From positions 1-64,000 of the forward strand of contig JAFTLD010000015.1 of assembly GCA_017452945.1 (NCBI GenBank): 64,000 nucleotides of DNA. The letters are read 5' to 3'. The notes under the pieces are model-generated. The model did no database searches and was not told where the DNA came from. It was given only the letters and a program-made list of their open reading frames with translations. The translations under genes and the position numbers were made by a program. Position 1 is the stretch's first letter. Every line of letters begins with the position of its first letter. The stretch is from Clostridia bacterium (GTDB lineage: Bacteria; Bacillota_A; Clostridia; Oscillospirales; CAG-272). Shown piece by piece: positions 1 through 64,000 of the stretch.

Positions 1-119
1 CCAACCTTTGAAGCAGGCATATTGCGCTTTGCGATCCATACAAGCACGGTATCACGGCTAACGCCGAGGTGCTCCATAATCTCTTTGAGTGAATACCATC
101 TTTCCGTTTCGTTAGTCAT
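1..119 (-). CDS. Excisionase-family HTH protein (partial, runs off window)
   Basis: The first 39 codons of a minus-strand gene are visible, starting at ATG 119; the rest lies left of the window. The residues around 9-35 ([17 protein letters not shown] then [13 protein letters not shown]) match the winged-helix excisionase/MerR-like fold of excisionase-family proteins, in which the helix LGVSRDTV reads DNA. Such proteins act as recombination directionality factors or small regulators of integrative elements. An AAGGAG ribosome site lies upstream and a consensus promoter sits at 160-188. The TnpV and DUF6809 genes to its right fit a mobile element. Function beyond DNA binding is inferred. Confidence 0.75.
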
Positions 120-159
120 TTCAATTCTCCTTCGACAAAAAGATACAATTATTTACTCT

Positions 160-188
160 ATTATACTATAATATCATCTATTTGTCAA
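160..188 (-). promoter_or_regulatory. Sigma-A promoter of the excisionase-like gene
   Basis: On the minus strand, TTGACA (183-188) and TATAAT (160-165) are separated by exactly 17 nt, a full consensus match. It points at the partial gene starting at 119. Two direct repeats (192-227) abut its -35 box. Confidence 0.85.
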
Positions 189-191
189 TCA

Positions 192-227
192 GTTATGATT
201 GTTTATCGTCGGTTTATGATGGTTTAT
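192..227. repeat. Direct repeats next to the excisionase promoter
   Basis: TTATGATTGTTTAT (193-206) and TTATGATGGTTTAT (214-227) are 14-bp direct repeats at a 21-bp period, two helical turns, directly upstream of the -35 box at 183-188. This placement is typical of a regulator binding the same DNA face; the binder is unknown and could be the excisionase-like protein itself. Confidence 0.5.
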
Positions 228-233
228 TTGATA

Positions 234-346
234 CGTGGAAAAATAGACCTCAAAATCAAGGTCGGGCATATAAACATATTACCCGCCTAAAAATGCAAGT
301 AAAAACTCCTTATTTATAAAGGCTTTTGGGCTTCTATTTTTCCACG
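234..346. repeat. 13-bp perfect inverted repeat, arms 100 bp apart
   Basis: CGTGGAAAAATAG (234-246) is the exact reverse complement of CTATTTTTCCACG (334-346). It lies between the excisionase promoter and the 3' end of the DUF6809 gene. It could be a recombination or binding site of the mobile element, or chance; no open reading frame is supported in 228-403. Confidence 0.4.
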
Positions 347-403
347 CCTTATCCCCAATTTTAAGATGGAAAAGGCGGCGAGATTTCTCCCACCGCCGAG
401 CGC

Positions 404-670
404 TTATTCGCTTAGTGTTTCAATAGCAATTTGCATTCCGAGTTTGAAAGCATATGTAAATATAGCTGCTTCACCAAGGCTCATATACTCACTCCAACAA
501 TCGTGGAACTTTTCGAAGATTTCTTTCTGTTCATCGGTGAAGCTTTTCTCCAAGTCCTCGTGGTGACGTGACATATAGCCAAGTAGTTCTTTCATCTCCT
601 TAGAGTTGGTTCGGCTATCCTCTTGTGGGATGATGTTTCCGTGCCACAGTTCGTTAATAACTGACCTCAT
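404..670 (-). CDS. DUF6809-like small protein
   Basis: An 88-residue protein starting MRSVINELWHGNI and ending in AIFTYAFKLGMQIAIETL. This pattern (N-terminal ELWxGNI, central acidic helices with LEKSFTDEQKEIFEKF, C-terminal FKLGMQI) matches my memory of the DUF6809 family, short soluble helical proteins frequent on Clostridia mobile elements. The longer frame up to 739 is unlikely: the ATG at 670 overlaps the TGA of TnpV in an ATGA junction, indicating translational coupling. Function unknown. Confidence 0.65.
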   Translation of the reverse strand: MRSVINELWHGNIIPQEDSRTNSKEMKELLGYMSRHHEDLEKSFTDEQKEIFEKFHDCWSEYMSLGEAAIFTYAFKLGMQIAIETLSE

Positions 671-1032
671 ACAAATACCACCTCCCGTAAAACGATTTCT
701 TCCGCGCTTACCTTGATGTTGTTCATCTCTGCAACCCAATGGAGCATATTGCGTTCTTTCAAGTTCTCGTCAATGCCTCTCTCGTCAGCGAGGCGGGGGA
801 TGATGGTTTCGATCATCGTTTTTGCTTCAACATCAACATTATAGAGCCGCTGATTGAGTGTACCTTCCGAGAGAAGATTTGTGTAACGACCTTTACAATG
901 TTCTTTGAGGTACTCGAGGTGCAATCTCCCATACTTACCGACTTCCTTTTGTTCGGGAAGTTCAAGTAAGGGGTAGTATTGCTCGCCTCGGAGTTCATAG
1001 GTAATTCCGTTTTCTTTAATGTACTTTTCCAT
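667..1032 (-). CDS. tnpV: TnpV-family transposon protein
   Basis: A 121-residue protein with the TnpV hallmarks: ITYELRGEQYYPLLELPE, then GKYGRLHLEYLKEHCKGRYT, then MLHWVAEMNNIKVSAEEIV. TnpV is a transposon-encoded protein of unknown biochemical role found with serine- or tyrosine-recombinase elements of Clostridia. Start at ATG 1032 follows GGAAAGGAAGGTGC. It is the first gene of a two-gene unit with the DUF6809 gene (4-nt overlap). No transposase is present in the window, so this is either the end of an element extending left or a remnant. Confidence 0.8.
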   Translation of the reverse strand: MEKYIKENGITYELRGEQYYPLLELPEQKEVGKYGRLHLEYLKEHCKGRYTNLLSEGTLNQRLYNVDVEAKTMIETIIPRLADERGIDENLKERNMLHWVAEMNNIKVSAEEIVLREVVFV

Positions 1033-1102
1033 TTATTGCACCTTCCTTTCCTTTGGTGCTTTAAGTGTACTATAAAGACGGAAAATCTGCAAATGTGCAA
1101 AA

Positions 1103-1145
1103 AAGAAAAATACGAGAAACACCGAAATGTTCTCGTATTTTTCTT
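1103..1145. terminator. AT-rich hairpin upstream of tnpV
   Basis: A 16-bp perfect stem, AAGAAAAATACGAGAA (1103-1118) with TTCTCGTATTTTTCTT (1130-1145), works in both directions as a rho-independent terminator. It lies just upstream of the tnpV leader and would shield it from outside transcription. Confidence 0.6.
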
Positions 1146-1240
1146 CGCCTTCGCAATGCTCGTAGTTCTTAATTCTCAAAAACTGTCCTTAAGGGAACTG
1201 AGCATCCGAGGTGCCTGTTCTTTTTCAACTGTCCCATACG

Positions 1241-1273
1241 AGGAATCTCACCCGCAGGTGAGATTCCTGTATT
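1241..1273 (+). terminator. Hairpin terminator at the edge of the mobile segment
   Basis: A 12-bp perfect stem AGGAATCTCACC (1241-1252) / GGTGAGATTCCT (1257-1268) with a CGCA loop and then GTATTTTT. No plus-strand gene ends here; it separates the mobile remnant from the dehydrogenase gene that ends at 1317. Confidence 0.55.
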
Positions 1274-1316
1274 TTTAGCTATTTTGTTCTCCCGGGGGGA
1301 AAATGCTTATTCATGT

Positions 1317-2300
1317 TCATGCCATGGTCGCAAGCATCTGTTCTGTGACCTCGTATTTGACCGGAGTGCCGTTCAGATAGCGCGCAAATTCGTCCGCCAT
1401 GAATGCCGACATGCGCCACACCTCGTTGCCGATGCTGCCTGCGATGTGCGGTGTCAGAATGCAATTTGGCAGGGAATAGAGTGGGGAATTGGCCACGGGC
1501 GGTTCCGGATCGGTTACGTCCAGAATGGCTGTCAGATCGGGGCGCTCGGAAAGCACGCGGACAAGATCTGCCTCGACTACCTGCGCACCGCGTCCCGTGT
1601 TGAGAAAGGTGGCGTAGGGGAGCATGCGTGAGAATTGCGCTTCGGTCAGCATGCCGCGCGTTTGGGCATTGTTGGGCAGGTGGTTGGATACCACCGCGCA
1701 TCGCTCGAAAAGCGTGTCAAGCTGACAGGGTGTCACGCCCAGTGCCTCTGCCCGGTAGGCGGGGAGATAGGGATCGTAAACAAATACGTCCAGCTCGTAT
1801 GCCTTGAGCATTTCTGCGACAAGCGAGCCGATCATGCCGCAGCCGATCAGTCCCACGCTCTGCCCATAATTGCCAAGGTAAGCGGTACTGCGCGGGGCGG
1901 GCTGCTGAATTTTCATATCTCTTGCCTGCGCAAAAAAGCCCTTGTTGGCAAGCAAAATCTGCGCCACGGTATATTCTGCTACGGGAATTGCATTAGCCGC
2001 CCACGCGCTGAATACGCGCACGCCGCAGCGCAAAAACGGACGTGCAAAGCCTTGCACGCTGCCTGCAGCGTAAAAGACGCAGGAAAGGTGAGGCAGATGC
2101 TGCGCGATCTGCGCCTCGGTTAAGGTCGGCATGCCCCAGGTGGAAAATATGATCTCGGCGTCCGTGGGAATGGTGTCAAGATCCGCAAGGGTATAAATGC
2201 GCTCGTCAAGCGTGCAGAGTGCGTGCAATCGCTCCATGGCGGCCTTGTCGTACACGCGGCGTACGTTTTCGGGGGAGTTGCATAAAAATATGGCTTTCAT
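1317..2300 (-). CDS. D-isomer 2-hydroxyacid dehydrogenase
   Basis: A 327-residue NAD(P)-dependent oxidoreductase. The Rossmann motif GLIGCGMIG lies near residue 150, followed by VFVYDPY; NTGRGAQVVE, ILDVTDPEP and LTPHIAGSIGNE are the arginine, acidic and histidine segments of the D-2-hydroxyacid dehydrogenase active site. Three ATGs stand in a row at 2306, 2303 and 2300; AGGAG best spaces the third. The reading frame touches the upstream TIM-barrel gene, so the two are co-transcribed. Together they suggest a sugar-acid or carbohydrate-derived oxidation/isomerisation route, but the substrate cannot be read from sequence. Confidence 0.85.
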   Translation of the reverse strand: MKAIFLCNSPENVRRVYDKAAMERLHALCTLDERIYTLADLDTIPTDAEIIFSTWGMPTLTEAQIAQHLPHLSCVFYAAGSVQGFARPFLRCGVRVFSAWAANAIPVAEYTVAQILLANKGFFAQARDMKIQQPAPRSTAYLGNYGQSVGLIGCGMIGSLVAEMLKAYELDVFVYDPYLPAYRAEALGVTPCQLDTLFERCAVVSNHLPNNAQTRGMLTEAQFSRMLPYATFLNTGRGAQVVEADLVRVLSERPDLTAILDVTDPEPPVANSPLYSLPNCILTPHIAGSIGNEVWRMSAFMADEFARYLNGTPVKYEVTEQMLATMA

Positions 2301-2302
2301 CA

Positions 2303-3049
2303 TCATTCTCCTATGATCGCACGCAGAGCTTTGGCCTCTGCGCAGAGTGTGTCAAGCTTGTCGTCGGGCATAAATTCAAGCAGAAGTGTGTGCGGTGCAT
2401 CCAAAAGCGCAAGGTAGCCTTGCCATTCGTCCATGCCGTCGCAAAGGGAATAGCGCTCGTTTTGCTTCCATTGAAAGACGTGCAGGTGCGTCACGTATGG
2501 CAAAAGTGTGCGCAGATAGTGGAAATTTTGCTCGACCGTGCGCCATTGGAACGGTTGCCAGTAGGTGCGAAAATGAGAGGAGTTGACCGCCTGCATCAGC
2601 CAAAGCGCGTCCTCGGGACGCTCGGTGAAGGTGTTCATGTGACATTCGGTGCAAAGCGTCACTCCGTGCTTTTCTGCTATCTCGGCCGCTGCGCGGCAAT
2701 TGGCAAGCAAGTCGGTGATCTCGCCCTCGGTCATGTCCGCGCCCGATTTTGTGCCGCACCACAGGCGCAAGATATCGGTGCCTAAGCGCTTGGCGGCAAG
2801 AATATAGGCCTCCAGCTCGGCAATCGGGGTCACGCCAAGACGGAAGTAGGTGCCGTATGAGCAGCAAAAAATTCCAAATTCGCTTTGTAATGCCACCAAT
2901 TCGTCAAGCCTTGCCGCGTCTTGACAGGGGGCATGCACGTCGCTGCCCCATTCAATACAGGAAAGACCCGCATCGCGCATCGCGCACAAAATCTCGCGCG
3001 GCGTATGCGCGCGAAAGGATACCGAAACCAAGCCCGTATTGTGCCGCAT
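2303..3049 (-). CDS. Sugar phosphate isomerase/epimerase-like TIM barrel
   Basis: A 248-residue protein of the xylose-isomerase-like TIM-barrel (AP-endonuclease 2 type) superfamily: N-terminal LVSVSFRAHTPREIL and LSCIEWGSDVHAP, then HGVTLCTECHMNTFTE and a C-terminal LLLEFMPDD, with Glu, Asp and His residues where these enzymes bind a divalent metal. The ATG at 3049 is preferred over the one at 3109 because GGAGG stands just before it. It is the first gene of a pair with the 2-hydroxyacid dehydrogenase. Substrate unknown; inosose, hexulose or related isomerisations are all possible. Confidence 0.75.
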   Translation of the reverse strand: MRHNTGLVSVSFRAHTPREILCAMRDAGLSCIEWGSDVHAPCQDAARLDELVALQSEFGIFCCSYGTYFRLGVTPIAELEAYILAAKRLGTDILRLWCGTKSGADMTEGEITDLLANCRAAAEIAEKHGVTLCTECHMNTFTERPEDALWLMQAVNSSHFRTYWQPFQWRTVEQNFHYLRTLLPYVTHLHVFQWKQNERYSLCDGMDEWQGYLALLDAPHTLLLEFMPDDKLDTLCAEAKALRAIIGE

Positions 3050-3208
3050 AGTGCCACCTCCTTGTCGTTTCTGTGATTTCATTATAGCGCGTTTGCCCAC
3101 GGGTGTCAAGGAATTTTTGCCATAGGGTGGGGTGCGGTGGGAGCAAGCCCCCGCGCTACGGCCTTGAGATTCTCAACCAATCGGTTTGTCACCCATACCA
3201 ACGGTTGC

Positions 3209-3238
3209 TTGACAGAGCGGGGCTGCGTATGCTAAAAT
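3209..3238 (+). promoter_or_regulatory. Promoter of the ABC exporter pair
   Basis: TTGACA (3209-3214), 18-nt spacer, TAAAAT (3233-3238), about 90 nt upstream of the first exporter gene. The remaining sequence between 3050 and 3208 shows no gene. Confidence 0.65.
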
Positions 3239-3325
3239 TTGTGTGGTACTGTGAATTTTTTATACATTTCAGCCAACCTTTTTCGGATTTTACACACTAT
3301 ATAGATGAAAGGAGCGTGATAGGCT

Positions 3326-5173
3326 TTGGCGAAAGAGAAAAAGCAAAAGAAAAAGGAGAAAAAGCCCAAGCAGGACAAGCTGCCCATGCGGCGCGTGGTG
3401 CAGAACAATCTGTATATGCTGAAGATCATACACAGCGTGGATCCTTGGCTGATCCCGTTGCGGCTCTTTATGGCGGCTTTGGTCAGCACGACCTACTTTT
3501 TGGGCTCGACGTATCTTTTGCAGTATGCGCTCAACGCCGTGGGCGAGGGCAAGGGCTTTTACGACATTCTGTGGATGGCGATACTGTTTGTGGCTCTTGA
3601 GCTGTCTGCGGATCTTGTCAACAATGCCTTCTGGCAGCTGTATTACGAAAAGCGCAGATATGCGGTCGGGCAGCAGGTCAACTTAAAGATCTTTGCGCAT
3701 GCCGACAAGGTGGAGCTTGCCTGCTATGAAAACCCCGAGTTTTACGATAAATTCGTCAAGGCACTGGGTGAGGCGGACGACCGCGCCATGAACGTGCTTG
3801 ATAATGTGGCGGGGATTCTTTGGTGTGTGGTTGACCTTGCGCTTTGTGTGGGCTTGGTGGTTTCGGTGCATCCCGTATTTTTGTTGTTTGCGTTGATTCC
3901 GCTCGTCACCATTCCGCTTCGTGCAAAATATCAAAAGGGCGTGCATGACAAGGACATGGAGATCCGTAAGATCGACCGACGCAAGGGCTACCCCAATCGC
4001 GTATTCTTTGTTGCGGACTATGCCAAGGAGCTGCGTCTGAGCGCCATGCCGACTTATTTGCTCAAGTACATGAAGGACGCATCCGAAACCTGTCGCCGCA
4101 TCCACGCCAGAAAGGGCGGGCTTTTGACCTTGCTTGAGTGCGGCTGCATTGTGTTTGGGAACGTGCTTCCCACCGTGTTGACCACGGTATATGCCGTTTG
4201 GCGCACCGTGGTACAGGGGCTGATGGGCTTTGGCGACTGCTTTGTGGTGCTCAATACCACCATGCGCATTTCAGGAGTGCTGCTGGATTCGTTGGACGAA
4301 TTCATGAATTTTCGCAATAATGCCCGCTACATTGACACCATGCGTGAATTTTTGGAGTACAGGCCCAAGATCACCGACGGGGATGCCCCCTTGCCCGAGA
4401 GCGGCGACATTGCGCTGCATCACGTCGCCTTTCAGTATGAGGGTGCGGCCGCACCGACGCTGCAGGATATTTCCATGACCTTTGGCGCGGGGCAGCGCAT
4501 TGCCATTGTGGGTGCAAACGGTGCGGGAAAATCCACCTTGGTCAAGCTGCTGTTGCGGCTTTACGATGCCGAGGGTGAGATCACGTACGGCGGTGTGCCG
4601 ATCCAAGCGTTTGACGTGCGCGAGTGGCGCGATACGTTTGCGGCTGTTATGCAGGATTTTCATTTGTTTGCGGTGTGTGCCGCCGAGAACGTAACGCTTT
4701 CCCGTCGTGCAGAGGGGGATGAGGAGAATATTATCCGCGCTCTGCAAAGGGCGGGAATTTGGGAAAAGCTGAGCCAAAATGGCGGACTTGACGCCTGCAT
4801 GACAAGGGAATTTGACCCTGCCGGTGTGATGCTGTCGGGCGGTGAGGCACAAAAGCTGGCAATCGCGCACGTATATGCCAAGCAAAACCGCTTTGTCATT
4901 TTGGACGAGCCATCCTCTGCGCTTGATCCCATTGCGGAGTACGAAATGTACCGTACTATGTTAGATGCCTGTGCCGGCTGCGGCGTGATCTTTATATCTC
5001 ACCGTCTTTCCAGCGCGGTGCTGGCGGATAAGATCTACTTGATCGACAGCGGCAGAGTTGCCGAGAGCGGCACGCACGAGCAGCTCATGGCCAAGGACGG
5101 CATTTATGCGGATATGTTCCGCAAGCAGGCGGAGAATTACCGTGAAACCAAGAGCGGGGAGGTGAGCGCATGA
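3326..5173 (+). CDS. ABC exporter half-transporter, subunit 1
   Basis: A 615-residue fused membrane/ATPase subunit. A lysine-rich N-terminus precedes about five or six membrane segments (roughly residues 45-310). The ATPase domain has Walker A GANGAGKST (near 395), signature LSGGEAQKLA (near 503), Walker B FVILDEPSSALD (near 523) and the switch histidine in ISHRLSS. It starts with TTG at 3326; AAAGGAG lies 11 nt upstream and the only earlier alternative (GTG 3315) runs into a stop. It overlaps the next gene by 4 nt, so the two probably form a heterodimer. No C39 peptidase domain or precursor peptide is nearby, so the cargo (drug, lipid or peptide) is unknown. Confidence 0.88.
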   Translation: MAKEKKQKKKEKKPKQDKLPMRRVVQNNLYMLKIIHSVDPWLIPLRLFMAALVSTTYFLGSTYLLQYALNAVGEGKGFYDILWMAILFVALELSADLVNNAFWQLYYEKRRYAVGQQVNLKIFAHADKVELACYENPEFYDKFVKALGEADDRAMNVLDNVAGILWCVVDLALCVGLVVSVHPVFLLFALIPLVTIPLRAKYQKGVHDKDMEIRKIDRRKGYPNRVFFVADYAKELRLSAMPTYLLKYMKDASETCRRIHARKGGLLTLLECGCIVFGNVLPTVLTTVYAVWRTVVQGLMGFGDCFVVLNTTMRISGVLLDSLDEFMNFRNNARYIDTMREFLEYRPKITDGDAPLPESGDIALHHVAFQYEGAAAPTLQDISMTFGAGQRIAIVGANGAGKSTLVKLLLRLYDAEGEITYGGVPIQAFDVREWRDTFAAVMQDFHLFAVCAAENVTLSRRAEGDEENIIRALQRAGIWEKLSQNGGLDACMTREFDPAGVMLSGGEAQKLAIAHVYAKQNRFVILDEPSSALDPIAEYEMYRTMLDACAGCGVIFISHRLSSAVLADKIYLIDSGRVAESGTHEQLMAKDGIYADMFRKQAENYRETKSGEVSA

Positions 5174-7011
5174 CCAAGGCAAAAAAGGCACAAAAGCAGA
5201 AAAAGCCCCGTGAGAGGGGCGCTTTGAAGGCGGATTTGTGGATGCTGCGCCAGATCTGGCGATATTCCCCTTGGTACGTGATCACCAACGTGCTTTACGG
5301 CATTATGATGGGTGCTTTGCCCGCCGCAGGACTGCTTTATACCGAGCATTTGTATAACGGTATCGAAAACGGTACGGTGTTTGGCAAGCTGCTCGCGCTT
5401 GTTCTTGCGTATATGGCATCTTTGCTGGTGGTGCGCGCGCTGCATACGGTATATCAGTTGGTTATGCTGCCACGTTTTCGTGAGGTGATTAACCGCAAGC
5501 TGTACAGCGAGATCTTTGCGCACGCGGCAAAAACCGATCTTGCTAATTACGACGATCCCGAATTTTTCAATGAGTTTATCTTTTCCATGCAAGGGGCATG
5601 GCCGCACGTCATTGGGCTGATCGAGGGCACGGGCAGCTTGATCTCCAACGTCGTCACCATGCTGGTAGGTACGGGCGTGATCGCAGGGGTCAGCCCCATC
5701 GTCGCGTGCATTCTGCTTGCCTCGGGTGTATTTCGCATCTTTATCTCCCGCCGCACCAATGCGCTGAGCAAAAAGCAGGAGGAGGAGATCACGCCCGTGC
5801 GTCACCGTCGGGACTATATCAAGCGCGTGTATACCACCCCCGATTATGCCAAGGAGCTGCGCATCACGCGCATATCCGAGAATTTGCACGACGACTACCG
5901 TGATGCCACCGAAACGCTGCAGGAAAATGCGGTCAAGTACGGGAAAAAGTATATGTTTTACGATTTCCTGTTTTTGCTGATCCTGGATTTCGCCAACTAT
6001 GCCGTCATGCTGATCTTGCTCTGGCAGATGCTGACGGTGCCCGAAAGCGGCGTGACGCTCGGTGGCTTTGCCGTGGGTGTCAACGCCATCTGGAGTCTGA
6101 GCTGGCGCTTGCAGGAAATGGGCAGGGGACTGATGGCATACCATCAACACGGCATCTTTGTCAAAAAGATCATTCACTTTTTCGGCATCAAGCCCAAGAT
6201 CGTGAGCGGTACTGCCGTGACCGAGCCTTTGCAAACGCTGCGTGTCAAGGGCTTGCGCTTTGCGTATCCGAGCAAGGAGGGCGAGGTGACCGCCTTGCAG
6301 GATGTGGATATGGAGATCAAGCGTGGCGAAAAGATCGCGATCGTCGGTTACAACGGTGCGGGAAAGACCACGCTGACCAAGCTGCTCATGCGTCTGTACG
6401 ATCCCACCGAGGGCTGCATTACGTATAACGGGCGCGATCTGCGGGAATATGATCTGGACAGCCTGCGAGGCAGGGTGGCTGCGGTGTTCCAGGATTACCG
6501 TATTTTTGCCGCTACCATAGCGGAAAACGTGGTGGGCGGTGAGCTTGCAGAGGGCGAGGAAGGGCAGGAGCAACGCAAGCGCGTGATCGAGGCGCTGACC
6601 AAGAGCACCTTTGCCGGTAAGCTGGCTACGCTTGAAAAGGGCATTGACACCCAACTGACCCGCGAATTTGAGGACGACGGCGTGCAGCTGTCGGGTGGCG
6701 AGGTGCAAAAGGTTGCCATTGCCCGCGCGTTCTATCAGGATGCGGATCTGATCATTTTGGACGAGCCCTCATCGGCTCTTGACCCCAACGCGGAATATGA
6801 GCTCAACCGCGCGCTGTACGATTATGCCGAGGATAAGACGGTCATCTTTATCTCACACCGCCTGTCCACCACCCGCCATGCGGACCGCATCTATATGTTT
6901 GACGGCGGCAGGCTGATCGAGGTGGGCAGCCACGAGCAGCTGATGGCACAAAACGGCAAATACGCCTATATGTTTAACCTGCAGGCGGAGAATTACCGCA
7001 GCGGGACTTAA
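5170..7011 (+). CDS. ABC exporter half-transporter, subunit 2
   Basis: A 613-residue partner of the preceding gene with the same layout: basic N-terminus, membrane domain (about 35-310), then an ATPase with Walker A GYNGAGKTT (near 393), signature LSGGEVQKVA (near 507), Walker B LIILDEPSSALD (near 527) and ISHRLST. The ATG overlaps the upstream TGA in an ATGA junction with GAGGTGAG before it. Similar length and motif spacing in both subunits point to a heterodimeric type IV (ABCB-like) exporter. Both signature motifs look intact, so degeneracy of one ATP site, common in such pairs, is not obvious. Confidence 0.88.
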   Translation: MTKAKKAQKQKKPRERGALKADLWMLRQIWRYSPWYVITNVLYGIMMGALPAAGLLYTEHLYNGIENGTVFGKLLALVLAYMASLLVVRALHTVYQLVMLPRFREVINRKLYSEIFAHAAKTDLANYDDPEFFNEFIFSMQGAWPHVIGLIEGTGSLISNVVTMLVGTGVIAGVSPIVACILLASGVFRIFISRRTNALSKKQEEEITPVRHRRDYIKRVYTTPDYAKELRITRISENLHDDYRDATETLQENAVKYGKKYMFYDFLFLLILDFANYAVMLILLWQMLTVPESGVTLGGFAVGVNAIWSLSWRLQEMGRGLMAYHQHGIFVKKIIHFFGIKPKIVSGTAVTEPLQTLRVKGLRFAYPSKEGEVTALQDVDMEIKRGEKIAIVGYNGAGKTTLTKLLMRLYDPTEGCITYNGRDLREYDLDSLRGRVAAVFQDYRIFAATIAENVVGGELAEGEEGQEQRKRVIEALTKSTFAGKLATLEKGIDTQLTREFEDDGVQLSGGEVQKVAIARAFYQDADLIILDEPSSALDPNAEYELNRALYDYAEDKTVIFISHRLSTTRHADRIYMFDGGRLIEVGSHEQLMAQNGKYAYMFNLQAENYRSGT

Positions 7012-7130
7012 AGCAAACAAAAGCGCAAACGTGTGTGGCACCATGATGTTGCCGGCCCCTGCAATCGCTGAGATGTTGCGCGTTTTCCGAGGCGCTTTTG
7101 TATGTTATGACGTAGGATACAAGGCACAAA

Positions 7131-7162
7131 AAGGACTCTCCCTTTGGTTTGGGAGAGTCCTT
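7131..7162. terminator. Convergent terminator between exporter and typA
   Basis: A 12-bp perfect stem AAGGACTCTCCC (7131-7142) / GGGAGAGTCCTT (7151-7162). Read on the minus strand it is followed by a T-run, so it chiefly ends typA. A second, longer-loop pairing ACAAAAGCGC (7017-7026) / GCGCTTTTGT (7092-7101) may serve the exporter operon. Confidence 0.8.
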
Positions 7163-7171
7163 ACTTTTTAT

Positions 7172-9019
<1,848 letters not shown>

Positions 9020-9056
9020 ATTTTCCCCTCTAACTCAAATTTTGCCATAATTCGCT

Positions 9057-9085
9057 ATTATACTTATTATACCATATATTTTCAA
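9057..9085 (-). promoter_or_regulatory. typA promoter
   Basis: Minus-strand TTGAAA (9080-9085), 17-nt spacer, TATAAT (9057-9062), 37 nt upstream of the typA start codon. Confidence 0.7.
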
Positions 9086-9145
9086 TAAAAAACAGAAGTG
9101 AAATCACGATTTTCACAAAATTCGTAAGAATTCGCTTGTGCAAAA

Positions 9146-9174
9146 TTGACAAAATCGGGCGCGTGTGGTATAAT
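9146..9174 (+). promoter_or_regulatory. Promoter of the HAD phosphatase gene
   Basis: TTGACA (9146-9151), 17-nt spacer, TATAAT (9169-9174). Divergent from the typA promoter. Confidence 0.85.
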
Positions 9175-9202
9175 ACAGCAAGAATGAAACGAGGTGATTT
9201 TT

Positions 9203-9862
9203 GTGATCAAAGCCATTATTTTTGACTTGGACGGCACGGTTGCGGACACGATATCCGCCATTCGCGAGGGCGTCAATCTGACCATGGAGCAATTGGGATA
9301 CCCCACGCACACGGATGCGGATATCAGACGCTTTATCAATCACGGCGCGCGCGAGCTGATCAGGCAGTCCTTGCCTGAGGAAGAAGGGAAGGATGCGGAA
9401 CGCGTAGACGAGGCGTTGGACGTGTATCAGGGCATGTATGAAAGAACGTATAAAAATACCAATCTTTGCTATGACGGCATGGTCGAGGCCATGACCGCGC
9501 TTGCAAAGACGCATAAGTTGGCCATTCTTTCCAACAAGCAGGACAGAATGGTCAAGGGTCTGGCGGCGCAGCTGTTGCCCGAGGGTGTGGTCATGATCGC
9601 GCAGGGGCAGATTGAGGGCGTGCCAACAAAGCCCGATCCCACAGCCGTGTGGGAGATCTGCCGCAGAATGGGCGTTGATCCCGCCGAATGTGCCTTTGTG
9701 GGGGATAGTGACGTAGATATGCACACCGCGATCAACGCAAAATGCCTGCCTGTGGGTGTCACGTGGGGATACCGTGGGGAAGAGGTGCTGAAAGCAGCAG
9801 GTGCAAAGGTGCTGGTGCATGCGCCGCGTGAATTGGTGGAAGTGATAGAGAACGTATCTTGA
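9203..9862 (+). CDS. HAD-family phosphatase (phosphoglycolate phosphatase-like)
   Basis: A 219-residue haloacid dehalogenase-like hydrolase. Motif I is IIFDLDGTVADT (nucleophile and acid Asp near residues 7 and 9), motif II is AILSNK, the motif III region has KPDP, and motif IV is FVGDSDVDMHTA. The cap is a helical insertion after motif I, as in PGP/YjjG-type phosphatases. The GTG at 9203 is chosen over GTG 9194 because GAGGTG is correctly spaced from it and family members start at this point. Substrate unknown; small phosphorylated metabolites are likely. Confidence 0.88.
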   Translation: MIKAIIFDLDGTVADTISAIREGVNLTMEQLGYPTHTDADIRRFINHGARELIRQSLPEEEGKDAERVDEALDVYQGMYERTYKNTNLCYDGMVEAMTALAKTHKLAILSNKQDRMVKGLAAQLLPEGVVMIAQGQIEGVPTKPDPTAVWEICRRMGVDPAECAFVGDSDVDMHTAINAKCLPVGVTWGYRGEEVLKAAGAKVLVHAPRELVEVIENVS

Positions 9863-9901
9863 CACATGCCAAAATGAATTTGCCAAAAGGAGGACCCGAC
9901 C

Positions 9902-10315
9902 ATGTGGAATTACTTAGATCCCGCTATGCTTTGTATACTGATCGTTGGCGCTGCTATAATACTTGACTTGTGGGCAAGAGCATGTTTCCTTGCCGTGGGG
10001 TACACGCGAGTGTATCATCATGGCAAAACGTGGAAACGAGCGACAAGACATTACAAAGCGAATTGGACTGTTTGGCAAAGACTTTTATGGATTCCTGTCT
10101 TTGCCGAAGCATATCCCGCCAAATACCGCGCCTTGGCAATTCTCTCATATCTGCATTGCGCGCTTGCGGCAGTTTGGCTGGCGCTTTATATAGCTGCAGA
10201 TGTTTTTGGGGCAATTGACAATCTTTATTGGATACTCTTTTTGACCATCATTTTCCTTCCGTTCATGCTTGGGAAAATAATTTACACCGACGCATTGGTT
10301 CGCGGGAAGATTTGA
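9902..10315 (+). CDS. Small integral membrane protein, unknown
   Basis: A 137-residue protein with about three membrane segments (near 8-28, 80-100 and 107-127) and a basic, Trp-rich middle loop (residues 40-75, KTWKRATRHYKANWTVW). AAAAGGAGG precedes the ATG at good spacing, so it is a real gene even though I recognise no family. It follows the HAD gene by 39 nt and may be co-transcribed with it. Confidence 0.6.
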   Translation: MWNYLDPAMLCILIVGAAIILDLWARACFLAVGYTRVYHHGKTWKRATRHYKANWTVWQRLLWIPVFAEAYPAKYRALAILSYLHCALAAVWLALYIAADVFGAIDNLYWILFLTIIFLPFMLGKIIYTDALVRGKI

Positions 10316-10414
10316 TGCTTTGCATTTATATTGCGATCTCACAAGCAAGACCTGCAAACAACAAAATATAGTAGGGCGGTGGCTTGCTGCCTCCGAAATA
10401 ATGGAATAAAAAAT

Positions 10415-10453
10415 AAAAGCCTCCGATGCGGAATATCCGTATCGGAGGCTTTT
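10415..10453. terminator. Bidirectional terminator
   Basis: Arms AAAAGCCTCCGAT and ATCGGAGGCTTTT form a 13-bp core stem, extended by GCGG/CCGT pairing. It ends the plus-strand membrane-protein unit and the minus-strand DUF4143 ATPase, whose stop codon adjoins it. The 10316-10414 stretch shows nothing else. Confidence 0.8.
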
Positions 10454-10454
10454 A

Positions 10455-11666
10455 TCAGTATGCATCCGAGAGCAGAAAATCTGCCACGTGCATTGTTTGA
10501 ATACCTCTGTAATTGCCCCCGGCAAAGTCATTTGTCAAAAGCACATATTTGGGGTGATTGTCCGCAATGGCAAGCAGGCGGTCGTATTCTCTGTGCTCGG
10601 TTTTGTCCGAATTGATCTCCTGCGTGACTTGAATATACAGCTTTTTGTTCTGCTTTGTTGCCACAAAGTCGATCTCTCCGTCTGCAATTTTCCCGATGTG
10701 AACGGAGTAGCCTCTGCGGCAAAGCTCCAGATACACCACGTTTTCAAGGCTTGCTGCAACCGTATCGGAATGAAATCCCAAAACGCTGTAGCGCAGCGAG
10801 GTATCCGCAAGGTAAAACTTTTCTTGTGTTTTGAGCATTTCCTTTCCTACTAAATCGTATCGGGAGCAGCGGTGCAGCAGATACGCCTTTTCCAGCTTTT
10901 CAAGATAGCTGTAAACGGTTTCGTTATCCAGCGTTCTTTTTTCGGCTTTGAGATAGTCTGAAATTGATTTTGCAGAAAAGGTATTGCCGACGTTGCCGAA
11001 CGTATATTTTACAACGCGTTCAAGCTGATTCACCTTGCGTACCTGATTGCGCTTGACAATATCGGAAAACACGGTGGAATTGTAAATATCCCGGACGATC
11101 GTATAGATCTCATCCTCGGTGTATGCTTGCAGATGCGTCGCGGGAAAACCGCCGAGTTTGATGTAGTTAACTAACTCTTGATGAACGGATCCGATTTGAG
11201 AATAGGTCTGCTTAAAGGAAAGATACTCGGCAAAGGAAAGCGTGTAAATACGGAAGGTGACGTATCTTCCCGTCAGGTAAGTGGAAATTTCCGAGGACAT
11301 CATACGGGAATTGGAGCCTGTTACATAGATGTCTACCAAATAGTCGGACGCCAGAGAGTTTACCAATTTCTCCCAACCGTCAATCTCTTGTACTTCATCT
11401 AAAAACAGATACGTTGTGGCATCAGAGGTCAGGCGGGATTTGATTTCTTTGTAGATCTGCTTCGCGGTCATATCCTCGTATTCCATGGAGTCGAATCTGT
11501 AAGACAGAATGCGATGTACGGGAATGCCGCGCTCGTATTGCAGCTTTTCCATGATCATTTTGAGAATGGTGGACTTTCCGCAGCGGCGGACGCCGGTAAG
11601 AATCTTTACAAAGGGAGTATCGGTATACGCCATGATTTTTTCTACGTATAAGGGTCTGTAGATCAA
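10455..11666 (-). CDS. AAA ATPase with DUF4143 domain
   Basis: A 403-residue protein of the AAA_14/DUF4143 family. Walker A GVRRCGKST lies near residue 25, Walker B TYLFLDEVQE near 90, and the sensor segment YVTGSNSRMMSSE follows; the C-terminal half (RNQVRKVNQLERVVKY, then EIDFVATKQNKKLYIQV) is the DUF4143 nuclease-like fold with an E-x-D-F motif. It starts with TTG at 11666 behind GGAGGTGATT. These proteins are widespread accessory ATPases of unknown role. It is a single gene, and its promoter region carries three palindromes at about 40-bp spacing. Confidence 0.88.
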   Translation of the reverse strand: MIYRPLYVEKIMAYTDTPFVKILTGVRRCGKSTILKMIMEKLQYERGIPVHRILSYRFDSMEYEDMTAKQIYKEIKSRLTSDATTYLFLDEVQEIDGWEKLVNSLASDYLVDIYVTGSNSRMMSSEISTYLTGRYVTFRIYTLSFAEYLSFKQTYSQIGSVHQELVNYIKLGGFPATHLQAYTEDEIYTIVRDIYNSTVFSDIVKRNQVRKVNQLERVVKYTFGNVGNTFSAKSISDYLKAEKRTLDNETVYSYLEKLEKAYLLHRCSRYDLVGKEMLKTQEKFYLADTSLRYSVLGFHSDTVAASLENVVYLELCRRGYSVHIGKIADGEIDFVATKQNKKLYIQVTQEINSDKTEHREYDRLLAIADNHPKYVLLTNDFAGGNYRGIQTMHVADFLLSDAY

Positions 11667-11698
11667 TCAAATCACCTCCATGCATTATCACTGCTAAT

Positions 11699-11728
11699 AG
11701 TATAGCACAATATCCGTAAAAAAGTCAA
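11699..11728 (-). promoter_or_regulatory. Promoter of the DUF4143 ATPase
   Basis: Minus-strand TTGACT (11723-11728), 18-nt spacer, TATACT (11699-11704). Its -35 box adjoins the first palindrome of the 11730-11837 array, and a degenerate palindrome half (ACGGATATTG) lies in the spacer. Confidence 0.75.
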
Positions 11729-11729
11729 T

Positions 11730-11837
11730 AGTTTTGCGGATATAATCGCAAAACTTTCTGAAAATCAACAGTATTGCGGATATAATCGCAAAACTATTTA
11801 GTAAATCCATACTTTTTGAGATATAATTGCAGAGTTT
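11730..11837. repeat. Palindrome array upstream of the DUF4143 ATPase
   Basis: Two 26-bp copies at 11730-11755 and 11770-11795 differ at one position; the core is TTGCGGATATAATCGCAA, a near-perfect palindrome with arms TTTTGCG and CGCAAAA. A third, degenerate copy (GAGATATAATTGCAGAG) sits at 11811-11837. The copies repeat every 40-41 bp, about four helical turns, directly upstream of the ATPase promoter, as expected for a cooperative operator. The 65-codon frame 11694-11891 on the minus strand is a by-product of these repeats. Confidence 0.7.
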
Positions 11838-11892
11838 TTCAAAATCCGCGCAACCAAATCCGAAAAAAGTCGTCTTTAGGTATGACGGCACA

Positions 11893-11922
11893 AAAGCGCA
11901 CCTGCCGCGGCAGGTGCGCTTT
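11893..11922. terminator. Terminator of the M23 gene
   Basis: A 14-bp perfect stem AAAGCGCACCTGCC (11893-11906) / GGCAGGTGCGCTTT (11909-11922), just past the stop codon of the minus-strand M23 gene. Confidence 0.75.
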
Positions 11923-11930
11923 GCGTTTGT

Positions 11931-12686
11931 TTACTTACCCTCGGTTGAGTCCTCGTAGCTGTTGAGTGTTTTGATGTCCTTGTCGGAAAAATATTCCAGA
12001 GGGTCAACCGAGAGGCCGCCCTCGGTCATTTCAAAGTGCAGGTGAGGCGCTTCAGCCTTTTCAAGGTTAGCGGTACCGCCGACTGTGCCGATCTGCTGAC
12101 CGCACTTGATCTCCTTGCCCGCGGTAATGCCGTCGGCAAGGTTTGCTGCCAAATTCTTATAGATGGTCACCACGTCACCCTCATGGGAGATGGCAACGCA
12201 GGTACCCATCATGGGATCGTCCCAGATCTGAGCTACCGTACCGTTTGCGGCTGCATAAACGGGCGCGTCATCCTCGGTGGTAATGTCAATACCAAGGTGA
12301 ATGCGGTATTCCTCCATGGTAGGCGACCATACCTGAACGGATGCGTCGTGCTTGGCACCGAGCGTACCCTGAACCGGCAGAGCAAAGCCTTCCTCTACGT
12401 TGACTACGGGTTCGGTTTCCTTGCCGTCGTTGTAAACGGGGACGGTGTCCTCACCGCTGCCGCCTGCATCAGTGTCGGGAGGCGTCTGCGTGCCTTGCGT
12501 GGTGTCACCGGGCAGAGTGCCGTTCTGCTCGGCATTGTTCTTGTTGGCGCGGTTGGTGGCTACGGTGGCAGTAATGGCAATGGTCAGCACCATGACCACC
12601 AGCACGGTCGTTATGATAACGCCCTTGTTGGAAAAGACCTTGATCATTCTTTTCCCAAATTCGGATTCCTTAAAGTTTTCCCACAT
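11931..12686 (-). CDS. Membrane-anchored M23 (LytM) protein, SpoIIQ-like
   Basis: A 251-residue protein. A short cytoplasmic N-terminus with FGKRMIKVF precedes one membrane helix (about 25-45), a Thr/Pro/Gly-rich linker (about 50-100) and a C-terminal LytM/M23 domain with HLGID (near 128) and HLHFE (near 216); both zinc-binding motifs are present, so it may be an active endopeptidase. The layout matches SpoIIQ of endospore formers, which clostridia keep with an intact HxxxD site, but other M23 anchors look alike. ATG 12686 with AAAGGAGAAG is preferred over the upstream ATG at 12746. No SpoIIIA genes are nearby. Confidence 0.8.
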   Translation of the reverse strand: MWENFKESEFGKRMIKVFSNKGVIITTVLVVMVLTIAITATVATNRANKNNAEQNGTLPGDTTQGTQTPPDTDAGGSGEDTVPVYNDGKETEPVVNVEEGFALPVQGTLGAKHDASVQVWSPTMEEYRIHLGIDITTEDDAPVYAAANGTVAQIWDDPMMGTCVAISHEGDVVTIYKNLAANLADGITAGKEIKCGQQIGTVGGTANLEKAEAPHLHFEMTEGGLSVDPLEYFSDKDIKTLNSYEDSTEGK

Positions 12687-12835
12687 AAAAGCTTCTCCTT
12701 TGTAACTGTTGTTCCCTTTGGTAGGTACGCTCATATTTTCCGCCAAGTGCGGTAGTTTTATACAGTTGCGGTAAAAAAACTTTTGTGTGGCTGCAATTGC
12801 GGAAAACTTAAGATATAAAGGCCAAGAGAAAAATC

Positions 12836-12864
12836 TTGACGGAGCGCGAGATGTGTGCTATACT
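12836..12864 (+). promoter_or_regulatory. Promoter of the nitroreductase gene
   Basis: TTGACG (12836-12841), 17-nt spacer, TATACT (12859-12864), 38 nt before the start codon. Confidence 0.75.
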
Positions 12865-12902
12865 GAACTTGATATGATAACAAATAACAGGAGGTCTACA
12901 AT

Positions 12903-13412
12903 ATGGATTTTATGACGCTTTGTGCCGAGAGATATTCGGTGCGCTCTTATTTGCCCGATCCCGTATCTGCCGAGCTGCTTGACGAGATTTTGCGCGCAGG
13001 GCAGCTTGCACCGACTGCGAAGAACAACCAGCCGCAAAAGATTTTGGTTATGCAAAGTCCCGAGGCCATGGAAAAGATGCATCTTTTGCATAATTGCTAC
13101 GGCGCACCTCTTGCGCTCTTGGTGTGCGGTGACGAAGAGATCGCCTGCAACCGTCCCGTCACGCATCATTCCATGGCAGAGATGGACGCGTCCATTGTGG
13201 CAACGCACATGATGCTTGCAGCCAAGTCGCTGGGTGTCGGCTCTACCTGGATCTGTGCCTTTGACCATGACAAGGCAACCGAGGTGTTCGAGTTGCCCGC
13301 ACACGTTAAGCCGCATCTGATCATGGCATTGGGCTATCCCGCAGCGGACGGCACGCCTTCGCCAAGACATACCGACCGCAAGCCGTTGGAGCAGACGGTC
13401 ACGTACCTTTAA
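12903..13412 (+). CDS. Nitroreductase-family FMN protein
   Basis: A 169-residue flavoprotein. Family marks are YSVRSYLPDPV near the N-terminus, the FMN-contact segment AGQLAPTAKNNQP (near 35-47), an MDASIVATHMMLAAKSLGVGSTWI helix-turn region (shown in part) and LIMALGYPA near the C-terminus. It is short compared with NfsA-type enzymes and resembles the minimal nitroreductases of anaerobes that reduce quinones, nitroaromatics or unknown metabolites with NAD(P)H. AGGAGG precedes ATG 12903. It is monocistronic and followed by a repeat element. Confidence 0.88.
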   Translation: MDFMTLCAERYSVRSYLPDPVSAELLDEILRAGQLAPTAKNNQPQKILVMQSPEAMEKMHLLHNCYGAPLALLVCGDEEIACNRPVTHHSMAEMDASIVATHMMLAAKSLGVGSTWICAFDHDKATEVFELPAHVKPHLIMALGYPAADGTPSPRHTDRKPLEQTVTYL

Positions 13413-13421
13413 TCAATAAAC

Positions 13422-13480
13422 GGGCGATTCGTGAATCGCCCCTACGGAAATAAACGGGCGATCCGTGAATCGCCCTACGG
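13422..13480. repeat. Tandem REP-like palindromes
   Basis: Two near-identical units of about 25 bp at a 34-bp period: GGGCGATTCGTGAATCGCCC followed by CTACGG (13422-13447), and GGGCGATCCGTGAATCGCCC followed by TACGG (13456-13480). Each forms a hairpin; a third, decayed trace (GGGGGATTCCCG) follows. They lie between convergently unprotected genes and may also weaken read-through into the ABC transporter genes. Confidence 0.75.
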
Positions 13481-13523
13481 GAAATAACGGGGGATTCCCG
13501 AAATTTTAGAAAGGAGAGATCCT

Positions 13524-14501
13524 ATGGAACAAAAGCAAGTCGTGCTCTCGATCAAGGGTGTATCCAAGCACCTTGGCAAGCGCAAGATCCTTTCGGATAT
13601 CACACTGGACGTACACGAAGGTGAGATATTCGGATTTTTAGGCCCGAACGGTTCGGGTAAAACCACCACGATCAAGCTGATTTTGGGGCTTTTGCGTATG
13701 GAGAGCGGTGAGATCAGCATCTGCGGTCACGACAACGTCAAGGAATTTGAAGAGGCTATGCGCTGCGTGGGCGGTATTATCGAGAATCCCGAGATGTATA
13801 AGTATCTGACGGGCAGACAGAATTTAGAGCAATACTGGCGTATGTATCCCGAGCTGCCGAAGGAGAGAATTGACGAGGTGGTCAGACTTGTGCGCCTGGA
13901 GAGCCGCATTAACGATAAGATATCCAAGTATTCGCTTGGTATGCGTCAGCGTCTGGGTATTGCACAGGCGGTGCTGCATCATCCCAAAATTCTGATTCTG
14001 GACGAGCCGACAAACGGCCTTGATCCCGCGGGTATCAAGGAGCTGCGTGACGTGCTCAAAAAGCTGTCGCGCGAGGAGGGCGTGGCGGTATTCGTATCCA
14101 GCCACATGCTGTCCGAGCTGCAGCTGATGTGCGACCGCGTGGGCATTATCGACCGCGGCGTGACCGTCGGTTTCCGCAATCTGGATGCCGAGGGCATGAT
14201 TGAAGAAAGCAGCTATGCGCACTACACGTTGGAAACGCCCGACGGTATGCGCGCTATGGAGCTTTTGGGTAACAGCACGCTTTGCTCGGGGGCTGCGTAC
14301 ACAGAGTCGCTGACCTTTGACGCGGAGCATGAAAACGTGCCTGCGATCATCTCACTTTTGGCGGGCGGCGGTGTTCGTATATACGGTCTGACCAGACAAA
14401 AGAAGTCGTTGGAGGATACCTTCCTTGAAATGACCGATACCGCAGACGTGGGTACGCAGCCGATCGTGGACCGTAAGCAGAAAGGAGGGCGGACGGCATG
14501 A
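13524..14501 (+). CDS. ABC transporter ATP-binding protein (BcrA-like)
   Basis: A 325-residue ATPase: Walker A GPNGSGKTT (near 42), Q-loop region, signature YSLGMRQRLG (near 140), Walker B ILILDEPTNGLDP (near 157) and switch His in SSHMLSE. A C-terminal extension of about 100 residues after the ATPase core is typical of the bacitracin-type (DrrA/CcmA) ABC-2 exporters. GAAAGGAGAG precedes ATG 13524. It overlaps the permease gene by 4 nt. Likely exports a peptide antibiotic, lipid or hydrophobic toxicant; the cargo is not evident. Confidence 0.9.
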   Translation: MEQKQVVLSIKGVSKHLGKRKILSDITLDVHEGEIFGFLGPNGSGKTTTIKLILGLLRMESGEISICGHDNVKEFEEAMRCVGGIIENPEMYKYLTGRQNLEQYWRMYPELPKERIDEVVRLVRLESRINDKISKYSLGMRQRLGIAQAVLHHPKILILDEPTNGLDPAGIKELRDVLKKLSREEGVAVFVSSHMLSELQLMCDRVGIIDRGVTVGFRNLDAEGMIEESSYAHYTLETPDGMRAMELLGNSTLCSGAAYTESLTFDAEHENVPAIISLLAGGGVRIYGLTRQKKSLEDTFLEMTDTADVGTQPIVDRKQKGGRTA

Positions 14502-16486
14502 TGCAACTGATCAAGAACGAGCTGATCAAGCTTCGCGCACAAAAAACCTATCTGGTGCTTTCCTGCCTGGTGCTGGCTGTGGTGATCCTTGTGTCCTTTG
14601 TTACCTCGGTCGCTTGGACACCGTTGCTTAACCTTTTGGCAAACGGCCGCCATTTTATCACCAAAAGTGCGGGGTATGAGTGGGTCATTGATTTCGTTTA
14701 CGAAAACCCCGACCTACCGATCTCCAATATGCTGCGCACCGTGTTCAAGGATCCGAAATCGGATGGCGATCTTGCGCGGGAGAATGCCGATAAGGCCTTG
14801 CAGGATGGGTATTACGGCAGCTATGAGGATTTGATGGCGCAGGCAAGCTTTTACGATTTCAAGGATCAGAACGAGCTGCCGGATTGGATCGCGCAGTCGA
14901 TACAGGCTAACTTGGTCGAGCTCTACAGATGGAGCAGCGTGGCAGAAGGTTTTGTCAGCGACCAATACACGGTATCGATGATGACACAGGATTATTACGT
15001 GTTGGATTGTCTGCTGTATACATCCTTTGCGGAGATTCCTTATTATGCAAGCTATGAGTATGATCCGGAAACGGGAAATACCTACATCGCATTTTACAAA
15101 TGGGATGAGGGCGAATACGTGGAAGGCGAACCGGTGGCATGCCCTGTCTCTGAGGTCAAGGCATACGTGCAAGCGCTCCTTCCGCAATGCAATACGCTGA
15201 TCCGTCAGATCGAGCAGCAAGCGATCTCGCTTGAGCCGGACGCCTATTACGAGCAGCTGATCATGGGACAGAGAAGCAGTATTTTCAATTATCAGACCGA
15301 GATTGAGCAGTATCGCGCAGAGCTGGATAACCCCGAAAACGAACTGAACGAATATCAGATTGCCTCGCTGAACGCTGCGATCGAAAGAGATGAGAAGCTG
15401 ATCGGGTACTGTGAGCAGATCATAGAAGCCTATACGTATCTCAAAGAAAATGATGCAAGCCCCGATAGCCAAGCGTTTTCGATCGTCAAAAACGTACTGC
15501 CGGTCTTTTTGGAATCTGATCTGTACGGCGGCAGTGGCTTGCTTGAGCAGCTGATTGACTTGGACGATGCGCCCGTGCTTTTGCAAAAGGCGGTTGAGAG
15601 CGCAAACTCGCACAGAGAGCATGTGAAGCAAAAGGCACTGATCGCGTTGGAATACGCGTATAAGAACGACGCTATGATTGAGGGCATGGGTGCCAGCGGT
15701 GCCAAGGGAGCATTTGTAAGCAATTTGTCCATTGCAGCCTTTATGATCACAGCCGTCACCATTGTGCTGGCCAGCATGATCCTCTCCCGTGAATTTGCTA
15801 CGGGAACGGTCAGACTATGGGTCATTCGTCCCAAAACGCGTTCCAAGCTGCTGGGCTCCAAGATTGCAACGCTGTTGCTCTACATAGCGGGCATGATGCT
15901 GATCTGCTTTGGTATCACGTATGCCTTTGCGCTGATCAATCATGTGTTGGATCTGTTCTTCTATGGCGAGAGCACGCTGTTTGTGCCGTATTACGGTGTC
16001 ATTTTCAATCAAACAGTTGCCATTCCCGCTATTTTTGAGCACGTTTGGATGCTGATCGTGCTGACGCTGCCCATTATGCTGTTTGCTATGCTGTGTTTGT
16101 TGATCAGCGTGTTGACCAAAAAGGGTGTGCTTGGCATCGTGCTCGGTATGCTCGTTTTGATGTTTGCTTCGGATATTCAGGCCGTGGTACTGGTTGTTGC
16201 CAATTATACGGGCGGATTCGGATATTTGCTGCAGGCAACTGTCCTGCCGTATCTGAGTATGGATGCCCTGCTTTGTTCGCCCATGGATTATGCTCTTTCG
16301 ACTTATACGAGCGGCTCGAGCATTCTGGAACTTTTGGATCTCAAGTCCTTGCTGATGGGACAGTTGTGGGGAACCATGCCGTATGAGTGCTCCACGATCG
16401 TAGGGGTTTTGGTGCTTGCATTGCATATTGTGCTGCTGATATATGCAAGCCTTTGGGCGTTCAAGAGAATGCAGATCAAGAATTAA
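14498..16486 (+). CDS. ABC-2 type permease with large extracytoplasmic domain
   Basis: A 662-residue membrane protein. One membrane helix near 18-40 is followed by a roughly 350-residue hydrophilic domain rich in Asp, Glu, Tyr and coiled-coil-like segments (for example residues 240-310), then about five further helices from residue 405 to 655. This split is typical of bacterial ABC-2 permeases with an external insert that may bind substrate or partner proteins. It overlaps the ATPase gene (ATGA) and starts ATGATG, so the first or second codon could be used. No dedicated two-component regulator is adjacent, unlike BceAB systems. Confidence 0.82.
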   Translation: MMQLIKNELIKLRAQKTYLVLSCLVLAVVILVSFVTSVAWTPLLNLLANGRHFITKSAGYEWVIDFVYENPDLPISNMLRTVFKDPKSDGDLARENADKALQDGYYGSYEDLMAQASFYDFKDQNELPDWIAQSIQANLVELYRWSSVAEGFVSDQYTVSMMTQDYYVLDCLLYTSFAEIPYYASYEYDPETGNTYIAFYKWDEGEYVEGEPVACPVSEVKAYVQALLPQCNTLIRQIEQQAISLEPDAYYEQLIMGQRSSIFNYQTEIEQYRAELDNPENELNEYQIASLNAAIERDEKLIGYCEQIIEAYTYLKENDASPDSQAFSIVKNVLPVFLESDLYGGSGLLEQLIDLDDAPVLLQKAVESANSHREHVKQKALIALEYAYKNDAMIEGMGASGAKGAFVSNLSIAAFMITAVTIVLASMILSREFATGTVRLWVIRPKTRSKLLGSKIATLLLYIAGMMLICFGITYAFALINHVLDLFFYGESTLFVPYYGVIFNQTVAIPAIFEHVWMLIVLTLPIMLFAMLCLLISVLTKKGVLGIVLGMLVLMFASDIQAVVLVVANYTGGFGYLLQATVLPYLSMDALLCSPMDYALSTYTSGSSILELLDLKSLLMGQLWGTMPYECSTIVGVLVLALHIVLLIYASLWAFKRMQIKN

Positions 16487-16501
16487 GGTCACTTTGACAG
16501 C

Positions 16502-16532
16502 GGACCGGGCTCATTTTGGGCTCGGTCCTTTT
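16502..16532 (+). terminator. Terminator of the ABC-2 operon
   Basis: GGACCGGGC pairs with GCTCGGTCC (with one G-T pair), followed by TTTTGTATT. Confidence 0.8.
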
Positions 16533-16542
16533 GTATTCGGTC

Positions 16543-16571
16543 TTGCAACGTGCGAAAAAATGTGATATACT
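16543..16571 (+). promoter_or_regulatory. Promoter of the GH78-like gene
   Basis: TTGCAA (16543-16548), 17-nt spacer, TATACT (16566-16571), 29 nt before the start codon. Confidence 0.75.
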
Positions 16572-16600
16572 AACGTCAGAGCTTCACAGGGAGGTGCCTT

Positions 16601-18592
16601 ATGCAGCCTTTATTCATTTGTCATCCCGATTTTGCGAACGTCGTGCCGCAAAATCCGTTTCATAAGCAATTTGGAGAGCATACTCCGATGGTGCAGGATC
16701 CCGCCCTGCAAAACAGGCACGTGCTGTTTCGCCGCCGCGCCGTATTGCCGCCGTTCAAGACGGCTACGCTGCGTATCACGGCAGACGATTATTACAAGCT
16801 TTACATAGGCGGCCGCTTTGTGAGTATGGGGCCTGCGCCCGCATATCCGCGGCATTATTTTTATAACGAGATCGACGTGACAGATTACCTTGTCGAGGGC
16901 GAGAACACCTTTGCGGTACACGTGCTGTATCAGGGGCTTGTCAACCGCGTGTGGGTGTCGGGGGACGGGCGGCATATGCTGTATTTTGATCTGTATCTGG
17001 ACGGTGAGCGCGTGCTTGTCAGCGATACGGATTGGCTGTGTGCTGATCACACTGCTTATACCGCCATGGGCAAGGTGGGCTACGATACCGCGTTTTTGGA
17101 GCGGTACGACAGTCGCGCGCCCGAGGTTGGATTTGAGCAGCCCGCGTTTGACGACGGCTCGTGGCAGCATGCAGCCGTGTATGCCAACGCGGATTACAAG
17201 CTGCAAAGGCAACCGACCGCGCAGATAGAGGTATACCGCACGGTTCCCAAGGAGCAGCGTACCATTGAGGGTGGCGTGCTGCTGGATTTTGGCAGAGAGG
17301 CGGTTGGATATCTGTCTTTGCATGTCCAAGGACGTGCAGGTGACGTGATCATTGTGCGCTGTGCCGAGGAGCTTGACGAACAGGGAAGAGCACGCTATCA
17401 GATGCGCTGCGGTTGCACTTATGAGGAAGAGTGGATCCTTTCGGGTGGTGACGATATGCTGGATCACTTTGATTACAAGGCGTTCCGTTATGCCGAGGTG
17501 CTGCTGCCCCAAGGGGCTGTGCGGACCGATGCGGCTATGACCGTGCGGCATTGCCCATGCACCGAACGTGCCGAATATCCTACCGACAATGATGACCTTG
17601 TGCGCGTTCTGCGCCTTTGTGCCGATACGGTCAAGTACGGCACGCAGGAGATATATCCCGACTGTCCCACGCGCGAAAAGGGACAGTATCTTGGTGACGT
17701 GGCCGTGTCTGCAAGGGCGCAGGCAACTCTGACGGGTGATACAGCGATGATCAAAAAAGCCATTCTTGATTTTTGCGCCACCTCCTGTGTCTGTCCGGGG
17801 CTGATGGCGGTTTCAACCAGCTCGTATATGCAGGAAATCGCGGATTATTCTTTGCAATTTCCGGCACTTGTGTGTTGGGTGTACGCCATGGACGGGGATC
17901 TTGATTTCGTGCGCGAGGTCGAGCCGTATGCCACGGGCGTGTACCGATATTTTTTGCGCTATACAAACGAGGACGGCTTGCTTGACGGTGTGAGTGATAA
18001 GTGGAATTTGGTCGACTGGCCTGCCAATCTGCGTGACGGCTATGATTTCGAGCTGCCCGCGAACGGTGTACCGAGCGGAGTACATAACGTCATCAACGCC
18101 TTCTGGTGCGGGATGCTGTCTGCTATGGACGAGATCTATGAAATTCTGGGTATGCCGCAAACAGGGATGACCGAACAGGTCAAGGCCGCGTTTGTCGATG
18201 CCTTTTATTCGGATGCGTTGGGGCTTTACGTGGATGCTCCCGGCAGCAGCCATGCAGCCGTACATTCCAATCTTTTGCCGCTGCTCTTTGATATCGGCAC
18301 GCAGGATAAGGCATTGCAGGGCCGCCTTTGCGATTACGTTGTGCAAAAAGGGCTGTCTTGCATGGGTGTTTATATGGCGTATTTTGCGCTGGCCGCGCTG
18401 GTCAAGCACGACAGATACGAGGATGCCGTGCGCCTTGCCACAGATCCGCGCTGCTGGCTGAATATGTTGGCGGAAGGGGCAACCACCACCTTTGAAGCAT
18501 GGGGCAAGGATCAGAAATGGAATACCAGCCTGTTCCATCCTTGGGCAAGCGCACCCTTGATCGTTTTCGCAAAAAATATTCGTGTTTATTAA
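16601..18592 (+). CDS. Alpha-L-rhamnosidase-like glycosidase (GH78 type)
   Basis: A 663-residue protein without signal peptide, so cytoplasmic. The N-terminal beta domain (about 1-170) shows RITADDYYKLYIGG and WVSGDGRHMLYFDLYLDG; the middle beta domain (170-320) has LLDFGREAVGYLSL. The (alpha/alpha)6 barrel follows from about 330. DCPTREKGQYLGD at 354-366 places Asp354, Glu359 and Asp366 like the acidic cluster of GH78 rhamnosidases. It is shorter than many GH78 enzymes. GGGAGG precedes ATG 16601. It likely removes rhamnose from imported oligosaccharides or plant glycosides; specificity is unproven. Confidence 0.8.
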   Translation: MQPLFICHPDFANVVPQNPFHKQFGEHTPMVQDPALQNRHVLFRRRAVLPPFKTATLRITADDYYKLYIGGRFVSMGPAPAYPRHYFYNEIDVTDYLVEGENTFAVHVLYQGLVNRVWVSGDGRHMLYFDLYLDGERVLVSDTDWLCADHTAYTAMGKVGYDTAFLERYDSRAPEVGFEQPAFDDGSWQHAAVYANADYKLQRQPTAQIEVYRTVPKEQRTIEGGVLLDFGREAVGYLSLHVQGRAGDVIIVRCAEELDEQGRARYQMRCGCTYEEEWILSGGDDMLDHFDYKAFRYAEVLLPQGAVRTDAAMTVRHCPCTERAEYPTDNDDLVRVLRLCADTVKYGTQEIYPDCPTREKGQYLGDVAVSARAQATLTGDTAMIKKAILDFCATSCVCPGLMAVSTSSYMQEIADYSLQFPALVCWVYAMDGDLDFVREVEPYATGVYRYFLRYTNEDGLLDGVSDKWNLVDWPANLRDGYDFELPANGVPSGVHNVINAFWCGMLSAMDEIYEILGMPQTGMTEQVKAAFVDAFYSDALGLYVDAPGSSHAAVHSNLLPLLFDIGTQDKALQGRLCDYVVQKGLSCMGVYMAYFALAALVKHDRYEDAVRLATDPRCWLNMLAEGATTTFEAWGKDQKWNTSLFHPWASAPLIVFAKNIRVY

Positions 18593-18604
18593 GGCAAAAT
18601 CTTC

Positions 18605-18633
18605 TTGCATTTGCGCATGACTTATGCTATAAT
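18605..18633 (+). promoter_or_regulatory. Promoter of the NAGPA-domain protein gene
   Basis: TTGCAT (18605-18610), 17-nt spacer, TATAAT (18628-18633). Confidence 0.8.
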
Positions 18634-18670
18634 GAGGTCACAACAATATTGTTAAGAAAGGAACGGTTTT

Positions 18671-20890
18671 ATGAAATCCTTTGTAAGAATCTTTTCCGTC
18701 CTGCTTTGTGCGATCATGATTGCGGCAGCGCTTTCTACCGCTGTTTTCGCAGTCAATCAGCCAACGGGTATGGACAAAAGCGCAACCGAAGAGATCAAGG
18801 TGGACGGACAGGGAACAGGCGTGAACCTGACGCAGTTCTCTCTGACCTCGGGCTCGGTGTATGCAAACAGCACGTCGGGTCTGCTCAACGTCATTGAGAT
18901 CGATCCCTCCAACACCAACGTATCCATCAAGGTACTCAACTGCGGTGATTACACCTGGTCCAAGAACACCATGGGCAATGCAGCAGTCAAGTACAACGAA
19001 GCAACCGGTAATGGCACGGTCATCGCTGCTATGAACGGTGATCCCTGGATCGTGTACCACACGGACTATGACGGTGATGGCGAAGCTGCTACCGGCCCTG
19101 CTGTCAAGCACGTATCGGTTTCCAGAGGTCTGATGATCAAGAACGGTGAGATCTGGGCAACCGCACAGATCAGTGATGAAAACTATCTTGCGAAGAAAGA
19201 TAACGTTGAGCGCGGTACAGGTGCTTCAAACCAACCTATCTTCGGCGTTAAGAAGGACGGCACAGCTGTCATTGGCTGTCCCAACATTCAGATCAAGATC
19301 AAGAATACCACCACCTCTGGTCAGACCAATGCCGCAGGCATTAACCGTCTGCCCGCTCCCAACTCTACCATTTTGTATAACCAGCGTTGCGGCACTGAGT
19401 CGTTCGCTTTTGAAGATGCATACGAGATCTACGTCAAATGCAACAAGACTGCATTCGGTATCGGCCAGACTGTGACCGGTACGGTTACACATATCTTTGA
19501 GAGCGGTGATACTGCCGAACGTCCCGCAATCGACGCGCAGACCGTTGTTATTTCCGCAAGAGGTAACGCGATCAAGCAGCAGAAGGGCAAGTATTCTGTT
19601 GGCGACAAGATCTCCATTTCTTGTAACGTGAGCACCGATAAGATGTATCTGAGCAAGGCAGCCGATTGGAACGACGTTGTTGAGGCTACCGGCGGTTTCT
19701 ATACCTTGATCGAAAAGGGTGTACATAAGGGTCAGGAGCTGACCACCAATTATCCTTGCACCATTGTGGGTGTCAAGGAGGATGGCACCATTATGCTGAT
19801 CTCCACCACTACGCAGGCTGACGGCTCGCGCGCTGCATGCCAGATGAAGAACATGCAGGAGCTGGTAGATGAGCTGGGCTGCTATACCGCAATCATGTTT
19901 GACGGCGGCGGCTCTACGCAAATGGTCACACTTGAGGGGAATCAGTACGTCAGAAGATGCTCGGTTTCGGACGGCACCAACAGCGTGCGCAGCGTCATCA
20001 GCGGTCTTGCCGTTGTGTATAACAATGCAAATCTTTCTCCCGAAAACCACGATACGTACGGTATTAAATTCCTTGACGGTCTGGGACTCCAGTCCACTTA
20101 CGGAGAGCCCGAGGCTCCCGATCCCTCTGCGCCTCATATTCAGGCAGGCCCCTCTTACGCTTACTATTACGTCGGTGACGTTTCGTATATCAACGGCAAG
20201 GGCGTGGACGGTACGGATGAAGCGTATATCGATCTTGTCGGTATGAGAGATCCGAACTATAATTCCTCCTGGTCCGCAGAGCAGAAGGCTGAGGCAATCC
20301 AACCCGCAATTCTGGACGGCTCCACCCTTACGCTGGGTGAGGATTATATGTTGACCATCAGCGGTTATGCCTTTGCAAACGGCTCTCAGAAAAAGATCCT
20401 GTACTCCTTGGATCAGCAGAACTGGTTTGAGGTACAGGGCGGCACTTATTCCGATGCTTCTTCCGAGCTGACACAGACGGTTATGGCCAACGGTTGGATC
20501 AAGAGCGCATCTGCAGGACACGCGGTATTTGAGAACGTTGGCGTGGATCTGAGTGAATACCAGGGTCAGACCGTGACCGTTTCGTTTGCGGTTACCCCCG
20601 GCGCGGATGACAAGGCATTGCACTTTTTGACCATTGAAAACCTGGCAGTACCTGCACCCGCTCCTTCCACCGAGGAGGAAACCGATCCTCCCGCAGAGGA
20701 AACGACCGAGGCAAAGACTGAGCCCGATGTAAGTGAGCAGGTCACCACAAGCGCACCTGTTACCGAAGCTCCCACCGAGCAGGTTACCGAGCCTTCCCGG
20801 GGCGGCTGCCAATCCGCTGTGTTTGGCGGCGTTGCCGTGATCGCTTGCATCACTCTTGGTGCCGTGCTGATCAAGAAGCGCGAAGATTGA
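18671..20890 (+). CDS. Secreted phosphodiester glycosidase (NAGPA domain), GGC-anchored
   Basis: A 739-residue exported protein: signal peptide about 1-27 (cleavage near AVFA), an NAGPA-type domain about 60-455 containing AAMNGDPWI and the hallmark MFDGGGSTQM (near 411), a beta-rich domain (about 490-665), a Thr/Glu/Pro linker (about 665-710) and a C-terminus GGCQSAVFGG, membrane helix, KKRED. NAGPA enzymes hydrolyse sugar phosphodiesters such as capped mannose-6-phosphate or wall polymers. The C-terminus is tripartite but lacks LPxTG; the same Gly-Gly-Cys pattern ends the 29,755-33,165 protein. AAGAAAGGAAC precedes the start. Confidence 0.85.
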   Translation: MKSFVRIFSVLLCAIMIAAALSTAVFAVNQPTGMDKSATEEIKVDGQGTGVNLTQFSLTSGSVYANSTSGLLNVIEIDPSNTNVSIKVLNCGDYTWSKNTMGNAAVKYNEATGNGTVIAAMNGDPWIVYHTDYDGDGEAATGPAVKHVSVSRGLMIKNGEIWATAQISDENYLAKKDNVERGTGASNQPIFGVKKDGTAVIGCPNIQIKIKNTTTSGQTNAAGINRLPAPNSTILYNQRCGTESFAFEDAYEIYVKCNKTAFGIGQTVTGTVTHIFESGDTAERPAIDAQTVVISARGNAIKQQKGKYSVGDKISISCNVSTDKMYLSKAADWNDVVEATGGFYTLIEKGVHKGQELTTNYPCTIVGVKEDGTIMLISTTTQADGSRAACQMKNMQELVDELGCYTAIMFDGGGSTQMVTLEGNQYVRRCSVSDGTNSVRSVISGLAVVYNNANLSPENHDTYGIKFLDGLGLQSTYGEPEAPDPSAPHIQAGPSYAYYYVGDVSYINGKGVDGTDEAYIDLVGMRDPNYNSSWSAEQKAEAIQPAILDGSTLTLGEDYMLTISGYAFANGSQKKILYSLDQQNWFEVQGGTYSDASSELTQTVMANGWIKSASAGHAVFENVGVDLSEYQGQTVTVSFAVTPGADDKALHFLTIENLAVPAPAPSTEEETDPPAEETTEAKTEPDVSEQVTTSAPVTEAPTEQVTEPSRGGCQSAVFGGVAVIACITLGAVLIKKRED

Positions 20891-20910
20891 AGATTCATGA
20901 TATAAAAAGC

Positions 20911-20939
20911 AAAAAGGTCGAGGATTTCTCGACCTTTTT
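20911..20939. terminator. Bidirectional terminator
   Basis: A 12-bp perfect stem AAAAAGGTCGAG (20911-20922) / CTCGACCTTTTT (20928-20939) between convergent genes, with A- and T-runs suited to both directions. Confidence 0.9.
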
Positions 20940-20942
20940 GTG

Positions 20943-21359
20943 TTATACATCTTCTTTTTCGAGCTCCTCGATCAGGGAAAGGATCTCGGGAGCAATCTGC
21001 TTTTTGCGCTTTTCGCTGACCGCACGATAGACCGGGTAAGCACAAATGGCAATGGCAAGACCTGCGATCCCAACGGCAATACCGATCGGTGTTGTGTAGA
21101 TACCCAGATTGAGATAAGTCCCGAATTCCTCGACCATGACCGCACTCATGCCGGTCCCCATGATCAGTGTGCCGATCGTGCCGATTGCGATCGAAGCGGA
21201 GCTGGCGTAGCCTTGGACGCTGGCATCAAGATCATGCAAGCGCTTGAGCTTGTGATCCTTGGCGTTGACTTCGTATTTTTTACGAATGCGTGAGATCTCA
21301 TCCTTGTCCTTGGCGCTGTATGTGTATATAAATTCCTGTTGATCGTTATTCTGATTCAC
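20943..21359 (-). CDS. Two-helix membrane protein, paralogue of 24108-24473
   Basis: A 138-residue protein: charged N-terminus (about 1-45, KDKDEISRIRKKYEV), two membrane helices (about 52-75 and 90-112) and a basic C-terminal helix with KRKKQIAPEIL. It shares IMGTGMS, GIAVGIAGL, AIxxYP and RKKxxAPxIL with the protein at 24108-24473, so the two are paralogues. Similar small proteins are sometimes labelled dihydropteridine reductase in databases, a label nothing here supports. Last gene of the two-component operon; its start overlaps the upstream gene by 14 nt. Confidence 0.7.
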   Translation of the reverse strand: MNQNNDQQEFIYTYSAKDKDEISRIRKKYEVNAKDHKLKRLHDLDASVQGYASSASIAIGTIGTLIMGTGMSAVMVEEFGTYLNLGIYTTPIGIAVGIAGLAIAICAYPVYRAVSEKRKKQIAPEILSLIEELEKEDV

Positions 21360-22248
21360 GTTGATTCTCCGTAATTTTGATTTTTTTAATGCGCTTGGAT
21401 GCGCGGATGATCATATAAATTCCCAAACCTAAAACAAAAGCGGTCACCGCAAGCCCTGTCAGCAGCGTCATAAGCGGTTTGAATTCAGTATCTCCTTCAG
21501 CTCCAAAGGCTGCAAGCATGGAATTTTCCAGCGTCAGCATCGAAACTGCTGAGGTCGCAAGGCTGATCACCTTGGCAGCAGAGAACAAAGGGCTTTTGAA
21601 TTTGCTGTATTTGACTACGTTGATGATAGCCAGCGTCATAAGCGTAAAGGTGGAGGCCGCCATGGTAATGGTGGTGATCTGGTGATGAACCACCTCGTGT
21701 CCCTGCACGCTGATCATCCAGACGATGGCAGAGAGTGCCAGGTTCATGACCACCAGCATAATACCGCAGAAGCGGTAACGGCTCCATTGCGCGCGCATGC
21801 CTTGATCGGGCGCGGTGGAGTGTACGTCACGCAGTAGAAACAGGCGCATAATGGCCAGCAAAAAGTAGTAGGCTGCGAAGGCAAAATACCAGGTAGAGGA
21901 GTGCCAGATGCCAAGGCAGAGCTGGAAAATGGCGTAGGCTGCGTTATAAGCAAAATTGCCGTAAAGCGAGATTTTGATGCGCAGGGTTGCATCGTTGGAA
22001 TAACGGTGCAGATATTTGTTGTTGTTTTTGAAGTTCTTGAAAAATCGAATGAGGGTGGGGATGCGGATGCATGCAACCGAGAGCGAGTAAAAGGAGAACA
22101 CGTAGGTCACGTAAGCAACCGGGTGCTCGGAGCGGTCGCGCATGAAGGTGATGATCAGCAGCACGGTTGAGATCGCGGTAAACAGCAAAATCAGCAGCGG
22201 ATGCGGATAAAGCAGATGAAGGCCGATTTTTTTGAGTTTGTGTTTCAT
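21346..22248 (-). CDS. Polytopic membrane protein in the two-component operon
   Basis: A 300-residue protein with about seven hydrophobic segments (from residue 12 to 290) separated by short basic loops (FFKNFKNNNKYLHRY). The ATG at 22248 is chosen because GAGGTAA lies 5 nt upstream and overlaps the kinase stop region, implying coupled translation. I recognise no family. Its place between a histidine kinase and a small membrane protein suggests it either tunes signalling or is a target of it. Confidence 0.65.
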   Translation of the reverse strand: MKHKLKKIGLHLLYPHPLLILLFTAISTVLLIITFMRDRSEHPVAYVTYVFSFYSLSVACIRIPTLIRFFKNFKNNNKYLHRYSNDATLRIKISLYGNFAYNAAYAIFQLCLGIWHSSTWYFAFAAYYFLLAIMRLFLLRDVHSTAPDQGMRAQWSRYRFCGIMLVVMNLALSAIVWMISVQGHEVVHHQITTITMAASTFTLMTLAIINVVKYSKFKSPLFSAAKVISLATSAVSMLTLENSMLAAFGAEGDTEFKPLMTLLTGLAVTAFVLGLGIYMIIRASKRIKKIKITENQRESE

Positions 22249-22253
22249 AGCAA

Positions 22254-23306
22254 TTACCTCAGAAAGAGAGTGACGGTGAAGGTACTTCCAACTCCGCATT
22301 GGCTCTGCACGCGGATCTCGCCCTGCACAATGTCGATGACGCGCTTGACCAGCGTCAAGCCAAGTCCGTTGCCTTGCGTGGCACGCGAGGTGTCACCCTG
22401 ATAGAACTTTTCAAAGATGTGCGCACCTACCTCGGGGCTCATGCCGCAGCCCGTGTCGCTGACCTTGACTGTGACGGCCTCGTCGGTAGCGGACATGGAC
22501 AGAGAAACCGTACCACCGTCCTCAGTAAATTTGAACGCATTGGAGAGCAGGTTATTCCACACCAGCAAAAGCAACTCGGCATCTTCTGTGATACAAACGT
22601 CGTCCTGAATATCGGTTTCGATGGTGATATTGCGCCTCTCCCAGATTTCTTCAAATTGGAGCAGACATTCGCAAAGCTGCTCACCCAGATCGTATTTGTG
22701 CTTTTGAGGATAGATCTGCTGATTTTCCAAGCGGTTGAGCTTGAGAATGTTGGTCATCATCAGTGCTAAGCGCTGCGAGCCCAGCGTGACCTGCTTGGCA
22801 TATTCAATGCGCGTTTCGGTGTCCAGCTCGGGATCCTGCAAGAGCGTGCCGTAATTGCTGATAACAGAGAGGGGGGTTTTCATCTCATGCGAAATGTTGG
22901 CCATAAAATCGGTACGCAGCGTTTCAATGCCCGAAAGCTCGTTGGCCAGCTTGTTGATATTCTGCTCGATCTCACCAAAGGGCGCGGGCGCGATCTGCAC
23001 GTAGTGCTGTGGGATGCGAGCCTTGAAGTCACCGTCTGCAAGGCGCGTCAGCACCTCCTGAATACGCTTGGAGGGACGGTCGACTGCAACGCGGCGGCGG
23101 AAAGTATCCACAATGGTACAGATCAGCGCCAGTACGACCACGTTGACGAATACGATGGGCGCAAAGGCCCGTATGTCCTCTTCGGGCAGGGAGACCGTAG
23201 CAAAGAACACGTAAAAGGTTACTGTGACAACGCCGCCGACCAATCCGAAAAAGAGAACGCAGGAAAAGAGGAAATCGGTAACGTAATACAAAAACCCCTT
23301 TTTCAT
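22254..23306 (-). CDS. Sensor histidine kinase
   Basis: A 350-residue kinase: two membrane helices (about 12-37 and 46-68) with only a short external loop between, a HAMP-like region (about 70-125), dimerisation box ISHEMKTPLS with the phospho-accepting His near 139, then N box NNLLSNAFKF, G1 DTGCGM, F box FEKFYQ and G2 GNGLGL. The tiny sensor loop suggests it detects a membrane event, as in intramembrane-sensing kinases of Firmicutes. Its ATG overlaps the regulator stop by 4 nt. Likely partner of the response regulator immediately upstream. Confidence 0.92.
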   Translation of the reverse strand: MKKGFLYYVTDFLFSCVLFFGLVGGVVTVTFYVFFATVSLPEEDIRAFAPIVFVNVVVLALICTIVDTFRRRVAVDRPSKRIQEVLTRLADGDFKARIPQHYVQIAPAPFGEIEQNINKLANELSGIETLRTDFMANISHEMKTPLSVISNYGTLLQDPELDTETRIEYAKQVTLGSQRLALMMTNILKLNRLENQQIYPQKHKYDLGEQLCECLLQFEEIWERRNITIETDIQDDVCITEDAELLLLVWNNLLSNAFKFTEDGGTVSLSMSATDEAVTVKVSDTGCGMSPEVGAHIFEKFYQGDTSRATQGNGLGLTLVKRVIDIVQGEIRVQSQCGVGSTFTVTLFLR

Positions 23307-23974
23307 TTGATCACCGCCTTGTAGCCAAGCCCATGCACGGTCACGATCTCAAAGGATGTGCAATCCGAAAGCTTGGCGCGCAGCTTGGTCATGTAGACGT
23401 CTACCGTGCGGGGACCCGACGCGGTGTCCGCATCCCAGAATTCGTCCATGAGCTGCGTACGGGTAAAGGTCTTTTTGGGGTAGGAGAGCAGCTTGTAGAG
23501 AATGTTGAATTCTCTTGCAGTCAGCGAGATCTCGTCCTCTCCGAGATACGCGGTGCGTTCATCCAGATCGATGGTGAAATCACCCACGGTCAGCTTGCGC
23601 TGTGCCGCAATGCCTGCTCGGCGCAAAAGTGCCCCGATGCGCAAAAGCAGAGCGTTGAAATCCACGGGCTTGACCACGTAGTCATCCGCGCCCGTCAGAT
23701 ATCCGCGCTGCATCGAGCCAAGGTCGTCGCGCGCGGTCATAAAGATAATGGGGATATTTTTGTCGAGCGTGCGCACGGTTTCGGCAAATTCAAAGCCGTC
23801 AATACCCGGCATCATGATGTCCGAAATGATCAGATCAAACATCTGCTTATACATGGCATCGTAAGCGTCCTGCGCGCTTGTGCAGTGTACAGCGGTATAG
23901 CCGTTGCGCCCAAGGAAGGTGCAAAGCGTTTTGCCCAGGTTGGCGTCGTCTTCTACAACAAGTATTGCAAACAT
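23303..23974 (-). CDS. OmpR/PhoB-family response regulator
   Basis: A 223-residue regulator: receiver domain with VVEDD, phospho-acceptor Asp in LIISDIMMPG (near 52), Thr in IFMTARDD and Lys in YVVKPVD; then a winged-helix DNA-binding domain with LTAREFNILYKLL, RTVDVYMTKLRAKL and VHGLGYKAV. First gene of a four-gene operon (regulator, kinase, two membrane proteins). AAAAGGAG precedes ATG 23974. A candidate binding site overlaps its own promoter at 24017-24036 and recurs at 24539-24558, implying autoregulation plus control of the paralogous membrane gene. Confidence 0.93.
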   Translation of the reverse strand: MFAILVVEDDANLGKTLCTFLGRNGYTAVHCTSAQDAYDAMYKQMFDLIISDIMMPGIDGFEFAETVRTLDKNIPIIFMTARDDLGSMQRGYLTGADDYVVKPVDFNALLLRIGALLRRAGIAAQRKLTVGDFTIDLDERTAYLGEDEISLTAREFNILYKLLSYPKKTFTRTQLMDEFWDADTASGPRTVDVYMTKLRAKLSDCTSFEIVTVHGLGYKAVIK

Positions 23975-24005
23975 AAAATCTTCTCCTTTTTGGCATATAT
24001 AGACT

Positions 24006-24036
24006 ATTATACCACGGAAATGTTAAGATTTTGTTA
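24006..24036 (-). promoter_or_regulatory. Promoter and candidate operator of the two-component operon
   Basis: Minus-strand TATAAT (24006-24011) has no good -35 box; instead, 24017-24036 holds TAACAAAATCTTAACATTTC, in which TAACA recurs at an 11-bp period. Such direct repeats overlapping the -35 region are where OmpR/PhoB-type activators bind. The same 20 bp recurs with one change at 24539-24558. Confidence 0.6.
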
Positions 24037-24073
24037 GTGTTTGCGTAAAAACAACGACAAGAGCAAAAAGTAT

Positions 24074-24095
24074 GGAACAGAGAGCACTCTGTTCC
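24074..24095 (-). terminator. Terminator of the 24108-24473 gene
   Basis: GGAACAGAG (24074-24082) / CTCTGTTCC (24087-24095), a 9-bp perfect stem; on the minus strand it is followed by ATACTTTTTG. Confidence 0.75.
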
Positions 24096-24107
24096 ACGTT
24101 ATTTTAT

Positions 24108-24473
24108 TTAGCCCTTGGAAAGCTTATCGCTCAGCGCCAGAATGGCGGGGGCGTACTTCTTCTTGCGGGAGTTGAGAATGGCGTTATGCAAAGGATAGTT
24201 GACAATGGCAAGGATCAAGCCCACCACACCGACTGCGATGCCGATGGTCATTGCGTTGGGAATTCCCAGCGTTTCTGCTACGTCAGTCATGATAAGGCTC
24301 ATGCCTGCGCCCATGATGATGGCGCTGATTGAGCCGAATACGTAAGAGAATACCTGTGCGGGGCGTCTGACCTTGGTGTCCAGACGGCGCAGCTCGTCAA
24401 GGTCGTCCTTCTGCTTGGGGGTGTATGCGGTGCGAATTTTGCTGATGATGTAGTCCTGATCGTTTCTGTTCAT
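24108..24473 (-). CDS. Two-helix membrane protein, paralogue of 20943-21359
   Basis: A 121-residue protein: charged N-terminus (QDYIISKIRTAYTPKQKDD), two membrane helices (about 40-62 and 72-95) and a basic tail RKKKYAPAILALSDKL. It matches the 20943-21359 protein in IMGAGMSLIM, GIAVGVVGLILAI and RKKxYAPxIL. ATG 24473 with AGAGG is chosen over the upstream ATG at 24563. It stands alone, upstream of the two-component operon in the same direction, and has the shared 20-bp site upstream. Function unknown. Confidence 0.7.
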   Translation of the reverse strand: MNRNDQDYIISKIRTAYTPKQKDDLDELRRLDTKVRRPAQVFSYVFGSISAIIMGAGMSLIMTDVAETLGIPNAMTIGIAVGVVGLILAIVNYPLHNAILNSRKKKYAPAILALSDKLSKG

Positions 24474-24538
24474 GATAAATAACCTCTTTCTTTTATTCTG
24501 GCGATATTTTACACCCGGATTATTTGTAAATTGATGCC

Positions 24539-24558
24539 GAAATGTTAAGATTTTATTA
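24539..24558 (-). promoter_or_regulatory. Second copy of the candidate response-regulator site
   Basis: TAATAAAATCTTAACATTTC on the minus strand matches the site at 24017-24036 at 19 of 20 positions. It lies about 70 nt upstream of the 24473 start and 31 nt upstream of the divergent PAP2 -35 box, so it could act on either gene. Confidence 0.55.
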
Positions 24559-24589
24559 TTCATTTAGAGCCTTGGTTTGGAAAATTCTC

Positions 24590-24618
24590 TTGCCATATCG
24601 GAACAGGTATGGTATAAT
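24590..24618 (+). promoter_or_regulatory. Promoter of the PAP2 phosphatase gene
   Basis: TTGCCA (24590-24595), 17-nt spacer, TATAAT (24613-24618), 27 nt before the preferred start. Confidence 0.75.
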
Positions 24619-24645
24619 GAAAAAAATAAGTATATGAGGACTGAC

Positions 24646-25317
24646 ATGAAAAAACAGGGATATATATATTTGAGCGTTTGCGCTGCGCTTTTGCTTGCGT
24701 TTGCTGCGCTGACCGTTTGCCTTTTGTTTGTGGATGTGAAGGCAGCGGGCGAGAGCGGGGCGGAGGTGGGCTTTGCCACGGTCAATGAAGCAGTGTTCCG
24801 CGCGCTTGGTCAGAGTGAGATCGCGTTGACGCTTTCTAAGCTGGGAGGGCTTGTCACCATTGGTGCTGTGGGCGCGTTCGGCGTGCTTGGGCTTGTGCAG
24901 GTCATTCGTCGCAAAGGAATTTTCCGTGCGGACAGAGAGTTGTACGTCATGGCGGGCTGCCTTGTCTTGTTGGCTGTCTTTTACGTATTCTTTGAGATTT
25001 TTGTTGTGAACTGCCGTCCCGTGTTGGACGAAGGCGAGCTTGCCGCATCCTATCCGTCCAGCCACACCATGCTGGCGGTTGCGGTGGCGGGCATGGGCAT
25101 GGCGTATCTGCACGGACTTCCCAAAAAGAATGCGCTGATATATGCGTGCATCGGTGTGCTGAACGCAGCGGCCGTCGTTACGGTGATCTGCCGCTTGCTT
25201 GGCGGTGTGCATTGGCTGACCGATATCGTGGGCGGCTTGCTGCTGGGTGCGGCTGTTGCATGCGCGTATCGCGCGGTGTGTGCCTTTTGGAGTAAGAAAA
25301 AGGAGCAGGGGATATGA
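24646..25317 (+). CDS. PAP2-family membrane phosphatase
   Basis: A 223-residue protein with about six membrane helices. The phosphatase signature is split in the usual way: VVNCRPVL (motif 1 Arg-Pro), YPSSHT (motif 2 with catalytic His) and CRLLGGVHWLTDIVGG (motif 3 with nucleophilic His and Asp). Such enzymes dephosphorylate undecaprenyl pyrophosphate or lipid phosphates on the outer membrane face. Motif 1 lacks the leading Lys of the strict consensus. ATG 24646 is preferred to ATG 24577 because it lies after the promoter. It overlaps the next gene by 4 nt. Confidence 0.88.
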   Translation: MKKQGYIYLSVCAALLLAFAALTVCLLFVDVKAAGESGAEVGFATVNEAVFRALGQSEIALTLSKLGGLVTIGAVGAFGVLGLVQVIRRKGIFRADRELYVMAGCLVLLAVFYVFFEIFVVNCRPVLDEGELAASYPSSHTMLAVAVAGMGMAYLHGLPKKNALIYACIGVLNAAAVVTVICRLLGGVHWLTDIVGGLLLGAAVACAYRAVCAFWSKKKEQGI

Positions 25318-25796
25318 AATCAAAGATCGCGTTTTCCGTATTCATCGGTGTGGTTTTTGGCGTGTTGACTTTTTTGCTGACGCTGCTGATCGTGCCGCCA
25401 ACCATGGCAGCCGTATTTGCGCTGATCGCATTAGCCATAGCCCCGCCCATCATGCATGCCTCACTGGCTATTGAAGAAAGAAGAAACAACAAGCGCTTTG
25501 CGCAGGTGGAAAGAGATCAAAAGATCTCCTATTATCATAAGGTAAACGGCAATTTCGTGTGGGGAAAAGCGTTTACCAACGGCAACGTGTATTTTTGCGA
25601 GGGCAAGATCGTGGTGGTCTCGGTTGAAAAAAAGCCGTATCTGATCGTGGAATTTCAAAACAGCGAAATTTCCAAATGCGATTTTGAGGATATTCACATG
25701 CACCTGTACCTGACGAACGGCCAAGAGCTGCACGTGATGATGCCGAATGCGCAGGATACTGCCGCGGCAGTCAGAGAGCATGGTTGGAACGTATAA
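25314..25796 (+). CDS. Membrane protein with cytoplasmic PH-like domain, unknown
   Basis: A 160-residue protein: two hydrophobic segments (about 5-27 and 30-52), then a charged 105-residue domain of alternating strands (YHKVNGNFVWGKAFTNGNVYF is part of it) ending in a helix, which resembles bacterial PH/GRAM-like folds. ATGA overlap with the PAP2 gene makes them an operon. No family recognised with confidence. Confidence 0.65.
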   Translation: MKSKIAFSVFIGVVFGVLTFLLTLLIVPPTMAAVFALIALAIAPPIMHASLAIEERRNNKRFAQVERDQKISYYHKVNGNFVWGKAFTNGNVYFCEGKIVVVSVEKKPYLIVEFQNSEISKCDFEDIHMHLYLTNGQELHVMMPNAQDTAAAVREHGWNV

Positions 25797-25809
25797 TTAA
25801 AACAGAAAA

Positions 25810-25852
25810 AAAGAGCCGGATCAAAACCAATTTGATTCGGTTCTTTTTGATT
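25810..25852. terminator. Bidirectional terminator
   Basis: A 16-bp stem with two G-T pairs, AAAGAGCCGGATCAAA (25810-25825) / TTTGATTCGGTTCTTT (25831-25846), flanked by A- and T-runs; it serves the plus-strand PAP2 unit and the minus-strand metF-metH unit. Confidence 0.85.
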
Positions 25853-26329
25853 TCAGTTATCCTGACTGTCCAGCACGCAGTCGATGATGATACAAACGGC
25901 AAGCACGGCTACGGGATCATAATCGCGGTCGTTGACGTTGATCTCGTATGTGTCGCCCCATGTAAACCATTGCTTTTGCACAGAGGCCACGTGGCGACCT
26001 TGGTCGGTGACGTCATAGTCGTGATCAAAAAAGTCGCCATGTACCTCCCAGCCGGGGCCTTCCACAGTATAGTAGGGTGTGAACAGCGAGAATTCCTTGA
26101 CCACGGTTGCTTGAATTTCCCCGTTTTTGGTAATATGATAGCGCGGACGGAAGCGGAACAGCTCTTGCTCAATGCGGTAGAGCTCGTTGCCGTTACGATC
26201 CAAAATGGCGAGATTTTTGCCGAACGAGAAAAACTCTCCCTTGACCGTAAAGAGCTCGTTTTCCATGCTGTCATATACGGAAAAGTTGTCGTTCCAGGAA
26301 AATATCTTTTGTTTTACGTAGAATTTCAT
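25853..26329 (-). CDS. LURP-one-related (DUF567) protein
   Basis: A 158-residue protein made of alternating strands: MKFYVKQKIFSWNDNFSVYD, then NELFTVKGEFFSFGKNLAIL, LYRIEQ, WEVHGDFFDHDYDVT and a C-terminal hydrophobic helix DPVAVLAVCIIIDCVLD. This is the LURP-one/Tubby-like beta-barrel with its buried C-terminal helix; in bacteria the role is unknown, and a membrane or phospholipid link is inferred from scramblase relatives. ATG 26329 overlaps the metH stop by 4 nt with GGAG upstream, so it is translationally coupled to methionine synthase, an unexpected partner. Confidence 0.82.
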   Translation of the reverse strand: MKFYVKQKIFSWNDNFSVYDSMENELFTVKGEFFSFGKNLAILDRNGNELYRIEQELFRFRPRYHITKNGEIQATVVKEFSLFTPYYTVEGPGWEVHGDFFDHDYDVTDQGRHVASVQKQWFTWGDTYEINVNDRDYDPVAVLAVCIIIDCVLDSQDN

Positions 26330-28725
26330 GCTTGAAGCTCCTTTCGAACGCGCTCTGCATAGCGCACGGTTTCCATGGCGTCCTTGGCGTAGAAGTCGGC
26401 GTGAATTTGTGCAGCATATTCCTCCGTCAGCACCGCACCGCCCACCACCACAAGGCAATCGGGGGCATGCTCGTGCAAAAGGGCAATGGTTTGCTCCATG
26501 GCAGGCACGGTGGTTGTCATCAGCGCACTCAGACCGCAAAGCGGTGCGTGATAGTCCTGCACGGCTGCGAGTACCTGCTCGGCAGGCACGTTGCGGCCAA
26601 GATCAATGACCTTGAAATTGTAATTTTCCAACAGCAGCTTGACGATGTTTTTGCCGATGTCGTGAATGTCCCCCTCCACCGTAGCAAGCACGAAGGGGAT
26701 TTGGTTCGCATCCTCTTTGTTTTCCTGCGAGGCATTCTGCCTGATTTGCTCAAAGGCCGCGCCCGCAGCCTCGGCTGCCAGCAAAAGCTGGGGCAGATAC
26801 AGCTGCTTTTGCTCAAAGCGTGCGCCCACCAGGTCAAGCGCGGGGATGATCTCCTCGTTGATCACGTCAAGCGGCTCTCGCGTTGTCAAAAGCTCTGCCG
26901 TTTCGCGCATGGCGGCGTTGACCAATCCCTTGAGAATGGCATGCTGCAGGGGCGGCAGGGTATCCTTGGCGGCAACGGACTGCGCAGCAGCTGCCGGCCC
27001 TATGGAAGTAACGCGTGAAATATAGGCAGCGCAGCCCGTATCCATGCCGCGCAGCGCACGAAATGCAAGGTATGCGTTGCGCATGGCAGCGGAGCTTGGG
27101 TTCATAATGGCCGCGGAAAGGCCGTTTTGCATGGCAAGAGTAAAGAAGTGCGCGTTCAGCACGTCGCGTTCGGGCAGACCGAACGAAATATTGGATACGC
27201 CAAGCACCGTGTGGCAGCCAAGCTCCTCGCGGATCGTCCGTAAAGCGTCCAGCGTGATCGCAGCCGCATGCGGGTCTGTGCTGACCGTCATGGTCAGTGT
27301 GTCGAATACGATATCCTTTTTACCAATGCCGTAGGATTCTGCTGTTTTTAAGATCCGCTCGGCAATCTTTACGCGCCCCTCGGCACTTTCGGGAATGCCT
27401 TTTTCATCCAGCGTCAGCGCTACCACCACGCCGCCATATTTCCTGACCAACGGGAAGATGGCGTGCATGCTCTCTTGCTTGCCCGAAACCGAGTTGATCA
27501 TGGGCTTACCTGCATAGCGGCGCAGAGCACGCTCCATAGCCTTCGGATCGGCGGTGTCGATCTGCAAGGGCAGATCGGTCACGGCTTGCAGTTCACAGAC
27601 CGTGCGGCAAAGCAGCTCCGGCTCATTGATCTCCGGAATCCCCACGTTGACGTCCAAGAGATGCACGCCCTGCTCAGCCTGTGCAAGGCCCTGCTCAAGC
27701 ACGTAGGACATGTCGCCTTCAATCAGTGCTTGTCTGAAGCGCTTTTTGCCCGTGGGGTTGATGCGTTCACCGATCAGAAGCGGCGCGTTTTTGAAATTGA
27801 CTGCATGTGTATAGGAAGATACCACGGTATCGGTGTTTTTCACTATGGGTGTGGGCTTGGTATCCTTGATGCGTGCCGTCATGGCTGCAATGTGTGCGGG
27901 CGTTGTACCGCAGCAGCCGCCGGGCAAGCGCACGCCCAGCGCAACGAGCTCCGCCATGATGGCCGCGAATGCATCGGCATTGATATCGTAGACCGTGTTG
28001 CCTTGCGCGTCTGCACGGGGAAGTCCTGCATTTGGCATGAGCAGAACGGGAACCGAGGCACATGCCAGCAACCGCTTTGCCACGTCTGTCAATTGACGGG
28101 GGCCCAGCGAGCAGTTGGCACCGATCGCATCCGCTCCCATGCCCTCCAGCATGGCAACCATCGCTTCGGGGGATGCGCCTGTCATCAGCTTGCCGTCCGC
28201 ACCGTATGCGTTGGAAACAAACACGGGCAGCGTGCAATTTTCCTTGGCTGCAAGCAAGGCCGCCTTGGTTTCGGCGCAGTCGCCCATGGTTTCGATCAGA
28301 ATCAGATCCGCGCCTGCCTCTGCACCGATGCGCACGACCTCGGAAAACAGCTTCACGGCATCCTCAAAATCGAGATCACCGTAAGGGCGCAAAAGCTTAC
28401 CCGAAGGACCAATATCCAGCGCTGCGTAAGCATCGGTTACCCCTGTCTCGGTCATTGCATCCCGCACGTTTTTTATGGCAGCGGGGATGATGGCGGCAAG
28501 CTCTTCACTTGTATAGTGCAGGACATTTGCTCCGAAGGTATTGGTGGTGATGATACGGCTGCCCGCCTCCAGATAAGCGCGGTGAATGCCGCGCACCACG
28601 TCGGGGTGTGAGAGATTCCAGCGTTCGGGCTGTTCGCCCGGAGCAAGGCCTGCCGCCTGCAGCAGCGTACCCATGCCGCCGTCCATACATAGAATTTGAT
28701 TGGATAATTTTTCAGTCAAAGACAT
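26326..28725 (-). CDS. metH: Cobalamin-dependent methionine synthase, lacking reactivation domain
   Basis: A 799-residue enzyme: homocysteine methyltransferase domain (about 1-290; zinc ligands in GANCS and GGCCGT), methyltetrahydrofolate (pterin) domain (about 315-575; LLIGERINPTG, DVNVG), B12 cap (about 590-680) and B12 Rossmann domain with the axial His in GDIHDIGKN (near 683). Full MetH is about 1,200 residues; the C-terminal AdoMet-binding reactivation domain is absent, as in many anaerobes, so a separate reactivator is expected elsewhere. It transfers the methyl group from methyl-THF to homocysteine. It lies 11 nt after metF. Confidence 0.95.
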   Translation of the reverse strand: MSLTEKLSNQILCMDGGMGTLLQAAGLAPGEQPERWNLSHPDVVRGIHRAYLEAGSRIITTNTFGANVLHYTSEELAAIIPAAIKNVRDAMTETGVTDAYAALDIGPSGKLLRPYGDLDFEDAVKLFSEVVRIGAEAGADLILIETMGDCAETKAALLAAKENCTLPVFVSNAYGADGKLMTGASPEAMVAMLEGMGADAIGANCSLGPRQLTDVAKRLLACASVPVLLMPNAGLPRADAQGNTVYDINADAFAAIMAELVALGVRLPGGCCGTTPAHIAAMTARIKDTKPTPIVKNTDTVVSSYTHAVNFKNAPLLIGERINPTGKKRFRQALIEGDMSYVLEQGLAQAEQGVHLLDVNVGIPEINEPELLCRTVCELQAVTDLPLQIDTADPKAMERALRRYAGKPMINSVSGKQESMHAIFPLVRKYGGVVVALTLDEKGIPESAEGRVKIAERILKTAESYGIGKKDIVFDTLTMTVSTDPHAAAITLDALRTIREELGCHTVLGVSNISFGLPERDVLNAHFFTLAMQNGLSAAIMNPSSAAMRNAYLAFRALRGMDTGCAAYISRVTSIGPAAAAQSVAAKDTLPPLQHAILKGLVNAAMRETAELLTTREPLDVINEEIIPALDLVGARFEQKQLYLPQLLLAAEAAGAAFEQIRQNASQENKEDANQIPFVLATVEGDIHDIGKNIVKLLLENYNFKVIDLGRNVPAEQVLAAVQDYHAPLCGLSALMTTTVPAMEQTIALLHEHAPDCLVVVGGAVLTEEYAAQIHADFYAKDAMETVRYAERVRKELQA

Positions 28726-28736
28726 AATGCCTCCGT

Positions 28737-29615
28737 TTATTTCCCGAGAATGTCGGAAAGGTTGGCCATAATGGCGGCCGCAACGTCGGGTTTGTTCATG
28801 GAATACACGTGTACGTGCGTGACGTTGTTGGCAAACAGATCAATGATCTGATCTGTCGCGTACGCAATGCCTGCCTGTTTCATGGCTGCGGGATCGCTGC
28901 CGAATCTGTCAACCAGCGAAAGGAATCTGCGCGGCATGTGCGAGCCAGAAAGCTTGATGGAACGCTCAACTTGTGAAGCATTCGTAATGGGCATGATGCC
29001 GGGGAGTACCGGAACGGTGATGCCCGCCTCGCGTGCTTTATACATGAAGTTATAGAACAGATTGTTGTCAAAAAACATCTGTGTGGTCAAAAAATCGCAG
29101 CCTGCATCCACTTTTTCTGCAAGATAGCGCAGGTCCTCTTTTTGATTCGCACTTTCCGGGTGTACCTCGGGGTAGCACGCGCCGCCAATACAGAAATCCG
29201 CATCGCTTGTCTTGAGCTCACGTACAAGGTCGATCGCGTGATGGTAATCCCAGCCCGTGCGGTCAGCGTTTTGCAGATGTGCAGGAATATCACCGCGCAG
29301 TGCCATGACGTTTTGGATGCCCGATGCCTTGATCGCTGCAATCTGTGCCGCTACGGTTTCCTTGGTGGAGGAAACGCAGGTCAGATGCGCCAGCATGGGG
29401 ACGCCATACGCCTCTTTGATATGTCTGGCAATCTCCAAGGTATATTGGCTCGTACCGCCCCCGGCACCGTAAGTCACGCTCATAAAGGGCGGCTGCAGCG
29501 CAGCGATCTGCTCAATTGCGTGCTCCACGCTTGCAAAGGCAGAGTCAGTCTTGGGCGGAAAGACCTCAAAGGAGAGGGAAAGTTTGTCGTTTTGCAAAAT
29601 ATCGGTTAGTTTCAT
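28737..29615 (-). CDS. metF: Methylenetetrahydrofolate reductase
   Basis: A 292-residue TIM-barrel flavoprotein of normal MetF length. Marks include LSFEVFPPKTD (near 14), SVTYGAGGG (near 46), AHLTCVSSTKE, NVMALRGDIP and DFLTTQMFFDN (shown in part), with the FAD and folate contacts in their usual places. It reduces methylene-THF to methyl-THF, the substrate of the adjacent MetH. The frame is open as far as 30278, but ATG 29615 with GGGAGC is the real start: the promoter lies at 29646-29674 and the upstream part shadows a divergent gene. Confidence 0.95.
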   Translation of the reverse strand: MKLTDILQNDKLSLSFEVFPPKTDSAFASVEHAIEQIAALQPPFMSVTYGAGGGTSQYTLEIARHIKEAYGVPMLAHLTCVSSTKETVAAQIAAIKASGIQNVMALRGDIPAHLQNADRTGWDYHHAIDLVRELKTSDADFCIGGACYPEVHPESANQKEDLRYLAEKVDAGCDFLTTQMFFDNNLFYNFMYKAREAGITVPVLPGIMPITNASQVERSIKLSGSHMPRRFLSLVDRFGSDPAAMKQAGIAYATDQIIDLFANNVTHVHVYSMNKPDVAAAIMANLSDILGK

Positions 29616-29645
29616 AAGTGTATGCTCCCAAAATAGGTTACAATA

Positions 29646-29674
29646 ATTATACACCTTTTGCAAAACCGTGTCAA
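29646..29674 (-). promoter_or_regulatory. metF-metH promoter
   Basis: Minus-strand TTGACA (29669-29674), 17-nt spacer, TATAAT (29646-29651), a perfect consensus. The leader is only about 30 nt, too short for a SAM or cobalamin riboswitch. Confidence 0.9.
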
Positions 29675-29692
29675 GAGTTCTTATGGCACCGC

Positions 29693-29721
29693 TTGACAAG
29701 CAAGTGCCAACATGGTATAAT
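29693..29721 (+). promoter_or_regulatory. Promoter of the large secreted protein gene
   Basis: TTGACA (29693-29698), 17-nt spacer, TATAAT (29716-29721), divergent from the metF promoter with -35 boxes 18 nt apart. Confidence 0.9.
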
Positions 29722-29754
29722 TTACACATAACCTTTGAGAAGTGGAGGATTATT

Positions 29755-32700
29755 ATGGTGAAAATGACAATAAACCGTATCCTGTGTGCGATGCTTGTGC
29801 CGGTATTGATGGTTGGGTGTCTGATCATTCCAACGATTGCTGCTGACAGCGCCATTACCGAAAAGACTCCTGCCGGTTGTGTGAACGTGGCCGAGGGGGC
29901 GACCGTTTCGGTTTCCAAGGCATCCTCCAAGATGTCCGGAGAAAACTCGTATGAGATGGCGGGCGAGAATTGGTGTAAGGCCATGCTGGTGGACGGCAAG
30001 ATGAATACCGGTTGGTCAACCAATCCGTATGACGTTGAAACGGATAAGACCAAGCCCGTTGCACTGACGCTCGATCTTGGGGACGTAACCGAGATCCGCC
30101 GCGTGGTGCTGTTTCCCACGGGCAGCGGAAAGAATTTCCCCGTGACGTACACCATCTCCACGTCCGTGGATGGGCAGAAGTATACCGAGCAGGTGCAGAG
30201 TGTGGGGAATCCCGGTGTAAACAAAACCCCCAACGTGCATGATTTTGCGCCCGTGCAGGCAAGATACGTCAAGATCAACGTGACCGAACGTTATGCGGTG
30301 GAATCCGCGGGCGCAGGTCAATCGTCTGACGGACTTCTGGTACAGCTTGCCGAGGTTGCCGTATACGGTAAGGCTGTACAAAAGGCCGTGCTCAACAAGC
30401 ATGCGCTGGAGTTGACCCCCGGTGAGAGCTCGCAGCTTTCCATGCAGCTCTCCGGCTTTTCCAACGCGCCTTCTGTCAGTTGGAAATCCGACAATGATGC
30501 GGTTGCCACGGTAGATGCAAGCGGAAAGGTGACGGCCAAGAGCAAGGGTACTGCCACAGTGAGCGCAACGGTGGGTAATCTGACCGAGACTTGTACCGTG
30601 CAGGTGGTAGAGGAGAAGAGCAGATTTGACGAGAATATCATGATTTCGATCTTCTGGCCGCCCACAAAGGACTATATCAACGATGAGCAATACAAGCTGA
30701 TGGCGGATGCCGGCATTACCTACGTGATGGGTTCGGGCGACGCGCTGGGAGCAAAGGAAACCCAGGAGAAAATGCTTGCACTTTGCGAAAAGTACGGCAT
30801 GCTCATGACTGTTGGTGATGACCGTCTTGGCGGAAATCTTTTGCGCATGAGCGCGGATGAGATCAAGGCTGTGGTGGATGAATATCAGGACGTGCCTGGT
30901 GTGGGCGGTTACTACATGCTGGATGAGCCGTATAATCCCAACACCTTTATTGAGGCGTACCGTGTGCTCAAATCGGTTGAGCCGGATAAGTATATGCATC
31001 TCAACTTCCTGCCCTCCGGTTCGTATCCCAATCTGGAAACGTATATCAGCCAGATGAACGACTGGTGCAAGCTGTGCGCTTCGACGGGATATCCGCTGGA
31101 CTACCTGATGTATGACCGTTATCCTTACGGTGTGGCTGCCGGCAGCATGGACAGAGCGGGATTCCTTTCCAACATGGATGCCTGCCACGACGTAGGTCTT
31201 GCAAACGACGTCAAGACCGGTGCGTATATTCAGAGTATTTGCATCCCCGGTGGCTTCCGCCGTCCTACCGACAGCGAGATCCGCTATGAGATCTACATGT
31301 ATCTGGCATACGGCTATAAGCAGATCTCTTACTTTACCTGGTTTACTCCCGTGGATCGCTCCGAGCCCTTTGAGGACGGTATCATTTCCTCTACGGGTGT
31401 ACCCAATAAGCATTATGCGGCAGTGTCCGAGATCAACCACGAGGTATTGGCACTTGGCAAAACGCTGATCAACTGTGATGCGCTGGAGATCTACCTCAAC
31501 GGTGAGACCTGGGGACAGGAAAGTATTCCCGAGGATTTCCCGCTGCAGCCCGATGATAATAAAAATTATACCGTATCTCTGCTCAAGGACAGAGAGAGCG
31601 GAAGAAACTACCTGATGGTAGTGAATAACAACTTCTCTAAAAAGCAGACGTTCTCGCTCAAGTTTGACGCTTCGATCACCTCGCTGGAAAGCGTCAGCAA
31701 GACCGATGGCAGCCTGTCCTCGGTTGCGCTGAACGGCGGCAAGCTGAGCCTTGAGCTGGCGGCAGGCGACGGTGTTCTGTTTGCATTGCCAGAGGGACTT
31801 GATTTTTCCAAGCAGATCACACAAGCTCCCATAGGCACCAACCTGGCAGCAGATGCCGAGATCACGTGCAACAGCTCAACAGGTACTTCGGATCAGTACA
31901 TGGATAATCTCAATGACGGTAACCGCGAATGCGAAGCCGGCGGTACACTTGGCTGGGTTTCCAACGGTACCAAGGAAACCGAGATCATTGTAGACGTCGG
32001 ATATGCAACCAAGCTCAATCGTGTAGATATCTACCCCGCAGGCAGCGGCAAATCTCTTGGTAAGGGCTTTGGCAAAAAGGTCGTGATCAGCGTGTCGGAG
32101 GACGGTGAGAGCTGGAAGCAGGTGCATGAGCAAAGCGGCATCAATGCAAGAAGTGAGATTCCCAGCTTCACCTTCGATGCGGTCAATGCCCGCTACGTCA
32201 AGCTGGATATTTCGGAATATACCGGTGCTTTGGCGATTGCCGAGATCGAAGTCTTTATGGATGACGGCTCGGTGGGACCCGCAGGATCGGATAATACGCC
32301 TGCTGAAGAGATCATTTATACCGAGGGCATGAATATTGCCCTGAACAGACCCTTTGAGGTCTCCAGCCAGACCAACGAAACTTACGTTGCATGGGGCTGG
32401 GCGGGCAAGTTTATCAACGATGGCAATACAAATAACGGTTGGACCTCCAACGTCAAGATCCACGATAAGGCAGAGTCTACCGAGTATGTGATCATTGATT
32501 TCGGTGATTTGTTTGCCGTGGATAAAGTGGTCGTGCATCCCATTTCCGATTTGTGGCCTGAGGATTTTGAAATCTATTTGTCTTGCGACGGTGAGAATTG
32601 GATCTCGATTGACAAGCAGACGGGCAGCAAAAAGCCCGGAAAGCCGTACACGGTGGAGCTTTCCGAGCCTGTGAATGCCTGCATGCTGAAATTTGAGGCG

Positions 32701-33165
32701 ACCAAGCTGCGCGCTACGGCTGCGGACGGCTACATGCTGCAGCTCTCTGAGATTGAAGCATACGGTATGCCTGTTTGTGACAAATCCGCACTGCAAAGCA
32801 TCATGGATGAATACGTGGCTGCGGGCGGTGACACAAGTGCCGAGGCTTACGTCAAGGCACAGGCCGGCATGGATAACGCGCTTTTGACCTCGACCTCTAT
32901 GGACGTGCTGATCCGCGCACTCAAGACGGTGATGCCTGCACCCGAACAGTCTACCGAGCAGAGCACCCAGCAGCCCGGTGAAACTACCCCCGATGACAGC
33001 ACAGCACCCGACGCGGAGCAGAACAGTGAGCAGAGCAGTGAACAGACCACCGAGTCCGAAGAGGAGATCGGAGGCTGCAAGAGTTCGGCAACGTTCATAA
33101 TTCCCGCAATGGCGATGGCGATGGCAGTCGTTTGCTTTCGGAAAAAGAAATATGGGGATAGCTGA
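29755..33165 (+). CDS. Large secreted F5/8-BIG2-glycosidase-like protein, GGC-anchored
   Basis: A 1,136-residue exported protein: signal peptide (about 1-27), discoidin/F5-8C (CBM32-like) domain (about 40-205), BIG2 domain (210-285; GKVTAKSKGTATVSA), TIM-barrel-like domain (290-600; YYMLDEPYNP near 389 gives a plausible catalytic Glu), a short beta domain, two more F5/8C domains (about 700-840 and 855-1005), a helical segment, an S/T/E/Q-rich linker, and C-terminal IGGCKSSA, membrane helix, RKKKYGDS. It likely binds and perhaps cleaves host or plant glycans at the cell surface. ATG 29755 (GGAGG) is preferred over the frame start at 29668, which lies before the promoter. Confidence 0.85.
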   Translation: MVKMTINRILCAMLVPVLMVGCLIIPTIAADSAITEKTPAGCVNVAEGATVSVSKASSKMSGENSYEMAGENWCKAMLVDGKMNTGWSTNPYDVETDKTKPVALTLDLGDVTEIRRVVLFPTGSGKNFPVTYTISTSVDGQKYTEQVQSVGNPGVNKTPNVHDFAPVQARYVKINVTERYAVESAGAGQSSDGLLVQLAEVAVYGKAVQKAVLNKHALELTPGESSQLSMQLSGFSNAPSVSWKSDNDAVATVDASGKVTAKSKGTATVSATVGNLTETCTVQVVEEKSRFDENIMISIFWPPTKDYINDEQYKLMADAGITYVMGSGDALGAKETQEKMLALCEKYGMLMTVGDDRLGGNLLRMSADEIKAVVDEYQDVPGVGGYYMLDEPYNPNTFIEAYRVLKSVEPDKYMHLNFLPSGSYPNLETYISQMNDWCKLCASTGYPLDYLMYDRYPYGVAAGSMDRAGFLSNMDACHDVGLANDVKTGAYIQSICIPGGFRRPTDSEIRYEIYMYLAYGYKQISYFTWFTPVDRSEPFEDGIISSTGVPNKHYAAVSEINHEVLALGKTLINCDALEIYLNGETWGQESIPEDFPLQPDDNKNYTVSLLKDRESGRNYLMVVNNNFSKKQTFSLKFDASITSLESVSKTDGSLSSVALNGGKLSLELAAGDGVLFALPEGLDFSKQITQAPIGTNLAADAEITCNSSTGTSDQYMDNLNDGNRECEAGGTLGWVSNGTKETEIIVDVGYATKLNRVDIYPAGSGKSLGKGFGKKVVISVSEDGESWKQVHEQSGINARSEIPSFTFDAVNARYVKLDISEYTGALAIAEIEVFMDDGSVGPAGSDNTPAEEIIYTEGMNIALNRPFEVSSQTNETYVAWGWAGKFINDGNTNNGWTSNVKIHDKAESTEYVIIDFGDLFAVDKVVVHPISDLWPEDFEIYLSCDGENWISIDKQTGSKKPGKPYTVELSEPVNACMLKFEATKLRATAADGYMLQLSEIEAYGMPVCDKSALQSIMDEYVAAGGDTSAEAYVKAQAGMDNALLTSTSMDVLIRALKTVMPAPEQSTEQSTQQPGETTPDDSTAPDAEQNSEQSSEQTTESEEEIGGCKSSATFIIPAMAMAMAVVCFRKKKYGDS

Positions 33166-33566
33166 TGACAACAAAAATTTTCACTAAAGAAAATTTTGCG
33201 GAAATGGATTCCATGCATGATTCTGTTGCTACGCACATTACAATCGAAAACAGAACATTGGTTATTACATACGACAATCTCGACCAAAACGCAATATATA
33301 TAAGCAAGAAATTAACGATTGAATATGAGATTGATTCTTATTGTGACGTTAGGTTTTTTAAGAATAACAAATACAAATTTATTGATTTGTTAGAAGAGAA
33401 GGATAAATTCTGTAAGTTGACAAAAAACTGCACGTTTATGTCATATAAATATGCTGTTGATTGCTTTAGAGAAATAACTTTGGAATTTACCATTCAAGGA
33501 AAAAACAAATACTGGTGTTTAGAAATAAGCATGGATCCAACAAAAATCACATATCATTGGGAATAA
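33165..33566 (+). CDS. AT-rich orphan protein, unknown
   Basis: A 133-residue soluble protein with many Lys, Asn, Ile and Phe residues. Its start ATG shares one base with the stop of the large secreted protein gene (TGATG), so it could be reinitiated from that mRNA. Base use is much more AT-rich than its neighbours, which suggests a transferred gene. It has beta-rich character (ITIENRTLVITYDNL, REITLEFTIQ) and ends KITYHWE, in the style of small immunity proteins, but no family is recognised. Confidence 0.6.
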   Translation: MTTKIFTKENFAEMDSMHDSVATHITIENRTLVITYDNLDQNAIYISKKLTIEYEIDSYCDVRFFKNNKYKFIDLLEEKDKFCKLTKNCTFMSYKYAVDCFREITLEFTIQGKNKYWCLEISMDPTKITYHWE

Positions 33567-33587
33567 ACTATATTCCATATGAAAAGG

Positions 33588-33613
33588 GGCTGCGTCAAAT
33601 TGTTGACGCAGCC
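33588..33613. terminator. Bidirectional terminator
   Basis: An 11-bp perfect stem GGCTGCGTCAA (33588-33598) / TTGACGCAGCC (33603-33613), serving the convergent orphan gene and the DUF4340 gene. Confidence 0.85.
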
Positions 33614-33626
33614 TTTGCTGTTTTAT

Positions 33627-36600
33627 TTAGTTTTTGCTGGTCGAAACAACTTCCTGTCCGTCCACAACTCTCTGGGCATCCGAGATCAGCTTTTCCACAA
33701 AGGTGGAGAGCACGAAGAAGGAGCCCTGACCGTTCTTGGGATCGCCCGGATCGTCGGGGGAGTCCACAAGCTGGATGGTCATGTAGGATTTGAGGTTGGT
33801 GTAGCGATAGAAACGGTATATGGTGTGGCGCTCGGTGCCGTCGGGATCCATCGCGGTGATGGTCAGCTTGAGCTGACATTCGCTGTCAGGCAGAGCACGG
33901 AAGTCCGCCATTTCCTGTTCGGTCAGATCTGTTGCACCCTCTACAGAGGCGTACAGAAGTCCTTGATACATCTTGCGGAAATTATCGGCAGCAGTGGAAT
34001 TCTGCTCCTTACCGCTGGCGGTGTGCAGTACCACTTCGTAATCCAGCTTTTGACCGTCGGCCGATACTACCATGTTGCCGGAGCTGACTGTGGAGAGATA
34101 GAGATAGCCCCATTCGCCCGTCTTGCTGTCAACCAGTACGTAAGAGCCGTCCGCGGTCTTATAGTAAGCACCGCTGCCCCATACGCCCAGCGTACAGTTG
34201 GAGGAGGAAGCCTTTGTCCAGCTCTTTTTCGCCACGTTGTAGACCTCGAAGTAGTTTTCATCCTCGTTGAATCGAAGGGGTGTATTTCCTGTGGGATAGA
34301 AGGTCACACCGTTTCGATCGGCACTGCCTATTACCATAGAGGAGGTGTCCTTGTCGGTAAAGTAGATCTTGGGAGTCAGCGTTTCAATGGTAAACCACGT
34401 GCCGGTGTTGTTATCGATCAGAATGTACTGATCGTCAGCTGTGATATATACCGTGCCGCTTCCCCATGAACCCATACCGTCGGACAGTTCGCTGCCAAGC
34501 TCACTGTCCTTGGGAAGCATGAACAGGTAGCCGCTCTTGGAATAGAAGTAATCGGTCAGATAAGCGGCCTTTCCTTCAATGGTGTTGGTGCTGATCACAT
34601 CACCGCTGGCGTTGAGCACCTTGACGTCTGCACAAAGCTTATATTGATTCTTTGCATCCGCGCAGAAGTACATGTAATATGTGTAACGTCCCGTGTTCTG
34701 ATCCTGCGTGGATTCAATGAACAGGTAGTCTCTTGCATACTTGGGATAAGGATATTGTACCGTGCCCTTGGTCGCATATTGTGCAGAAACCATATAATCG
34801 GAGGTTTGGATGGGGGAGAGCGCATTGCCGTCCTTGTCCACCAGTACGTACTTCCCATCCACCTTTTGCACCGTGTAGGAAAGCTCCGTGCCGTCAACCG
34901 TCGCGGTGTGTCCGTTTCCTCTGCCGGGTAAGAAGACCATTTGCGAGGTTGCGGAGTTGTCTATTGAGAACTTGATGTTGTTCTGTCCCCAGTTGTAGAT
35001 TACATTCTGCACGTAGGCAATGTTGAGCTGCACGAAGTAGGAATCGTACCAATCCACGTCACTCCATTCCAGGAAGGGGATCGCACTTTCGTAAAGCTCC
35101 AAGATCATGGGCGTGTAGAGATAGAAGTATTCGCCGTCTTCGTCCTTGGTCATGATCTCACCGTAAGCGTAGTAAATGCCCGTGGAGGACTTGGCGCTGA
35201 TGCTGATGCGGTTGTAGGTGGTGTAAGTGTTGCCGTCCTCATCGGTATCATCGAAATAATAGGACACGATGTGAGCAGGCTCCAGTACACCGTATTCGTC
35301 CATGGTATCCGCATCGGGGTCAAGCTTGACAACGCGCAAGGGCGTCAGCGAATACAAGCTGTAGAGTGCGTTGTTTACGTTATCAAAGTTGGGGAAGTAG
35401 CCCTGCATGTATTCCGAGTCGGTCTTGTAGGACATGGAAGAATACATGGTGTTCTCGCGCTCTTCCAGGTCGAGGTATGAGAAATCGCACACTTTTTTGG
35501 AATACTGCTCCAGTAGTGTATCGTAAAGCTCATCCGAAACCTTTGCGTAAGTTTCAGCCAATACTTTTTCATCGTAATTTTCGGGATCCAACAAATCCTC
35601 AATATCCAGTCCCAAACGCTCACAAGTCTCAAGCAGGATTGCCTGACCGATCTTGTCATGGTCAATGCCGCTTTGAATGATAAAGTGTTCCACGTCAAAA
35701 TAGGTGTTCATGGAAGCGGGGTATGTGATCATGGGGGTCAGCAGCACCTCAATGGGCTGCAGGATGAAGTCCTCAATACCGGAGGCTGAGAGGATATAGA
35801 TGGTGTTTCGGCCTTCGAGTTGAACGTAGTAGCCTGCACCCGAAACGATGGCGTCACCCACCAGTACGGTATATGCGGTGCCGTCGCCCGCGGTCACGGT
35901 GAAGCGAGCGGGCGCGTATTCGTACTCGTTGCCCTGTTCATCCTTGCGGGTCTGGGCTGTAAGACCGTATTCCGCAAATCGGATCGTACCGTCAGGTTCG
36001 CGGTCGGGATCGGAGAGTCTTTCCATGGAAAGAGTATAGCCGCAGGCGTTTGCCAGCGAAGCAAAGGATTCCAGACTGTACGTGGTGGTGCCGTACCCGT
36101 CAATATAGAAGGAGTTGGTGTCCTTTTCGCGGATGAAGGTGTAAGAGCCGTGGGCGTTGTGCACCTCGATTTTGTCAATGCGGTTGGCGGGCTTCTGACC
36201 GAGAGCGGACGACGCGTCGTAGGTCAACTGACGGAACATCATGACACGGCCTGAGTAGCCAACGACCTCAGAGCCCTCTGTTTCGACCACCGCGTAGACG
36301 CTGCATGCACCGGTTTCGGGATCGACCTCGATCAAAGAGTCGTTATCGGTTACAAAGTAGCCGTCGCTGTCCTGAGGAAGGGGATGAAAGGTCCAGTTGG
36401 GGAATGAGCCCTCCAGATGGCAGAGCTGATACACACCGTCGATCTTTTTGACGTAGTATTGCGTGGTGACTACCTCGACCTGTCCGTCCTCTGTTACGAT
36501 TCGGATCTCCTCGGTGTAGGTCAGAATACTGACCAGTGCGCGAACGCCGATCAGCACGGCGATCAGAATGGCAAAGCTGACAGCCAGCGTGATGGCTGCA

Positions 36601-36872
36601 TTCTTTTGCATACGGTAGAGCGACTTTTTCTTGGCCGCCTTCCGTTTGATCCAGTGTGCGTAAAGGACCAAGTCGGTTGTGGGTACGTCACCCGGTACGT
36701 ACTTTTGTCCCTTGCCGCCCTCTTGGGTGTACCATCCGTCGAAGGTGTAATCCTTACGCTGCGGAATTGGTAGCGTGGGCAGAGGATCACCCACTTTGAC
36801 CTCCAGGGAGCGGCGGGAGACCTCGCCCTTTCCCGGACGGAACACAAGGGTGAAAATTTGTTCTTGTATCAT
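33627..36872 (-). CDS. DUF4340-type Gld-system protein with N-terminal InlB-like repeat
   Basis: A 1,081-residue protein. Residues about 1-75 carry an InlB/Listeria-Bacteroides-like repeat (YTFDGWYTQEGGKG, DLVLYAHW); a basic stretch and one membrane helix (about 89-113) follow, then a very long extracytoplasmic domain with DUF4340-like character (RIDKIEVHNAHGSYTF, YTVLVGDAIVSG). Two internal motifs of the form WGSGxxYxTADxxYxLxDxxTG occur (near 800 and 910). It is the last gene of a Gld-like ABC cluster and overlaps the upstream gene by 4 nt. The basic run before the helix places the InlB-like repeat inside the cell, which is unusual for that module. Confidence 0.7.
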   Translation of the reverse strand: MIQEQIFTLVFRPGKGEVSRRSLEVKVGDPLPTLPIPQRKDYTFDGWYTQEGGKGQKYVPGDVPTTDLVLYAHWIKRKAAKKKSLYRMQKNAAITLAVSFAILIAVLIGVRALVSILTYTEEIRIVTEDGQVEVVTTQYYVKKIDGVYQLCHLEGSFPNWTFHPLPQDSDGYFVTDNDSLIEVDPETGACSVYAVVETEGSEVVGYSGRVMMFRQLTYDASSALGQKPANRIDKIEVHNAHGSYTFIREKDTNSFYIDGYGTTTYSLESFASLANACGYTLSMERLSDPDREPDGTIRFAEYGLTAQTRKDEQGNEYEYAPARFTVTAGDGTAYTVLVGDAIVSGAGYYVQLEGRNTIYILSASGIEDFILQPIEVLLTPMITYPASMNTYFDVEHFIIQSGIDHDKIGQAILLETCERLGLDIEDLLDPENYDEKVLAETYAKVSDELYDTLLEQYSKKVCDFSYLDLEERENTMYSSMSYKTDSEYMQGYFPNFDNVNNALYSLYSLTPLRVVKLDPDADTMDEYGVLEPAHIVSYYFDDTDEDGNTYTTYNRISISAKSSTGIYYAYGEIMTKDEDGEYFYLYTPMILELYESAIPFLEWSDVDWYDSYFVQLNIAYVQNVIYNWGQNNIKFSIDNSATSQMVFLPGRGNGHTATVDGTELSYTVQKVDGKYVLVDKDGNALSPIQTSDYMVSAQYATKGTVQYPYPKYARDYLFIESTQDQNTGRYTYYMYFCADAKNQYKLCADVKVLNASGDVISTNTIEGKAAYLTDYFYSKSGYLFMLPKDSELGSELSDGMGSWGSGTVYITADDQYILIDNNTGTWFTIETLTPKIYFTDKDTSSMVIGSADRNGVTFYPTGNTPLRFNEDENYFEVYNVAKKSWTKASSSNCTLGVWGSGAYYKTADGSYVLVDSKTGEWGYLYLSTVSSGNMVVSADGQKLDYEVVLHTASGKEQNSTAADNFRKMYQGLLYASVEGATDLTEQEMADFRALPDSECQLKLTITAMDPDGTERHTIYRFYRYTNLKSYMTIQLVDSPDDPGDPKNGQGSFFVLSTFVEKLISDAQRVVDGQEVVSTSKN

Positions 36873-38518
36873 AAATATTTTCTCCTGACGTTTTTGTAAA
36901 TACCAACGCCGAAGCAGATCAACGCGGGGATGACGGCAAGCGCGATCATAATGGGCATGGGATTGTTGGTAGACGTCACAGTCTCTGCAATGTCATATAC
37001 CATAAAGGCCTTGAATTCCAGGGTGACCGGAATGACCTCGCGGCCCATGGAGCGCAGCGTACCGAGAACGACGTCGGCATTGCCGTAAGCATCGGAGGCA
37101 AGCACCGTGTCGGACAAAAATTCGGTCGATGCAATGCAGCAAACGTAAGAGGGCTCCTGTGCTACCGAGTAGTTGGTTTCCTGCGTGGTGCGGTTTTCCA
37201 CGGTCAGAGTCATCAGACTGAAGGGGTATTGACCGGCAGCCTCGTATACTTCACCGTCCACCATGCCGTTGGCGGTTGCGGGAGCGGTAAAGATGTTGTG
37301 CATGGTGCGCGAAATGCCGTTTTTGTGGTAGGAATAGTAGGTGTAAGCCTGCGTATCGGTGGTTTCATCCTCCAGAATATAGGTGATCTCATAGTTTTCG
37401 GCAGGCTTGATGGCGGTTGCCTGATTGAAGATCACGGTAGGAGGATAGCCCGTGTCACGCAGATCGGAGGTGAAGGAAGCGCCCTTACCCAGCGTTTCAT
37501 AGGTGGCGATCAGGGCGTAGCCCTCTCCGTCCACGTTGGCTTCAGCATCCTGCAGCAGGTAATTTTCGGAAAAGCCTGCGCTGTCCGTTTTGGCTGCTAC
37601 CGTAATGCCCCAGAACTCCAGATACTCCTCCAGATTGGGGAGCGAGGGCGTGTCGGGATCGCAAACGTACAAGAAGGAATAAGCCTTATCCAAAAAAGCG
37701 TCCAGCTTGTCGATCTCATCGTGGTCGTCGGCGGCGTCACCGAAAAAGTCGGTCTGCGGCGCATAGGTAATGATCAGTCGGCAGTTTTCGGGGATTTCCT
37801 GATTGGCAAGGTCCAACGTTTGTACTTCAAAGCCCGCAGCCTCTACCAGCTTGAGAAATTCGGTCTGCCCTTCAATGCTTTCACCGTGGTTGACGGTCAG
37901 ACAGGCAATGGGGGACTCAGCGCGGGTAACGGCCAGGATTCCCGAGGTCAGCTTCTTTTCTCCGTTGTATGCCCAAGGCTCGGAGGCAGTGTCGTTTGCA
38001 GTGAACAGGGCGTCCACGGTAAACACGCGGTATTCCGTACCAAAGGATACGATGATGTTGGAGGAATAGATGTTGGTAGCACTTGTGGCCTTGAATTTCT
38101 GAATAGCCGAGGGGTTTTTGACAATATTGATATATTGCACGTCAATATAGTCGGAAAATTCCTTTTGCAGGCCAAGTGCGGTATAGTGAATGTAACGAGT
38201 GTACTGATTGTCGTTAAGCGTGTCGGGATCGGTGCAGAAGATGATCTCCACCTTCAAGGGTTCCTGTCCCTCTTTCGCGCGCTGCTCGTTGACAGCGTCA
38301 ACGGCACCGGGCAGGTTGTTTTCCAAAAGCGTGATGCAGGAGTCCGAAACGGTATAGAGCGTACCCTCTTGTGAGAGATAGCGGGGAATGGCAAAGTCAA
38401 TGAACCAAAGCCCCTTGGCAGCAAGTGCGTGAAATCCTGCGTTAAGCAGCAGTACGCCGAGGATGACCAAAGCACTCACGGCATAAAAAACGGTTTTTTT
38501 GGTGAACTTATGCATCAT
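36869..38518 (-). CDS. GldG-like ABC auxiliary protein (second copy)
   Basis: A 549-residue protein: N-terminal membrane helix (about 12-33), extracytoplasmic GldG/ABC-type auxiliary domain (about 40-510) with YLSQEGTLYTVSDSC, DYIDVQYINIVKNPSA, ACLTVNHGESIEG and CRLIITYAPQTDFFG, and a C-terminal helix (about 520-540) followed by RRKYL. The phrase LTVNHGE recurs in the neighbouring GldG-like protein, so these are tandem paralogues. In Flavobacterium, GldA/F/G form an ABC system needed for gliding; in Firmicutes the function is unknown. 4-nt overlaps on both sides show tight coupling. Confidence 0.78.
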   Translation of the reverse strand: MMHKFTKKTVFYAVSALVILGVLLLNAGFHALAAKGLWFIDFAIPRYLSQEGTLYTVSDSCITLLENNLPGAVDAVNEQRAKEGQEPLKVEIIFCTDPDTLNDNQYTRYIHYTALGLQKEFSDYIDVQYINIVKNPSAIQKFKATSATNIYSSNIIVSFGTEYRVFTVDALFTANDTASEPWAYNGEKKLTSGILAVTRAESPIACLTVNHGESIEGQTEFLKLVEAAGFEVQTLDLANQEIPENCRLIITYAPQTDFFGDAADDHDEIDKLDAFLDKAYSFLYVCDPDTPSLPNLEEYLEFWGITVAAKTDSAGFSENYLLQDAEANVDGEGYALIATYETLGKGASFTSDLRDTGYPPTVIFNQATAIKPAENYEITYILEDETTDTQAYTYYSYHKNGISRTMHNIFTAPATANGMVDGEVYEAAGQYPFSLMTLTVENRTTQETNYSVAQEPSYVCCIASTEFLSDTVLASDAYGNADVVLGTLRSMGREVIPVTLEFKAFMVYDIAETVTSTNNPMPIMIALAVIPALICFGVGIYKNVRRKYL

Positions 38519-40053
38519 GCGTGCTTCCTCCTTATCAGAATGATCAAGCCTGTTGCAAATGCGATCAAGGCGGGAACGGTTGCCAGAACGACGGTAATGT
38601 AGGTCTTTTGGGCTACCGTGATGGTATCAATGGTGGAATCCGCAAAGGGCTTGGAGGTCAGTGCTGTGGGAATGCGGTCGTTGCCGATGGTTTCGATCGA
38701 AGCAAGCAGCACGCTGCCGTTGCCGTATACGGGAGAGTTGAGCGCGTCCTCGTTTGCAAAGGCCGTGGAGGTACAGGTCAGAATGTAGCCTGTGCCGCCC
38801 GATACCTGTTTTTCCGAGAGTGTCATCATAATGAACGGATTTTCAGCGGAGGCATACGCTGCCGCAGCACCGCCTGCCCATGCCTCGGCACTTTCGCTTG
38901 AGGTCAGAATGGGAGAGAGCGTGCAGCCATCCTTTTGGTATGTGCCTTGGCCGGTTGCGGTAAAGCCCGTGGCGGGGGAGATACAGGTCGCACCCGAGAA
39001 AACAACGGGGCTGTAGCCTGCTGCCTGTGCAATATTTGCACCGCGCTGTGTGGTTGTGTAACTGCCAAGCACGGTATAGCCGTCCACCGACAGTGATTGT
39101 GAGGTGTCCTTGACGGTGTAACAGTGCTCGATGCCGCCCACCTCGGTATGCATAAAGTCAATGCCCCAGCCCTCAAGGAAGGTCTCGAAGTTGACAAAGC
39201 TGCCCGCAACAAAGGTGTCGGAGTTAACGAATACCATGTAAGCACCGCCGTTTTCCATGTAAGCATCCAGCTTGACGATCTCGTCCTTGACCGAAATACC
39301 GTCGTTGACGGCAAAGTCTTTGACGGGATTGTAGGTGATCAGCAGCTCGCAATCCTCGGGAATCTCAAAATTCATCAGATCGAGGTAGGAGTAGCGGTAG
39401 CCTGCATCCACCAGCAGGTTGAGGAAGGAGTTGTCGTACAGCGTCTCACCGTGATTGACGGTCAGATATGCCATGGGGGTGTTCTTTTGTGCCACGTGCA
39501 AAATACCTGTCGCAAGACTTTTCTCACCGTTGTAGGCAATGGGAGTCTCGGTATCTGCACTGTTGAATACGTAAAAATCGTTCAAAGGACGCAGTACAAA
39601 GCGGTCACCGTACGCAATGACCACGTTGGTGTCTGCATATACGTTGTATTTCTTGGCAAGGGAAGGGTGGTTCCAGATGTTGATAAATTCGATCTCAATG
39701 TGATCGGGGAATTCCTCTGCAAGCTCGGTAGCTGTGTTAAGCAGGTATTCCTGTACCAGTTCCTCTTCCCATGCGGCCTTGTCGTCGCAGAAAATGATTC
39801 TGATCTTTTGATCCTCAGTCAGCGCAGCGTTATCCGCGTCGATCAAGGGAATGATGTTGTCCGCCACGTAATCGCAACAGTCGTCCGAGAGTGTAAACGT
39901 TCCCGATGCCGTCATGTCGATGTACCAGGAGTAGCGCTGCGCCAACGTCTGGAAGATGACGTTGGTTATGACTACTACGGCAATGACGCATATAGTCAGG
40001 ATCACGGACAACGAGCCATAGCGAAAGCGGCGGCTTGTCGCTGATCTTCTCAT
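38515..40053 (-). CDS. GldG-like ABC auxiliary protein (first copy)
   Basis: A 512-residue paralogue of the next gene: N-terminal helix (about 17-38), auxiliary domain with YSWYIDMTASGTFTLSDDC, DHIEIEFINIWNHPS, AYLTVNHGETLYD and CELLITYNPVKDF, and a C-terminal helix (about 485-507) ending LIRRKHA. It lies 18 nt after the permease gene and overlaps the following paralogue by 4 nt. The duplicated auxiliary subunits may form a heteromer on top of the ABC-2 permease. Confidence 0.8.
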   Translation of the reverse strand: MRRSATSRRFRYGSLSVILTICVIAVVVITNVIFQTLAQRYSWYIDMTASGTFTLSDDCCDYVADNIIPLIDADNAALTEDQKIRIIFCDDKAAWEEELVQEYLLNTATELAEEFPDHIEIEFINIWNHPSLAKKYNVYADTNVVIAYGDRFVLRPLNDFYVFNSADTETPIAYNGEKSLATGILHVAQKNTPMAYLTVNHGETLYDNSFLNLLVDAGYRYSYLDLMNFEIPEDCELLITYNPVKDFAVNDGISVKDEIVKLDAYMENGGAYMVFVNSDTFVAGSFVNFETFLEGWGIDFMHTEVGGIEHCYTVKDTSQSLSVDGYTVLGSYTTTQRGANIAQAAGYSPVVFSGATCISPATGFTATGQGTYQKDGCTLSPILTSSESAEAWAGGAAAAYASAENPFIMMTLSEKQVSGGTGYILTCTSTAFANEDALNSPVYGNGSVLLASIETIGNDRIPTALTSKPFADSTIDTITVAQKTYITVVLATVPALIAFATGLIILIRRKHA

Positions 40054-40071
40054 TGATAAATCCCTCCGTTA

Positions 40072-40818
40072 TCAGCCCCAACGGCGCTTTTCGTATACTC
40101 TGACGGTCAAGAACAGGAATACGAAGGTAATGGAGAGGTAATAGAGCAGGGCAGAGAAGTCGAACAGACCGTAGCTGAAGGTGTTGAAGCGGCTGAGCAC
40201 CGAGAACCAGTCCACAACAAAGCGGATCCAGTAAACGTCGATCAGCGTGTTGACAAAGCTCAGCAGCACCATACCAAGAATGACCGAAATGGTGATCACG
40301 GCTGCAGCCAGCTGGTTTTCGGTCAGAGCCGAGATGAACGTACCAATGGCAATGAATGCAGCACCGATCAGCAGGATGCCGATCAGACAGCCCACAACCT
40401 GACCGGTCACGGGGCCGATGTGCGTGGTGTTATAGGATTCGTTGCCGCGCTCGATTGAAGCAAACGCGTAGATCGGAATGAAGTTGATGCAGGAGATGAG
40501 CAGGGAAGAGGCAAACAGCGTCAGCGCTGCCAAAAACTTGCCCATGACCATGCTTGTGATCGAAATGGGAGCGGTCATGAGCAGCTGCTCGGTGCGCAGC
40601 TTTCTCTCTTCTGCAAACAGACGCATGGTCAGAAGCGGAATGAGAATGACAAAGGCAAAGATCATCATCATAAAATACGATGAGGTATCATAGCTGGAGG
40701 ATACGATGGTGGTATAGCAGCAAAGCAGGGCTGAAATGATAAAGAACACACCCGCAAACACGTATCCGATGGGATTGATGAAATAAGAGCGCATCTCTTT
40801 TTTATAGATGGCAAGCAT
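40072..40818 (-). CDS. ABC-2 permease (GldF-like)
   Basis: A 248-residue permease with six membrane helices: N-terminal MLAIYKKEMRSYFINPIGYV, then RLFAEERKLRTEQLLMTAP in the cytoplasmic loop that contacts the ATPase, and a C-terminal helix ending VRVYEKRRWG. This is the classic GldF/NosY-type ABC-2 permease. It sits between the ATPase gene (58 nt gap) and the GldG-like genes. Confidence 0.88.
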   Translation of the reverse strand: MLAIYKKEMRSYFINPIGYVFAGVFFIISALLCCYTTIVSSSYDTSSYFMMMIFAFVILIPLLTMRLFAEERKLRTEQLLMTAPISITSMVMGKFLAALTLFASSLLISCINFIPIYAFASIERGNESYNTTHIGPVTGQVVGCLIGILLIGAAFIAIGTFISALTENQLAAAVITISVILGMVLLSFVNTLIDVYWIRFVVDWFSVLSRFNTFSYGLFDFSALLYYLSITFVFLFLTVRVYEKRRWG

Positions 40819-40876
40819 ATTGTATAATCACGGCGAAAGAGTCGCCGTTCTCCTTTCGAAAAATTTTTGCGGGGAG

Positions 40877-41956
40877 TTATTCCTCGTCCTCGATTTCGGT
40901 GGCATCGGCAGCGGCACGCTTTTCGGCTCCGCCCTGTACCAGTGTTTCGGCCACCTGTTTTTCCAGCGCGTCCTTGCTGCCGGAGCGACGGCGCGCGGGC
41001 TTTCCGGGACGCAGTCTTTCCTCGGCAGTCTTGTCCACAACTGTGATGAAGATGTCCTCAAGGCTCATGCCGAGTGCTTCCAGGCCGATGATAGCCCAGC
41101 CTTTTTCGGCCATGGAGTAAAACAGCTTTTTGCGCACGTCCACACCGTATTCGCTCTCGATCATGTAGGTGTAAGCCTCTCCGTCACGCTCAGCCAGCAC
41201 CTCAGCGTATGCAATGCCGCTCATGCTCTTGAGCGCTGCCAGCACCTCGCGCGAGGGGCCGCAGATCTTGACGTTGAAGCGGCGGTTGTTTTCCACAGCG
41301 CGGGAGATGTTTTCGGTCAGCTCGTCTGCCACGATCTTACCCTTGTTGATGATTACGATTCTGTCGCAAACGGCCTGTACCTCCTGCAGAATGTGGGTGG
41401 AGAGAATGACCGTGTGACCCTTGCCCAGCGTTCTGATCAGGTTACGGATCTCAATGATCTGTTTGGGGTCAAGGCCGATGGTGGGCTCGTCGAAAATGAT
41501 GACCTTGGGATTGCCGATCAGCGCCTGTGCAATGCCTACGCGCTGCTTGTAGCCCTTGGACAGGTTGCGGATGACTCTCTTGCGAACGTCCGAGATCTTG
41601 ACCACCTCGCATACCTCTGCGATATGCTGCAGGCGGGGCAGGGTGCAGCCTTTGAGCTCGTAGTTGAAGTTGAGATATTCGTCAACCGTCATGTCTAAGT
41701 ACAAGGGGGGCTGCTCGGGCAGGTAGCCGATCAGCTTTTTGGCACCCAACGGATCAGCCAGGATGTCAATGCCGTCGATCGAGACCTTGCCGGACGTGCC
41801 GGAAAGATACCCGGTCAAAATATTCATGGTTGTGGATTTGCCGGCACCGTTAGGACCCAAGAAGCCAACGATCTCACCCGACTCCACCGAGAAGCTGATA
41901 TCGTCTACAGCGCAGTTGGAGCCGTAGTTTTTTACCAGATGTTCGATTTTTATCAT
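40877..41956 (-). CDS. ABC transporter ATP-binding protein (GldA-like)
   Basis: A 359-residue ATPase: Walker A GPNGAGKST, signature NLSKGYKQRVG, Walker B VIIFDEPTIGLDP, switch His in LSTHILQE. After the ATPase core come a DUF4162-like domain and an unusual charged tail (about 315-359, RPGKPARRRSGSKDALEK then AADATEIEDEE). ATG 41956 (MIKIEHL) is preferred, though ATG 41962 with AAAGGATC is possible. It heads the five-gene cluster; a minus-strand TATAGT lies upstream, but its -35 box is weak. Confidence 0.9.
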   Translation of the reverse strand: MIKIEHLVKNYGSNCAVDDISFSVESGEIVGFLGPNGAGKSTTMNILTGYLSGTSGKVSIDGIDILADPLGAKKLIGYLPEQPPLYLDMTVDEYLNFNYELKGCTLPRLQHIAEVCEVVKISDVRKRVIRNLSKGYKQRVGIAQALIGNPKVIIFDEPTIGLDPKQIIEIRNLIRTLGKGHTVILSTHILQEVQAVCDRIVIINKGKIVADELTENISRAVENNRRFNVKICGPSREVLAALKSMSGIAYAEVLAERDGEAYTYMIESEYGVDVRKKLFYSMAEKGWAIIGLEALGMSLEDIFITVVDKTAEERLRPGKPARRRSGSKDALEKQVAETLVQGGAEKRAAADATEIEDEE

Positions 41957-42058
41957 GATCATAGATCCTTTCAAAAGTTTTCATAACTATACAGAGTACA
42001 CTATACCATAAAATTGTAAATTGCCTGTGAACATATGGAAAAATCAGTATCATTATAA

Positions 42059-42080
42059 TAAAAAAACGCCCGTTGGCGTT
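42059..42080 (-). terminator. Terminator at the end of the AT-rich gene island
   Basis: ACGCC/GGCGT stem with a four-base loop; on the minus strand it is followed by TTTTTTATTATAAT, so it would stop transcripts from the DUF4304 unit before the Gld-like cluster. Confidence 0.6.
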
Positions 42081-42098
42081 GGGTCTGAAAGATGATTC

Positions 42099-42157
42099 GC
42101 CCGGTGTCAACCGGATGCGGAGTTGCGAAACAACGCCACGTCAGGTTGACACCGGGC
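42099..42157. repeat. 14-bp perfect inverted repeat with inner hairpin
   Basis: GCCCGGTGTCAACC (42099-42112) and GGTTGACACCGGGC (42144-42157) pair perfectly; inside, GTTG CGAAA CAAC forms a small hairpin. The 59-bp structure marks the edge of the AT-rich island, in a stretch (41975-42288) without any gene. It could be a small RNA, a REP element or a recombination site. Confidence 0.55.
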
Positions 42158-42288
42158 AAACTCTGTATTTCAGGAAACATATCCCGATGCGATTGCGTCG
42201 AGCGGTAGAATTTAAGGAGCGATAGTGGATTTGTGACCGCATTTTCTCTTTTAAGGCGAATGCATTTTATTCTTATTTGGATTCATGA

Positions 42289-42984
42289 TCAGATCGGATG
42301 ATTTATCTTGATATCCAATCTGTCAGCCAATTCATTCAAATAGTTCAGATGCGCTCGCAAATAACCGTATGATCGCCAGCCCTCATGTCCTTTGTATTCC
42401 TGTGCTTTGCTTTCGTAATATTCATTAAAGGTGCTTTCCGCTTTCTCAAGATCTCCCAACCGTCCCCAGATCATGGCTTCTTCCAACAGTATCAAGCGAT
42501 TGTTAAAGGCATCCAAACGAGGGTAGCTTCTACGGTTTTCAAGAACCGCAGCACGGCTGTTCAGTGCGTTGAATGCAGGGATGATGTATGCTCTGATCTG
42601 ACGAAGGATATCGCTTGTGATTTCCTGAACCGAATCGTGGAGATCGTAATAGTCCTCTTTTTGACCTTCCATCTCTTTCAGACAGCTGCGTATATTGCAC
42701 CAAGATTCGGGATAATATTTTTTCACATTCTCCTCGGGTTCGAAGCTTCTCAGCTCGCATTCCGGAACACGAATCCCAATATGCACCCACAAAACGTCAT
42801 AAACGCTCTTTGACGGACATCCGATTTGAAAATTGATAACCTGAGAAATATCTCCGTCCACAAATCGGTGAAGAGTGCATCCGTGTTTTTTGAAGCCCAA
42901 CGGCTTTACCTCTGCGTATACCGCTTTTTCAATCTCGTCAACGATGGATTTGGTATCAAGCTGCTTGTCCTTTTCAAAATACAT
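42289..42984 (-). CDS. DUF4304-family protein
   Basis: A 231-residue soluble protein. The N-terminal half (KSIVDEIEKAVYAEVKPLGF, then KHGCTLHRFVDGDISQVINF) is the DUF4304 pattern, a small domain found near polymorphic toxins and thought to act in immunity; the C-terminal half is helical. ATG 42984 is preferred to ATG 42990 because GGGAGAG abuts the latter. First of several AT-rich minus-strand genes; the toxin partner is absent, so it may be an orphan immunity gene. Confidence 0.7.
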   Translation of the reverse strand: MYFEKDKQLDTKSIVDEIEKAVYAEVKPLGFKKHGCTLHRFVDGDISQVINFQIGCPSKSVYDVLWVHIGIRVPECELRSFEPEENVKKYYPESWCNIRSCLKEMEGQKEDYYDLHDSVQEITSDILRQIRAYIIPAFNALNSRAAVLENRRSYPRLDAFNNRLILLEEAMIWGRLGDLEKAESTFNEYYESKAQEYKGHEGWRSYGYLRAHLNYLNELADRLDIKINHPI

Positions 42985-43030
42985 GCACATCTCTCCCTCT
43001 GTGTGTTCATCGGAATAAAACGATACGGGT

Positions 43031-43588
43031 TCAGCTTTCGATCAGCTCCCAATCAAAATAAATATAGTTTGCTTTTTCATCCATATCCCATGGATACGTA
43101 GAAAGATTCAACAGATATGCGGCCGGCGGCTTGGTGACGTATTGCTTGAACTCCTTCGCCACGTCCCAGAATTCGTCCATCGTATAAGAGGCAGGAAGCT
43201 TTTGAAGTACGGCTTTGAAATCGGCCTCTTTTTCTTTTGGTAAACCAAACCAGCAGTTGCTTACCATTGGCTGCAGCTTTAGCTCCGCTTTGTCAAATTT
43301 TTGCTTATACGCAGGATTTTCGGCAAAATATTTTTCGATTGCAATACGAACATCGTCGGAAACAGGCTTGATCCATGAGGAATCCTCATAAGAAAAATAA
43401 ATTCTCGGCTTCATTTTATCGGTAAAGCATTTTTTCAAAATAGCCCAATGCCCAATCATTTGCCCTTTTTTCAGGCAGACATTCTCGCCAACATAGTCCT
43501 CGTCGGCAAATTTGGGTTTGATATCGACAAGCTGCCAATATCCGGATCCGTATCCCGTCACGTAATCTCCGATTTTTATTTGGTTCAT
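43031..43588 (-). CDS. Unknown soluble protein of the AT-rich island
   Basis: A 185-residue protein. The N-terminal strands IGDYVTGYGSGYWQLVDI and CLKKGQMIGHWAILKKCF suggest a small beta-barrel; a helical middle (VRIAIEKYFAENPAYKQ) and an aromatic C-terminus (YIYFDWELIES) follow. ATG 43588 follows AAAGGCGGTG; the frame upstream to 43624 overlaps the previous gene without a ribosome site. I recognise no family. Size, context and lack of signal peptide fit an immunity-type protein. Confidence 0.6.
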   Translation of the reverse strand: MNQIKIGDYVTGYGSGYWQLVDIKPKFADEDYVGENVCLKKGQMIGHWAILKKCFTDKMKPRIYFSYEDSSWIKPVSDDVRIAIEKYFAENPAYKQKFDKAELKLQPMVSNCWFGLPKEKEADFKAVLQKLPASYTMDEFWDVAKEFKQYVTKPPAAYLLNLSTYPWDMDEKANYIYFDWELIES

Positions 43589-43620
43589 AAAAGCACCGCC
43601 TTTTTTATGATTTGTAAAAC

Positions 43621-44076
43621 TCAAAACAAGGATTTGTGATCGTTCATGTATTCTCGGATGTTTTCCAATCCGTCGTCAAATGCCAGAAACGTTTGATCTT
43701 GTTTTTTGATTTCGGCAACGTAATAGAACTCCGTATCCATATAGATCCAAGTGGAGCATTTCACGGTAATGCTGTCGCCCTTGCGTATTTCCTCTTTTGC
43801 AAAGACTTGGCCAAGAGCTTGGCAGTTATCGCCCACCAACTCCAATCTGATCTCTTCACTATTCGCTTCGGAAGCATCAAAAACCGATTTATCCTCAACC
43901 GAAACGTACAGATAAATGCGGTCATCCTCTTGTTTATATGAGCAAAAGGTTGCGTTGATGGCGACATAATGATCCCGGTTACCGAGATGCTCACGCATCA
44001 TTCCGTTATATCCGCTGCACGCGGTCATGCCGGGCAGCAGGATCATTGTAAGCAAAAGCAATAACAGTCTTTTCAT
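43621..44076 (-). CDS. Small lipoprotein, unknown
   Basis: A 151-residue protein with a clear lipoprotein signal: MKRLLLLLLTMILLPGMTAC, with the modified Cys at residue 20. The mature part is mostly strands (YVAINATFCSYKQEDD, RIYLYVSVEDKSVFD) with an acidic character, suggesting an Ig-like or DUF4352-like fold. ATG 44076 has AAAGGAGAG about 10 nt upstream; a TTG at 44085 is closer but less likely. Part of the AT-rich run. Confidence 0.7.
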   Translation of the reverse strand: MKRLLLLLLTMILLPGMTACSGYNGMMREHLGNRDHYVAINATFCSYKQEDDRIYLYVSVEDKSVFDASEANSEEIRLELVGDNCQALGQVFAKEEIRKGDSITVKCSTWIYMDTEFYYVAEIKKQDQTFLAFDDGLENIREYMNDHKSLF

Positions 44077-44143
44077 TTGTACCAATCTCTCCTTTGCGGT
44101 GTTGATTGAATTGCGAACAAAAGGCGTCCAACAAGATCAGTAT

Positions 44144-44788
44144 TTAATCATTGAACCGTTTAGCCATTTCTTCCACGTCATATTCGAGAAAATACGGTTT
44201 CAATCTGCCATAAAATTCTCGCATCTTTTCCTTTGTCGCAAAAACAATATCACAACCTCTATCATCATAGATGCTTAAAATACATTCGTTTTCAAAGGAC
44301 ACAAAATGTACAGTCCTTGATCCCCACGAGAAATTTTCTATTGCTCTTTTTTTGTAAGGATACTTGGCATCTGTATAGCAAATAATGCGATTCTTTTTAA
44401 CATTGTTTTCTTTTTCATCTTGGTCAAGCGGAATGTTAAAGATGACGGTGTTATCATATTCGTTTATATGCTGTGCAAGGAATCTTATGTTCTTTTTGAA
44501 ATAACCGATGGTATGATTGATATTGATTCCATTCCACGAAGAAAGGTCTTCGACGTAATGATCAAAAAATATGGCATCGGGCGAATTTTGAAAAAGAATA
44601 TCAAATATTTCAAATGCTCGTTTCTTGGCGTTTTTCAAATATACACGCTTAGAATCGCCTATTCCCAATTCACATCTGAGTGCAAAAGGGTGATTATAAA
44701 ACCAAGGTTGTTTATACGAAAACGATGCGTCGGTAATCAATCTTTCGATTTCGCTGTTTGACTTGTTCTTTGCATTCATTAAATCCAT
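44144..44788 (-). CDS. DUF3885-like protein
   Basis: A 214-residue soluble protein. The segment HPFALRCELGIGDSKRVYLK, followed by AFEIFDILF and later RIICYTDAKYPYKKRAIENF, matches the DUF3885 pattern (a His-Pro-hydrophobic-Arg-x-Glu-Leu-Gly core and a later acidic helix) as I remember it. The role is unknown; such genes are scattered and often solitary in Firmicutes. The start follows GGCGGTGATT. Its promoter is supplied by the hairpin element at 44812-44878. Confidence 0.6.
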   Translation of the reverse strand: MDLMNAKNKSNSEIERLITDASFSYKQPWFYNHPFALRCELGIGDSKRVYLKNAKKRAFEIFDILFQNSPDAIFFDHYVEDLSSWNGININHTIGYFKKNIRFLAQHINEYDNTVIFNIPLDQDEKENNVKKNRIICYTDAKYPYKKRAIENFSWGSRTVHFVSFENECILSIYDDRGCDIVFATKEKMREFYGRLKPYFLEYDVEEMAKRFND

Positions 44789-44811
44789 TAAATCACCGCC
44801 TTTCTGCCGTT

Positions 44812-44878
44812 ATTATATCACACTTTTATTAACAAATCAAGGCGCAAGCCTTGTATATCATCCGCAGCTTGCCTGCGG
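44812..44878 (-). promoter_or_regulatory. Hairpin-promoter element, copy B (truncated)
   Basis: On the minus strand the element ends with hairpin CCGCA/TGCGG (44862-44878), the linker GATGATATA, hairpin CAAGGC/GCCTTG, then TTGATT (44835-44840), a 17-nt spacer and TATAAT (44812-44817), 24 nt before the DUF3885-like gene. The terminal hairpin overlaps the -35 box. Beyond 44880 the sequence diverges from the other copies, so the distal hairpins are missing or replaced. Confidence 0.7.
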
Positions 44879-44942
44879 TATGGAATCATCTCGAAGGGAT
44901 GTATGTCCTCAGCCCGCAGCTTTCGATGAAACTTTAATGGAT

Positions 44943-44965
44943 TGTAGCCGCCATGGGCGGCTACA
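44943..44965 (-). terminator. Hairpin after the metallophosphoesterase gene
   Basis: A 10-bp perfect stem TGTAGCCGCC (44943-44952) / GGCGGCTACA (44956-44965), 6 nt past the stop codon; the T-run is weak, so termination is likely but not strong. Together with 44879-44942 it forms a structured link to element copy B. Confidence 0.5.
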
Positions 44966-44971
44966 GAATGA

Positions 44972-45544
44972 TTAAATTTCTATAATGAATTTCTCATAGG
45001 CGTTTACGTACTTTGTTTTATTACTTTCAATCGTCCTCGGCGTTCTTCCGTAATTCAGGTGATTATGTCCGTAAACAAAATACGCAGGCTGTGTTTTTTC
45101 AACAAAATCCCTGATAGATTGATATCCCTGATGAGTTGTGTCTTGTCCGTCTCCTATTCCAAAAGCAGGATAATGAGAAATAATAATATCGACACTTGTA
45201 TTGCGCTTGTTCCTTTGATATAGCCTCTTTAGTTTTTTGCACATTTCTGCTTCGGATAGAATATGTCCATTTCTGTGTTGACATCCTATGCCTATAATTC
45301 TGATACCTGACACCTCTACGCTTTTCCACTCAATAAACTCTTTATCAAACAGGCCGGTTTTATAAGTATCATGATTTCCTTTTACATAAAACAAAGGCTT
45401 TTTTAGCTTTGTTCTAATAGTTTCTAAATAACTATATGGCAAATCACCCACTGATAAAATAAGGTCAATATTTCCAAGGCCGTTTTCAGCAAAATATTCC
45501 GTAAGGAATTTGCTTTCCTCATCAGCTATGACTAACACCTTCAT
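44972..45544 (-). CDS. Calcineurin-like metallophosphoesterase
   Basis: A 190-residue enzyme with the metal-binding series DLILSVGDLP, VKGNHD, IIISHYPAFG and YVFGHNH-like YGHNHLNYG. The first motif, normally Asp-x-His, reads ADEES here, so one metal ligand is changed, as in some YfcE/MJ0936-like phosphoesterases. It probably hydrolyses phosphodiesters or phosphomonoesters in the cytoplasm. GAGGTGATGAA precedes ATG 45544. AT-rich; its promoter is part of the hairpin element copy A. Confidence 0.85.
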   Translation of the reverse strand: MKVLVIADEESKFLTEYFAENGLGNIDLILSVGDLPYSYLETIRTKLKKPLFYVKGNHDTYKTGLFDKEFIEWKSVEVSGIRIIGIGCQHRNGHILSEAEMCKKLKRLYQRNKRNTSVDIIISHYPAFGIGDGQDTTHQGYQSIRDFVEKTQPAYFVYGHNHLNYGRTPRTIESNKTKYVNAYEKFIIEI

Positions 45545-45589
45545 TTCATCACCTCGTTTTTGACAATATTCGGTATCTTTGCGTGATTG

Positions 45590-45774
45590 ATTATATCATA
45601 CATTCGCAAATAAATCAATGCGCAAGCCTTGTATATCATCCGCAGCTTGTTGCGGCATATCATCAAGCCGCAGAGGATGCGGAATGCACGCTGCGCGTGA
45701 TGATATCTAGCCCGAAGGGCTGATGATATGCACCGCACGTTGTGCGGTGATGATATGCCAATCCTGCGAATTGG
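45590..45774 (-). promoter_or_regulatory. Hairpin-promoter element, copy A
   Basis: Read on the minus strand from 45774: hairpin CCAAT/ATTGG, linker ATATCATC, hairpin CACCGCAC/GTGCGGTG, linker ATATCATC, hairpin AGCCC/GGGCT, linker ATATCATC, hairpin CACGC/GCGTG, a spacer containing CCTCTGCGGCTTGATGATAT, hairpin CCGCA/TGCGG, linker GATGATATA, terminal CAA/TTG hairpin, TTGATT (45613-45618), 17-nt spacer, TATAAT (45590-45595). The order and linkers match copy C at 50031-50233; arm sequences differ but pairing is kept. Confidence 0.75.
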
Positions 45775-45776
45775 AT

Positions 45777-45804
45777 AAAAAACGATGCGTTTGCATCGTT
45801 TTTT
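45777..45804. terminator. Bidirectional terminator next to copy A
   Basis: A 12-bp perfect stem AAAAAACGATGC (45777-45788) / GCATCGTTTTTT (45793-45804). It isolates the element and its promoter from transcripts coming from the tRNA side. Confidence 0.8.
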
Positions 45805-45923
45805 GGCGGATTCGTGACCACTTCTTCGCAGAGCGGTATCCGCTCTGCGAAGGACAAAGGTCGAATGAGGCATAACCGAGGCTCGTGGTCATCCGCGACC
45901 TTTGCATCGGTGGGCTCAGGTCG
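45805..45923. other. Structured non-coding stretch between terminator and tRNA palindrome
   Basis: No gene is supported here. A perfect 13-bp-class hairpin CTTCGCAGAGCGG / CCGCTCTGCGAAG lies at its left part, enclosed by an imperfect pairing of GCGGATTCGTGACCAC with GTGGTCATCCGC. Frames on both strands across it are products of these repeats. Confidence 0.5.
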
Positions 45924-45989
45924 CCATCCCCCACCAACACCAAAAGCCCGATGCATGCGCATCGGGCTTTTGGTGTTGGTGGGGGATGG
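45924..45989. repeat. 31-bp perfect palindrome over the tRNA-Tyr 3' end
   Basis: Left arm 45924-45954 and right arm 45959-45989 are exact reverse complements around a 4-nt loop. The right arm contains the last bases of tRNA-Tyr with its CCA; the left arm is an inverted copy. The inner part AAAAGCCCGATGC / GCATCGGGCTTTT serves as the tRNA operon terminator. Confidence 0.85.
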
Positions 45990-46061
45990 TGGATTCGGAC
46001 CACCGAAGTCAGTGACAACAGATTTACAGTCTGCCCCCTTTGGCCGCTCGGGAAATCCCCC
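45977..46061 (-). tRNA. tRNA-Tyr (GTA)
   Basis: 85 nt including an encoded CCA. Acceptor GGGGGAT/ATCCCCC, anticodon stem-loop GCAGA CTGTAAA TCTGT giving anticodon GTA, a long class II variable arm and T-arm GGTGG/CCACC. It follows tRNA-Thr by 5 nt in the same transcript and ends inside the palindrome at 45924-45989. Confidence 0.93.
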
Positions 46062-46066
46062 ATATA

Positions 46067-46141
46067 TGGAGCTGGTGAACGGAGTCGAACCATCAACCTG
46101 CTGATTACAAATCAGCTGCTCTGCCATTGAGCCACACCAGC
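46067..46141 (-). tRNA. tRNA-Thr (TGT)
   Basis: 75 nt including an encoded CCA. Acceptor GCTGGTG/CACCAGC, D-arm GCTC/GAGC, anticodon stem-loop GCTGA TTTGTAA TCAGC giving anticodon TGT, T-arm GATGG/CCGTT. First of a two-tRNA unit. Confidence 0.93.
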
Positions 46142-46181
46142 ACATTCTCACGAACAGAGTCTCGTGAACGGAACATGCAGT

Positions 46182-46210
46182 ATTATAGCAGATACTTTCT
46201 CGTTTGTCAA
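46182..46210 (-). promoter_or_regulatory. tRNA-Thr/Tyr promoter
   Basis: Minus-strand TTGACA (46205-46210), 17-nt spacer, TATAAT (46182-46187), a full consensus match. Confidence 0.9.
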
Positions 46211-46244
46211 GTGCTTTTTGAAAAAAATTTTGACAAATTATTTT

Positions 46245-46775
46245 TTATTGTTTTTGCTTCAAAATTTCACAAAGCGTGCGGTCGTACGTCAGCACGACAA
46301 CGTTCCCGTCCGCGTCATAAACGGCAAGCACCTTCCCGGGGACCATGTCGGCACAATAAATAAAGACTTCTCCGCCATCCTGTGTTGCCTCGATTTTGGG
46401 ATAACCGTTCTTTTTTGTCGCACGCATAGGTCTGGCATCCACCTGCACGATATCGCGCAAGGCAAGGCGACAGACCACGCGCTGCTTGCGGCCGCCTACT
46501 GTTTCGATCACTTCAAGATCATAGATCTCCTCTCCGTTTGCATCAAAAATGCCACCGGGCTGCACGGTGTACGTATACTGTCTGGCTATATATTTGGAAT
46601 ACAGATAAATGCCCGCGGTCAGAATCAGCACGCTGATCAACTGTGCTGCGATTGTGACGAAGGGCAGGCTTTCCTGCCCGATCGATACGGCAAAAAGCCC
46701 AATGCCGCATGCAAAGCACGCACCAACGGCAGCGGCTGTCAGCTTTGATTGTTTTTTTGGGGTAACAGAATACAT
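46245..46775 (-). CDS. Membrane protein of unknown function, downstream of cca
   Basis: A 176-residue protein: basic N-terminus, two membrane helices (about 12-30 and 38-60), then a cytoplasmic strand-rich domain (RQYTYTVQPGGIFDANGEEI, CRLALRDIVQVDARPM, KVLAVYDADGNVVVLTYD), which resembles bacterial PH-type membrane proteins. Its ATG follows the cca stop directly, with the ribosome site GGAGAAATAA inside the cca end, so it is the second gene of that operon. No family named. Confidence 0.65.
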   Translation of the reverse strand: MYSVTPKKQSKLTAAAVGACFACGIGLFAVSIGQESLPFVTIAAQLISVLILTAGIYLYSKYIARQYTYTVQPGGIFDANGEEIYDLEVIETVGGRKQRVVCRLALRDIVQVDARPMRATKKNGYPKIEATQDGGEVFIYCADMVPGKVLAVYDADGNVVVLTYDRTLCEILKQKQ

Positions 46776-47993
46776 TTATTTCTCCTGATATAGCTGCGCG
46801 GCAAGTGCCAGCAGCGTGTCTTTTTGGTTGATTTCGGGAGTCTTCATAACCTCGGCCAAAAGCGCGTTCAGAATAGTCCCCATCTCGCGCCCTTTGGGAA
46901 TGCCGATCGCTGCAAGATCAGCACCGTTCACAGCAAGATCGGAAACCCTGACGCAGACGCCCAGATCGAATTGCTCTCTGACCGTTTGTGCAAGCGCAGC
47001 CGTATCCTCACCGCGATACGTGCGCAAGGCAAGCGCGGGGATAATCAGGTTGCCATACTCAGCAATCAAGGTTCTGGCAAACAAAGGGGTATTTTCAAGC
47101 GTCCGTCCGCGCAGCGAAAGCACGTGGCTTACGTATTTGCTGTCCGTTCCCGAAAATTTGAGATCCGAAAGCGTACTGCGTACCGCGGCATCGGACTCGT
47201 TGTAAAGCAGATAGGCAAGGCGCAAAAGCGGATCTGCTGCCGGCAGAGCGTTTACACCCTTGGCAGAGGCTGCCACGTCAGCATGCGGGAATACGTATTT
47301 TAACAGCCCCCACTTTTTCATGATCTTAACAGCCTCTTCGGGGTCGGGGTTTTGCAAAATGCCCATCAGCTCCTCGCGCACGCGCTCACGCGAAATGTTT
47401 TTGAGTAATCCCGCGCGTGCATACATGGCGTTACAGGTCTTGCGTTCAATGCCAAAGCCCAGGCGCACGGCAAAGCGCACACCGCGCAAAATGCGCAAAG
47501 CGTCCTCACCGAAGCGGTTCATGGGATTTCCCACGCAACAGATGACCCCAAGCTCAAGGTCTGCGCATCCGTGAAAGGGGTCAATGAGCTCCCAACCGCC
47601 TGCAACCGGGGTGGCGGCCATGGCGTTGATTGTAAAATCACGACGCGCAAGGTCCTCTTGCAAGCTGGGGGTGAATTTTACGCTTTCGGGATGACGGGAA
47701 TCCTTGTAATCTCCGTCCACGCGGAAGGTGGTGCATTCAACCGTCACGCCATCCGATAGCACCGAAATGGTGCCGTGCTTGATGCCGGTGCGAAAGGTCT
47801 TCAGGCCTGCGGCAAGGGCTGCCTGTTCGGTCTGCTCGGGAAGTGCCGAGGTTGTCACGTCCCAATCCTTGGGCGCGCTGCCAAGCATGCAGTCGCGTAC
47901 GCAGCCGCCAACAATATATGCTTGATGACCCGCCTTGTGCAAAGCCTCCAGCACAGCATGCACGTAAGCAGGGCAGGGAATTTGAATGATCAC
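46776..47993 (-). CDS. cca: CCA tRNA nucleotidyltransferase
   Basis: A 405-residue class II enzyme: YIVGGCVRDCMLG and KDWDVTTSALPEQ (DxD metal pair Asp-Trp-Asp near 40) form the polymerase-beta head, RRDFTINAMAATP the next motif, then GVRFAVRLGFGIE and RVREELMGIL of the neck/body. It adds or repairs the 3'-CCA of tRNAs; the three tRNAs here already encode CCA, so repair is its role for them. Start is GTG 47993 with GAGGTG upstream. Confidence 0.95.
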   Translation of the reverse strand: MIIQIPCPAYVHAVLEALHKAGHQAYIVGGCVRDCMLGSAPKDWDVTTSALPEQTEQAALAAGLKTFRTGIKHGTISVLSDGVTVECTTFRVDGDYKDSRHPESVKFTPSLQEDLARRDFTINAMAATPVAGGWELIDPFHGCADLELGVICCVGNPMNRFGEDALRILRGVRFAVRLGFGIERKTCNAMYARAGLLKNISRERVREELMGILQNPDPEEAVKIMKKWGLLKYVFPHADVAASAKGVNALPAADPLLRLAYLLYNESDAAVRSTLSDLKFSGTDSKYVSHVLSLRGRTLENTPLFARTLIAEYGNLIIPALALRTYRGEDTAALAQTVREQFDLGVCVRVSDLAVNGADLAAIGIPKGREMGTILNALLAEVMKTPEINQKDTLLALAAQLYQEK

Positions 47994-48032
47994 GACGACA
48001 CCTCGCTTTGTGTTGATTATGGTTTATTTCAA

Positions 48033-48917
48033 TCAGGAAAGATGCTTTGCAACAAACGACCTGATTACACCTTGGAACGTTTCCGTCTGCTTATACATAC
48101 CGTTTCCGTGGCTGCAGCCGGGCAGAATGACGATTTCGGTAGGCTGTGGGTTGCGCTTTTGCAGCTCGGCAAAATCTTGCTCTCGGTTTTCGTTGCTGCC
48201 GGCGGCAAGGAGCAGGGGATATTTGCAGTTCTGGATCGGCTCCATAGCCTCGAAATCCCGTGCATCCACACCGAACGTTTTCTTGTAAAGCGCGATCGCG
48301 TGTGCGGCAATCGGATCGGCGTCCTTCTTGAATACCTCGTGCGCAATATTGCCAAAGAAACCCGCGATGCTTATGCTCGGAGCATCTGCAATCAGACAAC
48401 GTACACCGGGGCATTCCTTGTCACACAGGTCAAGCACAATGCCGCCGCCCATGCTCAAGCCATGCAGGATGATTTGTCCGTCGGGCGTCATTTGGTTGAC
48501 AAGACCGATCCAATCCATGACGTCAAGATGTTCAAGGCCGCCAAACGTAATGTATTTTCCCTCGCTCGGTCCATGCGCGCGCTGATAAGGGATCAACACG
48601 TTGTATCCCAGCGAATGATAAAACAGTCCGGGGAACGCCCACTCGCGCTCTGCGTGGCTGGTGTATCCATGGACACAGATGACTGTGATCCTGCTGTTCT
48701 TGCAAGGGTAGTAAACACCTTGCAATATCAAGCCGTCGCGGCTTTTTAGCTGCAGCGTTTGATGCTCCAACTCGCGGATGGTGCGCAGGGAATCGTGCAC
48801 GGTTGAGATGGTGTCATACCACGAATCACTCGGATCGACCATGGCGTAAGCCTTATCAATATCGGGGCGACCGAGCAGCTTTTCAAAAAGGATCTTCGCC
48901 TTGATTTTTTCGAACAT
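48033..48917 (-). CDS. Alpha/beta hydrolase
   Basis: A 294-residue cytoplasmic hydrolase of the serine-aminopeptidase/acyl-hydrolase type: VICVHGYTSHAEREWA (oxyanion segment), nucleophile elbow HGLSMGGGI, catalytic His in GCSHGNGMYK near the C-terminus, and an Asp in the preceding strand (ISIAG to PLLLAAGSNENRE region). YEIGH-like N-terminal helices (EKLLGRPDIDKAYAMVD) precede the core. GCAGGTGAC precedes ATG 48917. Substrate unknown; the close position to cca and tRNA genes has no obvious meaning. Confidence 0.85.
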   Translation of the reverse strand: MFEKIKAKILFEKLLGRPDIDKAYAMVDPSDSWYDTISTVHDSLRTIRELEHQTLQLKSRDGLILQGVYYPCKNSRITVICVHGYTSHAEREWAFPGLFYHSLGYNVLIPYQRAHGPSEGKYITFGGLEHLDVMDWIGLVNQMTPDGQIILHGLSMGGGIVLDLCDKECPGVRCLIADAPSISIAGFFGNIAHEVFKKDADPIAAHAIALYKKTFGVDARDFEAMEPIQNCKYPLLLAAGSNENREQDFAELQKRNPQPTEIVILPGCSHGNGMYKQTETFQGVIRSFVAKHLS

Positions 48918-49006
48918 ATCGTCACCTGCTTTTCGGAGAGTATGGTTTATTATAACACAGACAGGGGGAGTTGTAAAGCAGCGAAAGACTTTTTTTGAAA
49001 ATCCTA

Positions 49007-49035
49007 TTTACAAACGCAAAAAAGTATGCTATACT
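49007..49035 (+). promoter_or_regulatory. tRNA-Ala promoter
   Basis: TTTACA (49007-49012), 17-nt spacer, TATACT (49030-49035), 12 nt before the tRNA. Confidence 0.8.
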
Positions 49036-49046
49036 GAATGGGTCAA

Positions 49047-49122
49047 GGGGCATTAGCGCAGTTGGGAGCGCACAACACTGGCAGTGTTGGGGTCAGGGGT
49101 TCGAATCCCCTATGCTCCACCA
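49047..49122 (+). tRNA. tRNA-Ala (GGC)
   Basis: 76 nt including an encoded CCA. Acceptor GGGGCAT/ATGCTCC, D-arm GCGC/GCGC, anticodon stem-loop CAACA CTGGCAG TGTTG giving GGC, T-arm GGGG TTCGAAT CCCC. Copies of its 3' end recur at 49270-49301 and 49444-49475, so it looks like the target of repeated integrations. Confidence 0.92.
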
Positions 49123-49164
49123 AAAAGCAACAGGAGAGTCCAACGGACTCTCCTGTTGCTTTTT
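49123..49164 (+). terminator. tRNA-Ala terminator
   Basis: A long stem, AAAAGCAACAGGAGAGTCC pairing with GGACTCTCCTGTTGCTTTT around an AAC loop, begins directly after the tRNA CCA. Confidence 0.9.
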
Positions 49165-49210
49165 GCCGGAATTGCACCGATCGAACCCCGCATAAGCGGT
49201 GCCGCGCACC

Positions 49211-49301
49211 GCGACATGCAGATTTGCGCAGGTTGTGTAAGCACTTTCTGTGACCATTGGCGCAAATATGGGTTCAGAATCCCCTATGCTCCACCAAAAA
49301 A
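49211..49301 (+). repeat. 91-bp direct repeat ending in a tRNA-Ala 3' end, copy 1
   Basis: Identical over 91 bp to 49385-49475. Each copy ends in TTCAGAATCCCCTATGCTCC plus ACCA, a near copy of the T-arm and acceptor end of tRNA-Ala (one extra base in the T-loop). The order tRNA end then A-run then hairpin is repeated as well. This looks like attachment-site scars left by integrating elements. Confidence 0.75.
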
Positions 49302-49384
49302 GGATGACGGGGTACGTCAGTACCCCGTCATCCTTTTTTGCCTTGAGTAATACGATGAAGAACCCCGGCATAAGCGGCATAGCC

Positions 49385-49475
49385 GCGACATGCAGATTTG
49401 CGCAGGTTGTGTAAGCACTTTCTGTGACCATTGGCGCAAATATGGGTTCAGAATCCCCTATGCTCCACCAAAAAA
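49385..49475 (+). repeat. 91-bp direct repeat ending in a tRNA-Ala 3' end, copy 2
   Basis: Second identical copy of 49211-49301. Between the copies lies a 20-bp-class hairpin (AGGATGACGGGGTAC / GTACCCCGTCATCCT, 49301-49334) and a block that recurs at 51160-51251 on the far side of the insertion. Confidence 0.75.
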
Positions 49476-49590
49476 GTCGTATCAATCGGGCTGATGAATT
49501 AGCGGTAAAATAGCAGGGATTTGTTCAAGCACGAACAGATTCCTGCTGTTTTTTGTAGAAGTAAGACGTGAAAGAGCGACCGTACGGTAA

Positions 49591-49726
49591 CCTCATCCGT
49601 CGCTACGCGCCACCTTCCCCAGCGGGGAAGGCTTATTTTGTGCGTCCGTCTTATTCGATTATCCGCTTCGGGACACCTTGTTGAGCCTTCCCCGCTGGGG
49701 AAGGTGGCGCGTAGCGCCGGATGAGG
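49591..49726. repeat. MITE-like inverted repeat, 43-nt arms
   Basis: Arms 49591-49633 and 49684-49726 are nearly exact reverse complements (start CCTCATCCG, end GGGGAAGGCT). Flanking ATCCGCTTCGG and CCGAAGCGGAT extend a second pairing. No gene is present between 49476 and 50253. The same CCTCATCC and CTTCCCCAG core words occur in the element at 63455-63737, so it is a dispersed family. Confidence 0.7.
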
Positions 49727-49830
49727 TCACCATGCGGACGCTCCGTCACCGAAGCGGATAACACCTCGCATTTGAAAAGCCACCACGCAAAAACGTGATG
49801 GCTATAATCATATTACCGCTAATATTGCAG

Positions 49831-50010
49831 CCCCATAGGACAATGTCATTAAGTTAAGGAGTTGCTATCCCCGCCCCTGTCATCCTCGAGCAAGCATTCC
49901 CATTTTTAAGATTCTTCGCTGCGCTCGAGAATGACAAAAATGGGAATGCGCAGCGAAGGATCTTGGGGCGGGGGCGCATCATAGTTTCATAACTTAATGA
50001 TATTGCCCCA
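49831..50010. repeat. Second MITE-like palindromic element
   Basis: An imperfect 180-bp palindrome. Outer arms contain CAATGTCATTAAGTTA and TAACTTAATGATATTG; inner arms contain CCCCGCCCC / GGGGCGGGG, CGAGCGCAGCGAAGAATC-type words and TCCCATTTTT / AAAAATGGGA. It directly precedes the hairpin-promoter element copy C. Confidence 0.65.
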
Positions 50011-50030
50011 CAGGATACGACTTTTTTTAT

Positions 50031-50233
50031 CCAAGTCGCAGACTTGGCATATCATCACCGCACGAAGTGTGGTGGATATTATCAGCCCTTCGGGCTGGAT
50101 ATCATCACGCTCTGGCGTGTATCCTCTGCGACTTGATGATATGCCACTCTTAGAGTGGATGATATGCAATTTCTTCGAAATTGATGATATACAAGGCTCA
50201 CGCCTTGATTTTAGTTAGTTTTTATGCTATAAT
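50031..50233 (+). promoter_or_regulatory. Hairpin-promoter element, copy C
   Basis: A run of hairpins: CCAAGTC/GACTTGG (50031-50047), CACCGCAC/GTGTGGTG (50056-50074), CAGCCC/GGGCTG (50083-50097), CACGC/GCGTG (50106-50119), CCACTC/GAGTGG (from 50144), CAATTTC/GAAATTG and CAAGGC/GCCTTG (50192-50206). Linkers read ATATCATC in the left half and GATGATAT in the right half; CAAGTCGCAGA (50032-50042) also pairs with TCTGCGACTTG (50125-50135). The last hairpin runs into TTGATT (50205-50210), 17-nt spacer and TATAAT (50228-50233), the promoter of the four-helix-bundle gene. Confidence 0.78.
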
Positions 50234-50253
50234 AACCTAAAAGAAGTGATATT

Positions 50254-50601
50254 ATGCCAAAGAATTACTTGCTCATACATTCTGAACAACTTGCAACCGA
50301 TATAGAATTACTTTGCCAGAACATAAAAGCTCCGTCAAATACTTTGTTCCAAATTCGAAAAAGTTCAAGCAGTATTTACGCCAATATCCGCGAAGCAAAT
50401 TACGGACAAAGTAAATCTGACATGGTTTCAAAGTTTGAAATTGCACTAAAAGAATGTAGCGAAACGGAAGGTTGGTTAAAACTACTCTTTAACACAAACG
50501 CGATAGATGAAGAAGTATTCAAAGCTTATCGCAACCTTTGTGGTAGAATTAGACGAATGTTGATTTCAAGTTGTAAAACGCTAAAGGAAAGTGCCAAATG
50601 A
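50254..50601 (+). CDS. Four-helix-bundle protein (S23/IVP, Avd-like)
   Basis: A 115-residue helical protein. LFQIRKSSSSIYANIREANYGQS (shown across residues 31-53), followed by KFEIALKECSETEGWLKLL and a basic C-terminal helix YRNLCGRIRRMLIS, is the pattern of the 23S intervening-sequence (S23) family, related to the Avd accessory protein of diversity-generating retroelements. These pentameric bundles bind nucleic acid through a basic surface. No rRNA, reverse transcriptase or template repeat is nearby. AT-rich; overlaps the next gene by 4 nt. Confidence 0.85.
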   Translation: MPKNYLLIHSEQLATDIELLCQNIKAPSNTLFQIRKSSSSIYANIREANYGQSKSDMVSKFEIALKECSETEGWLKLLFNTNAIDEEVFKAYRNLCGRIRRMLISSCKTLKESAK

Positions 50602-51047
50602 AACCTTTATGTAAAAAAATATACATCGATAAAATAGTTGAAATTGTTGTGTTAATCATCGGAAGTGTGCTTGACACATTTCTCATCGTCAATATGGGTA
50701 AGGATCTGTTTTTTCTGATCTTTATTATACCGTTTACAGTAATGCTTTCATACTTTTTAATAGATTCCATTTATTGGGTTTTCCAACCTGATGTGTTGAT
50801 TTATCAATATGAAACCGGAATAGTAATTCAACGAAACAAAAAGATTGAATATACAGAAATAGAACGGGTTTATTATAAAAATTACATACACAAAAAACGT
50901 TATGGCAACTATTACAAAGATACTTACAGCGGAATAATCTTTATACAATTGAAGTCCGGTAAAGTATATAAGATAAGGAATGCATTTTATCCTTTAGAGG
51001 TGGTAGATGCACTTTCTCGCATAAAACAACAGAAAAAATTCAGATAG
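50598..51047 (+). CDS. Membrane protein with PH-like domain, unknown
   Basis: A 149-residue protein: two membrane helices (about 13-33 and 38-62), then a cytoplasmic strand-rich domain (VLIYQYETGIVIQRNKKIEY, YSGIIFIQLKSGKVYKIRN) and a final helix, the layout of bacterial PH (YdbT/PH_2-like) membrane proteins. ATGA overlap with the four-helix-bundle gene makes a two-gene unit. Strongly AT-rich, unlike the core genes around the insertion. Confidence 0.65.
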   Translation: MKPLCKKIYIDKIVEIVVLIIGSVLDTFLIVNMGKDLFFLIFIIPFTVMLSYFLIDSIYWVFQPDVLIYQYETGIVIQRNKKIEYTEIERVYYKNYIHKKRYGNYYKDTYSGIIFIQLKSGKVYKIRNAFYPLEVVDALSRIKQQKKFR

Positions 51048-51159
51048 TTGACATTTTATCTTCTAAAGACTATAAAATTTGAACCTATCGTTTAAATTGA
51101 ACCCATTTGCCCCCAAATGAACCCATCAGTATTTTGTATCCTTTTCATCAATTACTCAC

Positions 51160-51251
51160 AAAAAAGGATCGCGGGGTATGTCAGTACCCGTCATCCTTTT
51201 TTGCCTTGAGTAATACGATGAAGAACCCCCGCATAAGCGGCAAAGCCGCGA
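51160..51251 (+). repeat. Far-side copy of the tRNA-Ala flank block
   Basis: About 90% identical to 49296-49388: an A-run, a GGATxxCGGGGTA hairpin, TTTTTTGCCTTGAGTAATAC, GATGAAGAACCCC, GCATAAGCGGC and GCCGCGA. The two blocks bracket 1.8 kb of AT-rich cargo. This copy lacks the tRNA 3' end that follows the near-side block, and its hairpin has lost a base. Confidence 0.7.
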
Positions 51252-51278
51252 GAAAAACAAAAAAACTTTCAAATCCCG

Positions 51279-51307
51279 TTGTCAAAACCGATCAAATATG
51301 ATAAAAT
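51279..51307 (+). promoter_or_regulatory. Promoter of the greA-like gene
   Basis: TTGTCA (51279-51284), 17-nt spacer, TAAAAT (51302-51307), 37 nt before the start. Confidence 0.7.
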
Positions 51308-51344
51308 ATGAGATATAGACCAAATAAAGAAAGAGGAACCTGTT

Positions 51345-51845
51345 ATGCATGATAAGCTTACAAAAATAGATATACAGAAAATGGAGGAGGAGCTTGAGGA
51401 GCGTCGCCGCCGCATTCCCGCGCTGCGCGAGGAGGTCAAGCGTACGCGCGAGTACGGTGACCTTTCCGAGAACGACGAATACCGCTGCGCAAAGCGAGAG
51501 TACAATGCCAATAAGAGCCGTATCCGTTATCTGGAGAACATGATCGACACCGCTATCATTGTGGAAACCGACACGCGCGAGGGTGTGGTTGGCTTATTTG
51601 ACCTGGTCAAGATCTATTATCCCGAGGATGACGAGTACCGCGATATTCGCCTTGTCACCACGCTGCGAAACGACGTGTTCAAGGACTGCATTTCTCAGGA
51701 TTCGCCCTTTGGTAAGGCGCTGATGGGCAAAAAGGTGGGGCAGACCGTGACCGTGCGCGTCAACGATCAGGTCAGCTACCCTGTCAAGATCCTGGAGATC
51801 ATCAAGGGTGAGGACGATCCGGATCTGCCGATCTCGACCTACTGA
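51345..51845 (+). CDS. greA: GreA/GreB-family transcript cleavage factor
   Basis: A 166-residue protein of Gre length. The N-terminal coiled coil (about 5-75) carries the tip motif YGDLSENDEYRCAKRE, with the acidic residues that enter the RNA polymerase secondary channel; the C-terminal FKBP-like domain has LFDLVKIYYPEDD, DSPFGKALMGKKVGQTVTV (shown in part) and VKILEI. It rescues backtracked polymerase. Only one Gre gene is visible, so whether it is the main copy is unknown. Confidence 0.9.
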   Translation: MHDKLTKIDIQKMEEELEERRRRIPALREEVKRTREYGDLSENDEYRCAKREYNANKSRIRYLENMIDTAIIVETDTREGVVGLFDLVKIYYPEDDEYRDIRLVTTLRNDVFKDCISQDSPFGKALMGKKVGQTVTVRVNDQVSYPVKILEIIKGEDDPDLPISTY

Positions 51846-51891
51846 TCGGTGTTTTGATGCAAATTATCGGACTGTCAAAGGAAGTGTAACT

Positions 51892-52665
51892 ATGTACGCC
51901 AATTATCACACGCATACCACAAGATGCCATCACGCGCGCGGCAACGAGCGTGAGTATATTGAAACTGCCATTTCTCGCGGTATCAAGGTCCTGGGCTTTT
52001 CGGATCACGTGCCGTATCCGTTCCCGAACGGACATGAATCCGGTTTCCGCATTCCGCGCGCGTTGCTGGAGGACTATATCAATACGCTGCTGGATCTCTC
52101 GCGTGAGTATGCAGATCAGATCGAGCTGCACATCGGCTTTGAGGCGGAGTATTATCCTGCGTATCATGCCGATCTGCTGGCATATCTGGAGCCGTATCCT
52201 TACGAATATCTGATCATGGGTCAGCACTTTATCAAAAACGAGATCGATTCAGGTGTGTATTGCGGTGGAAGAGTCAGCCCGGACGTGCCGTGGCAGTATG
52301 CGCGACAGGTAGCAGAGGGCTTGAAAACGGGGGATTTCACCTATCTCGCACACCCCGATCTGCCCAGCAACACCGAGCGCGGACAGGACTACAAGGATGC
52401 AATGGAGTATCTGTGCCGCGAGGCACTTGCGCTGGACGTTCCGCTGGAGCTGAATTTTCTTGGCCTGCACGATGGCCGCGCGTATCCCTGTCCCGATTTC
52501 TGGGAGATTGCAGGTCGCGTGGGCAACAAGGTCATCTTCGGGTGTGATGCGCACGATCCGTGGGCGGTGGCGCATCCCGAAACGCTGGAGAGAGCCAAGA
52601 ATTGGGCGGATCGGTACGGCTTGCAGGTCATTGACCGCGTGACGCTGCACAGACCGATTCGGTAA
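51892..52665 (+). CDS. PHP-domain histidinol phosphatase-like protein
   Basis: A 257-residue metal-dependent phosphatase of the HisJ/HisK family. Metal motif NYHTHTTRCHHA starts at residue 3; LGFSDHVPYPF, HIGFEAEYYPAY, MGQHFI, YLAHPDLP and FGCDAHDPW supply the other His, Glu and Asp ligands. ATG 51892 with AAAGGAAG is chosen over the longer frame from 51808, which overlaps greA. No his genes are adjacent, so it may act on another phosphate ester. Confidence 0.85.
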   Translation: MYANYHTHTTRCHHARGNEREYIETAISRGIKVLGFSDHVPYPFPNGHESGFRIPRALLEDYINTLLDLSREYADQIELHIGFEAEYYPAYHADLLAYLEPYPYEYLIMGQHFIKNEIDSGVYCGGRVSPDVPWQYARQVAEGLKTGDFTYLAHPDLPSNTERGQDYKDAMEYLCREALALDVPLELNFLGLHDGRAYPCPDFWEIAGRVGNKVIFGCDAHDPWAVAHPETLERAKNWADRYGLQVIDRVTLHRPIR

Positions 52666-52684
52666 AAAATTCCGTAAATTCAGA

Positions 52685-52713
52685 TTGACAAAAGACGGTT
52701 GATGTAGTATAAT
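52685..52713 (+). promoter_or_regulatory. Promoter of the solute-binding lipoprotein gene
   Basis: TTGACA (52685-52690), 17-nt spacer, TATAAT (52708-52713). Confidence 0.88.
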
Positions 52714-52758
52714 ATAATTTAAGGTGAATACCTATACATTTGAATGAGGAGAAAAGAC

Positions 52759-54195
52759 ATGAAAAAGTACTTGAGCTTATTCCTTGCGGGCTTGATGCTG
52801 TTGGCTGCTTTTGTCGGTTGCGCTGATAACGATCCGGGGGAAGAGGACGACACTTTGGGCACGCTGGAGGAACAAACCGATGAAGCAGCGCTTGCGTTGA
52901 GTCAGATCAGCGTTGACTGGGGTAAGGAAGAATTCTCGGTTTTGGTTCGTGAGGATTTCCATTACGATGAGTGGTATACCGAGAACCGCACAGAGGTTCT
53001 GGAGGATGCTGTTTATTCACGTAACCTTGCGTTTGAAGAATTTTGCAACCTTGAGCTCAACATCATTCCTTCCGTAACTGCAGAGATGAATGCTGAGATC
53101 AAAAAGGACGTTCAGGCCGGAACGGGTGAATACGATCTTTTGCAGAACCACATGGCCAATACCGCAACTCTCGCATCCGACGGTAACTTGGTCAGCTTCA
53201 CCACGCTGGACGGTATGGACCTGTCCGCATCCTGGTGGGATCAGGGTACTGCAAACTTTATGATTTCCGATAAAATCTATTTTATGAACGGTTCTATCGT
53301 CTATTCCGATGAGGGAACGACCTACGTTATGCTGTTCAATAAGCAGATGGCGAATGACGAGGACATTGACCCTTATAAGATGGTTTACGATAACGAATGG
53401 ACTCTGGACAATTTCCAGAGCTTGATCAAGAATGTTTCCTTTGACTCCAACGGTGACGGTAAGTTTGGCGTTGAGGATACATATGGCTTTGTATCCACTT
53501 GGGAAACCGGCTCGACCTTCTTCTTTGGCGCAGGTCTGCGCTATATCGTTTGCGAGGAAGGCAGCGATCCTTATCTGGCACTGGATTCCAGTGCTATGAG
53601 CAAGGCGTCCGATCTTTTGGATAAGGTGCTTGCAATTTATTACGTCAACAATTCCACCTTCTCGTCCGATCCCGGTAAGGAAGGCGACGGTAAGAGCATT
53701 TTCGTAGGAGGCAGAGGCCTGTTCTACAGCGAGGTCGTTATGTATATCGTAGCGCTTGGTAAGGAAATGGAAACTGACTTTGGCGTACTGCCTGTTCCGA
53801 AGTACAACTCCGAGCAAGAGAACTACATCACCTGGACCAACGGTATCTGCTCCACCTCTTCGATCTCCAAGGCTGCCAAGAATCTGGAACGTCTTGGCCC
53901 GACGCTGGAGGCTCTCGCCATCATTTCTCAGCAGAGAGTAACCCCTGCGTACTACGATACCGTGCTGCAGCGTAAGTCGGTACGTGACGAGGAATCTCAG
54001 GGTATGCTTGACATTATCTTCAAGACCCGTACCTATGACCTTTGCATGTACTACTCCAACATTGGTCTGGAGCCTCTGTTCAAGACCAGTGTCAACGACA
54101 ACAAGACCAACTTCGCGTCCAACTACAGCAAGAAGTCCAAGAGCGCACAAAAGACCTTGGATAAGTTGATTGCTAAGTTTGCAAAAGACGAATAA
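52759..54195 (+). CDS. Solute-binding lipoprotein (ABC importer family 1)
   Basis: A 478-residue lipoprotein. The signal MKKYLSLFLAGLMLLAAFVG ends at a lipid-modified Cys (residue 21), followed by an acidic linker. The mature part has the two-lobe pattern of carbohydrate-binding proteins: VQAGTGEYDLLQNH, YVMLFNKQMANDEDIDPYKM (shown in part), GDGKFGVEDTYGFVS (a calcium-loop-like segment) and NYITWTNGICSTSSIS. ATG 52759 follows GAGGAGAAAA. No permease or ATPase genes are next to it and a terminator follows, so it is an orphan binding protein. Confidence 0.85.
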   Translation: MKKYLSLFLAGLMLLAAFVGCADNDPGEEDDTLGTLEEQTDEAALALSQISVDWGKEEFSVLVREDFHYDEWYTENRTEVLEDAVYSRNLAFEEFCNLELNIIPSVTAEMNAEIKKDVQAGTGEYDLLQNHMANTATLASDGNLVSFTTLDGMDLSASWWDQGTANFMISDKIYFMNGSIVYSDEGTTYVMLFNKQMANDEDIDPYKMVYDNEWTLDNFQSLIKNVSFDSNGDGKFGVEDTYGFVSTWETGSTFFFGAGLRYIVCEEGSDPYLALDSSAMSKASDLLDKVLAIYYVNNSTFSSDPGKEGDGKSIFVGGRGLFYSEVVMYIVALGKEMETDFGVLPVPKYNSEQENYITWTNGICSTSSISKAAKNLERLGPTLEALAIISQQRVTPAYYDTVLQRKSVRDEESQGMLDIIFKTRTYDLCMYYSNIGLEPLFKTSVNDNKTNFASNYSKKSKSAQKTLDKLIAKFAKDE

Positions 54196-54220
54196 TTCAC
54201 ATTTGAATTAACAGTTCCGC

Positions 54221-54250
54221 AAGGGCTGTCGCACCCGTGCGACAGCCCTT
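54221..54250 (+). terminator. Terminator of the solute-binding protein gene
   Basis: A 14-bp perfect stem AAGGGCTGTCGCAC (54221-54234) / GTGCGACAGCCCTT (54237-54250), then GTTTGTTT. Confidence 0.9.
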
Positions 54251-54320
54251 GTTTGTTTAAGAAAGGCACAATAGCGTGAAAGTTCGCGTTATACTCCCTT
54301 TCGGCGAACCATTCACGCTT

Positions 54321-54409
54321 AAACTTCACCTAAAAATGGGGCCGAGCCCATGTTTGGAGCAAAGCTCCGCGGTGAAGTTTCCATTACTGTTTGAGCCGCC
54401 ACAGGCGGC
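54321..54409 (+). promoter_or_regulatory. Structured leader of the serine-hydrolase gene
   Basis: AAACTTCACC (54321-54330) pairs perfectly with GGTGAAGTTT (54371-54380), enclosing hairpins ATGGG/CCCAT (54336-54351) and GGAGC/GCTCC (54356-54368): a three-way junction. A further hairpin GCCGCC/GGCGGC (54394-54408) ends next to the ribosome site GGAG (54412-54415). It could be a cis-acting RNA or a dispersed repeat; 44895-44965 has similar words. No promoter with both boxes is evident. Confidence 0.5.
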
Positions 54410-54421
54410 ATGGAGATGAAT

Positions 54422-55570
54422 ATGAAAAAACTCAATATGCAAAAATTGAATGAGCTGGTGGATGCCCGCGTATTGGCAGATATCGAGAGCGGAAAGGTAG
54501 GCGGTGCGGCTCTTTGCGTGGCGCAGAACGGAGAGATCCTTTTACACAAGACCTACGGCTACCAAAATGCTACGACCAAGGAACCCTTGCGCGCGGACGC
54601 GATGTTCAGGCTTGCATCCATGACAAAGCCGATTACGGCTGTTGCTGCACTGATCGCGCAGGAGCAGGGGCTTTTGTCAATTGACGACGAGCTTTGCAAG
54701 TACATCCCCGCATACGCGCATATGAAGATCGGTCATATGGAAAACGGTCAGCCCGTATACGATAAGGATGCCCAAACCCCCATCACCATCAAGCATCTGC
54801 TCTCGCATACCAGCGGCATCGGTACGTTGGAGATCGGTGATCATGCTTGGGGAACGATGCCCGAGGAAAATTCCAAGACACCCGAGGGCGTGATGGAATG
54901 GCTTTCGGATAAGATGCTGGCGTTTGAGCCCTATACCGCGCAATGGTACAGTCCCGTGGCTGCATTCGTTGCCGTTGCACGTATCATTGAGATCGTATCG
55001 GGCATGGCTTATAACGAATATCTGGATAAGTACCTGTTCGGGCCGCTGGGTATGAAGGATACTACCTTTGATCTGAATGAGGATCAGAAGGCGCGTATGA
55101 TCGCTATGCACAATTATACCGAGGAGCAAGGCGGCTTTGCCGTACCCAAGTCGGTGGAAACGATTTTTGAGAACGTCCCCAACACGCAATGCTGCGGCGG
55201 TGCGGGACTTGCGGCAACGCTGGACGATTACGTGAAATTCGGTGAGATGCTGACGCTTGGCGGGACTTTGGACGGTGTTCGCATTATTTCTCCCGAATCG
55301 GTCGCGCAAATGGCCACCGTACAGGTGACCGATGCCATCATGCCTCCTCCCATTCAGTGGGGGCTTGGCGTACGCGTGATCTCGGCTGACGGCTACCAGA
55401 TGCCCAAGGGCTGCTTTGGCTGGAGCGGTGCATACGGCACGCACTACTGGAGCGATCCCGAAAACAAGATCACGGCAATTTATATGAAAAATTCCGGCTA
55501 TGACGGCGGCGCGGGAGCGCTGACATCCTTTATGTTTGAGCAGGACGTTTACGCTGCTATGGAGGGTTGA
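54422..55570 (+). CDS. Serine hydrolase, beta-lactamase/class C penicillin-binding fold
   Basis: A 382-residue cytoplasmic protein (no signal peptide): catalytic SMTK (Ser-x-x-Lys, near 64), LLSHTSGIG, the YSP motif in QWYSPVAAF (Tyr near 177, with Pro where many members have Asn) and GWSGAYGTHYW in place of the Lys-Thr-Gly triad. This is the EstB/ADP-like esterase branch rather than a resistance enzyme. ATG 54422 is chosen since GGAG is 6 nt upstream. Next gene begins 1 nt past the stop, so it opens the operon with the VOC, glycyl-radical and activase genes. Confidence 0.85.
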   Translation: MKKLNMQKLNELVDARVLADIESGKVGGAALCVAQNGEILLHKTYGYQNATTKEPLRADAMFRLASMTKPITAVAALIAQEQGLLSIDDELCKYIPAYAHMKIGHMENGQPVYDKDAQTPITIKHLLSHTSGIGTLEIGDHAWGTMPEENSKTPEGVMEWLSDKMLAFEPYTAQWYSPVAAFVAVARIIEIVSGMAYNEYLDKYLFGPLGMKDTTFDLNEDQKARMIAMHNYTEEQGGFAVPKSVETIFENVPNTQCCGGAGLAATLDDYVKFGEMLTLGGTLDGVRIISPESVAQMATVQVTDAIMPPPIQWGLGVRVISADGYQMPKGCFGWSGAYGTHYWSDPENKITAIYMKNSGYDGGAGALTSFMFEQDVYAAMEG

Positions 55571-55571
55571 G

Positions 55572-55988
55572 ATGGCTAACACACAAATCAAGGGCATGGG
55601 CTTTCACCACATGTCGCTGTACGTATCTGATTTTGATAAATCTTTGGCGTTTTACAAAAAGCTGGGCATGACCGTTTATACCGCGTGGGGCGAGGGAGAT
55701 TCCCGCATTGCGCTGCTGGACACGGGCGACGGCACGCTGCTGGAGCTGTTCGCAAAGCCCGGTCTTGCTATTGAGGCAGAGGGACGCTGGCAGCATTTGG
55801 CTCTGCACGTGGAAAACGTGCAGGCTGCGCTGGATACTGCACTGGCTGCGGGAGCAACCTTGCGCTCCCCGGTGCAGATCATGGATCTGGACTCGCATCC
55901 GCGCAAGATCACCATTCAGATCGCGTTCGTGTACGGACCTGACGGTGAAGTGATCGAATTTATCAAGCAGCTGGTCAAAAAAATCTGA
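55572..55988 (+). CDS. VOC-superfamily (glyoxalase-like) protein
   Basis: A 138-residue protein with two beta-alpha-beta-beta-beta units: FHHMSLYVSDFDKSLAFYKK (N-terminal metal His), IALLDTGDGTLLELF (Glu ligand), WQHLALHVENVQAALD (second His) and FVYGPDGEVIEFI (second Glu), so all four metal ligands are present. It may isomerise or cleave a small carbonyl compound. Starts right after the serine hydrolase with GGAGGG overlapping that gene's end. In the operon it could process or detoxify the glycyl-radical enzyme's substrate or product. Confidence 0.85.
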   Translation: MANTQIKGMGFHHMSLYVSDFDKSLAFYKKLGMTVYTAWGEGDSRIALLDTGDGTLLELFAKPGLAIEAEGRWQHLALHVENVQAALDTALAAGATLRSPVQIMDLDSHPRKITIQIAFVYGPDGEVIEFIKQLVKKI

Positions 55989-56010
55989 TCGACGTCTTGG
56001 GGGGAATATT

Positions 56011-58161
56011 ATGAGCGAATACGTTTTTCCGTCGGCATATAAGGGCGGCAGACCCGTACGGCTTTGCGAGGCCACGCGGCGTTTTGCCATGGAATCCTTA
56101 CAAGGTAAATACGGCACGCAGACTGCAGCGATCCCTTTCGTGGCTGTGGATCATATTGCCGATTGGGATAAAATGAATAATGACCATGAGCGGTACGCGG
56201 CTGCTCTGGATGCGTTGGTCAGGGAGTGTCCCATTCGTATTTGTGAGGGTGAACGCGTGTGCGGCGCTGCGACGCTGGGTGCAGCGATCCGCCATCAGGT
56301 GCCTGTTGCGCGCGGCGGTCAGATCGTTTGGCCAAGCGTCAGCCATCTGACCGTGGATTTCGGCATTCTTGTGCGCGAGGGCGTCTTTGGCATGCGCGAG
56401 CGCATTGAGAAAATTGACACGTCTTGCTTTGACGCAGCCGCTATGGCGCGGCACAACGCTTTGCTTGCAACGCTGGACGCCATGCAGATCTGGCACGGCC
56501 GTTATCTGGAGGCAACAAAGGACGCGCATCCGCAGCTTTACAAGACGCTTTCGCGCGTTCCGTTGTACCCCGCGCAGAATTTTACCGAGGCGGTGCAAAG
56601 TCTGTGGTTTGGGTTTGCTTTTTTGCGCCTGGGCGGCAACTGGCCGGGAATCGGTTGTATTGACAGATTGCTCGGGCCTTACTTAAAAAAGGATCTGGCA
56701 AGCGGTGTGCTGACTTTGGACGAGGCACGCGAGGTGCTGGCTTCCATGTTTATCAAGGGCTGTGAGTGGATCGAAACGGATACCGCACGCGGCTCGGGCG
56801 ACGCGCAGCACTATCAGAATATCGTGCTTGGCGGCACGGATCAAAACGGCAATGACGTGACCAATGAGGTCAGTTATTTGTGCCTTGAGATCGTGGAGGA
56901 GCTGGGGATTTCGGATTTTCCCATCTCGGTCAGACTCAACGATAAAACGCCCAAGGACTTTTTGCGCCTGTTGGCACGCGTGATGCGGCATGGCGGTGGT
57001 GTGGTGGCGGTTTATAACGAAGATACTGTCTATGCCGCCTTGCGCAAGCAGGGTTATCCCGAGGCGGATATTTACGATTTTGCAAACGACGGCTGCTGGG
57101 AGGTGCAGATTCCCGGCAAGACCTATTTTTCCTATATGCCCATGGACTTTTTGCATCTGCTTTTGCAGGACGTTTTGCACGTGGCCGAGGGTGAGCTTGT
57201 TGATTTTTCGGATATGGCATCGCTGCAATCGGCTTATGCTGCTTGCATGAAGGATCGGATCTCGCAGACCTGCGAGGCCACGCTGTCAGGCTTTGTGCCG
57301 GCGTGGAAATCGGGAAGTGACGTCTTCCGTCCCTCTATTCCTACGCCCATGATCGATCTTTTCGAGCATGGATGTGCCGAGAGCGGACGGGGATATACCG
57401 AGGGCGGTACCCCTTACAGCGTGCTTTCTCCGCATATGGGCGGCGTGGGCGACGTAGCCAACGCCTTGTGCGCGATCGATCACCTGTGTTTTATTGAAAA
57501 GAAGTTGACGGTTTCGCAGCTTTGCGAAATTTTACGAAACGACTGGCAGGGGCATGAGCAGCTTGCCTTGTATGCAAAGCATAAATTGCCGCATTACGGC
57601 AACGGTGACGCAGGGGCGGACGCATATTATGCCTGGGCGGTCGATGCTTTTGCCGATGCCTGCGCACCGTATGCAAAGGGATACCCGATCTCGTTTGCGC
57701 CCGGTATCAGTACCTTTGGACGCCAGATCGAATGGATGGCACACCGCACTGCGGTGCCGCACGGATATCGCCGCGGTGAGATCCTGGCGGGCAATACCTC
57801 GCCCACCCCGGGAACCGATACGGCCGGTGCAACCGCGACCGTTCGCTCGTACTGTGCGGCCGATCTTTCGCGCATGACCACGGGCGCGGCGTTGGATATC
57901 AAGCTGTACCCCGGAACGCTGGAGGGCGAAAACGGACTTTGTGCGCTGGAGGGTCTGATGCAGGGCTTCTGTGTATTGGGCGGTTATTTCATGCAGGTGG
58001 ACGTGTTGGACGTGCAGACCTTGCTTGACGCACGCGAGCATCCCGAGCAATACAAAACCTTGTCTGTGCGCGTGTCCGGATGGAATGCAAGATTCGTCAC
58101 GCTGGACGACGCATGGCAGCGCATGGTATTGGAGCGTGCGGGATATCTGCCTGAGGATTGA
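56011..58161 (+). CDS. Glycyl-radical enzyme of unassigned subfamily
   Basis: A 716-residue PFL-like enzyme. The catalytic thiyl Cys is Cys362 in NDGCWEVQIPG, with Glu364 two residues on as in dehydratases and lyases (GCxE). The glycyl loop near the C-terminus is VRVSGWNARF with the radical Gly690, where most families have Tyr after the Gly. PSIPTPMIDLFEHGC and LAGNTSPTPGTDTAGATA match the barrel and loop regions. It is shorter than known dehydratases (about 780-850). GGGGGAATATT precedes the ATG. The activase follows after 3 nt. Oxygen-sensitive and anaerobic; the substrate is unknown. Confidence 0.88.
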   Translation: MSEYVFPSAYKGGRPVRLCEATRRFAMESLQGKYGTQTAAIPFVAVDHIADWDKMNNDHERYAAALDALVRECPIRICEGERVCGAATLGAAIRHQVPVARGGQIVWPSVSHLTVDFGILVREGVFGMRERIEKIDTSCFDAAAMARHNALLATLDAMQIWHGRYLEATKDAHPQLYKTLSRVPLYPAQNFTEAVQSLWFGFAFLRLGGNWPGIGCIDRLLGPYLKKDLASGVLTLDEAREVLASMFIKGCEWIETDTARGSGDAQHYQNIVLGGTDQNGNDVTNEVSYLCLEIVEELGISDFPISVRLNDKTPKDFLRLLARVMRHGGGVVAVYNEDTVYAALRKQGYPEADIYDFANDGCWEVQIPGKTYFSYMPMDFLHLLLQDVLHVAEGELVDFSDMASLQSAYAACMKDRISQTCEATLSGFVPAWKSGSDVFRPSIPTPMIDLFEHGCAESGRGYTEGGTPYSVLSPHMGGVGDVANALCAIDHLCFIEKKLTVSQLCEILRNDWQGHEQLALYAKHKLPHYGNGDAGADAYYAWAVDAFADACAPYAKGYPISFAPGISTFGRQIEWMAHRTAVPHGYRRGEILAGNTSPTPGTDTAGATATVRSYCAADLSRMTTGAALDIKLYPGTLEGENGLCALEGLMQGFCVLGGYFMQVDVLDVQTLLDAREHPEQYKTLSVRVSGWNARFVTLDDAWQRMVLERAGYLPED

Positions 58162-58164
58162 TTT

Positions 58165-59049
58165 ATGCGCGTAGTTGATATACAACGATTTTGCACGCAC
58201 GACGGCCCCGGGCTGCGTACCACCGTGTTTTTCAAGGGATGTCCCTTGCGTTGCGTGTGGTGCCACAATCCCGAAACGCAGAAGTTTGGGTCCGAGATCA
58301 TGTTGCAGCGCGCTCTTTGCGCGGGTTGCGGTGCATGTGTTGCAATTTGTCCGACAGGTGCGCAGATTCTGACGCAAAACGACCGTGGGCGTGACGTATC
58401 ATTATGTATAAGCTGCGGCAGATGCGCACAGGTGTGTCCCACCGAAGCCTGCCGTACGGTCGGCGTTGAAATGTCGCCCCAAGAGGTGGCGGGAGTGGCG
58501 TGCGAGGATATCGTGTTTTACGGCAGCGGCGGAGGTGTGACGCTTTCGGGCGGTGAGCCCTTGTGCGCGGACGGTGTTGTCGAGCTTTTGCGGCTGCTGA
58601 AAGAAAAGGGTGTGAACGTCGTGGTGGAAACTTGCGGTGCATGCAATGCAGACGTGCTTGTCTGTGCTGTGCCTTACGTGGACGAGTTTTTTTGGGATAT
58701 CAAGCATACCGATGCGCAAACACATCGGGAATTGACCGGTGCATCGCCCGATGTCATTCTCGAAAATCTTACCAAAGCAGATGCGTTGGGCGCAAAAATT
58801 CGGCTGCGCTGTCTGCTTGTCAACGGTCTGACCACCAATGAGGAGCATTTTGCCGCGGTATCGGAGCTGTACCATGGCTTGCGAAATTGCACGGGCGTGC
58901 AGCTTTTGCGTTATCACCCCATGGGCGGCAGCAAGGCAGCAGCCTTGGGACTTGCCGATAGCGGCAGAGCGGAATGGATCCCGACCGAGGCACAGGTGGC
59001 ACGTGCCGAGCAGATCCTTCGGGACGCAGGCGTACCCGTATTAAAATAA
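58165..59049 (+). CDS. Glycyl-radical-enzyme activating enzyme (radical SAM)
   Basis: A 294-residue activase. The radical-SAM cluster Cys26, Cys30 and Cys33 lies in KGCPLRCVWCHNP; two ferredoxin-like [4Fe-4S] sites follow, CAGCGACVAICPTGA and CISCGRCAQVCPTEA. GGGVTLSGGEP is the SAM-binding GGE motif. It generates the glycyl radical on the upstream enzyme by 5'-deoxyadenosyl radical. The three-cluster form is typical of partners of dehydratase/lyase-type enzymes and of decarboxylases, unlike the PFL activase, which has one cluster. Confidence 0.95.
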   Translation: MRVVDIQRFCTHDGPGLRTTVFFKGCPLRCVWCHNPETQKFGSEIMLQRALCAGCGACVAICPTGAQILTQNDRGRDVSLCISCGRCAQVCPTEACRTVGVEMSPQEVAGVACEDIVFYGSGGGVTLSGGEPLCADGVVELLRLLKEKGVNVVVETCGACNADVLVCAVPYVDEFFWDIKHTDAQTHRELTGASPDVILENLTKADALGAKIRLRCLLVNGLTTNEEHFAAVSELYHGLRNCTGVQLLRYHPMGGSKAAALGLADSGRAEWIPTEAQVARAEQILRDAGVPVLK

Positions 59050-59067
59050 AATGAAAAGAGGGAAAGC

Positions 59068-61017
59068 ATGAAGAGAGAATACACCGCAGAACAAATCAAG
59101 CTCCTGCAGCTGTTATCCAAGGAATTTCCCACCATACAAAAGGTTGGCGCGGAGATCGTCAATCTCAACGCCATTTCCAATCTGCCCAAGGGTACCGAGC
59201 ATTTCATGAGCGACTTGCACGGAGAGAGCGAGGCCTTTGAGCACATTCTGAATAACTGTTCCGGTGTCGTGCGCGAAAAGGTGCGCGATATTTTCGGGAG
59301 CAGCATGAGCGAAGAGGAGCAGCGCAATTTTTGCACGCTGATCTATTATCCCGCGGAAAAAATCGAGGAGATGAGATTGCGCGGTGAAAACACGGTGGAG
59401 TGGTACAGCCGGACGCTGTACCGACTTGTGGACGTGGCGCGCTCGGTGGCATCCAAGTATACGCGCTCCAAGGTGCGCAAGGCCCTGCCTGATGGGTACA
59501 GAAACGTAGTTGACGAGCTGCTGCATACCTCGGGCGAGGAGCATGATAAGCAAGCGTACTATCAGTACATCATTTCCACCATTATCGAGGTGGGGGAGGC
59601 AAACGGCTTTATCGAGGCACTTTGCCGTCTGATCAAGCGCATGGCGGTGGATTGCTTGCACGTAGTCGGTGACATTTACGACCGCGGACCGCATGCCGAC
59701 CGCATCATGGAAATGCTGTGCGCGCATCATCACGTGGACGTACAATGGGGCAATCACGATATCGTTTGGATGGGTGCGGCTGCGGGCAGCGAGGTCTGCA
59801 TAGCCACCGTGCTCAACTTTGCGTTGCAATATAACACGCTGGCGATGGTTGAGAACGCTTACGGTATCAGTTTGCGCGATCTGATCGAGTACGGGCAGGA
59901 AACGTACAAGGGCAGCACGTGGTTTTTGCCGCGCAATCCGGATGATGCGTATTATGTGAAAAACCGCATGGATAATCTCTCCCGTGCTCACGAGGCCATT
60001 GCGATCATTATGTTCAAGCTGGAAGGGCAGTTGATCTCGCGTCATCCCGAATACGGCATGGAAGATCGGTTGCTGCTGGATAAGATCGACTATGAAAACA
60101 AGACCGTGCGTCTTGGCGATAGGGAATATCCCCTGAACGAATGCAATTTCCCCACGGTGGATCCCTCGGATCCTTACCGCCTGACCGATGCGGAGGCGGA
60201 GATCATGCGCACCTTGCGCAAATCCTTCCGTCACAGCGTTCTTTTGCAAAAGCACGTGCGCTTTTTGTACCAGCACGGCAGCTTGTATAAAATCTATAAC
60301 GGAAATCTTTTGTTCCACGGCTGTGTCCCCATGAGGGAGGACGGCAGCTTTGATTTCGTGCGTACCGGCACGGGCGGTATGCTGTCCGGTAAGGGATACA
60401 TGGACTATTGCGACAAGATGGCGCGCCGCGCATATTATGAAAACGACCCGAGTGCTGCGGACTTTATGTATTACCTGTGGTGCGGGAAGCAAAGCCCACT
60501 GTTTGGCAGAGCGCGCATGACGACCTTTGAACGGTATTTCATCTCGGACAGGGAAACCTGGCGGGAGCCTAAGAATCCGTATTACACCATGATTGAGGAC
60601 TATGACTCGGTCAGCCGTATTTTGCATGAGTTTGGTTTGTATGATCAACAATCACACATGATCAACGGCCACGTGCCGGTACGCGTAGGTGCAGGGGAGA
60701 GTCCGATCAAGGCGAAGGGACGCTACGTGCTGATCGACGGCGGCTTTTGCAAGGCGTACCACGATACCACCGGCATTGCGGGCTATACGCTGATCTTCTC
60801 TTCCAAGGGCTTGCGCCTGGTGGCGCACGGCTCGTTTGAGGGCAGGGTAGCGGCTATTCGCGAAAACAAGGACATTCTGGCCACCACCGACGTGGTGTTT
60901 GAAATGATGAGCCGCCGCATGCTTGTTCGCGATACCGACGACGGTAAGCGGATACTGGAGCGCATGGAGGATCTCAAGCTTTTGCTGGAGGCCTACCGCT
61001 CCGGTGTGATACAATAA
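59068..61017 (+). CDS. fbp: Class III fructose-1,6-bisphosphatase
   Basis: A 649-residue Firmicutes-type (YydE/Fbp3) enzyme of expected length. Metallophosphatase motifs are FMSDLHGE (near 47), VVGDIYDRGPHAD (near 208), VQWGNHDI (near 227) and INGHVPVRVG (near 532). It dephosphorylates fructose-1,6-bisphosphate in gluconeogenesis. GAGGGAAAGC precedes ATG 59068, 18 nt after the activase stop; the downstream terminator (61044-61070) ends the transcript. Confidence 0.95.
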   Translation: MKREYTAEQIKLLQLLSKEFPTIQKVGAEIVNLNAISNLPKGTEHFMSDLHGESEAFEHILNNCSGVVREKVRDIFGSSMSEEEQRNFCTLIYYPAEKIEEMRLRGENTVEWYSRTLYRLVDVARSVASKYTRSKVRKALPDGYRNVVDELLHTSGEEHDKQAYYQYIISTIIEVGEANGFIEALCRLIKRMAVDCLHVVGDIYDRGPHADRIMEMLCAHHHVDVQWGNHDIVWMGAAAGSEVCIATVLNFALQYNTLAMVENAYGISLRDLIEYGQETYKGSTWFLPRNPDDAYYVKNRMDNLSRAHEAIAIIMFKLEGQLISRHPEYGMEDRLLLDKIDYENKTVRLGDREYPLNECNFPTVDPSDPYRLTDAEAEIMRTLRKSFRHSVLLQKHVRFLYQHGSLYKIYNGNLLFHGCVPMREDGSFDFVRTGTGGMLSGKGYMDYCDKMARRAYYENDPSAADFMYYLWCGKQSPLFGRARMTTFERYFISDRETWREPKNPYYTMIEDYDSVSRILHEFGLYDQQSHMINGHVPVRVGAGESPIKAKGRYVLIDGGFCKAYHDTTGIAGYTLIFSSKGLRLVAHGSFEGRVAAIRENKDILATTDVVFEMMSRRMLVRDTDDGKRILERMEDLKLLLEAYRSGVIQ

Positions 61018-61043
61018 GATAATGAATAATTGTGGAAGGAAAG

Positions 61044-61070
61044 CTCTTGCGGACGCAAGAGTTTTCTGCT
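61044..61070 (+). terminator. fbp terminator
   Basis: An 8-bp perfect stem CTCTTGCG (61044-61051) / CGCAAGAG (61054-61061), then TTTTCTGCTTT. Confidence 0.75.
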
Positions 61071-61128
61071 TTACTGCAATCTGCACAAAATAATATACAT
61101 GAAATCGTATAAAGTTTCCAAAAAGGGG

Positions 61129-61157
61129 TTGACATTGCGCTTGGAAAGTGCTATGAT
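61129..61157 (+). promoter_or_regulatory. Promoter of the antiporter gene
   Basis: TTGACA (61129-61134), 17-nt spacer, TATGAT (61152-61157). Confidence 0.75.
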
Positions 61158-61207
61158 ATGTTCTTGCTTGATAAAGACTTATTATGAAACGAAGGTGAAT
61201 ATACATC

Positions 61208-62566
61208 ATGACAACCGAGCAATTGATCACACAGATCATCCTCACGGTATCCATATGCATGGTCGCAGGCCTTTTGGTCACGCGACTTGTGCGTTTACTC
61301 AATCTCCCCGACGTTACCGCCTATCTGATTGCGGGCGTTCTGGTAGGTACGTTCTGCCTGGGCGGCGTATCGTTGGGCGGGTATTATTTTGGCTATAATG
61401 CAGTTGTGTTTGAGCAACAAACGCTGCACGTTGTGTTCGACGTGATCTGCGACGTGGCTCTTGGCTTTATCGCGTTTGCCATTGGCAGCGAGTTCCGCTG
61501 GTCGCAGCTCAAAAAGACTGGTAAAGAAGCAACCGTCATCGGCATCATCCAGGCTGTTGTCGCAACGCTGATGGTCGATGCTGCACTGATCGGCATGCAC
61601 TTTTTGCTGTTGTACACCACGGGCAAGGACATTCTGCCTCTGCCCGCAGCCATTCTGCTTGGCGCGATCGCCTCGGCTACAGCACCCGCTGCTACGCTGA
61701 TGGTCGTGCGCCAGTATAAGGCAAAAGGCCCCTTGACCAGTATCCTTTTGCCCATCGTAGCGCTCGATGACGCTGTCGGCCTTGTGCTGTTTGCGGTTTC
61801 TGCCGGTGTTGCGAAAGCCATGATCAGCGGTGAGGTTTCCATCCTCTCCATCGTGGTCGAGCCGCTTTTGGAAATCGTCCTTTCGCTGGTGCTGGGCGCA
61901 GTGATCGGCTTTGCCTTGACCTTTGCGGAAAATTTGTTCCATTCCAACTCCAACCGCCTCTCGCTCTCGATCGCATTCGTGTTTGTCACGGTAGCGGCAT
62001 CCATGCTGCATTTTGAGATCGGCGGCGTACACGTCGGCTTCTCGTCGCTCCTGACCTGTATGATGATGGGTACCGTGTTCTGCAACTTCTGTCCCTGCTC
62101 CGAGGAAATGATGGAGCGAACCGACAAATGGACAAAGCCCATTTTCATTCTGTTCTTCGTGCTCAGCGGTGCAGAGCTGGATCTCTCGGTGTTCCTGCAG
62201 CCCATCTTTATTCTCATCGGTGTGGTATACATCCTGTTCCGTTCGCTGGGCAAGTATTTCGGAGCACTCGGCAGCTCGGCACTCATGCGCTCCGATCCCA
62301 CCATTCAAAAATATCTGGGCATTACGCTTTTGCCGCAGGCAGGCGTGGCGCTGGGCATGGTCACTACGGTCTGCGCGGATGCATCTCTTGCAGGCGTCAG
62401 CAATACGGTGCGCTTCGTCGTGCTGTTTGCGGTGCTGGTCTATGAGATCTTCGGTCCCGTGTTGACCAAGTGGGCGCTGACGCGCGCAGGCGACATCACC
62501 GCCAAGCCAGAAGGCAAGACCGCGCGCAGACACAACGCATCTCACTTGCACAAGCACGCAAAATGA
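61208..62566 (+). CDS. CPA2-type cation:proton antiporter
   Basis: A 452-residue protein with about twelve membrane helices. Typical antiporter segments are LVRLLNLPDVTAYLIAGVLVG (part of helix 2), FIAFAIGSEF, ASATAPAATLMVVRQY (TAPA-like discontinuous helix) and VALDDAVGLVLF with the Asp-Asp pair that couples Na+ or K+ to H+. The C-terminus is short (RAGDITAKPEGKTARR), without the TrkA-like regulatory domain seen in KefC-type members. GAAGGTGAAT precedes ATG 61208. It probably controls cytoplasmic pH or sodium. Confidence 0.88.
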   Translation: MTTEQLITQIILTVSICMVAGLLVTRLVRLLNLPDVTAYLIAGVLVGTFCLGGVSLGGYYFGYNAVVFEQQTLHVVFDVICDVALGFIAFAIGSEFRWSQLKKTGKEATVIGIIQAVVATLMVDAALIGMHFLLLYTTGKDILPLPAAILLGAIASATAPAATLMVVRQYKAKGPLTSILLPIVALDDAVGLVLFAVSAGVAKAMISGEVSILSIVVEPLLEIVLSLVLGAVIGFALTFAENLFHSNSNRLSLSIAFVFVTVAASMLHFEIGGVHVGFSSLLTCMMMGTVFCNFCPCSEEMMERTDKWTKPIFILFFVLSGAELDLSVFLQPIFILIGVVYILFRSLGKYFGALGSSALMRSDPTIQKYLGITLLPQAGVALGMVTTVCADASLAGVSNTVRFVVLFAVLVYEIFGPVLTKWALTRAGDITAKPEGKTARRHNASHLHKHAK

Positions 62567-62575
62567 TTCACCCGG

Positions 62576-62615
62576 CACGCTTTTGACACGTCTGTGTCAA
62601 AAGCGTGTCTTATTT
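62576..62615 (+). terminator. Antiporter gene terminator
   Basis: A 14-bp perfect stem CACGCTTTTGACAC (62576-62589) / GTGTCAAAAGCGTG (62594-62607), then TCTTATTTTG. Confidence 0.88.
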
Positions 62616-62660
62616 TGTCATAATATTTGAAAATTTATGAAATTTCGTTCAAATTGCCTA

Positions 62661-62689
62661 TTACAATTTTGAGAAAAAAATGTTATAAT
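62661..62689 (+). promoter_or_regulatory. CarD gene promoter
   Basis: TTACAA (62661-62666), 17-nt spacer, TATAAT (62684-62689). Confidence 0.75.
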
Positions 62690-62732
62690 AGTAACGTGAA
62701 GAAAGCGCAAACGCAACAAAGGAGGCACATCT

Positions 62733-63236
62733 ATGTTTTCGATCGGTGACTATATGGTTTACGGCATCAACGGCGTATGCCTCGTGCAGGACGTCTGCGC
62801 CTCGCCCTTTGACAAAAAAGACACCCGCACCTTCTATCAGCTCAAGCCGCTGGGATCGACAGCCGGCTCGGTGATCTATACCCCCACCGACAACGCCCAA
62901 GTGCTCATGCGCCCCTTGATGACGCAGGCGCAGGCACAGGAGCTGATCGAAAAAATGCCGACGCTGACCCCCTTGGAGGTTCCTGTGGAGAAGATGCGCC
63001 GCGATCTGTACAGACAGGCTATGCAGTCCTGCGATCCGGAGCAGTACGTGCGGCTGATCAAAACGGTCTACCGCCGCCGCATCGATATGATGCAGCAGCA
63101 TAAGCGCCTAAGCGAGACCGATTCGGATTTTGAGCGCAACGCAAAGCTCAGCCTGTATCACGAACTCTCCGTGGTGCTGAACGTGCAGTTTGCAGAGGTT
63201 GAAACGTATCTGATCAACCGCTTGGAAACGGCATAA
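62733..63236 (+). CDS. CarD-family transcriptional regulator
   Basis: A 167-residue protein. The N-terminal RNA-polymerase-interacting Tudor-like domain has FSIGDYMVYGINGVCLVQDV and RTFYQLKPL; the C-terminal helices (QAQELIEKMPTL, QYVRLIKTVYRRRI, then ERNAKLSLYHELSVVL) bind promoter DNA in CarD. CarD-type factors stabilise open complexes, for example at rRNA promoters. AAAGGAGG precedes ATG 62733. Monocistronic, with its own promoter and terminator. Confidence 0.92.
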   Translation: MFSIGDYMVYGINGVCLVQDVCASPFDKKDTRTFYQLKPLGSTAGSVIYTPTDNAQVLMRPLMTQAQAQELIEKMPTLTPLEVPVEKMRRDLYRQAMQSCDPEQYVRLIKTVYRRRIDMMQQHKRLSETDSDFERNAKLSLYHELSVVLNVQFAEVETYLINRLETA

Positions 63237-63296
63237 TATATGTATGTAAAAAACAGAACCCGAAAAGGCTGAGAAATCGGGCTGAAAATATGCGAA

Positions 63297-63336
63297 AAAA
63301 GCAGAAGTCTATGATGAAAGGCTTCTGCTTTTAATA
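63297..63336 (+). terminator. CarD gene terminator
   Basis: GCAGAAG (63301-63307) / CTTCTGC (63322-63328) stem extended by A/T pairs, followed by TTTTAATATT. Confidence 0.75.
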
Positions 63337-63454
63337 TTATCAGACATAAAGGATAATATTCAACAGTTAGTCCCCCATGTGCCACTTTGCTCCTTTTCCC
63401 CAAGGGGAGAGAATGCTTTCTTGCCCTATGGGATGCGCCATTTAAGACGGTCAA

Positions 63455-63737
63455 GAGCGGTTTTATGGGAACCTCATCCACCGCCACCGCGTCGCTTGTT
63501 TCCCTCGTACCTCGGTCAACTTCGCTCCGCTGCGGTCCCCCTTCCCCAGCGAGGGGAAGGCTTATTTTGCGCAACCGCATCATTTTGCCATCCGTTGGGG
63601 TGAAGGTCTTGTTTTTATCCGTCTTGATCAAACTTTACGGTACGGATACGCGCCGCAAAGCCTTACCCTGCCGGGGAAGGGGGACCGCGGAGCGAGCTTG
63701 CGAGCGGGCGGTGGATGAGGTTCCCATAAAACCGCTC
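63455..63737. mobile_element. MITE-like element with 31-bp perfect terminal inverted repeats
   Basis: Termini 63455-63485 and 63707-63737 are exact reverse complements (outer words GAGCGGTTTTATGGG and CCCATAAAACCGCTC). Inside, a second pairing links GCGGTCCCCCTTCCCC with GGGGAAGGGGGACCGC. At 283 bp and without a credible gene, it fits a non-autonomous mobile or folded repeat. Flanks show no clear target duplication. Confidence 0.75.
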
Positions 63738-64000
63738 CGAATAATATTTGTGCCGATTTACGCACACATTGCGGAAAATTGGCATAAGATAAACAACGGG
63801 TTAAAATATTAACAATCGGTATAATACCGTGCGCAAAAACGGAACGCCGACGATTTTGCACCGCCTGCTCTGAAGCACCCATGCCGCGCGCACGTGTTCG
63901 CGGCATAGCCACGCGGCCTTGCATCCGCATTTTGTACCCGAAATTTGCGCCCGAACGGTCTGACTTGGTTTCAACGTTGTATACGCGCGCGCACTATATA
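63738..64000. other. Window end, no gene recognised
   Basis: No frame here has a ribosome site or recognisable product. A TATAAT lies near 63820, preceded by AT-rich sequence, so a promoter for a gene to the right of the window is possible. Confidence 0.4.

Follow-up and report, generated by a model that had tools for sequence, protein, structure and literature searches.

The window analyzed here, a stretch of 64,000 nucleotides of a Clostridia bacterium genome, carries on its plus strand a multi-hairpin array (50029-50207, found by sequence reading, folding, and parsing) in front of a gene for an S23 (23S_rRNA_IVP) four-helix-bundle protein (50254-50601; PF05635, E 5.9e-19; TIGR02436). A promoter-like TTGATT-17-TATAAT (50205-50233; TTGATT at 50205-50210, TATAAT at 50228-50233) lies between them, with its -35 box overlapping the last hairpin. 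The S23 gene is followed on the same strand by a cargo gene (50598-51047), whose 149-aa product had no Pfam or NCBIfam match at E 0.001, and by the right end of the cassette (51096-51160), which closes on ATTACTCACA and has 51160 as its last base; a similar end closes the unit at the tmRNA locus L074. On the left, the right arm and T-run of the opening terminator are present at 50012-50028 (plus strand). Its left arm is absent here, and an intact homologue is found in L023. An inverted repeat pair at 49838-50008 (19 nt, 89%) adjoins this broken terminator and is perhaps another small insertion.

Read from 50029, the array consists of ATCC, a local hairpin (50031-50047, in which 50031-50037 pairs with 50041-50047), three linker-hairpin repeats, an apex arm, and three complementary linker-hairpin repeats, with six further hairpins after the local one. 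The left linkers are ATATCATC (50049-50056 and 50099-50106) and ATATTATC (50076-50083). The right linker, GATGATAT (50135-50142, 50158-50165, and 50183-50190), is the reverse complement of the left-linker type; the two strands of the window together have 12 copies of it, compared with a mean of 2.1 and a maximum of 6 in shuffled sequence. The arm at 50032-50042 (plus strand) is used alternatively by the local hairpin and by an 11-bp long-range pairing with 50125-50135 (plus strand), so that two mutually exclusive folds are built in. The fold of 50020-50240 gave z scores of -5.5 as RNA and -8.2 as DNA, and 0 of 200 shuffles equaled it in either form. A scan of the window with Rfam 15 returned only three tRNAs at gathering score, with no rRNA and no known RNA family for the array.

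Two further copies lie on the minus strand, in a run headed by tRNA-Thr and tRNA-Tyr (45977-46141; ARAGORN). The one at 45590-45804 stands downstream of the tRNA-Tyr behind a sequence ending in GAATCCGCC, has a terminator, a full array, and TTGATT-17-TATAAT, and is followed by a metallophosphoesterase gene (44972-45544, minus strand); by eye, a similar gene lies behind the element at tRNA-Ser in L091. The other (44812-44915) consists of the right half alone; its linkers are a mixture of GATTCCAT and GATGATAT, and it again has TTGATT-17-TATAAT, in front of a DUF3885 gene (44144-44788, minus strand). This gene and a DUF4304 gene (42289-42990) belong to the minus-strand run downstream of the two copies, and both are possibly further cassette cargo. 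An inverted repeat at 45907-46006, with 48-nt arms of 85% identity, takes in the 3' end of the tRNA-Tyr. The sequence-only reading of this DNA had described about seven short hairpins with left and right linkers, the 11-bp pairing, the exact 17-nt promoter spacing with the -35 box in the last hairpin, an S23/Avd-like gene behind the element, and two further copies. On re-reading, the hairpins, linkers, and pairing agreed to the base, the promoter was present as described in the window copy, and the gene and both copies were real.

The nearest same-strand tRNA upstream of the S23 cassette is tRNA-Ala(GGC) (49047-49122, plus strand; ARAGORN), 907 nt before the element. Between the two, a repeat search found two 94-nt direct repeats with a 174-nt spacing (49209-49302 and 49383-49476, plus strand), both of which close on a duplicate of the tRNA-Ala 3' end. 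A terminator-like inverted repeat (49295-49340) comes after the first of them. The repeats are probably traces of earlier insertions at the tRNA-Ala.

To relatives of the window element we applied a covariance model built from 40 copies. It matched all 16 genomes searched, these having been chosen through S23, and, under stricter filters at E 1e-9, 4 of 148 genomes of the class, the centre included. Pairing was counted in 120 distinct strong elements, 102 of which could be parsed. All nine pairs of the long-range helix formed in 79 of the 102 and at least eight of the nine in 97, with 12 arm sequences in use. Among 26 unique arm pairs, 209 of 234 positions paired, while shuffled partners averaged 180 and reached at most 197. 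In the alignment A1 (the window plus 39 of 50 candidates), 357 of 360 pairs formed, a value biased by the omission of 13 rows without an exact arm match (15 of 65 rows were left out, the other two being duplicates), so that 97 of 102 is the fairer count. Stems of at least 5 bp were found at hairpins A to F in 87/119, 87/119, 49/110, 102/116, 100/110, and 82/92 cases, and each position is represented by 46-81 different sequences. The stem rule is lenient: in shuffled elements it is passed from 23% of random starts. The linkers fall into the subfamilies ATATCATC/GATGATAT, ATGTAATC/GATTACAT, ATGGAATC/GATTCCAT, and others. Left and right linkers switch in concert, which preserves their complementarity; the exceptions are single bases and a few mixed arrays. 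The stems, the alternative arm pairings, and the complementary linkers are thus preserved while the hairpin sequences drift. The earlier reading was right in so far as the element is structured and dispersed and goes with an S23 gene, and its pairing covaries. Other hairpin arrays, with the linkers ATGAAG/CTTCAT or AACATCAT/ATGATGTT, stand behind terminators in L105, L006, and L185.

A genome scan with the window S23 protein gave 151 confirmed relatives, from which 80 loci were retained. All 80 belong to MAGs whose titles read Clostridia, Clostridiales, Oscillospiraceae, Ruminococcaceae, or Ruminococcus, and ruminant guts are the source of many. With the window included, 66 of 81 cases have the ATCC start of the array no more than about 330 nt ahead of the S23 gene. 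Most of the other 15 are at contig edges; L006, L015, L019, and L045 have DNA there and lack or displace the ATCC. In 26 loci inspected, a tRNA 3' end and a terminator commonly preceded the array, and ARAGORN identified many tRNA types as well as tmRNA. A profile search showed that a tRNA or tmRNA gene on the same strand ends 33-47 nt before the ATCC in 73 of 135 unique elements. The hosts of these 73 cover 14 amino-acid types plus tmRNA (Leu 12, Arg 10, Val 9, Ser 9, Gly 5, Tyr 5, Thr 5, Glu 4, Trp 3, Cys 3, tmRNA 2, His 2, Pro 2, Asn 1, and Gln 1). The remaining 62 comprise 10 elements at the edge of a locus, 25 with a more distant upstream tRNA, and 27 for which the available DNA showed no tRNA; the last two groups include later tandem cassettes and CCA-ended remnants. 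The spacer between tRNA and array is a terminator, a near-perfect inverted repeat starting from or next to the A of CCA, and a script detected a terminator before 110 elements, 68 of them tRNA-adjacent. The constant feature of the array is its place behind the CCA end of a tRNA or tmRNA or behind the 3' end of another gene.

Comparisons between units placed the borders (written here as a slash). In L113, units 1 and 3 share 154 nt at 99.4% from CA/A onward, and in L111, units 2 and 3 share 175 nt at 93.7%, again from CA/A; in both cases the flanks are unrelated and the units belong to one genome. On the other side, the units of L002, L003, L004, L011, and L027 share a right end and then continue into five different sequences. 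Four of these five related units end in GCA/ and L003 ends in CTTTCA/. At tRNA-Glu, the terminator behind the unit of G005 is orthologous to that of G018 (L172 versus L207). The shared ends and this orthology indicate that the cassette runs from CA/ to CA/, its left terminator being its own and the right terminator belonging to the site. The layout is accordingly tRNA-CCA / terminator, multi-hairpin array, promoter, S23 and/or other genes, right end / native terminator. A crossover in the terminator loop was ruled out because unit homology stops at CA/, short of the right-hand terminator. Cassettes also occur in tandem and in the same orientation (L079, L005, L020, L111, and L113); L079 has three units behind tRNA-Cys, each with a different gene set. 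By eye, diverse genes follow the S23-free copies, and a few copies have no gene close by.

A duplicated tRNA tail was rejected as the general right end: 10 of 71 units match at least 7 nt of their own tRNA, about 4 being expected from the tails of other tRNAs, and 61 have no such match. Long copies, 16-24 nt of the tRNA 3' end, were seen at four right ends only (L056, L093, L176, and L183) and are not predicted by a simple CA/ model. These four, together with L111 and L069, resemble remnants left by ordinary integrase islands or by deletions. L111 carries a second copy of the tRNA-Leu half that runs from the anticodon to the 3' end, placed 3.6 kb downstream in the manner of an ordinary integrase attachment site; S23 cassettes lie to either side. 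Array-free inserts of about 140-210 nt that end in an 18-21-nt copy of the tRNA 3' end are present in L207, L211, and L215 (tRNA-Glu, tRNA-Thr, and tRNA-Tyr) and make up a second class of small tRNA-end insert.

The units of L011 and L002 are 98% identical over 1.0 kb, and the right flank of L011 had no match at E 1e-30 in the genome of L002, which argues for transfer. A search for an empty site with this flank returned its own genome and one 225-nt match among 79 relatives, and two short matches among the 44 genomes of other S23 loci (overlapping the 79). Neither an excised circle nor a recent empty site was seen, and movement is judged from comparisons alone. One tRNA-Pro copy is common to two related species. 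Viral contigs and phage and plasmid collections contained no S23 relative and no element DNA at the limits used. L030 and L031 share 6.3 kb at 100% identity in MAGs filed as two species, a possible case of binning contamination.

The S23 protein was modeled with a pLDDT of 94.9. The model matched the S23 structures 2rld (E 4e-6) and 2gsc (E 7e-4) and the Avd protein of diversity-generating retroelements (DGR) in 4dwl (E 0.012); against Avd alone and in its RNP (4dwl and 8ube), TM was 0.74-0.79 and Foldseek E 0.01-0.2. By predicted fold and by sequence family, the window protein is thus assigned to the S23/Avd four-helix-bundle proteins. We found 3003 homologous proteins. A median dN/dS of 0.035, from 133 usable of 300 sampled pairs, points to strong purifying selection, and synonymous sites were saturated in 166 of the 300, so that most copies are old.

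Of the 119 elements followed by sufficient DNA, 71 had a recognizable S23 gene behind them, though the S23 query biases this sample; among the 41 elements from model-derived loci and the window that the S23 set did not already include, a motif test recognized S23 in at least 3. Most elements seem to lack S23. By eye, among the matches listed in the 16 genomes, S23 matches of 61-70 bits adjoin a listed element in 20 of 21 cases, and the matches above 80 bits that were compared are not beside elements of the window linker type. At E 1e-18, an S23 query had matches in 78 of 296 relatives. Where identity is 60% or higher and the upstream DNA is long enough, all 22 loci have the array (L223 half only), and 17 of them have a tRNA within 300 nt. 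Linker type broadly tracks S23 type in these 22 loci, which makes S23 a more attractive candidate binder of the array, with the proviso that adjacent DNA is co-inherited and linkage alone can give such a correlation.

The association extends to divergent S23 genes. We took 45 loci of 36-47% identity from the listed matches, a non-random choice, and 43 remained after two were found too short. At least three perfect hairpins were present in the 330 nt upstream in 39 of the 43 (L254, L271, L274, and L286 have 1-2), with a mean of 5.1 per locus, against 1.3 further upstream and 0.7 in shuffled sequence. Thirteen of the 43 loci are directly behind a tRNA or tmRNA, and arrays are also found at the 3' ends of guaA, rlmD, rsmG, and serS. 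The coding host genes are intact at their ends: GuaA, RlmD, RsmG, SerS, FtsK, V-ATPase D, and Maf reach their profile ends. A 7-mer occurring at least twice, with its reverse complement at least twice downstream, was found in 43 of 66 S23 loci (42 of 65 without the mis-cut L242, whose S23 gene is at the edge of the available DNA), against 7 of 1320 shuffled sequences and 1 of 61 far regions. The S23 cassettes are part of a broader association between S23 genes and hairpin arrays.

The sequence-only reading had taken the element for a promoter module, perhaps one in which folding switches the -35 box on or off. Among 76 assessable S23 units of the window subfamily, the -35 box does lie within the last hairpin, 16-18 nt from the -10 box, in 52. 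In 20, however, the promoter is 14-51 nt past the last hairpin; 4 have no recognizable linker, and 5 further units were too short. In the wider S23 loci, a scan allowing up to 3 of 12 mismatches found a promoter-like sequence between array and start codon in 34 of 66 and none in 32 (31 of 65 without the mis-cut L242), and many of these 32 have a ribosome-binding site close after the last hairpin. The overlap is thus common in one lineage and is not the purpose of the array. With copies also persisting without a gene close behind, we consider it highly improbable that the last hairpin masks and unmasks the -35 box by folding as a cruciform or as RNA, and this part of the earlier reading was not supported.

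A gene for a mover was sought in 16 genomes, where the incompleteness of MAGs makes any absence soft evidence. Reverse transcriptase (PF00078) was present in 5 of the 16, Y1 transposase (PF01797) and serine recombinase in 9 each, and tyrosine recombinase (PF00589) in 15. PF01797 had no match in G002, G009, and G014, which have 20-26 model matches each, and G009 had no tyrosine recombinase match despite 21 model matches, counted over both strands; these assemblies may be incomplete. By eye, no tyrosine recombinase or reverse transcriptase was near an element among the matches listed, and the nearest Y1 matches among them were at 2.2 kb (G003:C29) and 5.9 kb (G012:C29). No mover of the S23 cassettes was found among these four enzyme types in the 16 genomes, and a retroelement was rejected because reverse transcriptase is too rare. 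Among the matches listed, the nearest serine-recombinase match is weak (35 bits; G002:C20:31781-32197, in L115); it is 1.8 kb away from an S23-free element and lies between that element and a tRNA-Gln.

The cassettes resemble several known systems in part. The 3' ends of tRNA genes and guaA are favorite targets of tyrosine-integrase islands. The S23 cassettes also target tRNA and guaA 3' ends; unlike the islands, one S23 family uses many tRNAs with a CCA/ joint, no tail match of 7 nt or more is present in 61 of 71 units, and no tyrosine integrase is near the elements among the matches listed. Elements of the IS200/IS605 type or REP elements have hairpin ends, a short fixed joint, and no long target duplication. 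The cassettes share a hairpin end, a short joint, and mostly no long target duplication, whereas Y1 is found in only 9 of 16 genomes and the S23 arrays have 6-7 hairpins and complementary linkers. A feature in common with DGRs is the likeness of the S23 model to Avd (4dwl and 8ube), but 11 of the 16 genomes with S23 elements lack a reverse transcriptase match. A single integron attC is smaller than the 6-7-hairpin array, which sits at the left end of its cassette. Like integron cassettes, the S23 cassettes are tandem, in the same orientation, and diverse in genes, and their array, a putative counterpart of attC, is preserved as structure; attC is a recognition site in which structure and not sequence is conserved (PMC2727003). 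They differ in bringing their own promoters and terminators and in that many tRNA genes can head an array. No platform of integrase and attI was seen: PF00589 is in 15 of 16 genomes and none is near an element among the matches listed.

The nearest relative by protein is the 23S rRNA intervening sequence (IVS). Its S23 ORF is described as unclear in function and origin, with mobility hypothesized, the IVS itself as sporadic and thought to be horizontally spread, and one S23 relative as a homopentamer (passages of PMC4990558). ORFs of the IVP type are scattered across rRNA insertion sites of CPR (passages of PMC11270868), and PF05635 resembles Avd (passages of PMC10053308). The S23 cassettes share the protein family (PF05635, 5.9e-19) and the form of a stem-loop-bordered element in or at a stable RNA gene. 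In contrast to the IVS, they stand behind tRNA, tmRNA, or coding genes and not in rRNA, and they have a 6-7-hairpin array, complementary linkers, promoters, cargo, and tandem arrays. Insertion in an rRNA helix was not found: Rfam detected no rRNA in the window, and 73 of 135 elements are behind a tRNA or tmRNA. Among the titles and opening lines of abstracts listed from the open PMC literature, subscription papers being outside this scope, none deals with such hairpin arrays or with S23 genes at tRNA ends.

We infer active movement, binding by S23, and an enzyme acting in trans from these comparisons, and we regard as fairly probable a reading in which the element is the left end of a family of small mobile S23 cassettes at tRNA and tmRNA CCA ends, with the array as a structure read by S23. 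A cassette would insert straight behind the CCA end of a tRNA or tmRNA gene, with joints made by an enzyme encoded elsewhere, and cassettes would stack into same-orientation tandem arrays. Its own terminator would contain tRNA transcription, and the promoter after the last hairpin would merely express the first gene. The array would be a folded recognition structure, which S23, as an Avd-like four-helix bundle, may recognize as RNA or single-stranded DNA; this recognition would serve movement or maintenance.

Some of the same observations would fit an integron-like system, in which a tyrosine-type recombinase acting in trans uses the array as a folded-DNA recombination site, tRNA ends serve in the manner of attI, and S23 is a common cargo. 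Tandem same-orientation cassettes with diverse genes, a structure preserved while its sequence drifts, sharp CA/ joints, the z score of the DNA fold (-8.2), and tyrosine recombinases in 15 of 16 genomes all agree with it. It leaves unexplained why widely divergent S23 genes stand behind such arrays, and the matches listed place no tyrosine recombinase near an element, with G009 (21 model matches) having none, so that we hold it to be possible and on the unlikely side. We are more doubtful that the array is an RNA leader of S23, read through from the host gene and forming an RNP with S23 for autoregulation or retro-type movement. The 32 of 66 loci without a promoter-like sequence after the array, many with a ribosome-binding site close behind, would suit such a leader, as would the likeness of the model to DGR Avd alone and in RNP (TM 0.74-0.79, Foldseek E 0.01-0.2) and the resemblance of PF05635 to Avd noted in PMC10053308. 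Reverse transcriptase, however, is in only 5 of 16 genomes, and in the window subfamily the promoter is at or beyond the last hairpin in 72 of 76 assessable units and so does not transcribe the array. Near-identical units with non-homologous flanks, exact CA/ borders, and the use of at least 14 tRNA types make it improbable that the array is an old, non-mobile repeat associated with tRNA trailers or terminators and spread by ordinary duplication and recombination, although saturated synonymous divergence and vertical inheritance at tRNA-Pro are what such a repeat would give.

The reading of a mobile S23 cassette family has a wider form, which we offer tentatively and consider rather unlikely: S23 could be the hallmark of a class of mobile elements in which an Avd-like ring binds a hairpin array with complementary linkers, encoded by the element itself, and docks it at stable RNA genes and housekeeping genes (tRNA, tmRNA, guaA, rlmD, rsmG, and serS), at their 3' ends or at hairpins, with the 23S IVS as stripped-down members that landed in rRNA. 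The origin and movement of S23-bearing intervening sequences, and the role of S23, have been open questions for decades (passages of PMC4990558). Dozens of loci now connect the S23 family with a precise anatomy whose ends can be mapped, so that both mobility and binding can be put to a direct test. For gut Clostridia, a cassette system at tRNA genes may be a hidden route for gaining accessory genes.
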